Origin: Alphaproteobacteria bacterium
Lineage (GTDB): Bacteria > Pseudomonadota > Alphaproteobacteria > ATCC43930 > CGMCC-115725
Reading direction: 5' to 3'
Length of the DNA stretch: 64,000 nucleotides
Assembly: GCA_021325525.1 (NCBI GenBank)
Contig: JAJPHB010000120.1
Span: 1 to 64,000 of the forward strand
The notes beneath the pieces were generated by a model that made no database searches, was not told where the DNA came from, and was given only the letters and a program-made list of their open reading frames with translations. The position numbers and the translations under genes were made by a program. Shown here in pieces: positions 1-64,000 of the stretch (the first letter of the stretch is position 1; each line of letters begins with the position of its first letter).

Positions 1-744
1 ATCCTCGGCGGCATGGTGCAGCGCCGCGGCGGCACGGCGCGGCACGACGCCGTCGCCTGGGGCTTCGCGCGCGCCGCCGATGCGCGCGGCGTCGACATCA
101 TCCAGAACTGCCTCGTCACCGGCATCCGCCGCGAGGGCGGGCGGGTCGTCGGGGTCGAGACGAGCCGCGGCGCCATCGCGGCGAAGAAGGTCGCGGTTGC
201 GGCGGCGGGGCATGTCGGCACCATCATGGCGAGCGCCGGGCTGCGCCTCCCGATCGAAAGCTTCCCCTTGCAGGCTCTCGTCTCCGAGCCCATCAAGCCG
301 GTGCTCGACACGGTCGTCATGTCGGGACAGGTGCATGTCTATGTGAGCCAGTCCGACAAGGGCGAGCTTGTCATCGGCGCCTCGCGCGACAACTACAACT
401 CCTATGCCCAGCGCGGCAGCCTCTCCATCGTCGAGGACCAGCTCGCCGCTCTCGTCGAGCTGTTCCCGATCGTCAGCCGCCTGCGCATGCTGCGGCAATG
501 GGCGGGGATCGTCGATTGCGCGCCGGATGCGAGCCCCATCATCGGGCTGACGCCGGTCGCCGGCCTCTATGTCAATTGCGGCTGGGGCACGGGCGGCTTC
601 AAGGCGACGCCGGGTTCGGGCTGGGTCTTCGCCGACACTGTCGCCAACGACCGCCCGCATCCCCTGGCCGCACCCTTCTCCCTTGCCCGCTTCGCCGCCG
701 GCCGCCTCATCGACGAGAGCGCCGCGGCCGCGGTCGGCCATTAG
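1..744 (+). CDS. soxB: Sarcosine oxidase beta subunit, partial (5' end outside window)
   Basis: The window opens in frame inside this gene; 247 residues are visible and roughly 170 N-terminal residues, including the FAD dinucleotide fold, lie upstream. SoxB carries covalent FMN and non-covalent FAD and oxidises sarcosine to glycine, passing the methyl group to tetrahydrofolate with the other subunits. The visible part is the D-amino-acid-oxidase-like (DAO) domain; near its end the [16 protein letters not shown] segment is typical of heterotetrameric SoxB. It is followed after 10 bases by soxD, giving the classical B-D-A-G order. The identification rests on family recognition and on the operon. 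Confidence 0.93.
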
Positions 745-754
745 GAGTCCGGCG

Positions 755-1030
755 ATGCTGCTCATCCCCTGTCCCTGGTGCGGCCCGCGCGAGGAAGGCG
801 AGTTCGCGCCAGGCGGCGAAGGCCATATCCGACGGCCCGAGCCGCAAGCCGCGTCGGACCAGGATTGGGCCGAGTACCTCTATTACCGCACCAATCCGAA
901 AGGGCTCCATTTCGAGCGCTGGGTGCATGCCGCGGGCTGCCGCCGCTGGTTCAACGTCGCCCGCGACACCGTCACTCATGAGATCCGCGCCGTCTACAAG
1001 ATGAGCGAAAACCGGCCGGAGGGACTCTGA
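755..1030 (+). CDS. soxD: Sarcosine oxidase delta subunit
   Basis: A 91-residue protein starting MLLIPCPWCG, the usual start of SoxD. The Cys-Pro-Trp-Cys pair, a His near residue 24 and a later Cys (HAAGC) fit the zinc site of this small structural subunit. The ATG at 755 has GGAG nine bases upstream. The reading frame is open further upstream, but that extension would overlap soxB and lacks SoxD character. The stop overlaps the soxA start in a TGATG, so the two are translationally coupled. The subunit belongs to the cytoplasmic alpha-beta-gamma-delta sarcosine oxidase. Confidence 0.95.
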   Translation: MLLIPCPWCGPREEGEFAPGGEGHIRRPEPQAASDQDWAEYLYYRTNPKGLHFERWVHAAGCRRWFNVARDTVTHEIRAVYKMSENRPEGL

Positions 1031-4000
1031 TGCCGCCGCAACCCTTTCGCCTTCCGCAGGGCGGCCGCATCGACCGCTCGCGCAGCCTCGCCTTCACCTT
1101 CAACGGCCGCCGCTATGACGGCCATCCCGGCGACACGCTGGCCTCGGCGTTGCTCGCCAACGGCGTCGCGCTGGTGGCGCGGAGCTTCAAGTATCACCGC
1201 CCGCGCGGCGTCATGTCGGCAGGCGCCGAAGAGGCCTGCGCCTTCGTGCAGCTCGGCGAGGGCGCGCGCAGCGACCCCAATTGCCGGGCGACCCAGATCG
1301 AGCTCTTCGACGGCCTCACCGCCGCCAGCCTCAATTGCTGGCCCAACGTCCAGCTCGATTTCGGCGTCGTCAGCGACCGCCTGCACCGCCTTCTCCCGGC
1401 CGGCTTCTATTACAAGACCTTCATGTGGCCGCGGCGCGGCTGGCTTACCTATGAGAAGCTGATCCGCCGTGCGGCGGGGCTCGGCCGGGCGCCGAGCGAG
1501 CCCGATCCCGACCGCTACGAGAAGCGTTTTGCCCATGCCGACCTGCTGATCGCCGGCGGCGGCCCCGCCGGCCTCGCCGCGGCCCTTGCCGCCGGCCGCA
1601 CCGGCGCGCGCGTCATTCTTGCCGACGAGAACGGCGAGTTCGGCGGCCAGCTTCTGTGGCGCGACGCCGAGATCGATGGCGAGCCGGCGCTGCGCTGGGT
1701 CGAGCGCAGCCTCGCCGAGCTTTCCTCCCTGCCGGAGGTGCGGCTGCTGCCGCGGAGCACCGTCGCCGGCTATTACGACCACAATTTCCTGACGGTGCTC
1801 GAACGCGTCACCGATCATCTTTCGCCCTTCGCCGCACCGACGGCAACGCCGCGGCAGCGGCTTTGGAAGGTGCGGGCGCGGCAGGTCGTCCTCGCGACGG
1901 GCGCCATCGAGCGTCCGCTCGTCTTCATCAACAACGACCTGCCCGGCATCATGCTGGCGGGCGCGGCGCAGGCCTATATCCGCCGCCACGCCGTGCGGCC
2001 GGGCGGCCGGGCCGTCATCTTCACCAACAATGACAGTGCCTATGAGACCGTCGCCGCGCTGAGCGAAGCCGGTGTCGCCATCACCGCGGTGATCGATGCC
2101 CGCGCCGGCGATACGGCGGCGGCCGAGGCGTGCCTGCGGCGCGGCATCGAGGTGCTGCGCGGGCACGCCGTCATCGACGCCTCGGGCGGCCACGCGCTGC
2201 GCGAAGTCACGGTGGCGCCGCTCGACGGGTCGGCGACCGCTTTGGCCGGGGCGGCGAGCACGCTGCGCTGCGACCTGCTCTGCGTCTCCGGCGGCTGGAG
2301 CCCGACCGTCCACCTTTTCTCGCAATCGGGCGGCAAGCTCGCCTTCGACGCGGCCAGCGGATGCTTCATCCCCGGCGAGTCGCGGCAGGCTGAGCGCTCG
2401 GCCGGCGCGGCGCGCGGCAGCTTCGATCTTGCGGCGTGTCTTGCCGAAGGCCACGCGGCGGGACTGGCCGCGGCGCGGGCGGCCGGCTTCGCCGGCCCCG
2501 ATTCGCCGCCGCCGCAGGCGCCGGCGCAGGCGATGTCGCCGATCCGGCCGCTCTGGGAGGTGCCGTCGCCGCATCAGGGGCGGCGCGACCGGAAATTCGT
2601 CGATCTGCAGAACGATGTGACCGCGGCCGATATCGCGCTCGCCGCGCGCGAAGGCTACCGCTCGGTCGAGCATACGAAGCGCTACACCACGGCCGGAATG
2701 GGCGTCGATCAGGGAAAGACCGGCAACCTCAACACGCTGGCGATCCTCGCCGGCGAAACGCAAGGAGCGATTCCCGCCGTCGGCACGACCACCTTCCGCC
2801 CGCCCTACACGCCGGTCACGATCGGTGCCCTCGCCGGGCGCGGCGTCGGCGATTTCTACGATCCCGTCCGCAAGACGCCGATGAGCCCTTGGCACGAGGC
2901 GCGCGGCGCCGTCTTCGAGCCGGTCGGCAAGTGGCGCCGGCCGCTCTACTACCCGGGGCCGGGCGAAGGCATGGAGGCGGCGGTGCGGCGCGAATGCCTC
3001 GCCGTGCGGAACGCCGTCGGGCTGTGCGACGCCTCGACCCTCGGCAAGATCGACATCAAGGGACGCGATGCCGTCACGCTGCTCGATCGCGTCTACACGA
3101 ATTCCTGGGGCTCCCTCGCCATCGGCCGTTGCCGCTATGGGCTGATGCTCAAAGACGACGGCATGGTCTTCGATGACGGGGTGACGACGCGGCTCGGCGA
3201 GCGGCACTACCTCATGACCACCACCTCGGGCCATGCCGAGGCCGTCTTCGGCTGGCTCGAGGAATGGCTGCAATGCGAGTGGCTCGGCCTCGACGTCTAT
3301 CTCACCTCGGTGACGACGCATTGGGCGACGGCGATGCTGGCCGGCCCGCGCGCCCGCGAGGTGCTCGCCGCCGCCGGCACCGATATCGACACGAGCCGCG
3401 CCGGCTCGCCCTACATGACGGTGCGCGAAGGCCATGTCGCCGGCATTCCGGCGCGGCTCTTCCGCGTCAGCTTCACGGGCGAGCTCTCCTTCGAGATCAA
3501 TGTGCCGGCGCGCTACGGCCTCGCCCTCTGGGAGACCCTGATGGCGGCGGGCGCGGCCTTCGGCATCGAGCCGATCGGCACCGAAGCGCTCCATGTGCTG
3601 CGGGCGGAGAAGGGCTACATCGTCGTCGGCCATGATACGGACGGGACGGTCACTCCCTACGATCTCGGCATGGGCTGGATCGTCGATCAGAAGAAGCCGG
3701 ATTTCATCGGCAAGCGCGGGCTGCGGCGCAGCGACCTCGTGCGGACGGGGCGGCGCCAGCTTGTCGGCCTCTTGACTGACGATCCCGCCCAGATCATTCC
3801 CGAGGGCAGCCAGATCGTGCGAAGCGGCGCCTCGCTCGCGGCGACGCCCGTGCCGATGCTGGGCCATGTCACTTCGAGCTATTGGAGCCCGGCGCTGCAG
3901 CGTTCGATCGCCATGGCGCTCATCGAGGGCGGGCAAGATCGCCAAGGCGAGGCGGTCGAGGCGGTGCTGCCCGACCGCACGCTGCGGGCCGTGATCGGAA

Positions 4001-4044
4001 CGAGCCGGTTCTACGATCCCGAAGGAGTGCGCCTTCATGGCTGA
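1030..4044 (+). CDS. soxA: Sarcosine oxidase alpha subunit
   Basis: At 1004 residues this has the full length of SoxA. The order is as expected: an N-terminal ferredoxin-like fold (FTFNGRRYDGHPGDTLASAL), a pyridine-nucleotide/FAD disulfide-reductase type module with the GGGPAGLAAALAAG dinucleotide motif near residue 172, and a C-terminal half (from about residue 610) resembling the glycine-cleavage T protein that binds tetrahydrofolate. With SoxB, SoxG and SoxD it turns sarcosine into glycine, hydrogen peroxide and 5,10-methylene-THF. It starts on the last base of the soxD stop and its 3' end overlaps soxG by 8 bases, so this is a tightly coupled operon. Confidence 0.97.
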   Translation: MPPQPFRLPQGGRIDRSRSLAFTFNGRRYDGHPGDTLASALLANGVALVARSFKYHRPRGVMSAGAEEACAFVQLGEGARSDPNCRATQIELFDGLTAASLNCWPNVQLDFGVVSDRLHRLLPAGFYYKTFMWPRRGWLTYEKLIRRAAGLGRAPSEPDPDRYEKRFAHADLLIAGGGPAGLAAALAAGRTGARVILADENGEFGGQLLWRDAEIDGEPALRWVERSLAELSSLPEVRLLPRSTVAGYYDHNFLTVLERVTDHLSPFAAPTATPRQRLWKVRARQVVLATGAIERPLVFINNDLPGIMLAGAAQAYIRRHAVRPGGRAVIFTNNDSAYETVAALSEAGVAITAVIDARAGDTAAAEACLRRGIEVLRGHAVIDASGGHALREVTVAPLDGSATALAGAASTLRCDLLCVSGGWSPTVHLFSQSGGKLAFDAASGCFIPGESRQAERSAGAARGSFDLAACLAEGHAAGLAAARAAGFAGPDSPPPQAPAQAMSPIRPLWEVPSPHQGRRDRKFVDLQNDVTAADIALAAREGYRSVEHTKRYTTAGMGVDQGKTGNLNTLAILAGETQGAIPAVGTTTFRPPYTPVTIGALAGRGVGDFYDPVRKTPMSPWHEARGAVFEPVGKWRRPLYYPGPGEGMEAAVRRECLAVRNAVGLCDASTLGKIDIKGRDAVTLLDRVYTNSWGSLAIGRCRYGLMLKDDGMVFDDGVTTRLGERHYLMTTTSGHAEAVFGWLEEWLQCEWLGLDVYLTSVTTHWATAMLAGPRAREVLAAAGTDIDTSRAGSPYMTVREGHVAGIPARLFRVSFTGELSFEINVPARYGLALWETLMAAGAAFGIEPIGTEALHVLRAEKGYIVVGHDTDGTVTPYDLGMGWIVDQKKPDFIGKRGLRRSDLVRTGRRQLVGLLTDDPAQIIPEGSQIVRSGASLAATPVPMLGHVTSSYWSPALQRSIAMALIEGGQDRQGEAVEAVLPDRTLRAVIGTSRFYDPEGVRLHG

Positions 4045-4630
4045 TGCGGTCCCCGTTGCGCGCTCGCCCCTCGCGCATCTCCCTGAGGCGGCGCGGGAGA
4101 TGCGGGACGACCTTGCCGTCTCGCTTCGGGAGAGGCCCTTGCTCGGTCTTCTCAATCTGCGGCTCGATGCGGCATCCGAAGCGGCACAGCGGGTGAAGGC
4201 AGCGCTCGGCTTCGGATTGCCGGGCGAACCCAATCGCGCGACGGGCGAGGGCGGGCGCTCCGCTCTCTGGCTCGGCCCCGACGAATATCTCGTCGTCACC
4301 GAGCCGGGCGGCGAGGCGGCGCTCGCGCGCTCGCTTGCCGAGGCGCTTCAGGATCGGGGAGCCGTCACCGATGTCAGCGACGGCCGGACCGCCATCGAGA
4401 TCGCCGGAAGCCGCGCCCGCGACGTCCTCGCCACAGGCTGCAGCCTCGATCTCCACCCGCGCGTCTTCCGCGCCGGGCAGTGCGCGCAAAGCGGGCTCGC
4501 CAAGGCGCGCATCATTCTGCACCAGATCGACGACCGGCCCGGCTATCGCGTCTTCGTCGAGCGCAGCCATGCCGAGTATCTTTGGCTCTGGCTGATGGAC
4601 GCCGCCGCCGAGTACCGCGCCGCGACTTGA
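4037..4630 (+). CDS. soxG: Sarcosine oxidase gamma subunit
   Basis: A 197-residue protein in the SoxG position, overlapping the end of soxA by 8 bases. SoxG is a GcvT-like fold without catalytic residues of its own that completes the heterotetramer. Supporting segments are LNLRLDA near the N terminus, LWLGPDEYLV in the middle and DVSDGRTAIEIAG, all typical of the family. About 110 bases separate it from the next gene, so the sox operon proper may end here. Confidence 0.92.
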   Translation: MADAVPVARSPLAHLPEAAREMRDDLAVSLRERPLLGLLNLRLDAASEAAQRVKAALGFGLPGEPNRATGEGGRSALWLGPDEYLVVTEPGGEAALARSLAEALQDRGAVTDVSDGRTAIEIAGSRARDVLATGCSLDLHPRVFRAGQCAQSGLAKARIILHQIDDRPGYRVFVERSHAEYLWLWLMDAAAEYRAAT

Positions 4631-4739
4631 GGCCGCTCGACCGTCGCTCGAGGCGGAGGGAAGCCGGCTCTCGGCGCTGGGCGCCAATGGCGTCCGAAAA
4701 CGGCCAGACGCGACGCGGGCGGGCGCCATAATCGGCGCC

Positions 4740-6008
4740 ATGGATATCGGGCAAGATCTCCGCTGCGCCGCGCCGCCGTTCCGTCGCCGGCGCCGACTCT
4801 ATTTCGGCTGGCAGGTGGTCGCCGCCTCTTTTCTCGTCGCGCTCTTCGCCTGGGGTTTCGGCCTCTACGGAACCGGCATCTATCTCGCGGCGCTGCGCGC
4901 GCGGACCGGCTGGTCGGTGTCGCTGATCTCGGCGGCGACCACCTTCTACTTCCTCTCCGGTGCGCTCTTCATTCTCGCCGTGCCTGATCTGCTGCGCCGC
5001 CTCGGTGCGCGCGGCACGATCCTCGTCGGCGCTGCGGCGATGGCGCTTGCCGTCGCAGCGATCGCATGGGTCGAGAGCCCGTGGCAGCTCTTCGCCGACT
5101 ACCTCCTCCTCTCGGTCGGCTGGGCGACGATGACTTCGACGACGATCACCACGATCATCGCACCCTGGTTCCTCCGTCGGCGAGGCCTTGCCATCAGCAT
5201 CGCCCTCAATGGTGCGAGCTGCGGCGGCGTCGTTGTGGCGCCAGCGCTGGCGCTGCTGACGGGCCGGTTCGGCTTCGCGCGCGGCGCGTCGTTGATGCTG
5301 GCGGCGATGCTGCTCGTGCTCGTTCCCGCCGTCTTGTTGTTCCTTCGCTTCGAGCGGCCGGAGCAGATCGGGCTGCGCGCCGACGGGGAGCCTCATTCGC
5401 CGAATGTGGCGGCCGCGCGCATGGCGCCTCAGCCGGCGCAAGCGCCGGCGCGCTTCGAGGTGCTCCGGAGCTTCCGCTTCTGGACGATCGCCGCGCCGTT
5501 TGCGCTCGTCCTCCTGGCCCAGGTCGGCTTTCTCACGCATCAATTCGCGCTCGTGAGCCCGCTCCTGGGCCGCGACGGCGCCGGCGCCGCGATCGCCGTC
5601 ACGACCATCGCTGCCATTACCGGCCGCTTGTCGCTCGGCCTCGTCGTCGACCGCCTCGATCTGCGCCGAGTCTCGGCGGCCGTCTTCGCCTGCCAGATCG
5701 TGGCGCTCTTCGGCATGGAGGCGACGATGACGAGCCCGGCCGCGCTCTATCTCGGCAGCGCGCTTTACGGCCTCTGCGTCGGCAACGTCATCACCCTTCC
5801 GCCGCTCCTCGTCCAGCGCGAATTCCCGGCCTCCTTCTTTGCGACGGTGATGGCGCTGGCGACGGCGATGGGGCAGGTCACCTACGCCTTCGGGCCGGCG
5901 CTGCTGGTGCGCGACGGCACGGGAGGATACGGCGCGGCGCTGCTGCTCTGCGCCGCGCTCGAGAGCATCGCCGCCGCGCTCGTCCTCATACGCGCCGGCC
6001 GGCAGTAG
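4740..6008 (+). CDS. MFS transporter of the monocarboxylate/oxalate type
   Basis: A 422-residue hydrophobic protein with about 12 predicted membrane segments in two halves joined by a hydrophilic linker around residues 205-235. The arginine-rich N terminus (FRRRRRLYFGWQVV) and the conserved first helix resemble the monocarboxylate/oxalate-formate antiporter branch of the major facilitator superfamily. It lies about 110 bases downstream of soxG on the same strand, so it may take up or export a one-carbon or betaine-pathway compound; that substrate is an inference from position only. The start ATG at 4740 is the first one that includes helix 1. Confidence 0.85.
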   Translation: MDIGQDLRCAAPPFRRRRRLYFGWQVVAASFLVALFAWGFGLYGTGIYLAALRARTGWSVSLISAATTFYFLSGALFILAVPDLLRRLGARGTILVGAAAMALAVAAIAWVESPWQLFADYLLLSVGWATMTSTTITTIIAPWFLRRRGLAISIALNGASCGGVVVAPALALLTGRFGFARGASLMLAAMLLVLVPAVLLFLRFERPEQIGLRADGEPHSPNVAAARMAPQPAQAPARFEVLRSFRFWTIAAPFALVLLAQVGFLTHQFALVSPLLGRDGAGAAIAVTTIAAITGRLSLGLVVDRLDLRRVSAAVFACQIVALFGMEATMTSPAALYLGSALYGLCVGNVITLPPLLVQREFPASFFATVMALATAMGQVTYAFGPALLVRDGTGGYGAALLLCAALESIAAALVLIRAGRQ

Positions 6009-6081
6009 CTTTGCCACTCACTCGACGGCGGGTGCGGCCGGCGGCGATGCACGCGATCGCCGACTGCGCCCGGCCGCTCTC

Positions 6082-7338
6082 TCACGACACCGACGGCGCC
6101 ACGCCGATGTAGCGGTACTGGTAGAGCACGTCGTCGAGCGGGTGGCTCGGATCCTTGTGGATCTGGAAGACGCTCACCGTCTTGTTGGTGAGATCGCCAT
6201 TCTGGTCGAAGGAAATCTCGCCCTGCATCGTCTTCAGATGCGTCGTCTGAATGGCGTCGCGGACGGTCGAGTGGTCGACGGGCTTGCCGGCCTCGGCCGT
6301 GCGCTTCACCGCATCGATGATGACCTCCGCCGCGTCATAGGCGGTGAGCGCATAGTCGTCCGGCGATTCGCCAAATTTCTTCTTGAAGGCCTCGATGACC
6401 GACTTTGCGGCCGGGCTGTCGATGAGGTGCGGCGCCGCGATCGTCGCATACCAGCCCTCGGCGGCGGGGAAGCCGGCCCCTTTCAGATATTCCGGACCAT
6501 AGACGCCGTCGCCGCCGCCCTTGATCATCTTCGGCACGATGTCATAGGACTGCTTCACCAGCTTGACGCCCGCCTGCGCCACGCCGCCGTAATAAAGGGC
6601 GTCGGGGTGCAGCTCCTTGATCTTGGTGAGGATCGCCGTGTAGTCGGCCTCCTTGGGGTTGAGCTGGTCGTGGCCGAGGACCTTGATGCCGCGCTTCTTC
6701 GCCTGCGCCTCGAAGGAATTGGCGATGCCGACGCCATAGGCGCCGGAATCATCGAGGATGTAGACGCTCTTCACATGGAGGGTGTCGGCGAAGTAGTTCG
6801 CCATGTTGGGGCCTTGATAGGCGTCGGTCGTCACCGTCCGGAAATAGACCGCCTTCTTGTTCGGGCGGAATTGCGACATGAATTTGGGATCGGTGCTGGT
6901 GATGTCGGGATTGGTCGAGCTCGGCGTGATGGTGGCGAGGTCGGCGCCGCTCAGGATCGGCGACATCGCCTTGCCGGATCCGCTCATCTGCGGTCCGATA
7001 TTGGCGACGACCTTGGGATTGGAGGCGAGCTTGCGGATGTTGGTCGCCGCCTGCGCCGGGTCGTACTGACCGGCTGTCGCCGTGCCGTTGTCGAGCACGA
7101 TGGTGTCGAATTTGTAGCCTGCGACGCCGCCCTTCGCGTTCGCCTCGTCGATTGCGAGCTCGGCGCCGTCCTTGATGAGCGTCGCCGATTGCGCGTCGGC
7201 GCCGGTGAGCGGCAGGGTGATGCCGATATCGACGGTCTTGTCCGCCGCCATCGCCGCCGTCGCGGCAAGGGCGAGCGCGCCGGCGAGGGCGGCGCCTGCC
7301 GTCCGCTTCGCCAGCCCTGAGCTGGTCCAGTCTGTCAC
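6082..7338 (-). CDS. Branched-chain amino acid-type ABC transporter substrate-binding protein
   Basis: A 418-residue periplasmic binding protein of the LivK/Leu-Ile-Val type (peripla_BP_6 fold). Residues 1-32 form a signal peptide with a hydrophobic Ala/Leu stretch and an AMAAD cleavage region; the mature part opens with VDIGITLPLTGADAQS, the usual ligand-loop start. The start codon is GTG at 7338 with AAGGAGAGG a few bases upstream. No liv permease or ATPase lies beside it: the only LivF in the window is 45 kb away. The ligand cannot be read from sequence; relatives bind amino acids, aromatic acids or urea-like compounds. Confidence 0.88.
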   Translation of the reverse strand: MTDWTSSGLAKRTAGAALAGALALAATAAMAADKTVDIGITLPLTGADAQSATLIKDGAELAIDEANAKGGVAGYKFDTIVLDNGTATAGQYDPAQAATNIRKLASNPKVVANIGPQMSGSGKAMSPILSGADLATITPSSTNPDITSTDPKFMSQFRPNKKAVYFRTVTTDAYQGPNMANYFADTLHVKSVYILDDSGAYGVGIANSFEAQAKKRGIKVLGHDQLNPKEADYTAILTKIKELHPDALYYGGVAQAGVKLVKQSYDIVPKMIKGGGDGVYGPEYLKGAGFPAAEGWYATIAAPHLIDSPAAKSVIEAFKKKFGESPDDYALTAYDAAEVIIDAVKRTAEAGKPVDHSTVRDAIQTTHLKTMQGEISFDQNGDLTNKTVSVFQIHKDPSHPLDDVLYQYRYIGVAPSVS

Positions 7339-7389
7339 GGAGCCTCTCCTTGAATAGCCGCGGGCTGAAGCCGCGTTTTCCCGCGCTCA

Positions 7390-7414
7390 GAACGGCGGCG
7401 CTCCGGCGCCGTTC
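7390..7414. other. 8-bp inverted repeat upstream of the binding-protein gene
   Basis: GAACGGCG at 7390-7397 pairs perfectly with CGCCGTTC at 7407-7414 around a 9-base loop. It sits in the divergent spacer between the binding protein (minus) and the glycine-zipper protein (plus), about 50 bases before the GTG start. It could be an operator or a 5' UTR hairpin; no function can be assigned. Confidence 0.4.
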
Positions 7415-7557
7415 CGGAATTACAGAGCTTTAATGTTGATCGCGGGCGCCGTCACCCGCTGCGCGGCGACCCCAAAATTGACAGAACGCGCAATCGGATC
7501 GATTGTTCATAACGCGACGGGCGAGACATTCCTCGCCGAGGCTGTTCGGAGCTGACG

Positions 7558-8445
7558 ATGCTGTCCCATTTCGCATTTCGCTGGCGGCGCGCCGCATCGG
7601 CCGCCGGCCTTGCCGTGTCTCTTGCCACGATGCCGATCCCCGGGTCGGGGCCGGCCTTCGCTCAGACCTTCGGCACGGACCAGCATTCCTGCGACCGCAG
7701 CGCCCTGTCGCAGATCCTCAGCACCTCCAAGGGCAACCTCATCGGCAGCGCCGCCGGCGCCGCGCTCGGGGGCCTCCTCGGCAACCAGTTCGGCAAGGGC
7801 AGCGGCAACACGCTGATGACCGTGGTCGGCGTCGTCGGCGGCGCTCTCGCCGGCGGCTATGTCGGCCGCTCGATGGATCCGACCGACCAGGCCTGCGTCG
7901 GCCAGACCCTCGAGCACACGCCGACGAACCAGACCGTCGCCTGGCGCAACCCCGATAACGGCTCCAGCTATTGGGTGACGCCGATCAGCAGCTATCAGGG
8001 CCAGAATGGCGAGCCCTGCCGCAACTACGTGACCCAGGCCGTCGTCAATGGCGAGACGCAGCGGAGCGACGGCACCGCCTGCCGGCAGGCGAATGGAAGC
8101 TGGCGCCCCGTCTCCTACCACCCCGCCTCGCGCGCGCCCGCCGCGGCCGCCGTCGCGGCGCCAGCCGCCGGCGCCGGGGCCCCCCTCTCCGCGGACACGA
8201 TCCTCAAAGTGCAGCAGCGCCTGCATGATCTGGGATTCTATGTCCGGGACAATATCGATGGCGTCTGGGGACCGCACACCATGGCGGCGGTCGGCAATTT
8301 CCAGCGCAGCCGCGGCCTCAACCCGACGGGCCAGCTCGATCTGCAGACGATGAACGCGCTTGGCCTCGATCAGAGCGGGGGCGAGGTGCAGCCGGCGGGA
8401 GGCGCGCAGAGCGCGGCGCAGGGGGGCGCGGCGCCGACGCAGTAG
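7558..8445 (+). CDS. Secreted glycine-zipper protein with C-terminal peptidoglycan-binding domain
   Basis: A 295-residue protein. Residues 1-33 look like a signal peptide (hydrophobic stretch then AFAQ). Around residues 60-105 there is a glycine-zipper 2TM segment (IGSAAGAALGGLLGNQFG, then VGVVGGALAGGYVG), as in Rickettsia 17-kDa surface antigen and SlyB-type envelope proteins. A central domain resembles the surface-antigen region. After an Ala/Pro linker (about 185-212), residues 218-275 form a PG_binding_1 domain (VQQRLHDLGFYV, DGVWGPHTMAAVGNFQ). The likely role is a periplasmic or outer-membrane protein attached to peptidoglycan; the exact function is unknown. Confidence 0.85.
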   Translation: MLSHFAFRWRRAASAAGLAVSLATMPIPGSGPAFAQTFGTDQHSCDRSALSQILSTSKGNLIGSAAGAALGGLLGNQFGKGSGNTLMTVVGVVGGALAGGYVGRSMDPTDQACVGQTLEHTPTNQTVAWRNPDNGSSYWVTPISSYQGQNGEPCRNYVTQAVVNGETQRSDGTACRQANGSWRPVSYHPASRAPAAAAVAAPAAGAGAPLSADTILKVQQRLHDLGFYVRDNIDGVWGPHTMAAVGNFQRSRGLNPTGQLDLQTMNALGLDQSGGEVQPAGGAQSAAQGGAAPTQ

Positions 8446-8585
8446 CTGCCCGCGATAATCGCCGTTGAGACGGCATGCTAGCGACCGCTAAAGCGGCGCG
8501 ATCAGCCGAGGAACCGATCCCGCGTCGCATGGACAGCGCCGTCGTTCTGAAAGAACCGCTCCCTTGGCATGGAGGCGAACCGCAT

Positions 8586-8903
8586 TCACTCTGAGCGGAG
8601 CCGGTTCCAAATAGCAGTACCCATGTAGCCAAAGCCATACCCGCCCGCCGCGGTCACTGCGATCAATACGACCGCGCGAACGAGCGAAAAGCTGTCAATC
8701 ACGAAGCCTGGCTTCATGAAATGCATCCAGAACACAAAATCGAGAAGCGGTTGGCCCCAGCCCGCAGCCGCCACGATGGCCCACAGCAGGTGCCAGCCGC
8801 CGATGACTGCGCCCAGCGCCACGCCGGTATTGTGGGGGCTCAGATGACTCGCCGCGGCGCCCGCTAAATGACCGGTAGCAGATTTTCGCGCGATGTCACT
8901 CAT
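8586..8903 (-). CDS. Small membrane protein of unknown function behind a FixK/FNR box
   Basis: A 105-residue protein with two or three hydrophobic segments (about residues 28-50 and 80-97, with a weaker one between), so probably an inner-membrane protein. The start at 8903 is chosen because GGAG lies 9 bases upstream; an in-frame ATG at 8948 would add 15 residues. I do not recognise the family. A perfect FixK-type palindrome lies 62 bases before the start, which suggests expression under low oxygen. Confidence 0.7.
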   Translation of the reverse strand: MSDIARKSATGHLAGAAASHLSPHNTGVALGAVIGGWHLLWAIVAAAGWGQPLLDFVFWMHFMKPGFVIDSFSLVRAVVLIAVTAAGGYGFGYMGTAIWNRLRSE

Positions 8904-8964
8904 GACGACGATCTCCATTCGCCGCGTACCGAGGTCATGAGACCGCAATTCGACTCGCGACCCC

Positions 8965-8978
8965 TTGATTCAAGTCAA
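8965..8978. promoter_or_regulatory. FixK/FNR-type binding site
   Basis: TTGATTCAAGTCAA matches TTGA-N6-TCAA perfectly and is flanked by a further symmetrical CC/GG. In alphaproteobacteria this is the FixK/FnrN/FNR site. It lies 62 bases before the start of the small membrane protein on the minus strand, a good position for an activator near -40. No plus-strand gene starts just downstream. Confidence 0.65.
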
Positions 8979-9146
8979 GGGCGCCATGTGATTGCTGCGT
9001 GCCAAACGAATTCGGAAGGCTCACGGCGGAGCCGCCTTTTCATGGTCGCGGGGGCCGAGGAGAACCGTGCGAGAGCGCGCCTCTCACAGCCTCTCACAGA
9101 ACATAAACGAAAGGGGCGGAAGGCCGTAATTTTCTTCGGGAAAACC

Positions 9147-9222
<76 letters not shown>

Positions 9223-9328
9223 CCGGAGGGAGGCGGGGTGTATAACAAACGTGCCGCGGCTTGTCGAGGCGTTCAGCCGGGGTTTCCGGAGCGATGGGGC
9301 GAAGGGTTCTGTTCGTCGGAACCAGCGC

Positions 9329-9400
9329 CGTCATGGCGAGCGTAGCGACGCCATCCCGTTGAGTCTGGATCGCCGCGTCGCTCCGCTCCTCGCGACGACG
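9329..9400. repeat. Imperfect palindromic intergenic repeat, alphaproteobacterial type
   Basis: The left arm CGTCATGGCGAGCG...GCGACGCCATCC and the right arm GGATCGCCGCGTCGCTCC...CGCGACGACG form an imperfect inverted repeat of about 72 bases. It resembles the dispersed palindrome common in Bradyrhizobiaceae and relatives (typically CGTCATTGCGAGCG...CTCGCAATGACG). It lies in the spacer between tRNA-Lys and phnV. Only one copy was noticed in this window. Confidence 0.6.
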
Positions 9401-9477
9401 ACAGTGGCGAAGCGCAGAAATGATGCTCTGAAACGCCGGCCTTTCGTCCGGTCGCTCGGGAGAGCACCTCCCCGCCA

Positions 9478-10275
9478 TTACCGTACCGCCGCCTTCGTCG
9501 AGACGCGCGAGAGGCCGATCAGCACGATGAGGGTCGTCACGGCGAGGATGATGGTGAGCGCCGCCGCATCGAAGATGGCGCCGCGGTCGGAGAGGGAGAA
9601 GATGCCGACGGGGAGGGTGACCCAGCCCGGCGGGTAGACCATCACCGTCGCGCCGAGCTCGCCCATCGAGAAGGCGAAGCTGAGGCTGAAGGCGGCGATG
9701 AGGTAGGGCGCGACGAGCGGCAGCGTCACGCGGCGCAGACGATAAAAGGCGCGCGCGCCAAGGCTTTCGGCGACCTGCTCGTAATCGGGGGCGAGGCGGC
9801 CGAGCCCGGCCGAAACGCTGCCATAGGTGAAGGCCGAGATGAGCACGAAATGCGCGATGACGACGATCAGCGTCGTGCCATTGAGGAGCACCGGCGGCTG
9901 GCTGAAGGCGACGAGGAGGCCGAGGCCGACCGAGACCGAGGGGACGGCGCTCGGAATGAAGAAGATGGCGTCGAGAAGCCGCTTCGGCGCGCCGGCGATG
10001 CGCCGCAAGGCGAGCGCCGCGCAGGTGCCGCTGACGAGCGCGACGGCGCTGGCGATGGCGCCGGTCATGATGCTGACGCGCAATTGATCGCCCGATTCGC
10101 CCTGCACCGAGTTCGCGAAATGCATGAGCGTCAGATGGCTCGGCAGGACGCCGTTCCACTGGCCGCTGATGCTGGCGAGCGCGATCATCGCAATCGGCAG
10201 GCCGTAGATGACGGCGAAGAGGAGCGCCGCCAGGAACCAGGCGAGGCGGCGGCCCGATCTAGACCAGACCAGCAT
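9478..10275 (-). CDS. phnV: 2-aminoethylphosphonate ABC transporter permease PhnV
   Basis: A 265-residue inner-membrane permease with six predicted helices and the EAA-type cytoplasmic loop QVAESLGARAFYRLRRVTLP near residues 168-187, which docks on the ATPase. Its family is the Fe3+/spermidine-like BPD_transp_1 group, and its place next to PhnU, PhnT and a very PhnS-like binding protein marks it as PhnV. It overlaps the end of phnU by 17 bases, so the two are coupled. Salmonella also encodes two separate permeases, whereas some bacteria fuse them. Confidence 0.85.
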   Translation of the reverse strand: MLVWSRSGRRLAWFLAALLFAVIYGLPIAMIALASISGQWNGVLPSHLTLMHFANSVQGESGDQLRVSIMTGAIASAVALVSGTCAALALRRIAGAPKRLLDAIFFIPSAVPSVSVGLGLLVAFSQPPVLLNGTTLIVVIAHFVLISAFTYGSVSAGLGRLAPDYEQVAESLGARAFYRLRRVTLPLVAPYLIAAFSLSFAFSMGELGATVMVYPPGWVTLPVGIFSLSDRGAIFDAAALTIILAVTTLIVLIGLSRVSTKAAVR

Positions 10276-11143
10276 GGCGGCGGTCCTCGAAGCGCGAGAC
10301 GGCGAGGCGGTAGAGCGAGAAAAGGCCGAGCGACAAACCGATATTGGCGACGGCGATGACGCAAGCCGTGGTGTAGTCGAACTCCTGGATCGCCTTGTCG
10401 TAGATGAGGAGCGGCAGGGTGATGACGTCCTTGGCGCCGATGAAGAGCACGATGCCGAATTCGTTGACGGTGAGCAGCAGGCAGAGGCTGCCGCCGGCGA
10501 GGAGGGCAGGGAGCGCCGCCGGCAGGATGATCTGGCGGATGATGCGGAAAGGGCGGGCGCCGAGGCTGCTCGCCACCTCGATCTGCGCGGGCTCGATGAG
10601 CGAGAAGCTCGCGAGCAGGGGCCGCATGACGAAGGGCGTATAGACCGTGATCTCCGAGAGAATGACGCCCCATTGCGAATAGAGGAAATCGATGGGCGGC
10701 AGATCGAGATGGAGAAGCCGCATCAGCCCTTCGTTCAAGAGCCCGGCCGAGCCGTAGATGAAAGTGAGGGCGAGCGCGATGAGGAAGGTCGGCAGCGCGA
10801 TGAAGGTGTCGATGAGGCGTGCCAAGAGCCGCGCGCCGGGGAAAGGCACGAAGGCGATGATGAGGGAGAAGACGAAGCCGAGGGCGAGGCATCCCGCGGT
10901 CGAGCCGAGGGCGATGATGATGGTGTGGTAGAGCGCGGTTCGGAAGAGCGCGGAGCCCAGCACCTCAGCGAAATGGCCGAGCGAGAGAACCGCCGTCCCG
11001 CCGGTGAGGGTCTCGCGGAGAATGAGGGCGAGCGGGTAGAGGAAGAGCCCGGCGAGGATCAGCAGCGGCGGGCCGATCCAGAGCCCCGCGAAATCGCGCG
11101 GCGCGCGGCGCGGCACCGCGACCGACAGCTCAGCCATCGCCAT
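10259..11143 (-). CDS. phnU: 2-aminoethylphosphonate ABC transporter permease PhnU
   Basis: A 294-residue permease with six to seven hydrophobic segments; the first is LWIGPPLLILAGLFLYPLAL. The EAA loop reads IEVASSLGARPFRIIRQIIL around residue 190. It forms the membrane channel with PhnV and is energised by PhnT. It overlaps phnT by 14 bases upstream and phnV by 17 bases downstream, the compact arrangement of one operon. Confidence 0.86.
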   Translation of the reverse strand: MAMAELSVAVPRRAPRDFAGLWIGPPLLILAGLFLYPLALILRETLTGGTAVLSLGHFAEVLGSALFRTALYHTIIIALGSTAGCLALGFVFSLIIAFVPFPGARLLARLIDTFIALPTFLIALALTFIYGSAGLLNEGLMRLLHLDLPPIDFLYSQWGVILSEITVYTPFVMRPLLASFSLIEPAQIEVASSLGARPFRIIRQIILPAALPALLAGGSLCLLLTVNEFGIVLFIGAKDVITLPLLIYDKAIQEFDYTTACVIAVANIGLSLGLFSLYRLAVSRFEDRRHAGLV

Positions 11144-12386
11144 CCTCGGGCACCAGGGTCGCGTCCTCGGGATCGAAATGAAGCGCGAGCATCTCGCCGG
11201 GTTCGGGCGGCGCCTTCAGGGGCGCGCAGGTCAAGCGGAGCGGATGCCCGCCGACCTCGAGCGCGATGCTGTGCATCTCGCCCTGCCATTGGACGGCGCG
11301 CACCGTGCCGCGGAGCGGCGCCGTCGCCGGGTCGCCCGCATGGATGCGGAGATCGTGCGGGCGGATGCAGAGGAGGCACTCGCTGCCCGCCGGCAGACCG
11401 TGATGGTTGCGCGCGAGGAGCGGCGCGTCGCCGAAGCGGACGTGCGTCAGCCCGCCCACATCCGAGACGAGCGCCTTCACCGGGAGCAAATTGGCGCGCC
11501 CCAGGAACTCGGCCGCGAAGCGGTTCGGCGGATGGCGATAGAGCGATTGCGCGCTGCCGAAGGCGACGAGCTTGCCGTCGCGCATGATGCCGATATGGTT
11601 GGCAAGCGTCAGCGCCTCGGTCTGGTCGTGCGTCACGTAGAGAACCGTGAGCGAGGGCAGGTCGCGATGGAGCCGCGCCAGCTCCTCCAGCATCGAGCGG
11701 CGGATCTGCGCATCCAAGGCGGAAAGCGGCTCATCGAGCAGCAGAACCTGCGGGCGTATCGCGAGAGCGCGGGCGATGGCGACGCGCTGCTGCTGGCCAC
11801 CGGAGAGCTCGCGCGGATAGCGCTTTGCATAGGCGGCCATGCCGACCATGCGCAGGCATTCCGGCACGCGCTCGCGCAGGACGGCGTCGGGGGCGCGGCG
11901 GGCGCGGAGACCGAAGGCGACATTCTCCTCGGCCCGCATATGCGGAAAGAGCGCGTAATTCTGCACGACCATGCCGATATTGCGGTCGTGCGGCGGAACG
12001 TTGGTGACGTCGCGCTCGCCAATGAGGATGCGCCCGCGCGTCGGCCGCACGAACCCCGCCACCGCGCGCAGCGCCGTCGTCTTGCCGGAGCCCGACGGGC
12101 CGATGAGCGCGACGATCTCGCCCGGCTTGACGACGAGGCTGAGGCTGTCGAGGACGACGAGCGCGCCATAGGCGACGGTCACGTCCTCGAAGGCGATGCC
12201 GCTGCTCGCGCCGGCGGGATCGGAGGCGGCCGCCTTTCCCCTCCGCAACCCTCCCGCGTCCCCCTCCCAAACCCTCCCCCGCCGGCCTCCCGAACCTTCC
12301 CCCGCTTGCGAGGAAGGGCAGGGTGGGGGATTGCCGGGGAGGGCAGGGTGGTGGTTTGCGGCGGAGGGCAGGGTGGGGACCTTCAT
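11130..12386 (-). CDS. phnT: 2-aminoethylphosphonate ABC transporter ATP-binding protein PhnT, start uncertain
   Basis: The core is a standard ABC ATPase: Walker A GPSGSGKTT, Q-loop VVQNYALFPHM, signature [15 protein letters not shown] and Walker B VLLLDEPLSALD, followed by a TOBE-type C-terminal domain. From the ATG at 12386 the protein has 418 residues, but the first 60 or so are Pro/Gly/Ala-rich and encoded by an intergenic repeat; family homology begins only at SGIAFEDVTVAYG (near base 12205). There is no ATG between these points; a TTG at 12248 is possible. Either the extension is translated, or initiation is at a non-ATG codon. phnS lies just upstream. Confidence 0.85.
   Translation of the reverse strand: MKVPTLPSAANHHPALPGNPPPCPSSQAGEGSGGRRGRVWEGDAGGLRRGKAAASDPAGASSGIAFEDVTVAYGALVVLDSLSLVVKPGEIVALIGPSGSGKTTALRAVAGFVRPTRGRILIGERDVTNVPPHDRNIGMVVQNYALFPHMRAEENVAFGLRARRAPDAVLRERVPECLRMVGMAAYAKRYPRELSGGQQQRVAIARALAIRPQVLLLDEPLSALDAQIRRSMLEELARLHRDLPSLTVLYVTHDQTEALTLANHIGIMRDGKLVAFGSAQSLYRHPPNRFAAEFLGRANLLPVKALVSDVGGLTHVRFGDAPLLARNHHGLPAGSECLLCIRPHDLRIHAGDPATAPLRGTVRAVQWQGEMHSIALEVGGHPLRLTCAPLKAPPEPGEMLALHFDPEDATLVPEDGDG
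12241..12385. repeat. GC-rich repeat cluster (CCCTCCCC / GGAGGGCAGGGTGGGG family), copy a
   Basis: Between phnS and the phnT core there is an inverted repeat centred on CCTTCCCCCGCTTGCGAGG, followed by about three tandem degenerate units of some 25 bases, each containing GGCAGGGTGG. Related units occur at 14648-14682, 17320-17345 and around 33900-33977. The cluster remains open in the phnT frame and would encode its odd N-terminal extension. Confidence 0.6.
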
Positions 12387-12402
12387 CCTGGCGGCTCAGC
12401 GC

Positions 12403-13434
12403 TCACTGGCCGGCGATCGCCTTGTTGTAGGCGGCGACGTCCGCCTGCAAGTCGCTCAGCACCTTGCTCCAATCGGGCGACCAGATGGTGACGCCTTCGA
12501 GCATGGCGTTCAGCTTCTTGAAGTTGGCGTCGGTCGGATGCACGTCGCTGCGCACTGGAAAGCCTTGCGCGACCGAGCTCACCTCCTTCTGGGCCGGCTC
12601 GCTCAACAGGAAGTCGATCAGCTTCTTGCCGTTCTCGGCATGAGGCGCGTTGGCGACGAGGCCCACATAATAGGGCAGGGAGAAGACCGATTTCTGCCCG
12701 TTCGGCCCGGCCGGGAAGAAGACCCGGATATTCGGGTTGTCCGCCATCTGCGCGAGGTTCATCTGCATGTCGCCATTGGCGACATAGATCTCGCCCTTGT
12801 TGACGAGGGCGGTCAGCTTGCCGGTCGAGGAGGAGGGGCCGAGATTGTTGACCTGGAGCTTCTTCAGATAGGCGAGCCCGGCCTCCTTGCTGCCGAAGGC
12901 GTGGAAGGCCTGGAGCATCAGCGCCGTGCCGTCGCCGGCCTGGCCCGGGGTCGAATACTGCACCTTGCGCTTGAACTTCGGATCGAGGAGATCGTCATAA
13001 GTCTTGGGCGCGGTCTTCAGCGCCGAGGCGTTGTAGATGAAATCGGGATAATTGTTGACCATGGCGACGAAGAGCCCCTTCGGGTCCTTGTCGCGCGCCG
13101 CGATCTTGTCGGCGCCGGCCGGCACATAGGGCTGCAGCAAGCCGTCGGCCGCCGCCTTCTGCATGAAGGGCGGAAGCGTGACGAGGACGTCGGCCTGGGT
13201 GTTCGACTTCTCCTTGGCGACGCGCTCGACGACGCCGCTCGATCCGGCCTCGATATACTGGACCTTGACGCCGGTCGCCTTGGTGAAGGCGTCGAACTGG
13301 TTCTGGTACCAGTTGGGCGAGCCGTCGCGCAGCCCGTCGGCGCTGTAGATGGTGACGACGCCTTGCGCGAAGGCCGATCCCGCCGCCAGCGCCAAGACGA
13401 CGCAAATGGCGGCTGTCATGAGCTTCACCTTCAT
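12403..13434 (-). CDS. phnS: 2-aminoethylphosphonate-binding periplasmic protein PhnS
   Basis: A 343-residue binding protein. The chosen start MKVKLMTAAICVV at 13434 has GGAGG about 8 bases upstream and begins a clear signal peptide ending SAFAQG; an upstream in-frame extension of 51 residues has no such character. The mature protein matches enterobacterial PhnS along its length as I recall it: VVTIYSADGLRDGSPNWYQN, ADVLVTLPPFMQKAAADG, QYSTPGQAGDGTALMLQAFH and STGKLTALVNKGEIYVANGD. It delivers 2-aminoethylphosphonate to PhnU/PhnV. It is the first gene of the minus-strand operon, divergent from a LysR gene. Confidence 0.93.
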   Translation of the reverse strand: MKVKLMTAAICVVLALAAGSAFAQGVVTIYSADGLRDGSPNWYQNQFDAFTKATGVKVQYIEAGSSGVVERVAKEKSNTQADVLVTLPPFMQKAAADGLLQPYVPAGADKIAARDKDPKGLFVAMVNNYPDFIYNASALKTAPKTYDDLLDPKFKRKVQYSTPGQAGDGTALMLQAFHAFGSKEAGLAYLKKLQVNNLGPSSSTGKLTALVNKGEIYVANGDMQMNLAQMADNPNIRVFFPAGPNGQKSVFSLPYYVGLVANAPHAENGKKLIDFLLSEPAQKEVSSVAQGFPVRSDVHPTDANFKKLNAMLEGVTIWSPDWSKVLSDLQADVAAYNKAIAGQ

Positions 13435-13669
13435 CCTCGCTTCCTCCCTGAAGAGCTGAAATCGATACGCCCTGGCCTGCGCCGTTGCCGATATCCGCAT
13501 TGAATGACGATCATGCCGCTGCGCAAGCGATTTTCCGTCGGGCGCTGATGCCGCAGCCCGGAGGGGTGCGGCATCCGGGAGCCGCACCCGGCGCGTGGCG
13601 CGACGAGCGTGAGAACCCCCCGGATAGCGAATGCTAGGCTCCGCCTCGTCGATTGGACAAATATTTTCT

Positions 13670-13698
13670 TTGCATACGAACCATAGGCTTGTTCTATA
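13670..13698 (+). promoter_or_regulatory. Candidate promoter of the LysR gene
   Basis: TTGCAT at 13670-13675 and TCTATA at 13693-13698 are 17 bases apart, a fair sigma-70 match in an unusually AT-rich part of the phnS/LysR divergent spacer. The -10 overlaps the LysR-type palindrome, which fits negative autoregulation. This is by eye only. Confidence 0.4.
13683..13697. promoter_or_regulatory. LysR-type T-N11-A operator
   Basis: ATAG-N7-CTAT contains the T-N11-A core expected of LysR-family binding sites. It lies in the divergent spacer, 15 bases before the LysR ATG at 13713 and about 250 bases before phnS, so it is a reasonable site for autoregulation; a second site nearer phnS was not found. 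Confidence 0.5.
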
Positions 13699-13712
13699 GA
13701 TATCTCGCTTCC

Positions 13713-14681
13713 ATGGGGCCGTCGGTGAGCGTCACCCTGCTGCGTGCCTTCCACCTCGTCGCCCAGGCCGGCAGCTTCACGCGCGCCGCCCGTGCCGGCG
13801 GCGTCAGCCAGCCGACGCTCTCGGCCCAGGTTCGCACGCTTGAAGCGGCGCATGGCGTCAGCCTCTTCAACCGGCATGCGCGCAAGGTGACGCTGACCCC
13901 GCTAGGCCAGAATTTGCTGGCGGTGACGGCCCGCCTCTTCGCCGCCGAGGAGGAGGCGAACGATCTCCTCGCCGATGCGCGCACCTTGACGCGCGGCCAG
14001 CTCCGCATCGCCGCGGACAGCGCGACGCATGTCATGCCGCTGCTGGCGGCGCTGCGCCGGCGCCATGCCGGGCTCACCTTCTCGCTGCGCATCGGCAATT
14101 CCTCTGATGTCGTCGATTACGTCCTCGCCTATGAGGCGGATATCGGCGTCACCGCCAAGCCGACCTCGGATCCGCGGCTTCACGCCATTCCGATCCGCAC
14201 GGACCGCCTCGTCCTCTTCGTGCCGGCGGGCCATGCCTGGGCGCGGCGCCGGCAGGTCCCGATCCGAGCGCTCGGCGACGCCGATCTCGTCATCCGCGAG
14301 CGCGGCTCGATCACGCGCGAGGTGTTCGAGGCGCGGCTTGCCGAGGCCGGCATCCGGCCGCGGAGCCTCGTCGAAGTGCAGACGCGCGAGGCCGTGCGCG
14401 AAGCCGTCATCGCCGGCTTCGGTATCGGCATCGTCTTCGAGAGCGAGCTTGGCGACGATCCGGCGATCCGCGCGCTCGAAGTCGCCGATGCCAGCCTCAC
14501 CGTCGCCGAATATCTCATCTGCCGCGAGGAGCGGCGGCGCCTGCCGCTCGTCCGCAGCCTCCTCGATGTCGCGCCTCACGCGACGGCCTTGCCGGGCGCG
14601 CCGCGGCTCCGGGCGCCGCGGTTGCGACGGCGGCCAACCCTTCGCGACCCTCTCCCCTCACCGGGGGAGAGGGCAGGGTGA
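13713..14681 (+). CDS. LysR-family transcriptional regulator of the 2-aminoethylphosphonate transport genes
   Basis: From the ATG at 13713 the protein has 322 residues. Residues 6-65 are a LysR winged helix-turn-helix (RAFHLVAQAGSFTRAARAGG, then LSAQVRTLEAAHGVSLF); the rest is the periplasmic-binding-like effector domain. A longer version from TTG at 13653 is less likely. Family and divergence from phnS suggest the aminoethylphosphonate-associated LysR group. The last 15 or so residues (TLRDPLPSPGERAG) are encoded by a dispersed intergenic repeat that also provides the stop codon, so the native C terminus was probably shorter. Confidence 0.88.
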   Translation: MGPSVSVTLLRAFHLVAQAGSFTRAARAGGVSQPTLSAQVRTLEAAHGVSLFNRHARKVTLTPLGQNLLAVTARLFAAEEEANDLLADARTLTRGQLRIAADSATHVMPLLAALRRRHAGLTFSLRIGNSSDVVDYVLAYEADIGVTAKPTSDPRLHAIPIRTDRLVLFVPAGHAWARRRQVPIRALGDADLVIRERGSITREVFEARLAEAGIRPRSLVEVQTREAVREAVIAGFGIGIVFESELGDDPAIRALEVADASLTVAEYLICREERRRLPLVRSLLDVAPHATALPGAPRLRAPRLRRRPTLRDPLPSPGERAG

Positions 14682-14682
14682 G
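14648..14682. repeat. Dispersed GC-rich repeat, copy b, with 10-bp stem
   Basis: CCCTCTCCCC at 14648-14657 pairs perfectly with GGGGAGAGGG at 14664-14673 around six bases, followed by GCAGGGTGAG. It overlaps the 3' end of the LysR gene and lies between it and the convergent rodA, so it may also act as a bidirectional terminator. It has the same core as the repeats at 12241-12385, 17320-17345 and 33901-33977. Confidence 0.65.
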
Positions 14683-14706
14683 AAGGCCGATCCAACCTCG
14701 TGCGCG

Positions 14707-15852
14707 TTAGCTGAGGTTCTCGCCGAAGCGGCCGACGCGCACGTCGCGGTGGATATAGACGCTCATGAGGAGGCCGAAGCCGAACATCACCGTCAGCATC
14801 GCCGTGCCGCCATAGGAGATAAGCGGCAGCGGCACGCCGACGACCGGGATGAGTCCCATCACCATCGCCGTGTTGATGAATACATAGAGGAAGAAGTTGA
14901 TGGTGAGGCCGAGGCCGAGGATGCGGCCGAAATGGTTGCGGCTGCGCAGCGCGATGGCAAAGCCATAGATGAAGACCAGCGTATAGAGCGCGAGGAGCGA
15001 GAGGCCGCCGACGAGCCCCAGCTCCTCGGCCAGCATGGTGAAAATGAAATCGGTCTGCTTCTCGGGCAGGAAATTGAGATGGCTCTGGGTCCCGAGGAGG
15101 AAGCCCTTGCCGAAAACGCCGCCCGAGCCGAGCGCGATCTTCGATTGCAGGATGTGGTAGCCGGTGCCGAGCGGGTCGCTTTCGGGGTTGAGGAAGGTGT
15201 AGATGCGGTTCTTCTGATAATCCCGCATGTGATGCCAGATGAGCGGCAGCGCCGCCCCCGCCGCGGCGATCACGGCGCCGAATTGCCAAATACGGACGCC
15301 GGCGAGGAAGAACATGGCGCCGCCGGAGAGGACAAGCTTCATGGCCGTCCCGAGGTCGGGCTGCTTGAGCACGAGAACCGCCGGCGCGACGATGAGGATG
15401 GCGGGAATGATGAGGCGATGGGGGCGGGCGATCTCCTCGATCGTCAGGCCGTGAAAATACCGGGCCAAGGCGAGGATCAGCGTCACCTTCATGAGCTCGG
15501 AGGGCTGGAGCTGGATGACGCCGAGGTCGATCCAGCGCTGCGCGCCCATGCCGATGGCGCCGCGCACCTCGACGGCGATGAGCAGCACGAAGGCGATGCT
15601 ATAGATGATGTAGGCGCTGCGCAGCCAGAAGCGGATATCGACGATGGCGACGCCGAGCATGAGGACGAGCGCCACCGCGTAGCGGACCATTTGCCTGGCG
15701 GCCCAGGGTTCGAGGCTGCCATTGGCCGCCGAGTACAGCATGGCGAAGCCGTAGCAGGCGATGATGGTGAGGAGGGCGACCAGCCCCCAATTGAGGCTCC
15801 ACAGCTTCTCGGCGATCGAGAGGCGGGGGGTGCTTGCGTCGAAAGCGGCCAT
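14707..15852 (-). CDS. rodA: Rod shape-determining protein RodA (SEDS peptidoglycan polymerase)
   Basis: A 381-residue SEDS-family membrane protein with about ten helices. Conserved segments include ALLTIIACYGFAMLYSA, GAQRWIDLGVIQLQPSELMK, the KQPDLGTAMKL loop with the catalytic Asp, SGGVFGKGFLLGTQSHLNFL and VVGVPLPLISYGGTAML. RodA polymerises glycan strands for cylindrical growth together with the transpeptidase PBP2. It starts 7 bases after mreD ends. In most rhizobia mrdA (PBP2) lies between these two genes; here there is no room for it. Confidence 0.96.
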   Translation of the reverse strand: MAAFDASTPRLSIAEKLWSLNWGLVALLTIIACYGFAMLYSAANGSLEPWAARQMVRYAVALVLMLGVAIVDIRFWLRSAYIIYSIAFVLLIAVEVRGAIGMGAQRWIDLGVIQLQPSELMKVTLILALARYFHGLTIEEIARPHRLIIPAILIVAPAVLVLKQPDLGTAMKLVLSGGAMFFLAGVRIWQFGAVIAAAGAALPLIWHHMRDYQKNRIYTFLNPESDPLGTGYHILQSKIALGSGGVFGKGFLLGTQSHLNFLPEKQTDFIFTMLAEELGLVGGLSLLALYTLVFIYGFAIALRSRNHFGRILGLGLTINFFLYVFINTAMVMGLIPVVGVPLPLISYGGTAMLTVMFGFGLLMSVYIHRDVRVGRFGENLS

Positions 15853-15859
15853 CTTCGCC

Positions 15860-16378
15860 TCAGACCGCCGACATGAAGGCGCGCTGTATCCGCATCAGCA
15901 GATAGCCGACGGCCGGGAAGCAGGCGACGGTGAGGACCCATTGCAGAGCCGCGGCGCGCATGTCGAGCATAGCGCCTTCGAGAAGACTGCCGAGGAGCCA
16001 GAGAAAGGCGATCGCCGCCGCCGCCAACAGCGTGAAGCCGCCCCAGACGAAGGGGAAGAGGCGGTCGACGAAGAAGCGGCGCTGGGTGAGCACGAGCGTG
16101 CGGGCGAGGAGCAGCAGGAGCGAGGAGACGCCGAGCGGCGCGCCGGTCAGAAGGTCGAGGGTGAGCCCGCTGACGAAGACAGCGAGCGGCGGCAGCAGCT
16201 CAGGCCGGTAGATCGTCCAGTAATAGATGGCAGCCAGCACGAAGAGCGGCGTCACCGTCGCGTAATCGGGGACGCGAAACGGCAGCACCGCCGCGATCAG
16301 CAAGAGGAAGGTCGTCGCCGTCGGAACCGATTTTGCGGCCGACCAATCGCCGCGCCGCGCCGCCGTGCCGGTGCGCAT
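15860..16378 (-). CDS. mreD: Rod shape-determining protein MreD
   Basis: A 172-residue hydrophobic protein with five to six predicted membrane helices, placed between mreC and rodA. Its length and the pattern VFVSGLTLDLLTGAPLGVSS (the conserved helix with an Asp and a Gly-Val-Ser turn) fit MreD, which joins the MreBC elongasome in the inner membrane. MreD sequences diverge strongly, so identification leans on context as well as that motif. Confidence 0.9.
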   Translation of the reverse strand: MRTGTAARRGDWSAAKSVPTATTFLLLIAAVLPFRVPDYATVTPLFVLAAIYYWTIYRPELLPPLAVFVSGLTLDLLTGAPLGVSSLLLLLARTLVLTQRRFFVDRLFPFVWGGFTLLAAAAIAFLWLLGSLLEGAMLDMRAAALQWVLTVACFPAVGYLLMRIQRAFMSAV

Positions 16379-16407
16379 CGGCGCTCATCTCCGCCGGCGC
16401 CGGATCA

Positions 16408-17289
16408 TCACGGCGCCTCGCGCGCGGCGCCGCGCCCCGGCTTCGCCGGGCGCGGCATGACCGGCTGCGGCAGGACGCCGTTGAGGCCGTAATTGACGAT
16501 GCGCAGGAAATCGAGGCGGGAGAGCTCGGCGAAAGGCTCGACGCGCACGATGCCGTCCTCGATCGCCGCCACGACGCCGACCGGAAGGCCGGGCGGGAAG
16601 ATGCCGCCATTGCCGGAGGTGACGATGCGGTCGCCGACCTTGACCTCGCTGCGCAGCGGCAAATAGAGGAGGCGCGGGCGGTCGGAATTGTCGCCGGCGA
16701 GAACCGCACGCTCGCGCGAGCCGTCGAGGGCGACGGGAACGCGCGAATTGAGGTCGGTCAGCAGGAGGACGCGCGCGGCGCGGTCGCCGACATCGGTGAT
16801 GCGGCCGACAAGCCCCTCGCCGGTGATCGCCGCCTGGCCGCGCAGAACGCCGTCGCGACTGCCGGCATCGACGAGAACGCTGCGGACGAAGGAGCCGCCG
16901 GAATTGGCGATCACCCGGGCGGAGACGAAGGAGACGGCGGGGTCGGGGGTGAGCTTCAGAAGCTCGCGCAGCCGCGCGTTCTCCGTACCGAGTTGCTGCG
17001 CCACCTGCTCCCATTGCAGGAGGCGGGCATTGTCCTCGCGCAGGCGCGCATTCTCGCTGTAGAGACCGAGCACGTCGTGCGCGCGCTCGACGACGGAGTC
17101 GAAGGCGGCGACCGGCTGCGACAGCGCGCCGAGGAGCGGCGCCGCCACATCGGCGAAGGCGGTGCGGACGCGCTCGAAGAGGAGCGTATCCGCCTTGCCG
17201 AGCACGATCATGGTGACCGAGGCAAGGACCAGGATCGGCAACGCGAAACGCTGTCCGATCGCTTTGACGGGCACCGCAAGCCGCATCAA
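16408..17289 (-). CDS. mreC: Rod shape-determining protein MreC
   Basis: A 293-residue protein with one N-terminal membrane helix (about 15-32), a coiled coil around residues 65-110 (ENARLREDNARLLQWEQVAQ) and a beta-rich periplasmic domain with VIANSGGSFVRSVLVDAGSR and GRITDVGDRAARVLLLTDLN, both standard MreC signatures. It scaffolds the elongasome in the periplasm. The second Met at 17286 is an equally good start. The C terminus is a basic Pro-rich tail. A copy of the dispersed GC-rich repeat sits just upstream, between mreB and mreC. Confidence 0.95.
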   Translation of the reverse strand: MMRLAVPVKAIGQRFALPILVLASVTMIVLGKADTLLFERVRTAFADVAAPLLGALSQPVAAFDSVVERAHDVLGLYSENARLREDNARLLQWEQVAQQLGTENARLRELLKLTPDPAVSFVSARVIANSGGSFVRSVLVDAGSRDGVLRGQAAITGEGLVGRITDVGDRAARVLLLTDLNSRVPVALDGSRERAVLAGDNSDRPRLLYLPLRSEVKVGDRIVTSGNGGIFPPGLPVGVVAAIEDGIVRVEPFAELSRLDFLRIVNYGLNGVLPQPVMPRPAKPGRGAAREAP

Positions 17290-17319
17290 CGCCCCCGCGG
17301 ATCAAGAGCGGCGCCGGCT

Positions 17320-17345
17320 CCCCCTCCCCAACAGGGTGGGGGTGC
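17320..17345. repeat. Dispersed GC-rich repeat, copy c, between mreB and mreC
   Basis: CCCCCTCCCC followed by AACAGGGTGGGGGTG is a short version of the repeat seen at 12241-12385 and 14648-14682. It lies in the 117-base gap inside the mre operon. It could affect mRNA processing between mreB and mreC, but nothing more can be read from it. Confidence 0.5.
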
Positions 17346-17406
17346 GGCGGGACCGGTTGTCCAACTCACACTATATGGAGGATTCGCGCGGTCAACCAAG
17401 GGTTAC

Positions 17407-20155
<2,749 letters not shown>

Positions 20156-20202
20156 TGGGAGCGGATCCTCTGCTGATGGTGACTATCGCTGTGCCGAAAT
20201 GA

Positions 20203-20259
20203 CCCCTGAGCCAAGCGTCGCGGCGCGAGGCGATGACTCAGGGGCTGCTAAGTCGCAGC
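20203..20259 (-). promoter_or_regulatory. Overlapping hairpins in the leuA leader, possible attenuator
   Basis: CCCCTGAG at 20203-20210 pairs perfectly with CTCAGGGG at 20237-20244. A second stem, GCTGC at 20244-20248 with GCAGC at 20255-20259, shares base 20244. Both lie 50-105 bases before leuA on the minus strand. A short minus-strand frame opens at an ATG near 20337 and ends within about 15 bases of the downstream edge of the first hairpin; it has no run of Leu codons but several Leu/Val codons. Attenuation of leuA is established in other bacteria; here it is only suggested by these structures. Confidence 0.35.
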
Positions 20260-20497
20260 GATTCACCACCGGGAAGAGTGGCACCCGGAAGGACAGCACG
20301 GGCGAGAAACGCGCCAGCGAAGGCGAAAGCGGCGCCATGACGCCGAGGCGTCGGCCACTCCTCCTTCCCCTGATGCGTGCGACCGCCCATCTCTAAACCC
20401 CATCGGCGACCGGCGACGCGCCGATCCTCACGAAGCTTCGGCCGACATCGTTAATTTCCGATTAAGCGGCGCGGGAAATAGACCTTCGCGCCGAGCG

Positions 20498-20581
20498 TCG
20501 CCGGAGCGCACTATCTCTAGACCGTTTCCGCACAGAACCGCAAGGTTTCTGTTAACCAAACTTGTAGGTGCGCTCCGGCGA
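20498..20581. repeat. Nested inverted repeat: 14-bp perfect outer arms with inner hairpin
   Basis: The outer arm TCGCCGGAGCGCAC at 20498-20511 is the exact reverse complement of 20568-20581. The 56-base interior contains ACAGAACC-GCAA-GGTTTCTGT, an inner hairpin with one bulged base, and GTTAAC. No clear target-site duplication is seen at the outer ends. Candidates are a small non-coding RNA, a protein-binding cruciform, or a MITE-like insertion. Confidence 0.65.
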
Positions 20582-20677
20582 GGCGGCCGGCGCAGGGCTG
20601 TCGCGCGTTCCTGGTACCGCCCCGCCGAGCCATCCCCTATGATGGTTCCCTCACCGGCTGAGAGAGTGGAGGCATGG

Positions 20678-21346
20678 ATGGGACGGACAATCGAGCTCAC
20701 CGCCGCCGACGGCCATAAATTCGCCGCCTACCGCGCCGATCCTGCGGGGAAAGCGCGCGGGGCGCTCGTCGTCATCCAAGAGATTTTCGGCGTCAACGGC
20801 CATATGCGGCGGGTGACGGACGGTTTCGCCGATGAAGGCTACGTCGCGATCGCTCCGGCGCTCTTCGACCGGGCGAAGCGCGGGGTCGAGCTCGGCTACG
20901 ACCAGGGGGGAATGACCGCGGGCCGCGAGCTGCGCGCCGGGCTCGGCGATGACGAGCCGCTCCGCGACATCCAGGCGACGATCAAGGAGGCGTCGGGTGC
21001 GGGCAAGGTCGGGGTCATCGGCTATTGCTGGGGCGGGTCGCTCGCCTATCTCGCCGCAACGCGTCTCGACGGGCTCGCCTGCGCCGTGGGCTATTACGGC
21101 GGCGCCATTGCTGCCCATGCCGAGGAGAAGACGCGCGTTCCGGTGATGCTGCATTTCGGCGAGACCGATCAGAGCATCCCGATGAGCGATGTCGAGAAGG
21201 TGCGCGCCGCGCATCCCGAAATCGCGCTCTATGTCTATCCCGCCGGGCATGTCTTCAATTGCGACGAGCGCGGCAGCTACCACGCGGCGAGCGCGAAGCA
21301 GGCGCTGGGGCGCAGCCTCGATTTCCTGCGCCAGCACCTCGGATGA
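20678..21346 (+). CDS. Dienelactone hydrolase family protein
   Basis: An alpha/beta-hydrolase of 222 residues from the ATG at 20678, chosen because GGAGG lies 5 bases upstream; an in-frame ATG at 20639 lacks a site. The catalytic triad typical of dienelactone hydrolases is visible: Cys117 in GVIGYCWGG, Asp164 in FGETDQSIP and His191 in PAGHVFNCDER. Such enzymes open lactone rings in catechol degradation, but many act on other esters. The stop overlaps the start of the aconitase X gene (ATGA), so they are coupled and probably act on related compounds. Confidence 0.9.
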   Translation: MGRTIELTAADGHKFAAYRADPAGKARGALVVIQEIFGVNGHMRRVTDGFADEGYVAIAPALFDRAKRGVELGYDQGGMTAGRELRAGLGDDEPLRDIQATIKEASGAGKVGVIGYCWGGSLAYLAATRLDGLACAVGYYGGAIAAHAEEKTRVPVMLHFGETDQSIPMSDVEKVRAAHPEIALYVYPAGHVFNCDERGSYHAASAKQALGRSLDFLRQHLG

Positions 21347-22605
21347 CGCTGACCCTCTCGGCGGAGGAGCGCGCCATGGCGGCGGGGGCGCGAGGCACCG
21401 CCGTCGCCATGGCGGCGCGCATTCTCGCGGACACTGCCGCGCTTCTCGGTGCCGAGCGTCTCATCGAGGTGACGAGCAGCCATGTCGATGGCTGCCTTTA
21501 CCACGGCGACAGCGGCGTCGAGTTTGCCGAGCGCCTCGCCGCCGAGGGCGGCCGCGTCGCGGTGCCGACGACGCTCAATGTCGGCGCGCTCGACCTCCTG
21601 CATCCGGGGCGCGTGCGCTTCGATCCGCATCGCGCGGCCATGGCGCGGCGCCTCATGGCCGCCTACGAAGCGCTCGGCTGCACGCCGAGCTGGACCTGCG
21701 CGCCCTATCAGGCGGGGCACCGGCCGAAGCGGGGCGAGCACGTCGCCTGGGGCGAATCGAACGCCGTCGTCTTCTGCAATTCCGTGCTCGGCGCCCGCAC
21801 CAATCGCCTCGGCGATTTCCTCGACATTTGCGCCGCGCTGTGCGCCCGCGCGCCGTATGCCGGGCTCCATCGCGATCAGGATCGCCGGGCGCGCATTGTC
21901 GTCGATGCGAGCGGGCTCTCCGAGCGATTGAGGACGACCGAGGCCTTCTATCCCGTGCTCGGCGCCTGGCTCGGCGCCGAAATCGGCTCCGCCGTCGCCG
22001 CGATCACGGGGATGCCGCGGCCGATTCCGGAAGATCGTCTCAAGGCCCTCGGGGCCGCCGCCGCGTCCTCGGGAGCGGTCGGGCTTTTCCATATCGTGGG
22101 CGTGACGCCGGAGGCGCCGGACCTCGCGACCGCGACAGGCGGCGAGGCGCCGGAGCGCCGCATCGCGCTGACGCCGGCGATGATCCGCGCTGCGCGCGAC
22201 CGCCTGTCGACGGCTGCGGCGGGCACGCGGCGGATCGACGCCGTCGCCGTCGGCAGCCCGCATTTCTCGGAGGAGGAGTTTTCAGAGCTGGGGCGCCTTC
22301 TCGCCGGGCGGCGTCTCGCGGTTCCCTTTTATGCATGCACCGGGCGCGGCGTCTTGCGCCAGATCGAAGCCTCGGGCCTGCTCGCGACGCTGACCGCCGC
22401 GGGCGTCGAGATCGTCACCGACACTTGCGTCGTCGTCGCGCCGATCCTGCCGGATTCGGGCGGCGTACTCATGACGAATTCCGGGAAATTCGCGCATTAC
22501 GCAACGCCCAATACCGGGTTCGCGACAATCTATGGCAGCCTCGCCGATTGCGTCGCCTCGGCCGTCGAGGGCCGCATTGCGCGCGATGAGAGCTTGTGGC
22601 AGTGA
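21343..22605 (+). CDS. Aconitase X catalytic (large) subunit, dehydratase
   Basis: A 420-residue member of the aconitase X family (formerly DUF521), a hydro-lyase group related to aconitase. Marks of the family are SSHVDGCLYHGDSG, CAPYQAGHRPKRGEHVAWGE, AVVFCNSVLGARTNR, PFYACTGRGV and MTNSGKFAHYATPNTG, with cysteines expected to hold an iron-sulfur cluster. Characterised bacterial members dehydrate cis-3-hydroxy-L-proline; archaeal ones dehydrate phosphomevalonate. The small swivelling domain is a separate gene overlapping this one's 3' end. No hydroxyproline-catabolic gene is nearby, so the substrate is open. Confidence 0.9.
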   Translation: MTLTLSAEERAMAAGARGTAVAMAARILADTAALLGAERLIEVTSSHVDGCLYHGDSGVEFAERLAAEGGRVAVPTTLNVGALDLLHPGRVRFDPHRAAMARRLMAAYEALGCTPSWTCAPYQAGHRPKRGEHVAWGESNAVVFCNSVLGARTNRLGDFLDICAALCARAPYAGLHRDQDRRARIVVDASGLSERLRTTEAFYPVLGAWLGAEIGSAVAAITGMPRPIPEDRLKALGAAAASSGAVGLFHIVGVTPEAPDLATATGGEAPERRIALTPAMIRAARDRLSTAAAGTRRIDAVAVGSPHFSEEEFSELGRLLAGRRLAVPFYACTGRGVLRQIEASGLLATLTAAGVEIVTDTCVVVAPILPDSGGVLMTNSGKFAHYATPNTGFATIYGSLADCVASAVEGRIARDESLWQ

Positions 22606-23036
22606 GCGCCGGTTCGTCCCACATCGTCATCGCGGCGAAGGCGCGGGTCCTCATCGACGGCGCGGCGGAAGGGCCGTTGCTGCGGCTTGTCGAGCCCATC
22701 AGCTTCTGGGGCGGCGTCGATCCCGAGACCGGCCGCCTCACCGATCCGCGCCATCCCCAGCACGGCGTCGCGATCGGGGGAACGGTGCTGGCGCTGGCCG
22801 CGACGCGCGGCTCCAGCTCGTCGAGCGCCATCATGCTGGAGCTGCTGCGCCGCGGCATTGGGCCGGCGGCGCTGCTTCTCGGCGAGCCCGACGCCATCCT
22901 GGCGCTCGGCGTCATCGTCGGCCGCGAGATGGGCTACCCGGCGATTCCGGTTCTCGCGCTTCCGGCGGCGGCGCAGGCGCTGCTTCCCGAGGGCCGGCTT
23001 CGCATCGCCCGCGGCGGTGCGATCGCCGCCGCCTGA
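22596..23036 (+). CDS. Aconitase X swivel-domain (small) subunit, DUF126
   Basis: A 146-residue protein of the DUF126 family, the detached swivelling domain of aconitase X. The conserved LVEPISFWGGVDPETG, GGTVLALAATRGSSSSS and GREMGYPAIPVLAL segments are present; the Ser-rich loop contributes to the active site. The start is GTG at 22596 or GTG at 22602, both overlapping the large-subunit stop. The two form a heteromer, in contrast to fused single-chain forms. The gene ends 3 bases before the convergent VOC gene. Confidence 0.9.
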   Translation: MAVSAGSSHIVIAAKARVLIDGAAEGPLLRLVEPISFWGGVDPETGRLTDPRHPQHGVAIGGTVLALAATRGSSSSSAIMLELLRRGIGPAALLLGEPDAILALGVIVGREMGYPAIPVLALPAAAQALLPEGRLRIARGGAIAAA

Positions 23037-23039
23037 GCC

Positions 23040-23897
23040 TCAGCCCGGCATCGCCACGAATTCGAGCAGCGCGCCATTCGCCTCGGCGCTCGGCACGATG
23101 ACGGCGTTGCGGCCGGCGCTCTCATAAGGGACCTGCCACTGCGCGAGATGGTCCGCCGTCCTCTCGATGTCGCGCACGCGGATCGTGACCACCGCGATCG
23201 AGGGAATGGCGGCCGGCGACTCGTCGATCTCGGGATGCATGACCGCGACATCGTCGGCCGTCGCGAAGATGATTCGATGCCGGCCGACCCGCAGCGTCAG
23301 CACGTCATCCGTCATATGGAGGTTCGCTGGGCCGAAGAGACGCTCATAGGGCGCGATGAGCGGCCGGGTGTCCGCGACCGCGACCGTGACGCCGGCCAGC
23401 CCGACCGCGCTGTTCGGATGGTCCAGCCATTCGCGGCGGCGCATCAGCTCCGGCGTCAAATGCGCGCAGAGAAAGCTGTCGAGGCCGGGCGTCGTATCGG
23501 GCGCGAGCGCGAGAAGCGAGAAGCGCGGGACGGCGGTTCCCTCCGGCAGCTCGATCTGACGCGCGAGATCGCGGACGGGCCCCGCCTCGATTCCGAGCGC
23601 CGCCAGCGCCGTGGCCGCGCTTCCCGCATGCGGCGTCGCCCAGGCGAGCTTCATCGGGCCTTCGCGTTCCTGAAGGAAGGCGCGGTATTCGGGAGCGGCG
23701 AGATCGGGCGTCAGGATTCCGAAGAGCTCGAGATAGTCCTGCGCGAACATGATGCAGTAATTGCCGGTGCCGCGGCCGAGATGCGTCCCGCGCGTGCTCA
23801 GCGCGAAGCCCAGCCGGGTCCATGCCATCCGCGCCGCTTCGAGATCGCGGACGGGCATGAGCAGATGGTCGATGCCGGCGATGCCGCTGCGGCTCAT
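23040..23897 (-). CDS. VOC superfamily protein (glyoxalase-like), coupled to mtnA
   Basis: A 285-residue protein from the ATG at 23897 (MSRSGIAGIDHLLMPVRDLE); the longer frame lacks similarity upstream. It has two vicinal-oxygen-chelate modules: residues 8-130 resemble the glyoxalase-like domain with His at GIDHLLMPV, and the second half contains GLAGVTVAVADT and a closing VTIRVRDI strand. The start codon overlaps the mtnA stop (ATGA), so it is translated with mtnA. Substrate unknown; the coupling hints at a role in methylthioribose or related sugar metabolism, which is inference. Confidence 0.75.
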   Translation of the reverse strand: MSRSGIAGIDHLLMPVRDLEAARMAWTRLGFALSTRGTHLGRGTGNYCIMFAQDYLELFGILTPDLAAPEYRAFLQEREGPMKLAWATPHAGSAATALAALGIEAGPVRDLARQIELPEGTAVPRFSLLALAPDTTPGLDSFLCAHLTPELMRRREWLDHPNSAVGLAGVTVAVADTRPLIAPYERLFGPANLHMTDDVLTLRVGRHRIIFATADDVAVMHPEIDESPAAIPSIAVVTIRVRDIERTADHLAQWQVPYESAGRNAVIVPSAEANGALLEFVAMPG

Positions 23898-25006
23898 GTT
23901 CCGGTCCGTCCGGCACGGCGCTCGGGGAAGAGCCGCAGAAGGCCCGCGGCCGAAGCCTCGCACACGCCGCGCTCGGTGATGAGTGCGGTGACGAGGCGCG
24001 CCGGCGTGACGTCGAAGGCGTAATTGGCGACCGGGCTGCCCTCCGGGATGAGCCGCACCGTCGCGACGGTGCCGTCCGGCAGGCGGCCCGCGATGTCGCT
24101 CACCTCGCTGCCGGCGCGCTCCTCGATCGGGATGTGCCGCAGGCCGTCCGCGATGCTCCAGTCGATGGTGGAGGAGGGGAGCGCGACATAGAAGGGTACG
24201 CCGTTATCGGCTGCGGCGAGCGCCTTTAGATAGGTTCCGATCTTGTTGGCGACGTCGCCGCGCGCCGTCGTCCGGTCGGTGCCGACGATGCAGAGATCGA
24301 CGCGGCCATGCTGCATCAAATGTCCGCCGGCATTGTCGACGATGACCGTATGCGGGACGCCGTGCTGCTGCAGCTCCCAGGCGGTGAGGCTGGCGCCCTG
24401 GTTGCGCGGCCGCGTCTCGTCAACCCAGACATGGACCGGGATGCCCTCGTCATGAGCGCGGAAGACCGGGGCGAGCGCGGTGCCCCAATCCACCGTCGCG
24501 AGCCAGCCGGCATTGCAATGGGTCAGCACCTCGACGACGCCTTGGCGGCGCTTCTTCTCCCAGCGCTCGCGGATGAGCGCCGCTCCATGCGCGCCCAAGG
24601 CCCGGTTCGTCGCGATGTCCTCGTCGCAGATCGCCGCGGCGCGGGCATAGGCGGCTTCGCTGCGCCGCGCCGGGGGCAGGGAGCGGAGGCGCCGCCGCAT
24701 ATCCTCGAGCGCCCAGGCGAGATTGACGGCGGTGGGGCGCGTCGCCGCGAGCATGCGGCAAGCGGCATCGAGCGCGGCATTGGACGGATCGGTGCGCAGC
24801 GCAAGGCAGAGCCCGTAGGCCGCGGCGGCGCCGATGAGCGGCGCGCCGCGCACGCGCATGGCGCGGATCGCCTCCGCGGCCTCGGCGAGGGTGGTCAGGC
24901 GGTCGGTGACGAGGCGATGCGGCAGATGGCGCTGGTCGATGATGCCGACCGACCAGCCATCGGGCTCGAGCCAGATCGAGCGCATCGCGACGCCGCCGAC
25001 CTTCAT
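23894..25006 (-). CDS. mtnA: S-methyl-5-thioribose-1-phosphate isomerase
   Basis: A 370-residue enzyme of the eIF-2B-like family that isomerises methylthioribose-1-phosphate to methylthioribulose-1-phosphate in methionine salvage. Diagnostic segments are MRVRGAPLIGAAAAYG, the catalytic Cys in VLTHCNAGWLATVDWG and the catalytic Asp in VGTDRTTARGDVANKIGTY. An alternative start at MRSIWLEPDGW (7 residues in) is possible. Upstream lies an MDR reductase in the same direction; mtnP, the preceding pathway enzyme, lies 1.8 kb away. Downstream salvage genes (mtnB, mtnC, mtnD, mtnK) were not seen. Confidence 0.95.
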   Translation of the reverse strand: MKVGGVAMRSIWLEPDGWSVGIIDQRHLPHRLVTDRLTTLAEAAEAIRAMRVRGAPLIGAAAAYGLCLALRTDPSNAALDAACRMLAATRPTAVNLAWALEDMRRRLRSLPPARRSEAAYARAAAICDEDIATNRALGAHGAALIRERWEKKRRQGVVEVLTHCNAGWLATVDWGTALAPVFRAHDEGIPVHVWVDETRPRNQGASLTAWELQQHGVPHTVIVDNAGGHLMQHGRVDLCIVGTDRTTARGDVANKIGTYLKALAAADNGVPFYVALPSSTIDWSIADGLRHIPIEERAGSEVSDIAGRLPDGTVATVRLIPEGSPVANYAFDVTPARLVTALITERGVCEASAAGLLRLFPERRAGRTGT

Positions 25007-25042
25007 GCGGTCCTCATCCCCATGCCCGTGCGGTCTTGCCCA

Positions 25043-26050
25043 TCATCGCGCCACCCGGACCAGCATCTTGCCGAAATTCTTGCCCTGCAGCAGGCCGAGA
25101 AAGGCCTCGGGCGCCTTCTCCAGCCCATCGACGATGTCCTCGCGATACTTGACCCGGCCGTCGCGGACCCATGCGCCGACATCGCGCAGGAAGTCGGCCT
25201 CCTTGGCGGCGAAATCCCAGACGATGAAGCCGCGGACGAGAAGGCGCTTGCGCAGGATGGTCGCGGTGTCGGGGCCGGGGCTGGGGCCGGTCGCGTTGTA
25301 CTGCGCGATGACGCCGCAGACCGGGACCCGCGCGAAATCGTTGAGCAGCGGCCAGACAGCACGCTGCACCGCACCGCCCACATTCTCGAAATAGACGTCG
25401 ATGCCTTTGGGGCAGGCGATTTCGAGGTGCCTGTCGAGATCGGGCGCATGATGGTCGATGCAGGCATCGAAGCCCAGCTCCTCGACGACGAAGCGGCACT
25501 TCGCCGTCCCGCCGGCGATGCCGACGGCGCGGCACCCCTTGATCTTGGCGATCTGGCCCACGACCGAGCCGACGGCGCCCGAGGCGGCCGCGACGACGAC
25601 CGTCTCGCCCGGCCTCGGCTGGCCGATTTCGAGGAGACCGACATAGGCCGTCATTCCCGGCATGCCGAGCACGCCGAGGGCGGTCGAGACCGGCGCGGCG
25701 GCGGGATCGAGCTTGCGCAAGCCCCTTCCGTTCGAGAGCGCGTATTCCTGCCAGCCGCCATAGCCGAGGACTATGTCGCCCTCGCGGTATTGCGGGTGGC
25801 GCGAGGCGACGATTTCGCCGACAGTGCCCCCCACCATCGGCTGGCCGAGCTCGGCCGGCTTCGCATAGGATTTCGCGGCGCTCATCCGGCCGCGCATGTA
25901 AGGATCGAGAGAGAGGAAGAGAGTGCGCATCAGCACCTCGCCCTCGCCGGGCGTCGGGACCGGCGTCTCGACCAGCGCGAAATTGTCGCGGCTCGGCGCG
26001 CCTTCGGGCCGGCTCTTCAGCAGAATCTGGCGGTTGACGCTGGCCGGCAT
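25043..26050 (-). CDS. NADP-dependent MDR-family oxidoreductase (prostaglandin/curcumin reductase type)
   Basis: A 335-residue zinc-free medium-chain reductase starting MPASVNRQILLKSRPEG at 26050, with GGAGG 6-8 bases upstream. It has the GroES-like N-terminal half (LSLDPYMRGRM, a signature of the leukotriene B4 12-hydroxydehydrogenase/CurA group) and a Rossmann fold with AASGAVGSVVGQIAKIKG, followed by GIDVYFENVGG. These enzymes reduce alpha,beta-unsaturated carbonyl compounds with NADPH. It is upstream of mtnA with a 36-base gap and may be co-transcribed with it. Confidence 0.9.
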   Translation of the reverse strand: MPASVNRQILLKSRPEGAPSRDNFALVETPVPTPGEGEVLMRTLFLSLDPYMRGRMSAAKSYAKPAELGQPMVGGTVGEIVASRHPQYREGDIVLGYGGWQEYALSNGRGLRKLDPAAAPVSTALGVLGMPGMTAYVGLLEIGQPRPGETVVVAAASGAVGSVVGQIAKIKGCRAVGIAGGTAKCRFVVEELGFDACIDHHAPDLDRHLEIACPKGIDVYFENVGGAVQRAVWPLLNDFARVPVCGVIAQYNATGPSPGPDTATILRKRLLVRGFIVWDFAAKEADFLRDVGAWVRDGRVKYREDIVDGLEKAPEAFLGLLQGKNFGKMLVRVAR

Positions 26051-26201
26051 CGGACCTCCTCCCTCGGGGCGGACCCGGACGAGGCTGAGCTTGCCCGGTG
26101 CCCCTGTCAACAACGGAGGCGCTCAACGCGGACTCCCGGTTGAAGGCGCGGACGGAGCGGCTATGCTCCATGGCCGCGGCGCAATGACGAGGGGAGACGA
26201 A

Positions 26202-26801
26202 ATGCCGCGCGCGATCGACTTCTATTTCGATTTCAGCTCGCCTTACGGCTATCTGGCGAGCACCCGGATCGATGCCGTCGCCGCGCGGCACGGGCGCGCA
26301 GTGCGCTGGCGGCCCTATATGCTGGGCGTCGTCTACAAATCGACCGGCTATCATCCGCTGGAGCAGGAGCCGAAGCGGCGCTACATGATGCACGACGTCG
26401 CCCGTTGCGCCCGTCTCCTGGGCGTGCCGTTCCGCGTGCCCCAGCGCTTTCCCGCGGCGCTGCTTGCCGCCTCGCGCGCCGTCTACTGGATCGAGGATCG
26501 CGACCCGCGGCAGGCGGCGGCCTTCGCGAAGGCGTGCTTTGCCGCCTATTGGCAGGAGGACCGCGACCTTGCCGAGGCGGCGGTCGTCGCCGAGATCGCC
26601 GCTGCGCAAGGCGTGCTCGCGGCGGAGCTTCGCATCGCCCTCGAGGCGCCTGCGGTGAAGGCGCGGCTCAAAGAGGAAACCGAGGCGGCGATCGCGGCGG
26701 GCGTCTTCGGCTCGCCCTTCATCCTCGTCGATGGCGAGCCCTTCTGGGGCGCCGACCGCCTCGATCAGGTCGACCGCTGGCTGGCGACGGGCGGCTGGTA
26801 G
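26202..26801 (+). CDS. 2-hydroxychromene-2-carboxylate isomerase-like protein (GST kappa/DsbA fold)
   Basis: A 199-residue thioredoxin-fold protein. The start MPRAIDFYFDFSSPYGYLAS is the standard opening of HCCA isomerases, in which the Ser-Ser-Pro region binds glutathione; GVFGSPFILVDGEPFWGADR is the matching C-terminal loop. The ATG at 26202 has GGGGAG upstream; the frame is open earlier but without coding character. In naphthalene degradation such enzymes use glutathione to isomerise chromene carboxylate, but most homologues have unknown substrates. It converges with mtnP, whose stop abuts this gene's stop. Confidence 0.88.
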   Translation: MPRAIDFYFDFSSPYGYLASTRIDAVAARHGRAVRWRPYMLGVVYKSTGYHPLEQEPKRRYMMHDVARCARLLGVPFRVPQRFPAALLAASRAVYWIEDRDPRQAAAFAKACFAAYWQEDRDLAEAAVVAEIAAAQGVLAAELRIALEAPAVKARLKEETEAAIAAGVFGSPFILVDGEPFWGADRLDQVDRWLATGGW

Positions 26802-27680
26802 TCAGAGGACGCGCCCCGCCACCGCGTCGAGCCGTGCCACCACCGCCGGGTCGCGCGCCTCGGGCGCGGTGATGATGGCGTGGTCGAGAGCGTTGCGGCA
26901 GCCATGGGGACACGCGCCGCGATGCCGCGCGAGGAGCGGTACCGCGCGCTTGACGAGGCTCCGCGCCTTCTCGGCATTGGCGAGCAGCACGCGCACGACC
27001 GTCTCGACGGTGACATGGTCGTGCTCGGGGTGCCAGCAGTCGAAATCGGTCACCATCGCGACCGTCGCGTAGCAGATCTCCGCCTCGCGAGCGAGCTTCG
27101 CCTCCGGCATGTTGGTCATGCCGATCACATCGCAGCCCCAGCTTCGGTAGAGGCGGCTTTCGGCTAATGTCGAGAATTGCGGACCCTCCATCGCGAGATA
27201 GCTGCCGCCGCGGCGGAGCGGGATCCCGGCCTTGGCGCCTGCCGCCGAAAGCGCGTCGCCGAGCCGCGCGCAGACGGGATGGGCGAGCGAGACATGGGCG
27301 ACGCAGCCGGCGCCGAAGAAGGATCTCTCGCGCGCGACGGTGCGGTCGATGAACTGGTCGGCGAGGACGAAATCGCCGGGCGCCAGCTCTTCCTTGAGGC
27401 TGCCGACAGCGGAGAGCGACAGGATGTCAGTGACGCCGCAGCGCTTCAGCGCGTCGATATTGGCGCGGAAATTGATCTGCGAGGGACCAAGGCGATGGCC
27501 GCGGCCATGGCGCGGCAGGAACACCACCCGGGCCTCGCCAAGGCGGCCGAAGCAGAGCGCGTCCGAGGGCGCGCCGAAGGGCGTCTCGACGGCGCGCCAT
27601 TCGACATCGGCGAGGCCGTCGATCTGATAGAGGCCGCTGCCTCCGATGATGCCGATGACGGAGGGGGCGGAAGAGGACAT
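26802..27680 (-). CDS. mtnP: S-methyl-5'-thioadenosine phosphorylase
   Basis: A 292-residue purine nucleoside phosphorylase-type enzyme that splits methylthioadenosine into adenine and methylthioribose-1-phosphate, the substrate of MtnA. The phosphate loop GIIGGSGLY, the RHGRGHRLGPSQINFRAN segment, AMEGPQFSTLAESRLYRSWG and GMTNMPEAKLAREAEICYA are all typical of MTA phosphorylase. It lies on the same strand as mtnA, separated from it by the reductase and the convergent isomerase gene. Confidence 0.95.
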   Translation of the reverse strand: MSSSAPSVIGIIGGSGLYQIDGLADVEWRAVETPFGAPSDALCFGRLGEARVVFLPRHGRGHRLGPSQINFRANIDALKRCGVTDILSLSAVGSLKEELAPGDFVLADQFIDRTVARERSFFGAGCVAHVSLAHPVCARLGDALSAAGAKAGIPLRRGGSYLAMEGPQFSTLAESRLYRSWGCDVIGMTNMPEAKLAREAEICYATVAMVTDFDCWHPEHDHVTVETVVRVLLANAEKARSLVKRAVPLLARHRGACPHGCRNALDHAIITAPEARDPAVVARLDAVAGRVL

Positions 27681-27811
27681 GGCGCGAGAACGCTCCGCGA
27701 AAGCACGAGGCGATCACTGTTCCAGCTGCGATCGGAGAGCGCAATATGCGATTGTCGGGCGCCATCGGTCAGCGTAAATGAAACCATCCGCCACAGCCGG
27801 ACATCTGTTCA

Positions 27812-28336
27812 ATGACGAGGACACCAGACGGCGCCGGCTGGCGGCGCAGGCTCGGCAGCGCCGCTTGCGCGACGGCGGCATTCTTCCTCCTCTCCGGCGC
27901 AGCCGCGGCGCAGGACATCGTGACGCTGGCTGGCGGCCAGGCGGCGATCGTCTTCATGGTGACCGGGCAGGGCATCACCGGCGATATCGAGATCCGCGAT
28001 GCGAAGACCGGAGCGCCGGTCTGGGACGCGCTGCTGTCGCAGACGAGCGTCCGGCAGTTCACCGTGCGGCCAGGCGACTACCGGATCGTCGCCGCTCCTG
28101 GCGCTGCGCCCGTTGCCGTGGTGGCGCGCCCGGGTCGTGCCATTCTCGTCGCGCTCGCCGGCGAGAACGGCGGCTATCGCATCATTCGGACGAGCGATGT
28201 CGGGGCGGGAGAGATCGGCGGCACGGCGCTGCCGAGCTTCATCGACGACAACCGCATCCCGGCGCTCGACTACGCGCCCGTGTCGCTCGACCGCAGCGGC
28301 GCCGGCCTCAGCTTTCTCTTTCGCGCCGATTTCTGA
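27812..28336 (+). CDS. Hypothetical secreted protein
   Basis: A 174-residue protein of unknown family. After a basic N terminus (GWRRRLGS) comes a hydrophobic stretch and AAAAQDI, a clear Sec signal peptide of about 34 residues. The mature part is rich in beta-strand-prone Val/Ile with an Asp/Gly pattern (GDIEIRDAKTGAPVWD) and no cysteines. It is followed by a strong GC hairpin. No enzyme motif is visible. Confidence 0.7.
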   Translation: MTRTPDGAGWRRRLGSAACATAAFFLLSGAAAAQDIVTLAGGQAAIVFMVTGQGITGDIEIRDAKTGAPVWDALLSQTSVRQFTVRPGDYRIVAAPGAAPVAVVARPGRAILVALAGENGGYRIIRTSDVGAGEIGGTALPSFIDDNRIPALDYAPVSLDRSGAGLSFLFRADF

Positions 28337-28340
28337 GCGC

Positions 28341-28382
28341 GCGGGGGGCAGCACGCAGGCGTTGCGCGGCCGCGCCCCCCGC
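28341..28382 (+). terminator. GC-rich hairpin after the secreted-protein gene
   Basis: GCGGGGGGC at 28341-28349 pairs perfectly with GCCCCCCGC at 28374-28382; the loop is 24 bases. There is no T-run, so termination is plausible but not certain. It also lies at the left edge of the aapM remnant and may mark the deletion junction. Confidence 0.4.
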
Positions 28383-28396
28383 AACCCCGCCCTTTC

Positions 28397-28560
28397 CAGC
28401 TGTTGACGACGGCGACGACTTCGCTCAACGATCCAGCTTGGCGCGGCTTCTGTCGCGAGGCCTACATCTTCGTCGGCTTCACCTATTGGTGTTTTTGCTT
28501 TTTCATGTCGAAATGCTGACAGCATCTCGAGCGCGCCCTCGCCGAGGGCCGCCGCCGGTG
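28397..28560 (+). pseudogene. aapM: Remnant of the 3' end of an amino-acid ABC transporter permease (aapM)
   Basis: Frame 28397-28560 reads [15 protein letters not shown], then [24 protein letters not shown], a TGA stop at 28517-28519, and on in the same frame [13 protein letters not shown], then a TGA. The order of hydrophobic helix, FCFxMS motif, QHLERxL and basic tail is the C terminus of AapM-type permeases, where Ser follows the Tyr/Cys; here a TCA-type Ser codon has become TGA. Nothing upstream extends the permease: a hairpin and an unrelated gene follow at once. It directly precedes aapP, where aapM belongs. I take it as a decayed fragment left by deletion of aapJ, aapQ and most of aapM. 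Confidence 0.8.
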
Positions 28561-28574
28561 ACAGCGAGGAGCGG

Positions 28575-29354
<780 letters not shown>

Positions 29355-29357
29355 CGC

Positions 29358-29382
29358 AGCGGGCGCCCTCGTGGCGCCCGCT
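29358..29382. terminator. Perfect 10-bp hairpin between convergent aapP and the entericidin-like gene
   Basis: AGCGGGCGCC at 29358-29367 pairs with GGCGCCCGCT at 29373-29382 around CTCGT. It begins 4 bases after the aapP stop and ends 13 bases before the stop of the convergent small lipoprotein, so it can end both transcripts. No long T-run is present. Confidence 0.7.
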
Positions 29383-29394
29383 ACGAGACGCCGA

Positions 29395-29562
29395 TCACTG
29401 CTGCATGTTCGTCTGCGTCTGGGTCGCGGAATTGGTCAGCGCGTGGCCGGCCGCCGAGGTGTCTTCGCCGAGCCCCGCCATGGTATTGCAGGCGCTCAGC
29501 GCGACCGCGGCTCCGGTCAATACGAAGAGCGAGAGAAACATCATCACGATGCGCTTTTTCAT
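29395..29562 (-). CDS. Entericidin-like small lipoprotein
   Basis: A 55-residue protein starting MKKRIVMMFLSLFVLTG, with a lipobox ALSAC at residues 21-25 and CNTMAGLGEDTSAAG after the lipidated Cys. This is the entericidin A/B pattern (CNTxxGxGxDxxxxG), in which a tiny lipoprotein sits in the envelope; in enterobacteria the pair forms a toxin/antidote, but in alphaproteobacteria the role is unclear. The mature tail is Gln/Thr/Asn-rich. It stands alone, with a shared hairpin terminator towards aapP. Confidence 0.88.
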   Translation of the reverse strand: MKKRIVMMFLSLFVLTGAAVALSACNTMAGLGEDTSAAGHALTNSATQTQTNMQQ

Positions 29563-29630
29563 CCGTGTCTCCGGCGCTGAGGGAGAAGTCGTTCACAACC
29601 GGAAACACGGGGTGAATCGGCCGAGTTCCC

Positions 29631-30236
29631 TCAGCGTGACGGCAGCGGCGGGAGCAGCGGGTGTTTCAGGTCGCGCGGCAGCACGCCCATGAGGCGCGGA
29701 TCGTCGAAGACGACGGGGACGCGCTTATAGACGGTGAATCCGGCGCGCTGATAGGCGCCGAGCGCGCGCGGATGGTCGAAAGTGCAGGTATGCACCCAGA
29801 GGCGCCGCGGCTGGCCGAGGCTCCAGCCGCTTTCGACGGCGGCATGCAGGAGATAGGCGCCATAGCCGCGACCGATGAACTCGGTGACGAGGCCGAAATA
29901 GGCGAGCTCGACCTCGGCGGGATTGCTGCGGTCGAGCTCGAAATAGCCGGCGGGGGCGCCGCCGACGTAAAGCACCGACACCTCGATCTCCGGGCGCGCG
30001 AGATGGGCGGCGAGGCGCGCATTGCTCCAGACGCGGCGCTCGAACCAGAGCCAAGGCTCGCCGACGGCGGCGTAGAGGTAGCGATAATAGGAGACCGTGC
30101 AGGGCTCGGTCCGCATCAAGGCGAGCCGGCCCGCGGGAAGCGGCGCAGGCGGCCGGACAGGCCGCGCCGTCATCTCGAGATATGTCACGATATCTTCGAG
30201 CTTGCCCGGCGGAAGATCAGGCGTTCTTCTGGCCAT
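29631..30236 (-). CDS. GNAT-family N-acetyltransferase
   Basis: A 201-residue protein from the ATG at 30236, which overlaps the end of the upstream GNAT gene by 20 bases; the frame stays open further up, but only as a shadow of that gene. Residues 80-185 contain the GNAT fold: beta strands FELDRSNPAEVELAYFGLV, then the acetyl-CoA loop FIGRGYGAYLLHAAVESGW (the R/QxxGxG/A pattern) and the closing TCTFDHPRALGAYQRAGFT. Substrate unknown. It is the last gene of a minus-strand run alaX-sseA-GNAT-GNAT. Confidence 0.82.
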   Translation of the reverse strand: MARRTPDLPPGKLEDIVTYLEMTARPVRPPAPLPAGRLALMRTEPCTVSYYRYLYAAVGEPWLWFERRVWSNARLAAHLARPEIEVSVLYVGGAPAGYFELDRSNPAEVELAYFGLVTEFIGRGYGAYLLHAAVESGWSLGQPRRLWVHTCTFDHPRALGAYQRAGFTVYKRVPVVFDDPRLMGVLPRDLKHPLLPPLPSR

Positions 30237-30651
30237 CTCCTCGATCCAGCCTTTTGGCCATGACGAGACGGGGCTCGACCGCATAGCCGAGACGCTCATA
30301 GAACGCCGCGACGGCCGTATTGGTCTCGCGGATGAGGAGCTGGACCTTGAGGACGCCCTGCCGCGCCAACCAGGATTCGGCATGGGCCATCAGCGCGGTC
30401 CCGAGCCCGTCGCGGCGCCGCGCCGGATCGACGCCGACATAGTAGATCCAGCCGCGGTGCCCGTCATGGCCGGCCATGACGGTGCCGACGATGCGCCCCT
30501 CCGCCTCGGCGACGAAGAGCTCGCCATGGCCGGAGCTGCGGCAGAAGGCGATGTCGTGCGCCGGCGGGTTCCAGGGGCGAATGAGATCGCAGGCCCGCCA
30601 GAGATCGATGACGGCACCGAGATCGGCGTCGCGATAGGCGCGGATCGTCAT
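30217..30651 (-). CDS. GNAT-family acetyltransferase (YpeA-like)
   Basis: A 144-residue GNAT protein starting MTIRAYRDADLGAVIDLWRA. The acetyl-CoA loop is VDPARRRDGLGTALMAHAE, after GWIYYVGVDP; NTAVAAFYERLGY closes the fold. Length and opening resemble E. coli YpeA. Its start overlaps the sulfurtransferase stop (ATGA) and its end overlaps the next GNAT gene, so the group is probably one transcript. The acceptor is unknown. Confidence 0.88.
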   Translation of the reverse strand: MTIRAYRDADLGAVIDLWRACDLIRPWNPPAHDIAFCRSSGHGELFVAEAEGRIVGTVMAGHDGHRGWIYYVGVDPARRRDGLGTALMAHAESWLARQGVLKVQLLIRETNTAVAAFYERLGYAVEPRLVMAKRLDRGDGQKNA

Positions 30652-31529
30652 CGGGCGGGCGCGGCCGGCGTGGCCGGCCCGGTTTCAACCGGCGTGTCGC
30701 CAGGGAGGCCCCATTCCGCCCAGGAGCCGTCATAGACGGCGACCTCGGAATGGCCGAGGAGGTGCAGGCCGAGAGCGAGGACGCAGGCGGTGACGCCCGA
30801 GCCGCAGCTCGCCACGACCGGCCGCCTGCGATCGATGCCGGCGGCATCGAAGAGCGCGGCGAGGCGCTCGGCGGGCAGCATCGTCTTCGTCTGCGGATCG
30901 AGGAGGCGGTCGTAAGGCAGGTTGCGGCTGCCGGGGATATGGCCGCGCCGGCGTCCCGGCCAGGGATCGTCGACCGTGCCCTCGAAGCGCGGCGCCGCGC
31001 GCGCATCCAGCACCTGCTCGCGGCGGCTCGCGAGGTTGGCGCGGAGCTGCTCCTTGTCGCGCACCATCATCGTGTTGAAATGCGCGGTGAAATGCCGCTC
31101 GCCCGGCATCGGCACGGCATCTTCGACCGGCCGCCCCTCGGCGAGCCATTTAGGCAGGCCGCCGTCGAGGACGGCGACATCGCGATGACCGAAGACGCGG
31201 AAGGTCCACCAGACGCGCGCCGCCGACATGAGTCCGGCGCTGTCATAGACGATGATGCGGTGCCCGTCGCCGAGGCCGAGCCTGCGAACGCGCACCGCGA
31301 ATTTCTCCGGCGAGGGCAGCATATGCGGCAGGCTCGTCTCGGCATCGGCAATCTCGTCGATGTCGAAGAAGATGGCGCCTGGTATGTGCTGGCGCAGATA
31401 GTCCTCGCTCGCGCGCGGGACGACGCCCGGCATCTTGAAGGAGCCGTCGACGATGCGGATGTCGGGCGAGGACAGATGCGCCGCCAGCCATTCGGTCGAG
31501 ACGAGCGCATCGGGATCGGCGTAGGGCAT
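30648..31529 (-). CDS. sseA: 3-mercaptopyruvate sulfurtransferase (two-domain rhodanese)
   Basis: A 293-residue protein with two rhodanese domains. The first, inactive one (residues 5-140) has DGSFKMPG and PGAIFFDIDEIAD; the second holds the active-site loop ASCGSGVTACVLALGL, where CGSGVT is the mercaptopyruvate type rather than the thiosulfate type. It moves sulfur from 3-mercaptopyruvate to thiols or cyanide. The gene lies 11 bases after alaX and is coupled to a GNAT gene. Confidence 0.93.
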   Translation of the reverse strand: MPYADPDALVSTEWLAAHLSSPDIRIVDGSFKMPGVVPRASEDYLRQHIPGAIFFDIDEIADAETSLPHMLPSPEKFAVRVRRLGLGDGHRIIVYDSAGLMSAARVWWTFRVFGHRDVAVLDGGLPKWLAEGRPVEDAVPMPGERHFTAHFNTMMVRDKEQLRANLASRREQVLDARAAPRFEGTVDDPWPGRRRGHIPGSRNLPYDRLLDPQTKTMLPAERLAALFDAAGIDRRRPVVASCGSGVTACVLALGLHLLGHSEVAVYDGSWAEWGLPGDTPVETGPATPAAPAR

Positions 31530-31540
31530 GAATGTATCCG

Positions 31541-32245
31541 TCAGGCGGCGAAGACGAGGTTGACGCGGCGGTTCTGCTTCCCCTTGTTCTCGATCTTGGC
31601 GACGGCGACGGTGCCGATCTCGCCGGTCCGCCGGACATGCGTGCCGCCGCAGGGCTGGAGGTCGACCCCGACGATCTCGAGGAGGCGCACCCGCCCGCGC
31701 CCGGTCGGCGGCTTCACCGACATGGTGCGGACGAGCTCCGGCCGCGCGGCCAGCTCCTCATCGGTGATCCAGCGCGGACGCACCTCGTGATCGGCGGCGA
31801 TGAGGGCGTTCACCTTCGCCGCGATCTCCTCCTTGTCGAGGCTGCCGCCCGGCACGTCGAAATCGAGCCGACCCTTGCCGTCCGAGATCTGCCCGCCCGT
31901 CACCGCGCCCGGCACCACGGCGCAAAGGAGATGGAGGCAAGTGTGCATCCGCATGAGGCGGTGGCGGCGGTTCCAGTCGATTTCAGCCGTCACCGTCTCG
32001 CCCGGCGCGGGGAGCCCGGCGCCGGGCGCGGGGACGTGTATCACCTCCTCGGCGGCCTCGCCCTTCACCGTATCGACGATCGCGATGTCTCCGGCGGCGC
32101 GGCGCAGAACGCCCGTATCGCCGGGCTGCCCGCCGCCCATGGGGTAGAAAACCGTCCGGTCGAGCCGGATACCGCGTGCATCCACCGCCGTCACCACGGC
32201 GCTGCAGGAGCGGAGATAGGCGTCGTCGCGAAACAGCAGGGTCAT
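31541..32245 (-). CDS. Alanyl-tRNA editing protein AlaX
   Basis: A 234-residue freestanding editing domain of the AlaRS/ThrRS second additional domain family, which hydrolyses Ser- or Gly-tRNA(Ala). Zinc ligands are visible as RMHTCLHLL (HxxxH) and DLQPCGGTHVRRTGEIG (CxxxH). The N-terminal DRTVFYPMGGGQPGDTG loop is the AlaX/AlaRS editing signature. Its length fits AlaX-M type. It begins a minus-strand run with sseA. About 240 bases separate it from the divergent GYD gene. Confidence 0.93.
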   Translation of the reverse strand: MTLLFRDDAYLRSCSAVVTAVDARGIRLDRTVFYPMGGGQPGDTGVLRRAAGDIAIVDTVKGEAAEEVIHVPAPGAGLPAPGETVTAEIDWNRRHRLMRMHTCLHLLCAVVPGAVTGGQISDGKGRLDFDVPGGSLDKEEIAAKVNALIAADHEVRPRWITDEELAARPELVRTMSVKPPTGRGRVRLLEIVGVDLQPCGGTHVRRTGEIGTVAVAKIENKGKQNRRVNLVFAA

Positions 32246-32379
32246 GAGGCCGCGCGCTCTTCCGGGATAGGATCGCCGAGAGACTACAGGCCGCGGCCCG
32301 GCACGATCAAGCGCGGCCCGGCTGCGTTGGCCGCGGCTCCGGCGAGTTCGCGCGCACCGCGCCGGCAGACTGTGCTAGA

Positions 32380-32398
32380 CTGCCGCAACAAGCGGCAG
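32380..32398. other. 7-bp inverted repeat upstream of the GYD gene
   Basis: CTGCCGC at 32380-32386 pairs perfectly with GCGGCAG at 32392-32398 around AACAA. It lies about 90 bases before the GYD start, in the spacer shared with the divergent alaX, and may be an operator or a UTR hairpin. Confidence 0.35.
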
Positions 32399-32484
32399 CA
32401 CGACGCGCATTTTCCCGCCACGACGAGCGGCCGGGAGAGCCGGATGGCGGGTTCTCGACGCATCCGTTCCGAGGGAGGATCGCC

Positions 32485-32778
32485 ATGCCGACCTATATCG
32501 CGCTCGTCAATTACACCGACAGCGGCATTCGCCACATCAAGGACTCGCCGAGGCGCCTCGACCAGGCGAAGGCGCTCCTCCGCGACATGGGCGGCGAGTT
32601 CAAATCCTTCTACATGACCATGGGAAACTACGACCTGGCGGCGGTCTACGAGGCGCCGGACGACGCCATCGCGGCGCGCTTCACGCTCATGCTCGGCAGC
32701 GCCGGCAATGTGCGCACGACGACGCTGAAGGCGTTCCCGGAGCAGGCCTATCGCGAGATCGTCGCCTCGCTGGGATAA
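32485..32778 (+). CDS. GYD-domain protein
   Basis: A 97-residue protein that is almost entirely a GYD domain: MPTYIALVNYTDSGIRHIKD, then the hallmark YMTMGNYDLAAVYEAPDD in the middle. GYD proteins have a ferredoxin-like alpha/beta barrel and no assigned biochemical role. A good GGAGG site precedes the ATG. It converges with cysK, 22 bases away. Confidence 0.92.
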   Translation: MPTYIALVNYTDSGIRHIKDSPRRLDQAKALLRDMGGEFKSFYMTMGNYDLAAVYEAPDDAIAARFTLMLGSAGNVRTTTLKAFPEQAYREIVASLG

Positions 32779-32800
32779 ATCGCGCCCGTCCAGGAGACGG

Positions 32801-33808
32801 TCAGACCAGCCACTCCGGCACCGGCAGGTTCTTGCTGCGCAGGAACTCCGGGTTGAAGAGCTTCGACTGATAGCGCGTGCCGTAATCGGCGAGGATGGTG
32901 ACGATCGTGTGCCCGGGCCCAAGCTCGCGCGCCAGCTTCATCGCGCCGCAGACATTGATGCCGGTCGAGCCGCCGAGCACCAGCCCATCATGGCGGAGAA
33001 GGTCATAGATGACCGGTAGCATCTCCTCGTCCGTCACCTGGAACTGCCCGTCGAGCGGCACGCCTTCGAGATTCTTGGTGATGCGGCCCTGACCGATCCC
33101 CTCGGTGATCGAGCTCCCTTCGGCCTTGAGCTCGCCGCGGGCATAGTAGCTGTAGATGGCCGACCCCATCGGATCGGCGAGATAGGCCTTCACCTTGGGG
33201 TTGCGCTCTTTGAGCGCCATCGCCGTGCCGCAGAGCGTCCCGCCGGTGCCGACCGAGCAGATGAAGGCGTCGACCTTGCCCCCCGTCTGCTCCCAGATCT
33301 CGGGACCCGTCGTCTCGTAATGGGCGCGGCGATTGGCGGTGTTGTCGAACTGGTTCGCCCAGATGGCGCCGTTCGGCTCGGCGGCGTCGATCTCGGCCGC
33401 GAGGCGCTCGGAATACCGCACATAGTTCATGGGATTGGCGTAAGGCACCGCGGCGACGAGGCGGAGATCGGCGCCGCAGAGGCGCAGCATGTCCTTCTTC
33501 TCCTGGCTCTGCGTCTCGGGCATGACGATGACCGTGCGGTAGCCGCGGGCATTGGCGACCAGGGCGAGCCCGATGCCGGTGTTGCCGGCGGTGCCCTCGA
33601 CGATGACGCCGCCCGGTCGGATGGCGCCGCGCTCCTCCGCGTCCTTGACGATGTAATAGGCGGCGCGGTCCTTGACCGAGCCGCCGGGATTGAGGAATTC
33701 CGCCTTGCCGAGAATGTCGCAGCCGGTGGCTTCCGAAGGGCCGCGCAGGCGGATGAGCGGCGTCGAGCCGATGCTGCCGATGAAGCCGTCGCGGATCGCC
33801 GTCGCCAT
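32801..33808 (-). CDS. cysK: Cysteine synthase (O-acetylserine sulfhydrylase)
   Basis: A 335-residue PLP enzyme from MATAIRDG at 33808 (four more residues if the upstream ATG is used). The PLP lysine lies in NPGGSVKDRAA, the substrate-binding loop is EGTAGNTGIG and the phosphate-binding loop SVGTGGTLCG. It joins O-acetylserine and sulfide. The C terminus (DYGTRYQSKLFNPEF) marks the longer CysK subgroup seen in alphaproteobacteria. It stands alone; a GC-rich repeat lies upstream. Confidence 0.93.
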   Translation of the reverse strand: MATAIRDGFIGSIGSTPLIRLRGPSEATGCDILGKAEFLNPGGSVKDRAAYYIVKDAEERGAIRPGGVIVEGTAGNTGIGLALVANARGYRTVIVMPETQSQEKKDMLRLCGADLRLVAAVPYANPMNYVRYSERLAAEIDAAEPNGAIWANQFDNTANRRAHYETTGPEIWEQTGGKVDAFICSVGTGGTLCGTAMALKERNPKVKAYLADPMGSAIYSYYARGELKAEGSSITEGIGQGRITKNLEGVPLDGQFQVTDEEMLPVIYDLLRHDGLVLGGSTGINVCGAMKLARELGPGHTIVTILADYGTRYQSKLFNPEFLRSKNLPVPEWLV

Positions 33809-33900
33809 GCCTGCCCTCATGGATGCCGAGAGATTGCGAGACTATCCGGAGAGGACAAAAGCCGGCAAGGCGATCGGCGTGACCCGTTCCCTGACACCGC

Positions 33901-33977
33901 AAGGGGGGAGGGGATGGTTCACGACATCGCTCCTGTGTTCCCTTACCCTTGGACGGGGGAGGGGGCGTTTGGGAGCA
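33901..33977. repeat. Dispersed GC-rich repeat, copy d, between cysK and the hybrid kinase
   Basis: The stretch AAGGGGGGAGGGGATGG and, 25 bases on, CCCTTACCCTTGGACGGGGG form a diverged copy of the repeat seen at 12241-12385 and 14648-14682, with an imperfect CCCTTACCC/GGGGGAGGGGG pairing. It fills most of the spacer between the 3' end of the kinase gene and the 5' end of cysK. Confidence 0.45.
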
Positions 33978-33998
33978 CCCCGACGGCAGAAGCGTGCG

Positions 33999-36900
33999 CT
34001 AGCGCAGCATCGCATCGGCCTTCTCGCTCTGTCCGCTAAGCACCGCGCGGATCTTGCGCGCGAGCTCGGCCCGCCGGTAAGGCTTGTTGAGGATGGGGAA
34101 CCCGTCGATGTCGTCGGTTGTCGTCGCCGCCTCGGCGGCATACCCGGTCGCCAGCAGGATCTTGATCTCGGGGTGCGCCTGGCGGACGCGCCGCGCCAGC
34201 TCGCCGCCGCTCATCCCCTGCGGCATGACGAGATCGGTGAAGAGGAGGCTGACGGGCTCACCGCGCTCGATGAGCGACAGCGCTTCCGGCCCGCTCTGCG
34301 CCCTCTGGACACGGTACCCGAGCTCTTCGAGGGTCGCCGCGGTCACTTCGAGGATGTCGCGATCATCCTCGACCATGAGGATCGTCTCCGAGCCGGTGGG
34401 CGGCTCGGAGCCGGCTCGGTAGCTCGTTTCGTGCCCGGGCATGACCCCGGACGCCTTGGGCAGGTAGAGGCTGACCGTCGTCCCGATGCCGACGACGCTC
34501 TCGATGGCGACATGGCCGCCCGATTGCTTGACGAAGCCGTGGACTTGACTCAGCCCGAGGCCGCTGCCCTTCCCAACCTCCTTGGTGGTGAAGAACGGCT
34601 CGAAGACGCGGTCGAGCTGGTCGACAGGGATGCCGTGTCCGGTATCGGCAACCGCGACGAGAACGTAGAAGCCGGGCGCGAGATCGGGCGCGGCGCCCGC
34701 GGCGATTTCGGTATTGCGCAGCGAGATGCTCAACCGTCCGCCGTTCGGCATGGCGTCCCGCGCATTGATGGCGAGGTTGAGCAGCGCATTGTCGAATTGC
34801 GCCGGATCGACCCGGCAGAGCCAGAGGTCGGGATCGGCATCGATGACGATCTCGATCGCCTCGCCGACGCCGCGCCGCAGCAAGCCCTCGCATTCCGTGA
34901 CCGCCGCGCCGAGATCGACGATTTCCGGGCGCAGCGTCTGGCGCCGGGCGAAGGCGAGGAGCTGCTGCGTCAGCCGCGCGCCGCGCGCCGCGGCGCGCTG
35001 CGCGGCGCCGACATAGCGGGCGACCGCCTTGTCGGAATGGGCTCGGCTCTCCAGGAGATCGAGGTTGCCCGTGATCGCGGTCAGCAGATTGTTGAAGTCA
35101 TGGGCGACACCGCCCGTCAACTGGCCGACGGCTTCGAGCTTCTGCGCCTGGCGGAGCACGGCTTCGAGCTTCTCGCGCTCGGCGATCTCCATGGTGAGCT
35201 GCCGCGTCCGCTCCGCGACGCGCTCTTCGAGCGTCTCGGTCAGGCGTCGCAGCGCTTCCTGCGTGTCGCGCTGCTTCGTAATGTCGGTGTTCGTGCCGAA
35301 CCAGCGCAGGATGCGGCCATCCGTGCCCCGAACCGGGACGACGCGCGTCAGGAAGGAGCGGAAGACGCCGTCGGCGCCGCGGATGGGGAACACCATCTCG
35401 AATGGCTCGCCGGTGGCAATCGAATGCCGCCAGCGCTCCAAGACCCGCGGCAGCACCTCGGGGTCGTGAACCGACTGCCAGCCCCAGCCCGCCATCTCCT
35501 CCGGGCTCTTCCCGGTGTAGTCGTACCAGCGCCGGTTGAACCAGAAGATCCAGCCGTCGGAGCGCGCCATCCAGGTGAGCTGCGGGATCGATTCGGCGAG
35601 GGTTCGGAAGTGCTCTTCGCTCTCGCGCAGCGCCTCCTCCGCTTGCTTGCGCGCGGTGATGTCGGTGCAGGCGCCGACGAGGTAGGTCGGCTCGCCTTGC
35701 GCGTCGTGCTCCATCTTGGCGCGGTCGTTGAGCCAGCGGATGCTGCCATCGGGCAGCATCACGCGGTACTCCATCGAGAAATCGGCGCCGCGACGGCAGG
35801 CTTCGACGGCGAGGAGCAGGGCGGCGCGATCCTCCGGATGCACCCGCGCCATGGCATCCGCCGTCGTCCCGACCCTCTCGCCCGGGGCGAATCCGAAGAG
35901 ACGTTTCAAATTGTCGTCGAAATCCAGAAACTCGCCGTTGCGCGGGTTCCACCGAAAGGTGCCGGTGTCCGAAGCTGCCATCGCCGCGGTGAGCACCTCT
36001 CGATGCTTCCGCAACGCCGCCTCGGCATGGGCCCGCTCGATCGTGATCGCCGCCGTCCGCGTCACGATCTCGACCCATTGCATGTCCTGTGGCGCTGGGT
36101 CGCGCGGCGCGCGATAGTAAGTGGCGAAGGTGCCGAGGATCTTGCCGCTCGAACCGAAGATGGGCGTCGACCAGCCCGAGCGCAGATCGTAGGGTGCGAC
36201 GAATTCGACGAAGCGCTCCCATTGCGGGTCGGCGCTGAAATCGGGAACGGCTACGGCCTCGCCGCGAGACGCGGCAAGGCAGCAGACGCCGATCGCCGAG
36301 CTGACCGCGATGCCGGCGACGGCTGCATTGAAGGCCGGCGGCAGGCTCGGGCCGATGCCCCGCTCGAAATGCGTCCCCGCCTCGTTGAGCAGGAGGATCG
36401 AACCAAGCATCCCGTTGCCGGCCTGCCGCTCCATCGCGTCAATGAGAAAGCCGAGCACTTCGTCGGGCGGCGCGCCCATGACGAGCATCTGCAGAGCCCG
36501 CCTCTGGCATTCCAGTAGCGCTTCCGCGCGCTTGCGCTCGTTCACGTCCTGGCAGAGCGCAATGAGGTGCTGAGGCTGGCCGGCCGCATCCCGCGTCAGC
36601 GAGACGCTGCTCTGCACCCAGATGACGGCGCCGTTCTTGCGCACATATCGCGTCTCGACGACGAAGCTCGGCATCCGGCCAGCGAGCAGGCCGTCGATCA
36701 GCTTCTGCGTCTGCGCCCAGTCGTCGGGATGCATCAGCCGGGCGCAATCCATCTTCGAGAGCTCTTCCGCGGAATAGCCGGTGATGGCGCAGAGGGCGGA
36801 GTTGACCTGCAAGAACGTTGTCGACGGGGTCAGCACCGCGATCCCGGCGGCCGTCGAATCGAAGAGCGCCCGCAAGCGTTCCTCGCTGTCGCGCAAGGCC

Positions 36901-37880
36901 GCTTCCGCCTTCTTGCGGTCGGTGATGTCAACCAGCATGTTGACGGCGCCGACCAGCGCGCCCGATGCGTCGCGCAGCGGCGTCGGGTAGGGGATAAAGG
37001 GTACGCGCGTGCCGTCCGGGCCCTCGGCAATCGCCTCCTGACCCCTGATTGGCCGGTTTTCCTTCAGGGCAACGGCCATCGGACACTCGTCATGCGCCAT
37101 CGGCCGGCCGTCGGGCCAGAAGAGGCGCCAAGTGACGCACCATTCGTCGCTGCCTAGGGCCGGGCGACGGCCCGCGAGTTTGACCGCGGCGTCGTTGTAG
37201 AAGGTGATCCGCCCGGCGGCGTCGGTCGTGTAGACGGCGGCGGGGAGCGCTTCGAGAAGGTCGCGGAAGCGCTCGTCGCGCTCGCGCAGCGTCTCCTCTG
37301 CGCGCTTCAGCTCCGCCTCGGCTTGCCGGCGTTCGAGCGCGATCCCCGCGAGGTGGATCGCGATCTCGATCAGCTCGGGATTGTCCGGCTGCGGATCGCG
37401 CGGGCGATCGTAATACATGGCGAAGGAAGCCAGCACCTGCCCGGTCGAGCTCCGGACCGGCGTCGATCGGCAAGCGCGAAGCCCGCAGGAGAGCGCCGGC
37501 TCGCGCCATGCTGCCGCCCACCGCTCGTCCGTGGCGATGTCCGGCACGAACACCGCGACGCCCTCGCCGGCGGCTTGGCCGCAGGGATCGAGATAGGGCG
37601 GCGTGATGGGCGCGCCGTCGAGCGCCGCTTGGTAGGATTCAGGAAGGTTGGGAGCGCTGCCGCGGCAGAGGTGCGTGCCATCCTCGGCGACCACGAGTAT
37701 GGCGCAGCGCAGTCCCTCCTCCTGCCTCTCGATGAAGCGGACAAGTTCGGCGAGGCTTGCCTCGAGGGGAGCGCCGGTCGCCACCAATTCGAGGATACGC
37801 TTCTCTCCGGCGAGCAGCGCATTCGCCCGACGGAGCGCCGCGTCCGCGCTCGCCGCACCGGTCTGACCGTTGTCCCTCAT
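33999..37880 (-). CDS. Multi-sensor hybrid histidine kinase (GAF-PAS-PAS-GAF-PAS-PAS-HisKA-HATPase-REC)
   Basis: A 1293-residue soluble protein without membrane segments. In order: GAF (about 25-190), PAS (205-325), PAS (335-450), GAF (465-620), PAS (635-750), PAS (765-880), coiled linker, HisKA with the phospho-acceptor His927 in [13 protein letters not shown], an HATPase domain with [20 protein letters not shown] and [13 protein letters not shown], and a C-terminal receiver with Asp1216 in LLFTDLVMP. Both GAF domains share a SxxxYYxxPRDP segment, so one is probably a duplicate of the other. No cysteine or His pattern for haem or phytochrome chromophore was recognised. No response-regulator gene is adjacent. 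Confidence 0.93.
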
Positions 37881-38281
37881 TCCGAGGCCTCTTCGAGCTC
37901 AGCTGCCCCGCGGGCGCTCCCGGCGCATCGCCGCCGGGGCTGGTGGCCGCGTCAATCCGACGGGCGGCTGCCGCCGCGCAAGGCCGGCCGCTATCGCCTC
38001 GCACCCGGCCCCCGTCGCAAGGGAGCGCCTGGGCAAACGAAAATCGTCGCAGAAGGCCGACGATCAATCAACGCCGAGACATTCGCCCTTTTTGGGGGAC
38101 TGGCGCGGGAGGCTCCCGGCGCTCGTCACGCCGACTCGAGCGCGGCCGGCCTGATCCGGCTCGCCGGTATCGCCACGCCGCTTCGCCGCTTTCCCGAGTT
38201 CTCGTCATTGGCGCGGCGCCGGCGGCTGCGCTATGCTCCCGCGCGCACGGGACGCGATAACACAACGAGCGGGAGGGGACC
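37881..38281. other. Divergent intergenic region between the hybrid kinase and the peptide-importer operon
   Basis: The 401 bases contain no convincing gene. Close to the importer, TTGGCG (38208-38213) and TATGCT (38232-38237), 18 bases apart, form a possible promoter, and GGGAGGGG (38271-38278) is the ribosome binding site. The remainder is GC-rich with no repeat I could support. Confidence 0.45.
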
Positions 38282-39868
38282 ATGCGGCATAGGGAATGGG
38301 TGTTCGGCGGCTTGATGACGGCGCTCCTCGTCAGTCCGGCTTTTGCCGCGACGCCGAAAGATACCGTCGTGATGGCGAAGCAAATCGACGACATCATCTC
38401 GCTCGATCCCGGCGAGGTCTTCGAGTTCTCGGGCGCCGAGGCGGTCTCGAACATTTACGACAAGCTCATTGACTTCAACATCAAGAAGGTGAGCGAGCTG
38501 CACGGACGGCTCGTCGAGAGCTGGGGCGTCGCCGATGACGGCGTCACCTATACCTTCAAAATGAAGAAGGGGCTGAAATTCGCCTCGGGCAACCCGATCA
38601 CCGCGGCCGATGCCGCCTGGTCGCTGCAGCGCGCGGTCATCCTCAACAAGACGCCGGGCTTCATCCTGACGCAATTCGGCTTCACCAAGGACAACGTCAA
38701 GGATCGCATCAAGGCGAGCGATCCCGAGACGCTCGTCATCGTCACGGCGAAGCAGGTGGCGCCGAGCTTTCTCTATTATTGCCTCACCGCCAATGTGAGC
38801 AGCGTCGTCGACAGCAAGCTCGCCGAGCAGCATGCCAAGGGCGACGACTTCGCCAATGAATGGCTGAAGAGCCACTCCGCCGGCTCCAACGCCTTCACCT
38901 TGCGCGATTGGCGGGCCAACGAGGACTACACGCTCGAGGCCAATCCCAATTACTGGGGGAAGAAGCCGGCGGTGAAGCGCGTCGTCGTGCGCCATGTCGC
39001 CGAGCCTTCGACCCAGCGCCTCCTCCTCGAAAAGGGCGACATCGACTACGCGCGCAACCTGACGCGCGACGATCTCAACGCCATCAAGAGCAATCCGCAG
39101 ATCGCGACGCAAGAATCGCCGAAGGGCAACATCGTCTATGTCGGGCTCAATCAGAAGAACCCGAACCTCGCCAAGCCCGAGGTGCGCGAGGCCCTCAAAT
39201 ACCTCGTCGATTACGATGCGATCCAGCGCAACATCCTCTCCGGCACCTACATCGTGCATGAGAGCTTCCTGCCCGACGGCTTTCTCGGGGCGATCGACGA
39301 CAAACCCTACAAGCTCGACGTCGCCAAGGCCAAGGCGCTGCTCGCCAAGGCCGGCCTGTCCGGCGGCTTCACAATGACGATGGATGCGCCGGGCTCATCG
39401 CCTTACACCGACATCGCGCAGGCCATCCAGGCCGGCTTCGCGCAAGGCGGCGTCAAGCTCGAGCTCATTCCGGGCGACCAGAAGCAGGTCATCACCAAAT
39501 ACCGCGCCCGCAATCATGACAGCGTGCTTCTTTATTGGGGGCCGGACTACCAGGACCCGCACACCAACGCGCAGACCTTCGCCTCGAATCCTGACAATTC
39601 CGACAGCTCGCCGAGCAAGACGCTGGCTTGGCGCAATTCGTGGAACATTCCGGAAATGACCAAGACGACCCTCGATGCCGTCGGCGAGCGCGACGCCGAG
39701 AAGCGCGCCGCGATCTATGAGTCGCTTCAGCGCGAGCATCAGAAGATCTCGCCATTCATCATCATGTTCGAGCAGATCGAGGTCGCAGCGCACCGCAAGA
39801 ATGTCGACGGCTTCATCATGGGGCCGTCGGTAGACACGAATTTCTACGAGGAGATTCGGAAGAACTGA
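38282..39868 (+). CDS. Peptide/opine-type ABC transporter substrate-binding protein
   Basis: A 528-residue family-5 solute-binding protein. Residues 1-23 are a signal peptide ending PAFAATP. The mature start DTVVMAKQIDDIISLDPGEV and the middle FRVxL-type core (YTFKMKKGLKFASGNPITAA) are the DppA/OppA pattern. It is the first of five genes encoding a full importer. The ligand is unknown; family 5 proteins carry di- and oligopeptides, nickel, opines or glutathione. GGAGGGGACC just before the ATG is a strong ribosome binding site. Confidence 0.92.
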   Translation: MRHREWVFGGLMTALLVSPAFAATPKDTVVMAKQIDDIISLDPGEVFEFSGAEAVSNIYDKLIDFNIKKVSELHGRLVESWGVADDGVTYTFKMKKGLKFASGNPITAADAAWSLQRAVILNKTPGFILTQFGFTKDNVKDRIKASDPETLVIVTAKQVAPSFLYYCLTANVSSVVDSKLAEQHAKGDDFANEWLKSHSAGSNAFTLRDWRANEDYTLEANPNYWGKKPAVKRVVVRHVAEPSTQRLLLEKGDIDYARNLTRDDLNAIKSNPQIATQESPKGNIVYVGLNQKNPNLAKPEVREALKYLVDYDAIQRNILSGTYIVHESFLPDGFLGAIDDKPYKLDVAKAKALLAKAGLSGGFTMTMDAPGSSPYTDIAQAIQAGFAQGGVKLELIPGDQKQVITKYRARNHDSVLLYWGPDYQDPHTNAQTFASNPDNSDSSPSKTLAWRNSWNIPEMTKTTLDAVGERDAEKRAAIYESLQREHQKISPFIIMFEQIEVAAHRKNVDGFIMGPSVDTNFYEEIRKN

Positions 39869-39912
39869 GCGGCGCGTCTCGGGGAGGGAGCCAAGCGCCC
39901 GGAGGTGCCGGA

Positions 39913-40965
39913 ATGGCGAGGGTTGCGGTCGGAGCGCGGGCGGCGAGCGCGTTTCGCGGCGTCGCCGCCGGCACCGGCCGCACGCTCCTCGTCCTGGCCC
40001 TCACCTTTTTCGGCCTGCTCCTCGTCACCTTCCTCATCGGCCGCGTCGTGCCGATCGATCCGGTTTTGGCCGCGGTCGGCGACCGCGCGAGCGCCGAGAC
40101 CTATGCGCGGGCGCGCGCCGAACTCGGCCTCGATCTGCCGCTTTATCAGCAATTCGCGATCTATGTCGGCAAGGTGCTGCAAGGCGATTTCGGACGCTCG
40201 GTCCTGACCTCGAACCCGGTGCTGACCGATATCGGCCGCTTCTTTCCGGCAACGCTCGAACTGGCGACGCTGGCGACGATTCTCGGTGTCGGCATCGGCG
40301 TGCCGCTCGGTGTCATAGCCGCCGCGCGCCAGGGGCGCTGGCAGGACCAGGTGATCCGCGTCGTCGGGCTGCTCGGCTACTCGATCCCGGTCTTCTGGCT
40401 CGGCCTCGTCGGCCTTCTCGTCTTCTATGCCCGGCTCGGCTGGGTCGCGGGGCCAGGGCGCGTCGATGTCGGCTTCAACGACATCGTCGAGCCGATGACC
40501 GGGCTCATCCTTCTCGACAGCCTCATGGAAGGCGAAGGGGAGGTCTTCGCCAACGCGCTCAGCCACCTTGTCCTTCCGGCAGCGATCCTCGGCTATTTCT
40601 CCCTCGCCTATGTCAGCCGGATGACGCGCAGCTTCATGATCGACCAGCTGCGGCAGGAATATATCGTGACGGCGCGGGTCAAAGGCATCGCCGAGCGGCG
40701 GGTGGTCTGGCGCCACGCCTTCGGCAATGTGATGCTGCCGCTCGTCACCGTCGTCGCGCTCTCCTACGCGAACCTGCTCGAAGGCTCGGTTCTGACCGAG
40801 ACGGTCTTTGCCTGGCCGGGCATCGGCGCCTACATCACCAACTCGCTGCTGAACGCCGATATGAACGCTGTGCTGGGAGGCACGATCGTCGTCGGCGCCG
40901 TCTTCATCGGGCTCAATATGGCCTCCGACCTCCTCTATCGCCTGCTCGATCCGAGGGCGCGATGA
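39913..40965 (+). CDS. Peptide-type ABC transporter permease (DppB-like)
   Basis: A 350-residue permease with an N-terminal basic stretch, a first helix LLVLALTFFGLLLVTFLIGR and the following VPIDPVLAAVGDRAS that matches the GDP-type loop of DppB proteins. The EAA loop EYIVTARVKGIAERRVVWRH is near residue 250. It forms the membrane channel with the next gene. It follows the binding protein after 44 bases and overlaps the next gene by 4 bases (ATGA). Confidence 0.92.
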   Translation: MARVAVGARAASAFRGVAAGTGRTLLVLALTFFGLLLVTFLIGRVVPIDPVLAAVGDRASAETYARARAELGLDLPLYQQFAIYVGKVLQGDFGRSVLTSNPVLTDIGRFFPATLELATLATILGVGIGVPLGVIAAARQGRWQDQVIRVVGLLGYSIPVFWLGLVGLLVFYARLGWVAGPGRVDVGFNDIVEPMTGLILLDSLMEGEGEVFANALSHLVLPAAILGYFSLAYVSRMTRSFMIDQLRQEYIVTARVKGIAERRVVWRHAFGNVMLPLVTVVALSYANLLEGSVLTETVFAWPGIGAYITNSLLNADMNAVLGGTIVVGAVFIGLNMASDLLYRLLDPRAR

Positions 40966-41879
40966 GCCAGCGCGCCGAGAAGCCGCTGGGCTGGCGGCGA
41001 TGGCTTTTGGCCGAGACGCCCTGGTCGCGACTGCAGGCCGAGCTGGGGCAGGCCTATCTCGCGGCACTCTCCTTCGCCCGCAACCGCTTGGCGATAGTCG
41101 GCCTCTCCCTCGTCCTGCTGCTGCTTCTCATCGCGCTCTTCGCGCCGCTGCTGGCGACGCACGCGCCCGATGCCCAGAATCTGACGATGCGCCTGCATCC
41201 GCCCGGCGCCGCGGCGTGGTTCGGCACGGACGAGCTCGGCCGCGACATCTATTCGCGGATCATCTACGGCTCGCGGATCACTCTCGGGATCGTCTCCCTC
41301 GTCATCATCCTCGTCGGCCCGCTCGGTCTCGTCATCGGCTGCGCCGCGGGATATCTCGGCGGCTGGCTCGACACCGTGATGATGCGGCTCACCGATGTCT
41401 TCCTGGCATTTCCGCGCCTCATCCTCGCCTTGGCCTTCGTCGCCGCGATCGGCCCCGGTATCGAGAATGCCGTGATCGCCATCGCGCTCACCGCCTGGCC
41501 GCCTTACGCCCGCGTCGCCCGCGCCGAGACGATCGCGCTGCGCCACAGCGACTTCGTCAGCGCCGCGCGGCTGCAAGGGGCGGGCGCGCTGCGCATCATC
41601 CGGCGGCAGATCGTGCCGCTCTGCGTCTCGTCGGTGATCGTCCGCCTCACGCTCGACATGTCGGGAATCATCCTCACCGCGGCGGGGCTCGGCTTCCTCG
41701 GCCTCGGCGCGCAGCCGCCCTCGCCGGAATGGGGGGCGATGATCTCCTCGGGGCGGCGCTTCATCCTCGACCAATGGTGGGTGGCCTTCTTCCCGGGACT
41801 CGCTATCTGCCTCGCCGGGCTCGGCTTCAACCTGCTCGGCGACGGGCTCCGCGACGTGCTCGACCCGAAGCAGCGATGA
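40962..41879 (+). CDS. Peptide-type ABC transporter permease (DppC-like)
   Basis: A 305-residue permease. LQAELGQAYLAALSFARNRL precedes helix 1, as in DppC; WFGTDELGRDIYSRIIYGSR is the conserved periplasmic loop of the family, and the EAA loop is SDFVSAARLQGAGALRIIRR. Six helices are predicted. It overlaps its neighbours on both sides by 4 bases, the usual coupling in such operons. Confidence 0.94.
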   Translation: MSQRAEKPLGWRRWLLAETPWSRLQAELGQAYLAALSFARNRLAIVGLSLVLLLLLIALFAPLLATHAPDAQNLTMRLHPPGAAAWFGTDELGRDIYSRIIYGSRITLGIVSLVIILVGPLGLVIGCAAGYLGGWLDTVMMRLTDVFLAFPRLILALAFVAAIGPGIENAVIAIALTAWPPYARVARAETIALRHSDFVSAARLQGAGALRIIRRQIVPLCVSSVIVRLTLDMSGIILTAAGLGFLGLGAQPPSPEWGAMISSGRRFILDQWWVAFFPGLAICLAGLGFNLLGDGLRDVLDPKQR

Positions 41880-42745
41880 CGGGCGGGTCGTCAGCGCCTC
41901 TCCTCGAAGTGGAGGATCTCCGCATCGGCTTCCGCAGCCCGCACGGCGTCGTCGAGGCGGTGCGCGGCATCGATTTCTCGGTTGGCCGCGAGAAGCTCGG
42001 CATCGTCGGCGAGTCCGGTTCCGGCAAGACGTGCACCGGACGCGCCATCCTGCGCCTCCTGCCGGACCATGCTGAGCTGTCGGCGCGGCGCTTTGTGTTC
42101 GACGGAACGGATCTCCTGGCCAGCTCCGAGCACGACATGCGGCGGATCCGCGGCCGGCGCATCAGCATGATCATGCAAGATCCGAAATTCTCGCTGAACC
42201 CGGTGATGACGGTCGGCGCGCAGATCGCCGAGGCCTATGCGACGCATGCGAGGACGAACAGCCGCGAGGCGCGCCGGCGCGCGCTCGCCATGCTGGAGGC
42301 CGTGCGCATTCGCGATCCCGAGCGCGTCTTCGCCGCTTACGCGCACGAGCTGTCGGGCGGCATGGGGCAGCGGGTGATGATCGCCATGATGCTGATCACC
42401 GACCCCGACCTCCTCATCGCCGACGAGCCGTGCTCGGCGCTCGACGTCACCGTCCAGATGCAGGTGCTGGCGATCATCGATGACCTCGTCCGCCAGCGCG
42501 GCATGGGTCTTATCTTCATCAGCCACGACCTCAACCTCGTGGCCTCCTTCTGCGACCGCGTCCTCGTCATGTATGGCGGACAGATCGTCGAGAGCTGCGC
42601 TGCCGCCGAGCTGCACCGAGCCGCCCACCCCTATACGCGCGGCCTCCTCGCGGCGCTGCCGCGTCTCGAGCGGCCGGTCGAGGAGCTGGCCGTGCTGGAG
42701 CGCGACCCAGCCTGGCTCCGGCCGCAGGAACGCGTGGCGCGATGA
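41876..42745 (+). CDS. Peptide-type ABC transporter ATP-binding protein (DppD-like)
   Basis: A 289-residue ATPase from the ATG at 41876 that overlaps the permease stop. Walker A GESGSGKTCTG, signature LSGGMGQRVMIAMML, Walker B LLIADEPCSALDVTVQ and the switch His FISHDLNLV are in place; AHPYTRGLLAALP is the oligopeptide-specific C-terminal motif. The signature Met-Gly (GGMGQ) is as usual in DppD. It works as a heterodimer with the next gene product. Confidence 0.94.
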   Translation: MTGGSSAPLLEVEDLRIGFRSPHGVVEAVRGIDFSVGREKLGIVGESGSGKTCTGRAILRLLPDHAELSARRFVFDGTDLLASSEHDMRRIRGRRISMIMQDPKFSLNPVMTVGAQIAEAYATHARTNSREARRRALAMLEAVRIRDPERVFAAYAHELSGGMGQRVMIAMMLITDPDLLIADEPCSALDVTVQMQVLAIIDDLVRQRGMGLIFISHDLNLVASFCDRVLVMYGGQIVESCAAAELHRAAHPYTRGLLAALPRLERPVEELAVLERDPAWLRPQERVAR

Positions 42746-43545
42746 CGCAAGCCGCAAACCCGGTCCCCGCGATCGCGGTGCAGTCGCTCACCGTCTCCTT
42801 CGGCGAGGGCGCCGCGCGCATCCACGCGGTGAAGGGCGTCTCCTTCGCCGTTGCCGAAGGCGAGGTTTTCGGCATCGTCGGCGAATCGGGATCGGGAAAA
42901 TCCACAATTCTCCGCGTCATCTCCGGCCTGCACCGCGACTGGTCGGGGACGCTGACGGTGCGCGGGGCGCCCGTCGGCATCCGTCGGTCCAAGCAGTTCT
43001 ACAAGCTCGTTCAGATGGTCTTTCAGGATCCCTACGGCTCGCTGCATCCGCGCCAGACGGTGGACCAGATCCTCGCCGAAGGGTTGTTCGTCCAGGGCAT
43101 GGGCGACCGCGAGCGCCGCATCCAGCGGGCGCTCTACGATGTCGGCCTGCCCGCCGCCTTTCGCTTCCGCTATCCGCACCAGCTCTCGGGCGGACAGCGG
43201 CAGCGCGTCGCCATCGCCCGCGCCCTCATCCTCGAGCCGCGCATTCTCTTGCTCGACGAACCCACCTCCTCGCTCGACGTCTCAGTGCAGGCGGAGATCC
43301 TCAATCTTCTCCGCCATTTGCGCATGCAGCAGCGGCTGAGCTGTCTGCTCGTCAGCCACAATCTCGCGGTGATCGCGCATATGTGCGATCGCCTCGCGGT
43401 GATGAATGCAGGGCGCATCGTCGAAGAGCTCGACGCGGCGCAGCTCCGCGCCGGGCGGGCCGATCACCCCTATACGCGCCAGCTCATGCGCGCCAGCAAG
43501 GGATATGACCGCAAGACGGCGGCGGCCCTCGTCAGCTATGACTGA
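42742..43545 (+). CDS. Peptide-type ABC transporter ATP-binding protein (DppF-like)
   Basis: A 267-residue ATPase overlapping the DppD-like stop (ATGA). Walker A GESGSGKST, Q-loop MVFQDPYGSLHPRQTV, signature LSGGQRQRVAIARAL and Walker B LLLDEPTSSLDVSVQ are intact, and DHPYTRQLMRASKGY closes the protein. It is the last gene of the importer; a hairpin lies 15 bases past the stop. Confidence 0.94.
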   Translation: MTQAANPVPAIAVQSLTVSFGEGAARIHAVKGVSFAVAEGEVFGIVGESGSGKSTILRVISGLHRDWSGTLTVRGAPVGIRRSKQFYKLVQMVFQDPYGSLHPRQTVDQILAEGLFVQGMGDRERRIQRALYDVGLPAAFRFRYPHQLSGGQRQRVAIARALILEPRILLLDEPTSSLDVSVQAEILNLLRHLRMQQRLSCLLVSHNLAVIAHMCDRLAVMNAGRIVEELDAAQLRAGRADHPYTRQLMRASKGYDRKTAAALVSYD

Positions 43546-43552
43546 TGGGTCG

Positions 43553-43580
43553 TAAAAAAAGGGCCGTGCAAGCACGGCCC
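43553..43580 (-). terminator. Intrinsic terminator with 9-bp stem
   Basis: GGGCCGTGC at 43561-43569 pairs with GCACGGCCC at 43572-43580. On the plus strand it follows the last importer gene. An A-run just to its left (43554-43560) becomes a T-run after the hairpin on the minus strand, so it is strongest as a terminator for transcripts arriving from the hypothetical gene at 43719-44111 or from a minus-strand RNA across the gap. Confidence 0.75.
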
Positions 43581-43609
43581 AAGTTTAGGGAGGAAACGCC
43601 CAAGCAGAT

Positions 43610-43646
43610 GCAGCATGCGCCGCGAAGCGGCGTGGGCTCATGCTGC
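43610..43646. repeat. Nested hairpin in the importer/hypothetical spacer
   Basis: Outer arms GCAGCATG (43610-43617) and CATGCTGC (43639-43646) are perfect complements; inside them CGCCGC-GAA-GCGGCG (43618-43632) forms a second stem, leaving a one-sided six-base internal loop. TGC/GCA triplets continue on both sides (ATGCAGCATGC and CTGCGATGCAC). It may be part of a structured RNA or a protein-binding region. Confidence 0.6.
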
Positions 43647-43718
43647 GATGCACAATATGGCGATCCTTCCTCCGATATCCAAGGCATTTTTCGCAAAAAA
43701 GAGAAAAATCGAAATCTC

Positions 43719-44111
43719 CTAGGCCGAGTGCCGCGTTAAGTTGGAATTCCCGGCACCGCTCTCCTCCGAGGCTTGCGCCAGGAGTTGGCTGGCGTGCTGA
43801 ATCCGCATGGCCGCCAGGCAGACCGCGAGAGGGGCGGTGGCGCCCGGCGAGTTAGCGGGAAACTCGATGACGGCGTCGGACGCCCGATAGAGCTCGGCGA
43901 ACCAGCCGGTGAAGTTGCCGCGGCAATCGTGCCGCTGCCCCATGCGGTGAATGGACCAGCCTTCCGGGATGAGCTGCATCGCGGCATCGAGGGAACGCGT
44001 ATAGGCCGGCACCGGCTTCATCAGCGAAAATTGCCGCTGGATGGCGTAGTCGAGGTATTCGCTTCCGTCGGAGGCGGCCTGAAGGGCGGAAATGAGCTTC
44101 GTGATATCCAT
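43719..44111 (-). CDS. Hypothetical protein of a phage-associated alphaproteobacterial family
   Basis: A 130-residue protein from MDITKLISALQAASDGSEYL at 44111; the frame extends to 44216, but the extra residues lack similarity. The pattern, an N-terminal Leu-rich helix, then YTRSLDAAMQLIPEGWSIHR, then a short GATAPLAVCLAAMRIQHA tail, is shared by small proteins often found in prophages and rhizobial genomes (YTxSLDAAxxLxPEGW). Function is unknown. No other phage genes are near. Confidence 0.75.
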   Translation of the reverse strand: MDITKLISALQAASDGSEYLDYAIQRQFSLMKPVPAYTRSLDAAMQLIPEGWSIHRMGQRHDCRGNFTGWFAELYRASDAVIEFPANSPGATAPLAVCLAAMRIQHASQLLAQASEESGAGNSNLTRHSA

Positions 44112-44185
44112 CAGGTGCTTCTCGGTCTGTGTTACGCGGTAGTCTTGAGGATAGACCTGCGCAACCGGGCCGAGTTGAAACAAAG

Positions 44186-44707
44186 TTATGTCACCTGCCC
44201 GCCGTAAACGGCCCATTGCCGCTCATGCTCCAAGAGCCAGCGCTTGCGGGCAATTCCGCCGCCATAACCGGTGAGGTCGCCGCCGGCGCCGACGACGCGA
44301 TGGCACGGCACGATGATCGAGACGGGATTGGCGCCGTTGGCGAGGCCGATGGCACGGCTCGCGCGCGGCATCTCGAGCGCTGTCGCAAGCCGTCCGTAGC
44401 TCGTCGTGGTGCCGGCGGGAATCCGGCGAAGCGCCGCCCAGACCTTGCGCTGGAATTCGGTTCCGCGCAGGCGCACCCGAATGGCGTCGAGGGCGCGGAG
44501 ATCACCGGCAAAATAGTCGCGCAGCGGAGCGCGGACCCCGCCGGGATCGGTCGCCGCGGCGGTCGCGGCGCCGGGATACCATCGGCGCAGCGCCGCCTTG
44601 AGGCGGTCCTCGTGATCGGCGAATTCGAGGGCGCAGACGGCCGCGCCGTCAGAGGCGAGCAGAAACGGTCCGATCGGCGACTCGATGCTGTCGATCAGCA
44701 GCGTCAT
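44186..44707 (-). CDS. ogt: Methylated-DNA--protein-cysteine methyltransferase
   Basis: A 173-residue suicide repair enzyme that takes the methyl group from O6-methylguanine. The active-site Cys lies in NPVSIIVPCHRVVGAGGDL, preceded by FQRKVWAALRRIPAGTTTSY and the DNA-binding GRLATALEMPRASRAIG helix. The start at 44707 lies 59 bases inside the upstream Ada-AlkA gene, so the two repair genes overlap and are co-expressed. Confidence 0.95.
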   Translation of the reverse strand: MTLLIDSIESPIGPFLLASDGAAVCALEFADHEDRLKAALRRWYPGAATAAATDPGGVRAPLRDYFAGDLRALDAIRVRLRGTEFQRKVWAALRRIPAGTTTSYGRLATALEMPRASRAIGLANGANPVSIIVPCHRVVGAGGDLTGYGGGIARKRWLLEHERQWAVYGGQVT

Positions 44708-46196
44708 GGCCCTCTCTCCGCGGGTTCGGCGCGGCGGATTCCGCCGTCCAAAGATGCTGCGCCGCGTAGGCCCGCCATGGCCGCCAGGCTTCCGCGGCGC
44801 GCAGAAGCGCCGTTGCGCTCGGGCGCGGTCCCCCGGCGCCGAAGGCGCGGCGCAGCCCGATATCGGCGGCGGGAAAGGCGTCGGGCTCGCGCAGCCACCG
44901 CATCGCGATGTACTGCGCCGACCACTCGCCGATGCCGGGCAAGCGGCAGAGCCGCTCGACCGCCTTTTCGAGGCTTTGAGTCGGATGGAAGAGGCGCTTG
45001 TCGGCAATCGCGGCCTCGGCGAGCTCCGTGATGGCCGCAGCCCGCGCCCGCGGCATGCCGAGGGTCGCGGCGAGATCAGAGGCGACGAGCCGCTCGGGAC
45101 GCGGGAAGGCGAAGCGCAGCGCGCCATCGGCCGCGCCGCCATCGATGGCGAGCCGTTCGCCATAGGCGGCGACCAGCTTGCCCGCCAGGCCGCGGGCCGC
45201 AGCGAGCGTCACCTGCTGGCCGAGGATGGCGCGCACCGCCATCTCGAAACCGTCCCAGCCGCCCGGCACGCGCAGCCCTGGCCGCGCGGCGACGAGCGGC
45301 GCCAGCCGCGGATCCTCGGCAAGGTGACGGGCGATCGCCGCGGGGTCGGCGCCGAGATCGAAGACGCGGCGCAGGCGCGCGACGATCGCCGGCAGCACCG
45401 AGAGGCGGCTGAGCTGCAGCTCGGCGAGAAGGTGAGGGGCGCCGTCGGCCGCCGGCCGCACGGTGACGATGCCATGCGCGCCCTCGAGCGCGAGGGTGCG
45501 GCGATAGCAGCGGTCGCCCACCTCCTCGACGCCGGCAATCGCGCGCGCCCGCAGGAACGCGACCATGGCCGGCCAGTCATAGGGTTCGGCGAAGGGAAGC
45601 CGCAGCGACAGGCAGGTGCCGGCCGGCCTATCCTCCACGCTGCCGCGGCGCAGCTCGCGCGGCGCGCGGCGGAAGACGCGGCGGATCGCACTGTTGAAGC
45701 GCCGGACGCTCCCGTAGCCGGAGGCGAGGGCGACCTCGACCATCGGCATCTGCGTCTCGGTGAGCAGCTTCTTGGCGAAGAGGAGCCGGCGCGTCTGCGC
45801 GACGGCGATGGGCGAGGCGCCGATATGGCTGCGGAAGAGGCGCCTGAGGTGGCGCTCGCCCATGCCGAGGCGCGAGGCCAGATCCTCGACGCCCTGCTCG
45901 TCGAGGGCGCCGTCGGCGATGAGCGCCAACGCACGCGAGACGGTGTTGGACGTACCCCGCCAAAAGGCGAGGTCGGGCGACGCCTCCGGCCGGCAGCGAA
46001 GGCAGGGCCGGAACCCGGCGGCCTGTGCCGCTGCCGCGCTCGGCAGGAAAATGCAGTTTTCGAGCTTGGGCGGCCGCGCCGGGCAGATCGGGCGGCAATA
46101 GATGTGCGTCGTCAGCACGGCCGTGAAAAACCGGCCGTCGAAGCGCGCATCGCGCGTCAGCAGGGCGCGGTAGCAGGCGTCGCGATCGAGATCCAT
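44649..46196 (-). CDS. Ada-type methyl-phosphotriester sensor/AraC regulator fused to AlkA glycosylase
   Basis: A 515-residue fusion. Residues 1-75 are the Ada zinc domain, with the methyl-accepting Cys in HIYCRPICPARPPKLENC and the FRPCLRCRPE pair. Residues 85-185 are an AraC helix-turn-helix (DLASRLGMGERHLRRLFR, then EVALASGYGSVRRFNSAIRR). Residues 200-485 are the AlkA N-terminal domain and HhH-GPD glycosylase, with AVRAILGQQVTLAAARGLAG and LCRLPGIGEWSAQYIAMRWL plus the catalytic Asp in DAFPAADIGLRRAFG. It both senses alkylated phosphates and excises 3-alkyladenine. Start chosen at the ATG where the Ada domain begins. It overlaps ogt. Confidence 0.94.
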   Translation of the reverse strand: MDLDRDACYRALLTRDARFDGRFFTAVLTTHIYCRPICPARPPKLENCIFLPSAAAAQAAGFRPCLRCRPEASPDLAFWRGTSNTVSRALALIADGALDEQGVEDLASRLGMGERHLRRLFRSHIGASPIAVAQTRRLLFAKKLLTETQMPMVEVALASGYGSVRRFNSAIRRVFRRAPRELRRGSVEDRPAGTCLSLRLPFAEPYDWPAMVAFLRARAIAGVEEVGDRCYRRTLALEGAHGIVTVRPAADGAPHLLAELQLSRLSVLPAIVARLRRVFDLGADPAAIARHLAEDPRLAPLVAARPGLRVPGGWDGFEMAVRAILGQQVTLAAARGLAGKLVAAYGERLAIDGGAADGALRFAFPRPERLVASDLAATLGMPRARAAAITELAEAAIADKRLFHPTQSLEKAVERLCRLPGIGEWSAQYIAMRWLREPDAFPAADIGLRRAFGAGGPRPSATALLRAAEAWRPWRAYAAQHLWTAESAAPNPRREGHDAADRQHRVADRTVSARL

Positions 46197-46276
46197 GGCG
46201 CGATTATGGCGCAGCGTGCGGCACCGTCTCGCCATTTTCGGACTCGGTCGCGCGGAGGACCCGCGAGACCGCCGCC

Positions 46277-47863
46277 TCAGGCGAGACGCATCGGCGTTTT
46301 CAACGGTGCGAGAGCCGCCCGGCTCGCCTCCGTGAGCGGCAGCTCGATGCGGACCAGAAGGCCGTGCGGCTTGCGCGTTTCGGCCCGGATCGTGCCGCCG
46401 AGCGCTTCGACATTGCGGCGCGCGATCCACAAGCCGATGCCAAAATGCGTCTCCGGCGATTCATCGGATTCGGCGAGGCCCGGGCGCTGCGAGAAATAGC
46501 GGTCGAAGATGCGTCCCAGATCCTCCTCGGCGACGCCCGGCCCGGAATCGCCGATCAGCAGCTCGGCGACGTCGCCGCGGGCTTCGAGGCGGACGCCGAT
46601 CTCGCCGCCTTCGGGCGAGAAGGAGATGGCGTTGTCGACGACGTTCTCGATGACCGTCTCGACCATCTCCTCATTGGCGAAGGCGAGGACGCCGGGGGCG
46701 ATATGGCCTTTGAGAACGAGACCGCGCCGGGCGAAGGTATCGACATGGGCGTGCAGGAGGCGGTGCAGGAGCGTCGAGAGGTCGACATCGGTGCGCCGCG
46801 TATCGATGAGATCGGCCGTGGCTTCGCCGAGGCGGCGGGCCGAGGCCACCAGCCCGTCCAGCTTGTCGAGCGAGCTTTCGATGAGGCCGAGCGCGCGGAC
46901 GCCGCGCTGATTGGCGGGGGCGACGCCGCGCTTCAGCGGCTCGAGCGATTGGCGGATCACCGCGATCGGCGTCTTGAAGGCATGGGCGTTGTCCTCGGCG
47001 GCCCTGCGGATGTCGTCGGCCGAGCTGTGCAGCACCTCGACCATCCGGTCGAATTCCTCGGCGACGGCATTGAGCTCCGGGATCTCGTTATGCGCGCCGA
47101 ACGGGCCGGCGCCGGGACCGCGATCGCGAATGGCGCGGGCGCGCTCGGCGAAGTGGCGCAGCCCGCGGCGCACGCGCAGGAAGGTGGTCAGCGTGAGGAG
47201 GACCATGGCGAGGTAGATGGCGGCCGCCAATTTCACTTCGGGCGTCGCCCAGTAAGGGACGCCGAGCCGCGCCCCCGGCATCATCCCGGCCGGGAAGGAG
47301 GTGACGATCACCCAGCACCCGGCCGGCGTCGAGAGCGGTGTCACCGATGTCACGACCTCGTCGTTGCCGTTGGGCGTGCTGTAGCGGAAGGCGTCCGGAA
47401 GCTGCCCCTCGCAGGTTTGCCCCAGGCGTTCGAGCACGCCCTGCTGCTTGAGCTTCTCGCGCTCGATATCGAGCTGCGCGGCGGGCACCACCGGCCAGGA
47501 GGCGATGTAGAAGAAGCCGCCGCCCGGCGGGGCGAACAGCAGCTTGACGTTGGTGATGTCGTCGGCAAAGCGCGCGAGCTCGGCGCCGAGCTGCGGCAGG
47601 GCCGGATGGTCGCCACCGGCTGCCAGCAAGGGCAGCAGGGCTTGGCCGAGGACCCGGCCTTGCTCGCGGACGCTGCGCAGCAGCAGCTCCTGCTTCTCCT
47701 CGTCCGCCGCCCGGAACTGGACGTAGAGAATCAGCGGAACGACGAAGAAGATGACGGCCAGCAGAACCGTCTTGACGGCCAGCGAGCGAAACGCCCCGGC
47801 GCGTCGGCGCGTCGGTTCGGCCCGGCTAACCGCTTGCGACCCAGCGGTAGCCGAATCCTGCAT
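46277..47863 (-). CDS. Sensor histidine kinase with periplasmic domain (PhoQ/FeuQ-like)
   Basis: A 528-residue kinase from the ATG at 47863, which overlaps the response-regulator 3' end by 38 bases. A first helix (about 28-48, VLLAVIFFVVPLILYV), a periplasmic domain of roughly 165 residues, a second helix (about 213-231, AAAIYLAMVLLTLTTFLRV), a HAMP-like linker, a His-box with His294 in NAHAFKTPIAVIRQSLEPL, and an ATPase with IENVVDNAISFSPEGG, IGDSGPGVAEEDL and HFGIGLWIARRN. The AHAFKTPIAV box is close to the PhoQ/FeuQ family. The signal is unknown. Confidence 0.9.
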   Translation of the reverse strand: MQDSATAGSQAVSRAEPTRRRAGAFRSLAVKTVLLAVIFFVVPLILYVQFRAADEEKQELLLRSVREQGRVLGQALLPLLAAGGDHPALPQLGAELARFADDITNVKLLFAPPGGGFFYIASWPVVPAAQLDIEREKLKQQGVLERLGQTCEGQLPDAFRYSTPNGNDEVVTSVTPLSTPAGCWVIVTSFPAGMMPGARLGVPYWATPEVKLAAAIYLAMVLLTLTTFLRVRRGLRHFAERARAIRDRGPGAGPFGAHNEIPELNAVAEEFDRMVEVLHSSADDIRRAAEDNAHAFKTPIAVIRQSLEPLKRGVAPANQRGVRALGLIESSLDKLDGLVASARRLGEATADLIDTRRTDVDLSTLLHRLLHAHVDTFARRGLVLKGHIAPGVLAFANEEMVETVIENVVDNAISFSPEGGEIGVRLEARGDVAELLIGDSGPGVAEEDLGRIFDRYFSQRPGLAESDESPETHFGIGLWIARRNVEALGGTIRAETRKPHGLLVRIELPLTEASRAALAPLKTPMRLA

Positions 47864-48641
47864 AGTTGTGGATATGGTCGAACTCCGGGTCAGCGTCGCG
47901 GAACTTCTTGCGGATGCGCTTGATGAACGTCCGGACATTGGCGCGGAACCCCTCCGCGCCATAGCCGGCGACGAAATCCTTGCCGTGGACGAGATCATAG
48001 ATCTCGCGATAGGAGACGTCCTCGCCGGTGCGCAGGGCGAGCAGCGCCACGATCTTGAACTCGGTCAGCGTCAGGTCGAGCGGCTGGCCGGCCCAGTTCG
48101 CGCGGCTGATGTCGAAGCGCAGCTCCAGCTTGTCGAGATGGAGGACGTCGCCGATGTTGCGCCGACCGTCGGCATCAACCGGCGGGCGCGTTCCCTCGGT
48201 GATGAGGCGCAGGCGCTTCACCAGGATCGAAAGGCGCCGCGACTTGTCGATGAAATCGACGGCGCCGCCTTCGAGCGCCGCCTCCTCGTAGATGTCGTCG
48301 CTCAGCACGGTCAGGAAGATGACGGGGGTCGTCGTGCCGGCCCGCCTGAGGCTGCGCAGGACTTCGAGCCCGTTCATTCCCGGCATGCGCCAGTCGAGCA
48401 GCACGACATCGGCGCTGCCGTTGCCGGCAAAGAATTCGAGCGCCTGGGCCCCGTTCGAGAAGCTGGTGACGGCATAGCCTTCGTCGATGAGGTTGAGCCC
48501 CAGCGACTCGCGGAAAAGGTCGTCATCGTCAACGAGGACTATATGCGGCGGAGGCACCGCTGCGCTGTCGATGCTCGTCGACGAGTTGCTGAAAACAGCG
48601 CTCGGGGCGCTGCTCGACAATGTCATTGCTTCTGACTTCAT
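47826..48641 (-). CDS. Two-component response regulator, winged-helix type
   Basis: A receiver (residues 32-150; acidic pocket VLVDDDD, phospho-Asp83 in VVLLDWRMPGMNG, Lys in FIDKSRRLS) and a C-terminal OmpR/PhoB-type winged helix (LDLTLTEFKIVALLALRTGE, then FRANVRTFIKRIRKKFRD). The given start lies 113 bases inside the upstream lipoprotein gene; alternatives are ATG at 48626 and GTG at 48557, the last being right before VPPPHIVLVDDDD and giving the usual receiver length. The kinase gene overlaps its 3' end, so they form a pair. Confidence 0.92.
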   Translation of the reverse strand: MKSEAMTLSSSAPSAVFSNSSTSIDSAAVPPPHIVLVDDDDLFRESLGLNLIDEGYAVTSFSNGAQALEFFAGNGSADVVLLDWRMPGMNGLEVLRSLRRAGTTTPVIFLTVLSDDIYEEAALEGGAVDFIDKSRRLSILVKRLRLITEGTRPPVDADGRRNIGDVLHLDKLELRFDISRANWAGQPLDLTLTEFKIVALLALRTGEDVSYREIYDLVHGKDFVAGYGAEGFRANVRTFIKRIRKKFRDADPEFDHIHNYAGFGYRWVASG

Positions 48642-49074
48642 AGTGGAGAGCCCGCATTACCCTGTTCTGAAGGTCGAGGTAAAAATAGACGTCGACTTCG
48701 CAATCTTGGCTGGCATAGTGCCAGATCGTGGCCGGCGGCGCCTCGGTCCGGGAAGCCGGCGCGCCGAGCCAGTCGCTGGCGGCGCCTTCGTCGAGGCCGA
48801 TGACGTGCTCGGGATCGACGAGAACGGTCGGCTCGGCGGGAGAAGGCGGGGCAGTGTGCGCGACCGGCGGCGGCGCCGGCTTGCGTGCCGGCCGCGGCGG
48901 GGGCGGCTCGGCGAGCGGCGGGGGCGGCGGGATGTCCGCCTCGGGCACCGGCTCGGGCGGCGGGGCCGGGGGCGTCGGCTCCAGAAAGGCGCAGGCGGTG
49001 AGGCAGAGTGCGCCCGCAAGGCTCGCCGCCACGGCAAGCCTCCGCCTTTTGACCGGCCCGCTTTCCGCCTTCAT
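48529..49074 (-). CDS. Proline-rich lipoprotein upstream of the two-component pair
   Basis: A 181-residue protein from MKAESGPVKRRRLAVAAS at 49074. The lipobox LTAC follows a short hydrophobic stretch; then comes a long Pro/Ala/Glu-rich stretch (about 35-85) and a small C-terminal domain with WLGAPASRTEAPPATIWHYA and CEVDVYFYLDLQNRVMRALH. The C-terminal pattern (Asp/Trp-Leu-Gly-Pro, Trp-x-Tyr, Cys, Leu-Asp) recalls small outer-membrane assembly lipoproteins of the SmpA/BamE type, but I cannot confirm that. It overlaps the response-regulator start and may be co-regulated. Confidence 0.8.
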   Translation of the reverse strand: MKAESGPVKRRRLAVAASLAGALCLTACAFLEPTPPAPPPEPVPEADIPPPPPLAEPPPPRPARKPAPPPVAHTAPPSPAEPTVLVDPEHVIGLDEGAASDWLGAPASRTEAPPATIWHYASQDCEVDVYFYLDLQNRVMRALHYEVRSNDIVEQRPERCFQQLVDEHRQRSGASAAYSPR

Positions 49075-49239
49075 CGTCCTTGTATCGCAGCCCCGTCGCT
49101 GGTCGGCCCGAGCACCTTGGTGGCCAGCCATTAAGAGATCGTCAATATATCATTCGCGGCGGATCGATCGTTACCCCACAAAAGGGTTGGGCGATAGAAC
49201 CGATCTTGCGATTACCACTTTTGCGCGAACGCACTTCGG

Positions 49240-50628
49240 TCAAAGCCCGAGTTTCGGGCGCTGGCGATGCCACTCCGTCGCGCGCTCATAGGCGTGGCCG
49301 ACGCGGAGGACCGTGGCTTCGTCGAAGGGCTTGCCGGCGATCTGAAACGAAAGCGGCAGGCCGTCTGCGGAGAAGCCGCAGCGCAGCGCGAGCGCGGGCT
49401 GGCCGGTGACGTTGAACGGCATCGTCATCGGCCGCTCGAAGGAGGCGAAGCTCGGCAGGTCATCGAGAGCGGGCGCCGGTCCCGGGGTGACCGCGGTGAC
49501 AAGGACATCGACATCGGCCATGGCCGCACGCATCTCGCCGATGAGAACGCGGCGGAGGCGCACCGCCTGAAGGTAGTCGGCGCTCGAGAGGAAGGCGCCG
49601 AGCGAGACGCGGTTGCGCATGATCCGACCGTAATCGAAGAAGCGCGCGCGCAAGCCGCGCTCATGCACGGACCAGGCTTCCGAGAAAAGGATGATCCAGC
49701 CGCAGGCGCCATAGTCCTCGGGCGGCGCGAGGCGGAGCTCGCGCAGCTCGGCGCCGAGTCCGGCCATCACGCTCAGGGCAGCGTCGATGGCCGCGAGCGC
49801 TTCTGCCGAGACATGACTGCCGGCCGCGAAGAATTGGCGCGCGACGCCGATGCGAACACCCCGAAGATCATCGCGCAGCCCCGCCCGATAATCCGGAACC
49901 GGAAGCTCGGCGCTCGCCGGGTCGCGCGGATCATGTCCAGCCATCGCCTGCAGGAGGATTGCGCAATCCTCCACCGTCCAAGCGAGGGGGCCCGCATGGT
50001 CGAGCGAATAGGCGAGGGGAAGCACGCCGTGGCGCGAGACGCGGCCATAGGTCGGCTTCAATCCGCTGACGCCGCAATAGGCGGCGGGGAGCCGAATCGA
50101 GCCGCCGGTGTCGCTGCCGCTGCCGCCGAGGACGAGCCCGGCGGCGACCGCGGCTCCGGTGCCGCTGCTCGAGCCGCCTGTGAAATGCGCGGTGTTCCAG
50201 GGGTTGCGGGGCGGCGGCCACGGCAGATCGAAGGAGGGGCCGCCGATCGCGAATTCATGCGTCGCAAGCTTGCCGAGCATGATGGCGCCCGCCTCGTCGA
50301 GGCGGCGCACCACCGTCGCATCCTCCGTCGGAACGAAATCGGCCAAGAGGCGGGAATGGGCCGTCGTGCGGATGCCTGCGGTGCAGAAGATGTCCTTGTG
50401 CGCGATCGGGATGCCATGCAGGGGCCCGCGGTATCGGCCGTGCATGATCTCCCTCTCGGCCGCCGCGGCCGCAGCGAGCGCCGCCTCGGGCCGAAGGAGG
50501 AGAAAGCTCTTCAGCCGATCGTCGACAGCCTCGATGCGCGCGAGACAATGCCTCGTCAGCTCGACGGGCGAGAGCTCGCGCCGGGCGACGCGCCGCGCCG
50601 CATCGGCGACGGTCAGCGCGTCAAGCAC
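49240..50628 (-). CDS. AtzE-like amidase (amidase signature family)
   Basis: A 462-residue amidase. The Ser-cisSer-Lys triad is visible as Lys in HGIPIAHKDIF, Ser in GGSSSGTGAAVAAGLV and the nucleophile Ser in GSDTGGSIRLPAAYCG. Together with the tiny upstream partner gene it resembles AtzE-AtzG, where AtzE hydrolyses 1-carboxybiuret and AtzG is a GatC-like stabiliser. Related amidases act on other amides, so the substrate is open; no other s-triazine or urea gene is nearby. Confidence 0.9.
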   Translation of the reverse strand: MLDALTVADAARRVARRELSPVELTRHCLARIEAVDDRLKSFLLLRPEAALAAAAAAEREIMHGRYRGPLHGIPIAHKDIFCTAGIRTTAHSRLLADFVPTEDATVVRRLDEAGAIMLGKLATHEFAIGGPSFDLPWPPPRNPWNTAHFTGGSSSGTGAAVAAGLVLGGSGSDTGGSIRLPAAYCGVSGLKPTYGRVSRHGVLPLAYSLDHAGPLAWTVEDCAILLQAMAGHDPRDPASAELPVPDYRAGLRDDLRGVRIGVARQFFAAGSHVSAEALAAIDAALSVMAGLGAELRELRLAPPEDYGACGWIILFSEAWSVHERGLRARFFDYGRIMRNRVSLGAFLSSADYLQAVRLRRVLIGEMRAAMADVDVLVTAVTPGPAPALDDLPSFASFERPMTMPFNVTGQPALALRCGFSADGLPLSFQIAGKPFDEATVLRVGHAYERATEWHRQRPKLGL

Positions 50629-50854
50629 CGCTTTCCTCGACGCCGGCCCGGACCGCGAAGAGATGGGCAGGTTCGCCGCCCGCCTCCCCGGCCGCGGCGA
50701 GGCGCGTCCTGACGCGCCGGGTCATGCGCAGCAGCGCGGCAAGGGAAGGCTCGATCTCGGCGAGGAGGGCCGCCATCGCCTCTGGCGCGAGGTCGAGCCC
50801 TGCATGCCGCGCGAGGAGAGTGAATTCGGTCAACCGTCGATCGCCTTCGGTCAC
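50621..50854 (-). CDS. AtzG-like small amidase subunit (DUF4089/GatC-like)
   Basis: A 77-residue protein, GTG start at 50854 with GAGAGGAGG 5 bases upstream (a TTG at 50887 is possible but less well supported). It is mostly helical (EFTLLARHAGLDLAPEAMAA, then LAEIEPSLAALLRMTRRVR), the pattern of AtzG and GatC subunits that wrap around amidases. Its stop overlaps the amidase start by 8 bases. The size and context make a stabilising partner of the amidase likely. Confidence 0.82.
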   Translation of the reverse strand: MTEGDRRLTEFTLLARHAGLDLAPEAMAALLAEIEPSLAALLRMTRRVRTRLAAAGEAGGEPAHLFAVRAGVEESGA

Positions 50855-51033
50855 GAGCGCCTCCTCTCGAGAATGCGGCGTCAACAATAAGCAAGACGCG
50901 CCGCTGCCGTCGATCGCCTTCCCGTTCGTCGCCGCGGGGATTCCAGCGCGACGGTCGAATTCTTCAATCTAGGGCGGAACGAAAATGCTGAAAGACCGTC
51001 TAACTAGCGGTCCAATTCGGAGTGACAAGCTCG

Positions 51034-51926
51034 ATGGCCGAAGCGCGATTGGTGAGCTGGCCGCGCATCTGCGCTGCTTGCTTCTCGGCGATGCGGCCGC
51101 GCCAATGGGTCAAGAACCTGTTCGTCTTCGCGCCCTTGCTGTTCACGCCGGCGGCGCTGTCGCTGGCGACTGTCGCGCTCGGGCTGACGACTTTTGCTGC
51201 CTTCTGTCTCGCCGCGAGCGCGCTCTATGTTTGCAATGACATTCTCGATCGCGAAGCCGACCGCAACCATCCGGCCAAGGCGTCGCGGCCCTTTGCTGCC
51301 GGCACGCTCAGCCTCGCGATCGGCTGGACGCTCTTTGCCGGCCTCGCCCTCGGCGCCGGGCTGCTCGCCTCCGCGCTCCCGGGAAAGGCGGCCTGGGTCA
51401 TCGCCACCTATCTCGCCGCCAATCTGCTCTACTCGCTGCGTCTGAAGCAGATCGCGATCCTCGACGTCATCACCATCGCGATAGGCTTCGTCATGCGCGT
51501 CGTCGCCGGCGCCATGGCCGTGGCGTCGCTGCGAGCCCATGGCTCCTCGAATGCGTCGGGCTGATCGCGCTCTTCCTCGCCGTCGCCAAGCGCCGCGACG
51601 ACCTCATGCTCAAGATGGCGGCCAATCACCGCCCCAGCCTCGACGGCTACAACGCGGCCTATCTCGACATGTGCATGGGAATGGTGCTCGGCTGTCTGCT
51701 CGCGCTCTACATCATCTACAGCGCGAGCGCCGAGGTGATTGCCCGCATCGGTACGGACCGCCTCTATTACACGGTCCCCTTCGTCGTCGCCGGCGTCATG
51801 CGCTACCTGCAGCTCACGCTCGTCGAGCGCCGGTCGGGGGCCCCGACCGAACTCGTCACCGGCGATCCGTTCCTGCTCGCTTGCATCGGCGGATGGCTCC
51901 TCGTCTTCGTGCTGCTCGTCTATTGA
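51034..51926 (+). pseudogene. Frameshifted UbiA-family prenyltransferase (decaprenyl-phosphate phosphoribosyltransferase-like)
   Basis: Residues 1-165 lie in one frame (51034-51536), residues beyond in another (about 51537-51926). The first part has QWVKNLFVFAPLLF and the prenyltransferase Asp motif NDILDREADRNHPAKASRP; the second continues PWLLECVGLIALFLAVAKRR, then MAANHRPSLDGY. Together they make about 298 residues and nine helices, the normal length of 5-phosphoribose-decaprenylphosphate synthase-type UbiA proteins. The frame must slip by one base near 51530-51538. If real, the protein stops after about 177 residues and is inactive; a sequencing error would explain it equally well. Confidence 0.85.
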
Positions 51927-51965
51927 CGCGGAGGCGACCCAGCCAGAACCGCGCCCGAGCTGCAT

Positions 51966-52172
51966 TCACTCGATCTTGAGGAGTTCCGGCCCGAGCGTCG
52001 CCAGGATGACGGCGACGGCCTGCTTGGCCGCATAGCCGGGCGTGTGATCGGGGTGAAGCTCCCGCCAGGCATCGACACCGGCACGATAGCAGCGCGCCGA
52101 ATCGAAGCCGGCTTGACGCGCTTCGCGAAACGCACGGAGCACCGCTTCGATGGTTTCCTCGTCGTGTGTCAC
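51966..52172 (-). CDS. Small hypothetical protein
   Basis: A 68-residue protein (MTHDEETIEAVLRAFREARQ, then GVDAWRELHPDHTPGYAAKQ). It looks mainly helical and acidic with His/Asp residues and no membrane segment. I do not recognise the family. The frame has normal codon use, and the opposite-strand frame across it reads like a shadow. Confidence 0.6.
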   Translation of the reverse strand: MTHDEETIEAVLRAFREARQAGFDSARCYRAGVDAWRELHPDHTPGYAAKQAVAVILATLGPELLKIE

Positions 52173-52308
52173 GAGAGGCGTACAGCCGTGGCGACGGTTC
52201 GTTCCGGCGAGGGGCTCGATCGCACCGTCTCAGCGGTCGTTTTCAATCTTGCGCTGACCTTGTCCGCGGGCGGTCAACCGCATCGCACCGAGCGCATCGC
52301 GCGGATGG

Positions 52309-53052
52309 CTAGCGCGTAGCCTCCGCTGTCGCGTCGGACGCGCCGCCGAGATAGGCCGCGCGCACCGCGTCGTCGTGCGCGAGCTCCGTCGCGCTGCCCG
52401 CCACGGCGAGGCGCCCGGCTGCGAGCACATAGCCGCGCGCCGCGATCGACAAGGCCATCCGCGCATTTTGCTCGACCAGCAGAATGGCGGTCCCGTTCGC
52501 GGCGAGGCGGGCCAAAACCCGGAACACACGGTCGACGATCAGCGGCGCGAGGCCGAGCGAGGGTTCATCGAGAAGGAGAAGCCGCGGCCGCGCCATGAGG
52601 CCGCGCGCGATGGCGGCCATCTGCTGCTGCCCGCCGGAGAGAGTCCAGCCCGGCGCATCGATGGCGGGCCGGATCTCGGGAAAGAGGTCGAGGACGCGCT
52701 CGGCCTCGGCCGCGAGCGCGCGGCGGGCGATGCGGCGCCCCGCCGCGCCGATGAGGATGTTCTCGCGCAAGGTGAGACCCGGGAAGATCCGCCTGCCCTC
52801 CGGCACGAGCGCGATGCCGAGCCGGACGATCGCTTCCGGCGCCATCCCCTCGATCGAGCGGCCATCGAAGCGGATCGTGCCCTTCCGCGGCTTCAGCAGG
52901 CCCGCAATCGCCCGCAGCGTCGTCGATTTGCCGGCCCCGTTCGCGCCAAGCAGCGCGACGATTTCGCCGTTTTCGACATGGAGCGTGAGCGCTTCGATCG
53001 CCTCTACCCGGCCATATCCGGCGGCGAGGCTGTCGAGCTCAAGCAGCGGCAT
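52309..53052 (-). CDS. livF: Branched-chain amino acid-type ABC transporter ATP-binding protein LivF
   Basis: A 247-residue ATPase from MPLLELDSLAAGYGRVEAIE at 53052 (15 residues shorter than the longest frame, and homologous from its first residues). Walker A GANGAGKST, Q-loop region LVPEGRRIFPGLTLRENI (the LivF hallmark), signature LSGGQQQMAAIARGL, Walker B LLLLDEPSLGLAPLIV and switch His replaced by Gln (LLVEQNARMAL), as is normal for LivF. Its partners livG, livH, livM and a livK are not here; the only LivK-type gene is near 6-7 kb. It could be left from a dispersed system. Confidence 0.93.
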   Translation of the reverse strand: MPLLELDSLAAGYGRVEAIEALTLHVENGEIVALLGANGAGKSTTLRAIAGLLKPRKGTIRFDGRSIEGMAPEAIVRLGIALVPEGRRIFPGLTLRENILIGAAGRRIARRALAAEAERVLDLFPEIRPAIDAPGWTLSGGQQQMAAIARGLMARPRLLLLDEPSLGLAPLIVDRVFRVLARLAANGTAILLVEQNARMALSIAARGYVLAAGRLAVAGSATELAHDDAVRAAYLGGASDATAEATR

Positions 53053-53230
53053 CGCCGCCCTGCGGCAGATTGCCGGCGAATGTCGGAAGAGGGACAACGC
53101 TCACCCGCCGATCATCGTCGCGTCGCCGCCACGGTTGAAGAGGAATTTCGTCCGGGAATGGTGCGAATTGCCCGGTGCGCATTGCGATAGGCAAGCCGCG
53201 AGGCTGCATGCTATTTCGGCGAAGAGGCGC

Positions 53231-53806
53231 ATGTGCGGGGTGGCAAGCATGGGTCAACAAGCTTTGCGGCCGGCCGCCGTGCCGCTGCGCGAGATCGCGC
53301 TCGTCTTCTCGCGCATCGGCATATCGAGCTTCGGCGGCGGCCTCGTCGCGTGGATTTATCGCGAAGCCGTCGAACGGCGTCGCTGGTTGCCGGATCGCGA
53401 GTTTCTGAGCGGTCTCGCCCTGAGCCAGGTGCTGCCGGGCGCCAATATGGTGAATCTCGCCCTCTATCTCGGAATGCAGCTTCGCGGCGGCTGGGGAGCG
53501 CTCGCCGCCGTGCTCGGGCTCCTCGCGCTGCCCATCCTCGTCATCATCGCAATGTTCGAGATCTATGCGCGGCTGCGCGGGCTGGCGGCGGCGCATTTCA
53601 TCCTCGATGGCATCGCGACGGCGGCGCTCGGCCTCAACATCGCGACCGGCGTCAAGGCGATGCGGCGGAGCACCGACGCCTTTGCCGTGGCGATCGCGCT
53701 CGCCGTCTTCCTCGCTGTCGGCGTCCTCCGCTGGCCGATGCTCGCGGCGGTGCTCGGCCTCGCGCCCGTCAGCATTGCTCTCGCCTGGAGGGCGCCGCAT
53801 GGATGA
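53231..53806 (+). CDS. chrA: Chromate transporter, N-terminal half (short-chain CHR)
   Basis: A 191-residue CHR protein; starting at the ATG at 53249 would give 185. The motif SFGGGLVAWIYREAVERRRW, with LSGLALSQVLPGANMVNLAL next, is the diagnostic CHR signature. Six helices are predicted. It overlaps the next CHR gene by 8 bases, so the two halves form a heterodimeric carrier, like ywrA/ywrB in Bacillus. Such transporters expel chromate in known cases; other anions are possible. Confidence 0.9.
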   Translation: MCGVASMGQQALRPAAVPLREIALVFSRIGISSFGGGLVAWIYREAVERRRWLPDREFLSGLALSQVLPGANMVNLALYLGMQLRGGWGALAAVLGLLALPILVIIAMFEIYARLRGLAAAHFILDGIATAALGLNIATGVKAMRRSTDAFAVAIALAVFLAVGVLRWPMLAAVLGLAPVSIALAWRAPHG

Positions 53807-54338
53807 GGAGGCGATCTGGGGGCTCGTGCGCGTCTTCGTGCCGCTGTCCTTTCTCTCGATCGGCGGCGGGCCTTCCATTCTCGCCGAGATGGAGCATCAA
53901 ACAGTCGCCGTGCATGGCTGGCTGACGCAGCGCGACTTCGTCGACATCTTCGCCATCTCGCGCGCGGCGCCTGGACCCGGCACCCTCATCGTCACCCTGA
54001 TCGGCTGGAAGGTGGCGGGGTGGCTCGGGGCGCTCGCCGCCTCGCTGGCGCTCTACATTCCTTCGAGTCTCGTCGTCCTCGGGGCGACGCTGCTGTGGCG
54101 ACGCTATCGCGAGGCCGTCTGGCGGCAGCGGATCGCGCGCGGCTTGGCGCCGGTGGCGATCGGGCTCATTTTCGCCGGTGCCTACGCCGTCCTCGAAGCG
54201 ATGCATGGCGGCGCCCTCGCCTGGCTGACCGCTGCGGCCGCTGCCGGCCTCCTCCTGCTCCGCCCGCTCCACCCGATGCTCTTGCTCGGCGGCGCGGCGG
54301 CGATCTACGGTTTCATCTTTCCCTTCATGCCGGTCTGA
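53799..54338 (+). CDS. chrA: Chromate transporter, C-terminal half (short-chain CHR)
   Basis: A 179-residue partner of the preceding gene. The CHR motif is SFLSIGGGPSILAEMEHQ with FVDIFAISRAAPGPGTLIV following, here as the second-half version of the pattern. Six helices are predicted. The overlap of 8 bases implies coupled translation and a one-to-one pair. Confidence 0.9.
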   Translation: MDEEAIWGLVRVFVPLSFLSIGGGPSILAEMEHQTVAVHGWLTQRDFVDIFAISRAAPGPGTLIVTLIGWKVAGWLGALAASLALYIPSSLVVLGATLLWRRYREAVWRQRIARGLAPVAIGLIFAGAYAVLEAMHGGALAWLTAAAAAGLLLLRPLHPMLLLGGAAAIYGFIFPFMPV

Positions 54339-54388
54339 CGGCACGCCGCCGTCTGCGCGCAGCCCGGCGCGTTCGCGGCAGCAAGAAA

Positions 54389-54420
54389 ACACCACGGCGC
54401 GCTGCGGCACGCCGTGGTGT
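54389..54420 (-). terminator. Intrinsic terminator of tRNA-Asn
   Basis: ACACCACGGCG (54389-54399) and CGCCGTGGTGT (54410-54420) form a perfect 11-bp stem with a 10-base loop. On the minus strand it begins 3 bases after the tRNA-Asn CCA end and is followed by TTTTC, a classical terminator. It may also end chrA transcription on the plus strand. Confidence 0.85.
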
Positions 54421-54423
54421 CGT

Positions 54424-54498
54424 TGGCTCCCGGGGAGGGATTCGAACCCCCGGCCAAGCGGTTAACAGCCGCTTGCTCTACCACTGAGCTACCCGGGA
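54424..54498 (-). tRNA. tRNA-Asn (anticodon GTT)
   Basis: On the minus strand it begins TCCCGGGTAGCTCAGTGG and ends CCCGGGAGCCA. The acceptor and T-stems pair fully, the anticodon stem AGCGG/CCGCT encloses the loop CTGTTAA (anticodon GTT), and the CCA end is encoded. It is 75 bases long. Confidence 0.97.
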
Positions 54499-54614
54499 TC
54501 AGAGGCCGCCTGCGGCGGCGCATCCTGCGTCTCGAACGCGGCGGGCGGTCTTATATCAGAGCCCCGGACCCGGCGCCAGTCAGGTTTCGGTCGGGATGTC
54601 GTCGGGGGGTGGAT

Positions 54615-55748
54615 TCAGGCGCTGATGACGAGACGAAGCGTGTCGACGAGCTCGGAGCCGCGAAACGGTTTTGCGAGAAACGGCGTCGCGCCGCCGATCG
54701 ACGGCTCGCCGCGTTCGGAATAGGCCGACATGAAGACGACCTTGATGTTGGGGCGGATCATGCGCGCCCGGCGGGCGACCTCATAGCCATTGATGTCGCC
54801 GGGCATGACGATATCGGTGCAGAGGACGTCGATGGGCTCCGCTTCCGCCAGCCTGCGCAGCGCTTCGGCGCCATCCGCGGCTGCGATCACCGTGAAGCCG
54901 ACGCGCTGCAGCACCTTGCCGATGTAGTCGCGCACATCGGCATCGTCTTCGACGACCATGATGCGTGCGCCGGCATCGGCGATCGCCATTTCGGCGGGCT
55001 GCGGCCGTGGCCGGTTCATCAGAAGCCCGCCGACGACGGCGGCGCAGCCGCGGGCGGCCTCCCGTGCCGCGGCGAGGTGATTGACCAATCCTGCGCTCTC
55101 GGTTCGCCGGATCGCGAAGTCGAGATTGCCGAGGACGGTGGTGAGGAAGCGTTCGAGCTCCTGCCCGGCCCGGACGACCCTGCGGCGGTCATCGGCCCGG
55201 CGGACATGCAGCCTTGCAATCCGCCGCCGTTGCCGCGCGAGCAAGTCTTGCAGTCTCGCCGCCCGCGCCTCTGCCCGCGCCTCGCGCAGCGCCCTCTCGC
55301 GGGTCTTGTTGCCCATCTCGGCGGCGACAATGGCCAGCGCCGACAGGATGAGGAGGGCGATGAGGATGAGAGCCGGAAGCTGCCAAGGCGGCGCCGACAA
55401 CGGGCCGAGGCTGCCGAGCGCGAATGCGACAAGCCCGGCCAGCAGGGCCAACGCGGCGGCAAGCAGGGCGAGCGCGAAGTTCAAGAGAGCGGGTCGGAGC
55501 GCGCGCTCGCCACGCCCCCGGCGGCGAGCCGCGCGGGCAGGGCGGCCAATGGCGCCTCCGGTCTGCGCGGCACTGAATTTAAGAACGGCGGAGGCCGCCG
55601 CTCGGATCTCCCGCCAGGTCGCCGCCGATGCATGATCGCCCTGCGCCGCCGCGAGCTCCGCCCGCTCGCCTAGCCGCCGCAGGGCGTCGCGCCCGTAACG
55701 GGCGCACATTTCGTGAGCGATCCGCTTTGCCGCCTCTTCGTCATCCAT
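54615..55748 (-). CDS. Membrane-anchored receiver protein with degenerate kinase core
   Basis: From the ATG at 55748 the protein has 377 residues. Residues 1-60 are a soluble helical region (MDDEEAAKRIAHEMCARYGR). Two membrane helices lie near 86-112 and 121-143. A coiled coil (about 149-190) leads to a segment, ELERFLTTVLGNLDFAI, that lines up with the histidine-kinase dimerisation helix [15 protein letters not shown] of the hybrid kinase at 34 kb, but the His is gone. No ATPase domain follows: the receiver (about 261-377; phospho-Asp312 in LCTDIVMPG, Lys360 in LAKPF) begins directly. It is best read as a collapsed hybrid kinase kept as a phosphate-accepting membrane protein. Confidence 0.88.
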   Translation of the reverse strand: MDDEEAAKRIAHEMCARYGRDALRRLGERAELAAAQGDHASAATWREIRAAASAVLKFSAAQTGGAIGRPARAARRRGRGERALRPALLNFALALLAAALALLAGLVAFALGSLGPLSAPPWQLPALILIALLILSALAIVAAEMGNKTRERALREARAEARAARLQDLLARQRRRIARLHVRRADDRRRVVRAGQELERFLTTVLGNLDFAIRRTESAGLVNHLAAAREAARGCAAVVGGLLMNRPRPQPAEMAIADAGARIMVVEDDADVRDYIGKVLQRVGFTVIAAADGAEALRRLAEAEPIDVLCTDIVMPGDINGYEVARRARMIRPNIKVVFMSAYSERGEPSIGGATPFLAKPFRGSELVDTLRLVISA

Positions 55749-55837
55749 TTGGCCGAGGACTCCGCCGAGCGCTAGACCTCGTTCAAGCCACCGCAATCAG
55801 TGTCGAAAATGCGCCGATCCGGCAAGGCAAATGTGGC

Positions 55838-56593
55838 TCATGCCGTCCGCCGGGCCGCGCCGCCGAGGGCGCGATCCGCCATTGCGATCTGCCGCAAGCG
55901 ATCGAGATCGCGGATGGTCACGATGTGCTTCTCGATATCGACGATCCGCTCGGCCCGGAACCAGTGGAGCGTCCGGTTGATGTGAACGATGGTCAATCCG
56001 AGATGGTCGGCAATGTGCTGCTGCGTCAGCGGCAGGACGTAGCTGCTCGGGGATGCGAGGTTGCGGCGGCGCAGGCGCTCGTGGAAATCGAGGAGCATGA
56101 GGGCAAGCCGCTCGCGTGCGTCGAGCCTGCCGATGGCTCCGGCGACGCCGTCGCCGCGGCGCTGGGCCTCGGAGATGAGCCAGGCGATATATGTCGCGGT
56201 CGGCGGGGATGTCATCAGGTTCGCCACAGTGCCGGCGTCGATCGTGTGGATCATGGCGGGCGACACGGTGACGACCTCGTCGGGTGCGCGGTCGAGGAGA
56301 GCCGACTCGATGCCGATCACGTCACCCGGCACGTAGATCGACAGGATCGCCCGCCGACCATCCGTCCAATAGCGGGTGCGCGTAGCCCAACCGCGGTAAA
56401 GGTGGAATAGCCCATCGCTCGGCCGATCGGGCCGGATCAAGACGGTGCCGCTGCCGACGCTCCGCAAGGGAGCGGACAAAGAGGCGGCATGCAGTTTACG
56501 CGCCCCTTGCAGCAGGTTCTCGGCGAGCCTCGGCCGGCAATCCGGCCTCAGCAATGAAACGTCCGAACGCTCCTTCTTCGATTCCACGGCCAT
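55838..56593 (-). CDS. Crp/Fnr-family transcriptional regulator
   Basis: A 251-residue protein from the ATG at 56593, behind GAGGGAGGACGAC. Residues 30-140 are a cyclic-nucleotide-binding-like beta barrel; residues 160-235 are the helix-turn-helix LPLTQQHIADHLGLTIVHIN, NRTLHWFRAERIV. There is no N-terminal Cys cluster for an iron-sulfur centre, so it is not a classical oxygen-sensing FNR, and the recognition helix (VHINR) lacks the FNR Glu-x-x-Ser-Arg. An FNR-like site lies 135 bases upstream. The effector is unknown. Confidence 0.88.
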   Translation of the reverse strand: MAVESKKERSDVSLLRPDCRPRLAENLLQGARKLHAASLSAPLRSVGSGTVLIRPDRPSDGLFHLYRGWATRTRYWTDGRRAILSIYVPGDVIGIESALLDRAPDEVVTVSPAMIHTIDAGTVANLMTSPPTATYIAWLISEAQRRGDGVAGAIGRLDARERLALMLLDFHERLRRRNLASPSSYVLPLTQQHIADHLGLTIVHINRTLHWFRAERIVDIEKHIVTIRDLDRLRQIAMADRALGGAARRTA

Positions 56594-56900
56594 GTCGTCC
56601 TCCCTGCAGGGCAGACCGGAGCGATTTCGGTGGTTGCTTGCTGCTACGAGATTGCGGCGGACGACAACGTCGCTTTGTTCTATGCCGTTCCGTCCGCTAT
56701 GTGGAGCAATCAGGGCATTTTGCGGCAATGATCTACGTCAATCTCCCCCTGATGAAGGTCAAGAACTAGCGGCACGATAGAACCGTAGGTGGGAAAGCGC
56801 AATAATCGCTTGCGTTCGATGAAGGCATTGCAAGGCAACTTCCGCGCACATTCTCTGCGCCTTGCAAAGGCGGCGGAGCTGCTTTGGGGCAAACGGGGTG
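56594..56900. other. Intergenic region between the Crp/Fnr gene and tRNA-Cys
   Basis: The 307 bases carry no supported gene. They contain the FNR-like palindrome at 56728-56741 and, near the tRNA, a short stem CGCCTT-GCA-AAGGCG (56858-56872) that could end the tRNA-Cys transcript. The region is less GC-rich than its surroundings, as expected for promoters. Confidence 0.45.
56728..56741. promoter_or_regulatory. FNR/FixK-like site upstream of the Crp/Fnr regulator
   Basis: ATGATCTACGTCAA matches TTGA-N6-TCAA with one base changed. It lies 135 bases before the regulator start on the minus strand. It may place the regulator under FixK/FNR control, or be bound by another Crp-type protein. Confidence 0.4.
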
Positions 56901-56974
56901 TGGAGGCCGGAAGCGGAATCGAACCGCTGTACGAGGATTTGCAGTCCTCTGCATAGCCACTCTGCCATCCGGCC
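56901..56974 (-). tRNA. tRNA-Cys (anticodon GCA)
   Basis: On the minus strand it begins GGCCGGATGGCAGAGTGG and ends TTCCGGCCTCCA. The acceptor stem pairs fully, the anticodon stem AGGA/TCCT encloses CTGCAAA (anticodon GCA), and CCA is encoded. It is 74 bases long. Confidence 0.97.
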
Positions 56975-57144
56975 GACAGCGGCGCCTCATATAGGCCTCG
57001 CCGCCAGAACGGGTCAAGGCGGCCTTGCCTGGCTCGCGATTGCGCGGCTGAACGCGACGCGATTGTTTTCGCCCAATGCCGTCTATATAACCGTGGCGCT
57101 GCGCTTCGCATTCCATCTGCAACCGGATCAATCAATCGCCGAGC

Positions 57145-57801
57145 ATGACCGATTATCAGGCGGCCCGCTTGAACATGGTGGAGAGCCAGATCCGCCCCAA
57201 CAAGGTGACGGATCCCGCACTGCTCGAGGCGATGCTGGCCGTCCCGCGCGAGCTCTTCGTGCCGAGTCATCTTCGCGGCATCGCCTATATCGACGAGGAC
57301 ATTCCCCTCGGCAATGGCCGCTTCCTCATGGAGCCGATGGTGCTGGGCCGGCTGCTGCAGCTTGCCGCCCTCGGTCCGGCAGACGCCGTCCTGGAGATCG
57401 GCTGCGGCAGCGGCTATGCGAGCGCGCTGATGGCGCGCCTCGCGCATCATGTCGTCGCGCTCGAGGAGGACTCGCGCCTGGCGGCGCAGGCGGCCGACGC
57501 GTTTCGCCAGCTCGGGCTCAAGAATGTCTCCCTGGTGCACGGGCCGCTCGCCGATGGTTATCCGCAGCGCGCGCCCTACCAGGCCATTCTCTTCGGCGGC
57601 GCCGTCGCGACGGTCCCGCCGGCGATCTCGGCGCAGCTCGCCGAGGGCGGGCGCCTCCTCGCCGTCCTCAAGAAAGGGGAGGGGATGGGCAAAGGCATCC
57701 TCATGACGCGAACCGGCGGCGGGCTCGGGCACCGTGTCATCTTCGATGCGGGCACGCCGTTTCTACCGGGCTTTGCCCCGCAGCCGAGCTTCGTCTTCTG
57801 A
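57145..57801 (+). CDS. pcm: Protein-L-isoaspartate O-methyltransferase-like methyltransferase
   Basis: A 218-residue methyltransferase of the PCMT family: RLNMVESQIRPNKVTDPALL near the start, VPRELFVPSHLRGIAYIDED, and the SAM loop VLEIGCGSGYASALMARLA near residue 83. In true isoaspartate methyltransferases the active-site loop reads GQTISQP; here it is GNGRFLMEP, a replacement shared, as I recall, by an alphaproteobacterial branch. So the enzyme may not repair isoaspartate. The stop overlaps the rhodanese start (TGATG), and that gene couples to tolC. Confidence 0.85.
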   Translation: MTDYQAARLNMVESQIRPNKVTDPALLEAMLAVPRELFVPSHLRGIAYIDEDIPLGNGRFLMEPMVLGRLLQLAALGPADAVLEIGCGSGYASALMARLAHHVVALEEDSRLAAQAADAFRQLGLKNVSLVHGPLADGYPQRAPYQAILFGGAVATVPPAISAQLAEGGRLLAVLKKGEGMGKGILMTRTGGGLGHRVIFDAGTPFLPGFAPQPSFVF

Positions 57802-58148
57802 TGGCCAGGCGGATGGGCCCCGCGCAATTGCCCTTCGCGATCTCGGTCGAGGAGCTGGCGGAACGGCGCGGGAGCAGCGAGGAGGTGGTCGTTGTCGACG
57901 TGCGCGAGCCCTGGGAGCGCGAGATTTGCTACTTGCCGGAAAGCCTCCCAATCCCGCTCGCCAGCTTGCCGGACCGGCTCGAAGATTTGCCGCGCCACGG
58001 CACGCTCGTCGTCCTTTGCCACCATGGGACACGTAGCGCCCACGCCGTTCAATGGCTACGATCCAAGGGCGTCGCGAACGCCGTCAACCTCGAAGGCGGC
58101 ATCGCCGCCTGGGCGCAGCGCATCGATCCAGCGATGAGGACCTACTGA
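57801..58148 (+). CDS. Rhodanese-like domain protein
   Basis: A 115-residue single-domain rhodanese. The Asp-Val-Arg-Glu hinge (VVVVDVREPWEREICYLP) and the active-site loop VLCHHGTRSAHAVQWLRSKG with its Cys are intact; the NLEGGIAAWAQRID tail is typical. It can carry sulfane sulfur. The stop overlaps the tolC start by one base (TGATG), as its start overlaps the methyltransferase stop, so the three genes are coupled. Confidence 0.92.
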   Translation: MARRMGPAQLPFAISVEELAERRGSSEEVVVVDVREPWEREICYLPESLPIPLASLPDRLEDLPRHGTLVVLCHHGTRSAHAVQWLRSKGVANAVNLEGGIAAWAQRIDPAMRTY

Positions 58149-59548
58149 TGCAGCCATCCGCCTCCCGTCATCGCGCGGCCATGAAAGCGTTCACGAAAGG
58201 CGCCGTGCTCGCGGCCGGTGCCTCGTTCGGCCTGCTGGCGGCGATTCCCGGCAGCGCCGCGCTCACCCTGACGGAGGCGCTCGTCGCTGCCTATAACAAC
58301 AATCCGACCTTACTCGCCCAGCGGGCGCGGCTGCGCGAGAGCGACGAGGGCGTCTCGCAGGCGCTCTCCGGCTGGCGACCGACCGTGCAGTTCACGGGCT
58401 CCGCCGGCTTCCAAAGCAGCAGCACGACCGGGTTCGCCACCTCGACCCTCCATCCGCGCGAGCTCGATCTCAACGTCACGCAGCCCGTCTACAATGGCGG
58501 ACGGACCGTCGCCGCGACGAGCCAGGCCGAGAACACGGTGCGCTCGACGCGGGCGCAGACGCTCGCGACGGAGCAGACCGTGCTGTTCAGCGTCGTCTCG
58601 GCTTATATGGACGTCGTCCAGAACCAGGCCGTGCTCGATCTCAGCATCAATAACGAGCAGGTGCTGCGGCGGCAGCTCGAAGCGACGCAGGACCAGTTTC
58701 GCGTCGGCGAGATGACGCGCACCGACGTGGCCCAGGCCGAGTCGCGCCTCGCCGCCGCGACGGCCAGCCGCGTCCAGGCGGAAGGCACCCTGGAGACCAG
58801 CCGGGCGACCTTCGAGCGCGTCGTCGGCGAGCCGCCAGGCCTGCTCCAGCCGCCGACCGAGCGCCCGGTTCTGCCGGCAAACCGCGCCGAGGCCGCGAAT
58901 CTCGCTGCCAACAACAATCCCAACGTCATCGCCGCGCAATTCGTCGAGGCGGCGGCGCGCGACAATGTTCGCGTCGTGCGCAGCCAGCTCCTGCCGCAGA
59001 TCAGCATCGTCGGCGACCTCAACCGCAGCATCGACACCTCGACGACGCTCCACGGGCTCACCACCGATTCCGCATCGGTGACGGCACGCATGACGGTGCC
59101 GCTCTATGAAGGCGGCCAAATCTATTCGCAGACCCGCCAAGCCTTCGAGACGATCGGTCAGCGCCGCAGCGAACTCGACGATACGCGCCGGCAGGTCGTG
59201 CAGACGGCGCAGCAGGATTGGGAGGCGCTGCAGGCCGACCGCGCCAATATCCGCTCCTTGATCGAGACGATCCGGGCCGCCGAGATCGCCCTCGAAGGGG
59301 TCCGGCAAGAGGCGTTGGTCGGCTCGCGCACGGTGCTCGACATTCTCGACGCCGAGCAGGAGCTGTTTACCGACCGCGTCAATCTGGTACGCGCCCAACA
59401 CGACGAGGTGGTGACCGAATTCGACCTTGGACAGCAGATCGGCCGTCTCACCGCCGTCGACCTCAAATTGCCCGTCGAAATTTACAATTTCGATACGCAC
59501 TACAAGGCCGTGCGCGATAAATGGATCGGGTTCAGCCCGTCGGATTAA
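58148..59548 (+). CDS. tolC: TolC-family outer-membrane channel protein
   Basis: A 466-residue outer-membrane efflux protein. A signal peptide (about 1-37, ending GSAALTL) leads to LTEALVAAYNNNPTLLAQRA, the TolC opening. The two long helical repeats contain LDLNVTQPVYNGGRTVAATS and VTARMTVPLYEGGQIYSQTR, and the C-terminal VGSRTVLDILDAEQELFTDR is the family's second structural motif. It pairs with inner-membrane pumps or type I exporters to release drugs or proteins. It follows the rhodanese gene by overlap. Confidence 0.96.
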   Translation: MQPSASRHRAAMKAFTKGAVLAAGASFGLLAAIPGSAALTLTEALVAAYNNNPTLLAQRARLRESDEGVSQALSGWRPTVQFTGSAGFQSSSTTGFATSTLHPRELDLNVTQPVYNGGRTVAATSQAENTVRSTRAQTLATEQTVLFSVVSAYMDVVQNQAVLDLSINNEQVLRRQLEATQDQFRVGEMTRTDVAQAESRLAAATASRVQAEGTLETSRATFERVVGEPPGLLQPPTERPVLPANRAEAANLAANNNPNVIAAQFVEAAARDNVRVVRSQLLPQISIVGDLNRSIDTSTTLHGLTTDSASVTARMTVPLYEGGQIYSQTRQAFETIGQRRSELDDTRRQVVQTAQQDWEALQADRANIRSLIETIRAAEIALEGVRQEALVGSRTVLDILDAEQELFTDRVNLVRAQHDEVVTEFDLGQQIGRLTAVDLKLPVEIYNFDTHYKAVRDKWIGFSPSD

Positions 59549-59560
59549 GCAGGGAGCTGC

Positions 59561-59575
59561 GAGGCGCTCCGCCTC
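59561..59575. terminator. Short hairpin after tolC
   Basis: GAGGCG (59561-59566) and CGCCTC (59570-59575) form a 6-bp stem with a 3-base loop, 12 bases past the tolC stop. There is no T-run, so it is only a possible terminator. Confidence 0.3.
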
Positions 59576-59640
59576 TCCGGCTGGAATTTGCCCGCGGTTT
59601 GACGTAGTGTTGCGGCGCGATTGCGATTTCGGTTGAGTCG

Positions 59641-60216
59641 ATGTCCGAAGCCAAGGGCCAGCACGAACCGTCGATGGAGGAGATTCTCGCCTCCATCCGG
59701 CGCATCATCGCCGAGGATGGCGACAACAGCGCGCCCGAGGGCGCGGCCGCCGCAGCGCCGGTCGCGGTGGCGGCGAAACCCGTGAACGAGTCGGCGGGCG
59801 ATGAGATCCTCGAGCTGACGGAAGTCGTCGAGCCCGAGGAGCCGCCGGTGAAGGTCGAGAAGGCGAAAGCCGCGCCCGAGCCGGATCCCGAGCCGGATCC
59901 GGAGCCGCCGCCCGCACGCGCCACGGCGCGGCCGGCGGCGCCCATCGACGCCGCCCCGCCACCTGTCGAGGCGCCGATCGTTTCGCCCGCGACCGCGGCC
60001 GCCTCCGTCGCGGCACTGTCGCGGATAACCGAGCTGTCGAGCCGGAATGACAGCGACATCTCGCTCGGGGCGGGTCATCTGACGCTGGAGGCGCTGGTCC
60101 GCGAAGAGCTGCGGCCCATCCTCCGCGACTGGCTCGATGCGCATCTGCCCGACATCGTCGAGCGGATCGTCAAGAACGAGATCACGCGGCTCGTACAGGG
60201 CGTAGCGAAGCGCTGA
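59641..60216 (+). CDS. popZ: Polar organising protein PopZ
   Basis: A 191-residue protein with the PopZ layout (DUF2497). The N-terminal helix EPSMEEILASIRRIIAEDG is the conserved interaction region, a Pro/Glu/Ala-rich disordered middle follows (about 30-130, for example EPDPEPDPEPPPA), and the C-terminal helices (LTLEALVREELRPILRDWLD, then VERIVKNEITRLVQ) drive oligomerisation. PopZ gathers ParB-parS and kinases at the cell pole. It lies between tolC and valS, a conserved order in many Hyphomicrobiales. Confidence 0.92.
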   Translation: MSEAKGQHEPSMEEILASIRRIIAEDGDNSAPEGAAAAAPVAVAAKPVNESAGDEILELTEVVEPEEPPVKVEKAKAAPEPDPEPDPEPPPARATARPAAPIDAAPPPVEAPIVSPATAAASVAALSRITELSSRNDSDISLGAGHLTLEALVREELRPILRDWLDAHLPDIVERIVKNEITRLVQGVAKR

Positions 60217-60317
60217 CCCCGCCGGTGCGGCCGCGGTCGCCGGTGCGCCGGGTCGGCGGAACATCCCCGATCCCTGGCGCGTCTCCTACCTAGCTTACCA
60301 CGCAAGGGCGTTCGGCA

Positions 60318-62969
60318 ATGCTGGACAAGACCTATCGCCCGGCCGAGGTCGAGGCGAAATTCTACGATCTCTGGGAGAAGAGCGGCGCCTTCGCGGCTCG
60401 TCCGGGCTCGGCGCTGACCCCCTACGCCATCATGATGCCGCCGCCCAACGTCACGGGCAGCCTCCATATGGGGCACGCCCTCACCTTCACGCTTCAGGAC
60501 ATTCTCATCCGCTATCACCGCATGCGCGGCTTTGACGCGCTGTGGCAGCCCGGCACGGACCATGCCGGCATCGCGACGCAAATGGTGGTCGAGCGGCAGA
60601 TCGCGCTCGAGCAGACGGACCGGCACAAGCTCGGACGCGAGAAATTCGTCGAGCGGGTGTGGCAGTGGAAGGCGGAATCGGGGGGTACCATTGCGCGCCA
60701 GCTTCGCCGCCTCGGCGCCTCGGCCGATTGGAGCCGCGAGCGCTTCACCATGGATGCCGGCCTCTCCGCGGCGGTGCGCAAGGTTTTCGTCGCGCTCTAC
60801 CGCAAAGGTCTCATCTATCGCGACAAGCGCCTCGTCAACTGGGACCCGAAGCTCCACACCGCGATCTCGGATCTCGAAGTCGAGAGCCGCGAGACCAAGG
60901 GCTCGCTCTGGCATTTCAAATACCCGATCGAAGGCCGCAAGGGCGAGTTCGTCATCGTTGCGACGACGCGGCCCGAAACGATGCTGGGCGATACGGGCGT
61001 CGCCGTTCATCCCGAGGACGAGCGCTACCGGCATCTCGTCGGGCGCCAAGCCATCCTGCCGCTCGTCGGCCGGCGCCTGCCGATCGTCGCCGACCCGCAT
61101 GCCGATCCCGCGACCGGCTCCGGCGCCGTCAAGATCACGCCGGCGCACGATTTCAACGATTTCGAGGTCGGCCGGCGCCACAAGCTGGAGCTCGTGAACA
61201 TCTTCGATCGCGACGCCCGCCTCAATGACAACGCGCCCGAACCTTATCGCAGCCTCGACCGCTTCGCGGCGCGCGAGCGCGTCGTCGCGGCGCTCGAGGC
61301 GCAAGGCCTCGTCGAGAAGGTCGAGCCGCATGTCTATATGGTGCCGTTCGGCGACCGCTCGGGCGTCGTCATCGAGCCCTGGCTCACCGACCAATGGTAT
61401 TGCGACGCCAAGACGCTGGCGCAGGCGCCGATCGCCGCCGTCGAAAGCGGGCGCACCGTCTTCGTGCCGAAGCAGTGGGAGAACACCTTCTTCGAGTGGA
61501 TGCGCAACATCCAGCCCTGGTGCATCTCGCGGCAGCTCTGGTGGGGGCACCAGATTCCGGCCTGGTACGGCCCCGATGACGAAATCTTCGTCGCCGAGTC
61601 CGAAGAGGAGGCCGTGGCGGCGGCGCGGAGGCATTACGGCGAGGACCGGCCCTTGCGGCGCGACGAGGATGTGCTCGACACCTGGTTCTCCTCGGCGCTG
61701 TGGCCGTTCTCGACTCTGGGATGGCCGGAGGAGACGGCCGAGCTTCGGCGCTATTACCCTGGCGATGTCCTCGTCACCGGCTTCGACATCATCTTCTTCT
61801 GGGTCGCCCGGATGATGATGATGGGCCATGAATTCATGGGGCGCGAGCCGTTCCGCACCGTCTACATCCACGCCCTCGTGCGCGACGAGCGCGGCCAGAA
61901 GATGTCGAAATCCAAGGGCAACATCATCGACCCTCTGGATCTCATCGAACGCTTCGGCTGCGATGCCTTGCGCTTCACCCTGGCGGCGCTCGCGGCGCAG
62001 GGCCGCGACATCAAGCTCGCCGAATCGCGCGTCGAGGGCTATCGCAACTTCGCGACCAAGCTGTGGAACGCCGCGCGCTATGCCGAGATGAGCGGCTGCG
62101 CCTTGGATGCCGCCTTCGCGCCGTCGCGCTGCCGCCTCACCGTCAATCGCTGGATCCTGGGCGCGCTCGCCGAAGCGGGGCGACGCACGGCCGAGGCGAT
62201 CGACGCCTTCAAATTCAACGACGCGGCCAGCGCCCTCTATCAATTCGTCTGGGGCACCTTCTGCGACTGGTATATCGAATTCACGAAGCCGATCCTGACG
62301 GGCGCGGAAGAGGCGGCGAAGGCCGAAACCCGCGCGACGACGGCCTGGGTGCTGGGCGAGACGATGCATCTTCTGCACCCGCTCATGCCCTTCATCACCG
62401 AGGAGATCTGGGCGCATCTCGCGGGGTCCGCCGCCGGCCTCCTGATCGCTGCGCCGTGGCCCAGCTGTTCGGAGAGCGCTGTCGATCCCGAGGCGAGCGC
62501 GGAGATGGACTGGGTCGTGAGCCTCGTCTCGGCGGTGCGCACGGTGCGCGCCGAGATCGGGGTTCCCGCGGCGGCGCGGATTCCCCTTCTCATCAAGGGC
62601 GCGGCGCCCGCCAGCCTCGCGCGCCTCGTGCGTCATCGCGAGCTCATCCTCCGCCTCGCCCGGCTGGAACGCGCCGAGCCGCTCGCGGGCGACCCGCCAA
62701 AGGGCTCGGTTCAAATGGTGCTCGACGAGGCGACCCTCATCCTTCCATTGGGCGAGGTCGTCGATCTCGCGCAGGAGCGGGCGCGGCTGACGCGGGAGAT
62801 CGCGCGCCAGGACGGCGAGATCGGGAAAATCACGAAGAAGCTCGGCAATGAGCAATTCATCGCCAAGGCGAAGCCCGAAGTCGTCGAGGAGCAGCGCGAG
62901 CGCCTCGCCGAGGCCGAGCAGGCGCGCGACAAGCTGAGAGCCGCGCTCGCGCGCCTCGCCGCCACTTGA
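60318..62969 (+). CDS. valS: Valyl-tRNA synthetase
   Basis: An 883-residue class I synthetase that charges tRNA(Val). HIGH motif: PPNVTGSLHMGHAL near residue 42; editing domain around residues 200-400 (VATTRPETMLGDTGVAVHPE); KMSKS motif QKMSKSKGNIIDPL near residue 528; and a C-terminal coiled coil (about 815-883, LAQERARLTREIARQDGEIG) that clamps the tRNA. The length is normal for the alphaproteobacterial form. It stands alone, 100 bases after popZ. Confidence 0.98.
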   Translation: MLDKTYRPAEVEAKFYDLWEKSGAFAARPGSALTPYAIMMPPPNVTGSLHMGHALTFTLQDILIRYHRMRGFDALWQPGTDHAGIATQMVVERQIALEQTDRHKLGREKFVERVWQWKAESGGTIARQLRRLGASADWSRERFTMDAGLSAAVRKVFVALYRKGLIYRDKRLVNWDPKLHTAISDLEVESRETKGSLWHFKYPIEGRKGEFVIVATTRPETMLGDTGVAVHPEDERYRHLVGRQAILPLVGRRLPIVADPHADPATGSGAVKITPAHDFNDFEVGRRHKLELVNIFDRDARLNDNAPEPYRSLDRFAARERVVAALEAQGLVEKVEPHVYMVPFGDRSGVVIEPWLTDQWYCDAKTLAQAPIAAVESGRTVFVPKQWENTFFEWMRNIQPWCISRQLWWGHQIPAWYGPDDEIFVAESEEEAVAAARRHYGEDRPLRRDEDVLDTWFSSALWPFSTLGWPEETAELRRYYPGDVLVTGFDIIFFWVARMMMMGHEFMGREPFRTVYIHALVRDERGQKMSKSKGNIIDPLDLIERFGCDALRFTLAALAAQGRDIKLAESRVEGYRNFATKLWNAARYAEMSGCALDAAFAPSRCRLTVNRWILGALAEAGRRTAEAIDAFKFNDAASALYQFVWGTFCDWYIEFTKPILTGAEEAAKAETRATTAWVLGETMHLLHPLMPFITEEIWAHLAGSAAGLLIAAPWPSCSESAVDPEASAEMDWVVSLVSAVRTVRAEIGVPAAARIPLLIKGAAPASLARLVRHRELILRLARLERAEPLAGDPPKGSVQMVLDEATLILPLGEVVDLAQERARLTREIARQDGEIGKITKKLGNEQFIAKAKPEVVEEQRERLAEAEQARDKLRAALARLAAT

Positions 62970-63132
62970 GCCGGCCTACCGACCGGCGATCCGCGGAGGA
63001 CGGCGCCGAGCATTGCCGGCGCGCGGATGCTGCGCCGCACAGTTCGGCCGCACGGTTCGGGTTGACCTGGCGGCGCGGTTATGCATTTTCCTTTCTCGTC
63101 TTTCATCAAACACAAATACAGGGAAGGTGGAA

Positions 63133-64000
63133 ATGCGCTCCAAGAGCATTGCGCTTTCGCTCGCCGCCGCAATGGCGATCGGTTTCTCCCTCCATCCGAC
63201 CGTCGCCGGCGCGGAGGTCCTGCGCGCCTCGCACCAATTCCCCGGAGGCAAGGGCGATGCGCGCGACGAGATGGTCCAGATCATCGCCCGCGAGGTCGCC
63301 AAGGCGAAGGTGGGCCTCGAAATCCAGGTCTATCCCGGCGCCTCGCTGTTCAAGCCGAACGATCAGTGGAACGCGATGGTGAAGGGGCAGCTCGACATCT
63401 CCTCCTTCCCGCTCGACTACGCCAGCGGCAGAGTGCCGCAATTCGGCGCGACGCTAATGCCGGCGTTGGTGCGCAGCCATGAGCGCGCGGCGCGGCTCGA
63501 CAAGTCGCCCTTCATGGCCGATATCCGCAAGATCATCGAGAAGAACGGCGTTATCGTTCTGTCCGATGCGTGGCTCGCCGGCGCCTTCGGCGCCAAGGAC
63601 CGATGCATTCTGACGCCGGCCGACGCGAAGGGGCTGAAGCTCCGCGCCGCAGGGCCGACTTTCGCAGAGATGTGGGCCGGCGCCGGCGCCTCAATCACGG
63701 CGACGCCGAGCAACGAGGTCTACAACGCCCTGCAAACCGGCGTCATCGACGCGACCGACACCAGCACCGGCAGCTTCGTCTCGTTCCGCCTCTACGAGCA
63801 GATCAAATGCGTGACCGCGCCGGGCGACAACGCCCTCTGGTTCATGTACGAGCCGGTGCTGATGTCCAAGATGAAGTTCGACCGGCTGACGCCCGACCAG
63901 AAGAAGGCGCTCATCGCCGCCGGCAAGAAGGCGGAAGAATACTTCCGCGGCGCCGCCAAGACGCTCGACGACAAGATGGTCGCCGCCTTCAAGGAGGCGA
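63133..64000 (+). CDS. TRAP transporter substrate-binding protein (DctP family), partial (3' end outside window)
   Basis: The frame is open from the ATG at 63133 to the end of the window (289 residues of an expected 330-360). A signal peptide (about 1-26, VAGAEVL) is followed by the DctP opening ASHQFPGGKGDARDEMVQII, VYPGASLFKPNDQWNAMVKG and the conserved GPTFAEMWAGAGASITATPS, with the Arg that grips carboxylates in LKLRAAGPTF. It should bind an organic acid for a TRAP transporter whose membrane genes would lie beyond the window. GGAAGGTGG precedes the start. Confidence 0.92.
   Translation, partial: MRSKSIALSLAAAMAIGFSLHPTVAGAEVLRASHQFPGGKGDARDEMVQIIAREVAKAKVGLEIQVYPGASLFKPNDQWNAMVKGQLDISSFPLDYASGRVPQFGATLMPALVRSHERAARLDKSPFMADIRKIIEKNGVIVLSDAWLAGAFGAKDRCILTPADAKGLKLRAAGPTFAEMWAGAGASITATPSNEVYNALQTGVIDATDTSTGSFVSFRLYEQIKCVTAPGDNALWFMYEPVLMSKMKFDRLTPDQKKALIAAGKKAEEYFRGAAKTLDDKMVAAFKEA

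Follow-up and report, generated by a model that had tools for sequence, protein, structure and literature searches.

A membrane-anchored alphaproteobacterial receiver protein with a HisKA-like hairpin that lacks both the phospho-acceptor histidine and the ATPase domain

FixT of Caulobacter and Sinorhizobium is described as consisting of one receiver domain, with a 4-Cys motif; it inhibits the autophosphorylation of FixL and is part of the microaerobic regulon that also includes fixK (PMC7078487). The receiver-like protein Osp of Rhodobacter sphaeroides is reported to inhibit the hybrid kinase CckA directly (PMC9430884). RetS of Pseudomonas, according to the published accounts, blocks GacS by forming a DHp-DHp heterodimer, for which its own phosphorelay residues are not needed (PMC4866733, PMC12148439). 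The protein described here is encoded in a stretch of 64,000 nucleotides from an Alphaproteobacteria bacterium (contig JAJPHB010000120.1, positions 1 to 64,000; the window, hereinafter) and can be compared with each of these systems. Like FixT, it is a receiver protein whose gene neighbourhood links it to a FixK-like gene and FNR-like boxes, but it is membrane-anchored, contains a DHp-like hairpin and has three cysteines in the whole translation (Cys15, Cys235 and Cys310) where FixT has the 4-Cys Fe-S motif. The receiver is accompanied by 260 further residues with two membrane helices, and the protein is not of the FixT/Osp single-domain type. Osp is a functional parallel, but a single-domain one, without membrane anchor or hairpin, whereas RetS, a hybrid kinase, possesses a kinase region, and the protein under study has no catalytic domain.

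The replacement of the DHp histidine is also seen in the pseudo-kinase DivL, where a Tyr takes its place in the alignment with DivL 4q20; DivL, however, keeps the ATPase domain and is not known to have a receiver. The order of signalling helix, DHp hairpin and C-terminal receiver is the same as in the HDFNN/CckA-type hybrid HisKA kinases, including a hybrid kinase encoded elsewhere in this genome (C100; loci L002/L234) and the large kinase of the window (33999-37880). In contrast to these kinases, our protein lacks the ATPase domain, has Gln in the place of His within an H-box that reads QELER, and carries at its front end two membrane helices and a helical domain of about 60 aa instead of the PAS and GAF domains of the window kinase. 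Of the features of a HisKA sensor kinase, the DHp hairpin preceded by a signalling helix is thus present, whereas the phospho-acceptor His and HATPase_c are both absent; with these two defining features failing, the protein is not a histidine kinase.

The gene is an ORF on the minus strand that runs from ATG to stop and encodes 377 aa, with a TTG at 55796 as a possible alternative start; its codon-position GC (0.75/0.53/0.82) is like that of other genes of the window. It comprises the following features:

54615-55748, minus strand: the whole gene, consisting of N-terminal helical domain, two membrane helices, signalling helix, pseudo-DHp hairpin and receiver (ORF, codon-position GC, AlphaFold)
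55560-55748, minus strand: N-terminal helical domain, residues 1-63, kin to stand-alone proteins of about 60 aa in relatives (searches, AlphaFold)
55410-55490, minus strand: membrane helix 1, residues 87-113 (AlphaFold, hydropathy)
55314-55382, minus strand: membrane helix 2, about residues 123-145, parted from helix 1 by a loop of about 9 residues (AlphaFold, hydropathy)
55164-55313, minus strand: Arg-rich signalling helix, residues 146-195, predicted to be continuous with membrane helix 2 and the hairpin (AlphaFold)
55104-55163, minus strand: pseudo-DHp helix 1, residues 196-215 (QELERFLTTVLGNLDFAIRR), with the Gln196 codon, 55161-55163, at the phospho-His position (profile, register, superposition)
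55017-55094, minus strand: pseudo-DHp helix 2, residues 219-244 (profile, AlphaFold)
54969-55016, minus strand: linker of 16 residues, 245-260, in the place of the ATPase domain of a kinase (AlphaFold; no HATPase_c match)
54618-54968, minus strand: receiver domain, residues 261-377, with the Asp312 codon at 54813-54815 (Pfam PF00072, alignment)

The full-length AlphaFold2 model was built with 29 companion rows that cover the receiver alone, the remainder being predicted from the sequence itself. It shows helices at residues 3-35, 39-63 and 87-113, a single helix with a hydrophobic start at 123-215, a turn at 216-218 and a further helix at 219-244, followed by the linker and the receiver; pLDDT of the N-terminal helix pair, predicted from its sequence alone, is 64-85 by blocks. 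Residues 87-122 include no charged residue, Arg-rich stretches precede helix 1 and come after helix 2, and both hydropathy and charge agree with two membrane helices. The same considerations, in particular the Arg-rich residues 64-86, which point to a cytosolic N-terminus, indicate that both ends of the protein are probably cytosolic. Inside membrane helix 1, a 21-bp unit occurs twice in tandem (window 55436-55476), which suggests that this helix grew by duplication.

The receiver yields the single Pfam match over its cut-off (PF00072, 67.4 bits against a cut-off of 30.2, residues 263-371), six other rows falling below theirs, and HATPase_c does not match the protein among Pfam rows up to E 10. 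Residues D268, D312 and K360 are invariant across an alignment of 30 receivers, and E267 and S341 are also kept; because the acid pocket and the Asp, Ser and Lys residues are all in place, the receiver should, judging from its residues, be competent for phosphate uptake. The best 25 of 87 NCBIfam models all lie over the receiver, with PRK13557 first, followed by CpdR and then CckA. Many of the best receiver matches are themselves receivers inside long open frames typical of hybrid kinases, and the best match within the same genome is the C100 hybrid kinase. A position nested among hybrid-kinase receivers is not borne out by a tree of 86 rows, which places this receiver outside the supported 53-row clade that holds them (38 hybrid receivers and 15 others), at a poorly supported fork. 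A structure search with the full-length model returned receivers exclusively among the best 50 rows. The best structure match of the receiver, at about 40% identity, is PDB entry 28tm, which is labelled a human Rossmann-fold protein; this label may, at a guess, be a mis-assignment of a bacterial receiver.

Relatives of the N-terminal part and hairpin were sought with residues 1-255 in overlapping samples of 39 family, 43 order (including the same 39), 385 class and 398 phylum genomes, with at most six first-look candidates scored per genome in the class and phylum searches. Orthologues of the same architecture, which the preliminary description had proposed looking for, were absent from the family, order, class and phylum genomes searched, and conservation is therefore unusable as an argument for function. 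The family genomes gave 15 matching rows in 10 other genomes, 12 of which cover the N-terminal part alone, some with an internal stop, and the sole genome of the same genus likewise matched in the N-terminal domain alone. Two further family-search matches, L045 (residues 129-251) and L046 (107-204), were rejected as weak coil or hairpin matches, and L048 of the family search and L074 of the class search look like chance. When the whole protein was searched against 61 genomes, the matches listed were centred on the receiver. Seven places from that search were examined, including two matches that begin at residues 175 and 182, with an internal stop; these were dismissed as short stand-alone receivers with no in-frame hairpin, another (L241) is part of a true kinase, and the rest score below 0 bits or go unreported with the DHp profile described below. 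No relative was detected among the plasmids or in GTDB genomes scanned with six short peptides (284 pattern matches). The PHROGs matches listed were to receivers apart from a single tail-fibre row with E 0.81, and residues 1-255 had two matches among PDB sequences (E 0.32 and 6). In the open-access literature, as far as titles and the beginnings of abstracts disclose, we found no description of a membrane-anchored receiver with a degenerate DHp.

The searches did assign the N-terminal domain to a family of small helical proteins of about 60 aa that stand alone in relatives (L142 1779-1946, L143, L039-L044, L047 and L049-L053). At two places in one of these genomes, G034, members of the family lie beside Crp-family genes in convergent orientation (L142, L143), and none of the matches listed for the 39 family genomes joins this domain to a kinase. 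A loss complementary to that in our protein is seen in a 309-aa ORF of locus L233 (1526-2452), which has an ATPase and a receiver and no DHp; it is perhaps a truncated hybrid kinase, and the opposite-strand frame at its start looks insertion-sequence-like by eye.

The kinship of the N-terminal domain bears on the first alternative to the reading that we favour below, namely that the protein is an output protein. Another kinase or phosphotransfer protein would phosphorylate Asp312, and the resulting change would pass through the hairpin, the signalling helix and the membrane helices to the N-terminal domain, which would bind a target such as the Crp-like regulator. The retained receiver residues, the one predicted helix that is unbroken from membrane to hairpin, and the occurrence of the N-terminal family both on its own and next to Crp-family genes are all consistent with such signalling. 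However, the N-terminal helix pair is predicted from sequence at the pLDDT given above, and we consider an output function unlikely.

The context of the gene is defined by a Crp/FixK-like gene, two FNR-like boxes and two tRNA genes:

55838-56593, minus strand: Crp/FixK-like regulator gene, 89 bp upstream of the receiver gene and on the same strand (ORF, Pfam, NCBIfam)
56728-56741, no strand assigned: FNR/FixK-like box with one mismatch to TTGAYNNNNRTCAA (pattern scan)
56749-56762, no strand assigned: second FNR/FixK-like box with one mismatch, 21 bp from the first (pattern scan)
54424-54498, minus strand: tRNA-Asn flanking the gene pair (tRNA scan)
56901-56974, minus strand: tRNA-Cys flanking the gene pair (tRNA scan)

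The start codon of the Crp/FixK-like gene is an ATG at 56593, preceded by what looks by eye like an AGGGAGG-type ribosome site. The gene scores 54 bits with the Crp HTH model of Pfam and 67.6 bits with the FixK model of NCBIfam, which is below the 300-bit cut-off of the latter, and has a paralogue in the genome that is 56% identical. It is possibly transcribed together with the receiver gene. The two boxes are 21 bp, or two helical turns, apart and lie 135-170 bp before the ATG of the Crp/FixK-like gene; in the whole window, sites with up to one mismatch to TTGAYNNNNRTCAA number 6 against 1.78 expected. A scan for sigma-70 promoters found none. A FixL-like kinase is encoded elsewhere in the genome (498 bits, below the cut-off of 850), and its region carries three further FNR-like boxes. 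A perfect box of this kind, TTGATTCAAGTCAA, is also present at window 8965-8978, near tRNA-Lys (9147-9222).

The gene pair is enclosed by tRNA-Cys and tRNA-Asn, which are 2,402 bp apart. For comparison we used 80 named ValS loci, 54 of which contain tRNA-Cys and 42 both tRNAs, together with an overlapping set of 20 PCM loci from relatives (12 with both). Where both tRNAs are present (42 named loci), they are separated by 6 to 4,296 bp, and by less than 1 kb in 34 of these loci. By tblastn, the Crp-family gene was absent from both the 20 PCM loci and the 80 ValS loci, and the N-terminal domain and the hairpin were absent from the 80 ValS loci; the pair is missing from all 42 loci with two tRNAs, from the rest of the 80 and from the 20 loci of relatives. 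The interval between the tRNAs appears to be variable and to acquire small sets of genes, and no direct repeats are evident at the flanks of the pair. The host is related to the MAG 'Rhodospirillales bacterium RYN_450' (ValS 78% identical) and to Stella (71-73%). Receivers that occur at the loci of relatives (L075, L078, L083, L153 and L157) were rejected as orthologues; two of them (L075 and L083) are ChvI-like by eye, and L075, L078 and L083 group in the tree with the receiver at 48198. The latter, a window gene at 48198-48548 that is also ChvI-like by eye, is located about 6 kb from tRNA-Asn, and its closest kin in the tree, the same three receivers, lie on the side of tRNA-Asn, at a distance of up to about 0.5-4.5 kb from it; a sensor-kinase-like frame comes after the ChvI-like receiver in L075 and L083. 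The region of the 48198 receiver seems to be rearranged in this genome.

Occurrence in a single genome, at a variable spot between tRNA genes, and an H-box degenerated from HDFNN to QELER would all be expected of a hybrid kinase in decay, a functionless remnant from which the ATPase was deleted and in which the histidine drifted. A decaying gene should, however, have lost the catalytic residues of the receiver, which are kept, and the frame is open and of gene-like composition. Furthermore, none of the matches listed for the 39 family genomes has the N-terminal domain fused to a kinase, so that the front half of the protein is not accounted for by a simple deletion within an existing kinase. 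We consider decay unlikely.

The case for a kinase-derived hairpin was built on a profile of DHp segments. Out of 40 H-box segments, 36 of the HDFNN type, from this genome and its relatives, were used for the profile, and the four with HELNN, HDLNN or HELRN were left out. Residues 145-258 score 13.8 bits, a value equalled by 4 of 20,000 shuffles of the segment, and the full-length protein scores 12.8 bits, equalled by 5 of 20,000 shuffles. In a ranking of 1,108 gene-like ORFs taken from the window and 80 loci, our protein comes third with 12.7 bits. The two above it are HDFNN kinases, one of them itself a row of the profile, and the ORF below it, a HisKA-like sequence of a different type, scores 8.3 bits. 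As a control, we scored 21 segments upstream of receivers without a recognised H-box. The segment of our protein reached 14.6 bits and that of L030, a segment that includes the end of a genuine kinase hairpin, 34.8 bits, while 16 of the other 19 were reported by the profile, the best at 0.2 bits. The Pfam HisKA model, in contrast, did not match the protein. The expectation that residues 145-260 would prove HisKA-like in a profile search thus held for the profile of the clade and failed for the general model.

The position of the lost histidine emerges from the same comparison. When the 20-residue H-box cores of the 40 kinases were slid over the protein without gaps, the optimum fell at Gln196, with a mean of 6.0 identities compared to 4.5 or fewer elsewhere, so that HDFNNLLT is met by QELERFLT and the phospho-acceptor His by Gln196. 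From residue 196 on, 10 of 20 residues are identical to the C100 hybrid kinase and 7 of 20 to the large window kinase; the histidine position is assigned to Gln196 because QELERFLTTVLGNLDFAIRR meets the C100 core with this number of identities. Among the 13 H-box segments of the same genome, C100 is the best match to the DHp core (63 against 53 for the next), but segments from other genomes match the hairpin as well (66, 62, 62 and 62), so descent from C100 is left unsupported. The resemblance of the ELERFLTTVLGNLD segment to the kinases is, as far as the sequence comparison goes, confirmed to be more than chance.

Folded alone without an alignment, residues 145-259 form a confident hairpin in AlphaFold (pLDDT 89.6 for the best of five models and 62.2 for the worst). 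A Foldseek search with this model gave no match with E ≤ 0.001; RetS-GacS and GacS structures appeared at ranks 3, 5 and 6 with E 0.3-0.5, and 7n0e and 7z8n, which are among the best rows in the same E range, reach VIA Z scores (8.0 and 7.9) that unrelated hairpins also attain. Helical hairpins are frequent in structure libraries. The top VIA-align row is the ERS1 DHp (4mtx_C, Z 8.8 over 94 residues at 1.7 A), with unrelated chains up to 8.7, and its Z is below the value of about 13 that VIA-align advises for helical bundles. The informative part of the structure comparison is the register rather than the superposition score. By length, the GacS DHp (7n0e_A 285-342 on model residues 44-101, 58 aligned) and the ERS1 DHp (4mtx_C 310-403 on 9-102, 94 aligned) both align without gaps. 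GacS His293 and ERS1 His353, the latter of which we take to be the phospho-His of the 4mtx DHp, both coincide with residue 52 of the model, corresponding to Gln196; sequence and structure choose the identical residue for the lost phospho-His. GacS H293 is given as the mutated H1 histidine (PMC4866733), and His353 of ETR1 is the equivalent of the ERS1 residue (PMC3485614).

An unrelated coiled-coil dimeriser that happens to resemble a DHp, in what would simply be a membrane-tethered receiver, would agree with the miss by Pfam HisKA, with the many unrelated hairpins that superpose nearly as well and with the 4 of 20,000 shuffles that score as high, but is improbable given the third place among natural ORFs, the gapless register optimum at Gln196 and the agreement of two DHp structures with the sequence on that register. 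A HisKA-type DHp hairpin with His changed to Gln is the best account of the linker, a conclusion that the evidence supports, 13.8 bits being a weak score and one that the Pfam HisKA model does not echo. These results bear out most of the preliminary description. It had seen a receiver protein resembling a hybrid kinase without His or ATPase, which agrees with the PF00072 match of 67.4 bits, Gln196, the 16-residue linker and the missing HATPase_c match. The alignment by eye of its coiled coil and ELERFLTTVLGNLD-type segment with the large window kinase is matched by the 7 of 20 identities and the profile score, and the loss of the phospho-acceptor directly before a receiver by Gln196 and a receiver that starts 16 residues past the second helix. 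Its two membrane helices were recovered at about 87-113 and 123-145, and structure prediction gave a confident hairpin with Gln196 on the phospho-His.

Collectively, the computations support a hairpin that has lost its His, a receiver with intact residues, two membrane helices and the absence of an ATPase, and we tentatively favour the view, substantial but short of probable, that the protein derives by remodelling from a HisKA-type hybrid kinase, retains neither the catalytic domain nor the histidine, and works as a decoy or antagonist of hybrid kinases, tethered to the membrane. Such a protein would form dimers through its hairpin in the inner membrane and would be unable to autophosphorylate, and its targets would be true HisKA-type hybrid kinases. 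The receiver might dock on the DHp of a kinase or take phosphate from it, in the manner of FixT and Osp; alternatively, the hairpin might pair with the DHp of a kinase, as RetS does. In either mode, the protein would serve as a membrane-tethered antagonist or a phosphate sink. If co-transcribed with the Crp/FixK-like gene behind the FNR-like boxes, it could provide feedback when oxygen is limiting or under redox-related conditions. The earlier suggestion of a membrane-bound phosphate sink or competitor is plausible by analogy with the known antagonists FixT, Osp and RetS. Since S. meliloti FixT is reported not to act as a competing receiver and not to compete for phosphate (PMC7078487), the analogy favours a competitor or brake over a phosphate sink.

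A more specific form of the antagonist reading, which seems to us unlikely, makes the protein a natural dominant-negative kinase part, in which a dimeriser with neither His nor ATPase would pair through its DHp with a full hybrid kinase, or dock on it through the receiver, and silence it, being produced as feedback together with the Crp/FixK-like regulator. If this were true, DHp swapping as in RetS and receiver docking as in FixT and Osp would be united in one chain.

The protein, known from one genome, is a variation within the established group of non-catalytic two-component proteins. Histidine kinases are known to be restrained by pseudo-kinases and by lone receivers, each on its own; here the hairpin and the receiver are found in one chain from which both catalytic elements are absent. 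Remnants of this kind can escape a general family model, as Pfam HisKA found nothing where a clade-specific profile gave a weak but significant score. If the antagonist reading is true, the protein shows how a hybrid kinase can become its own inhibitor.
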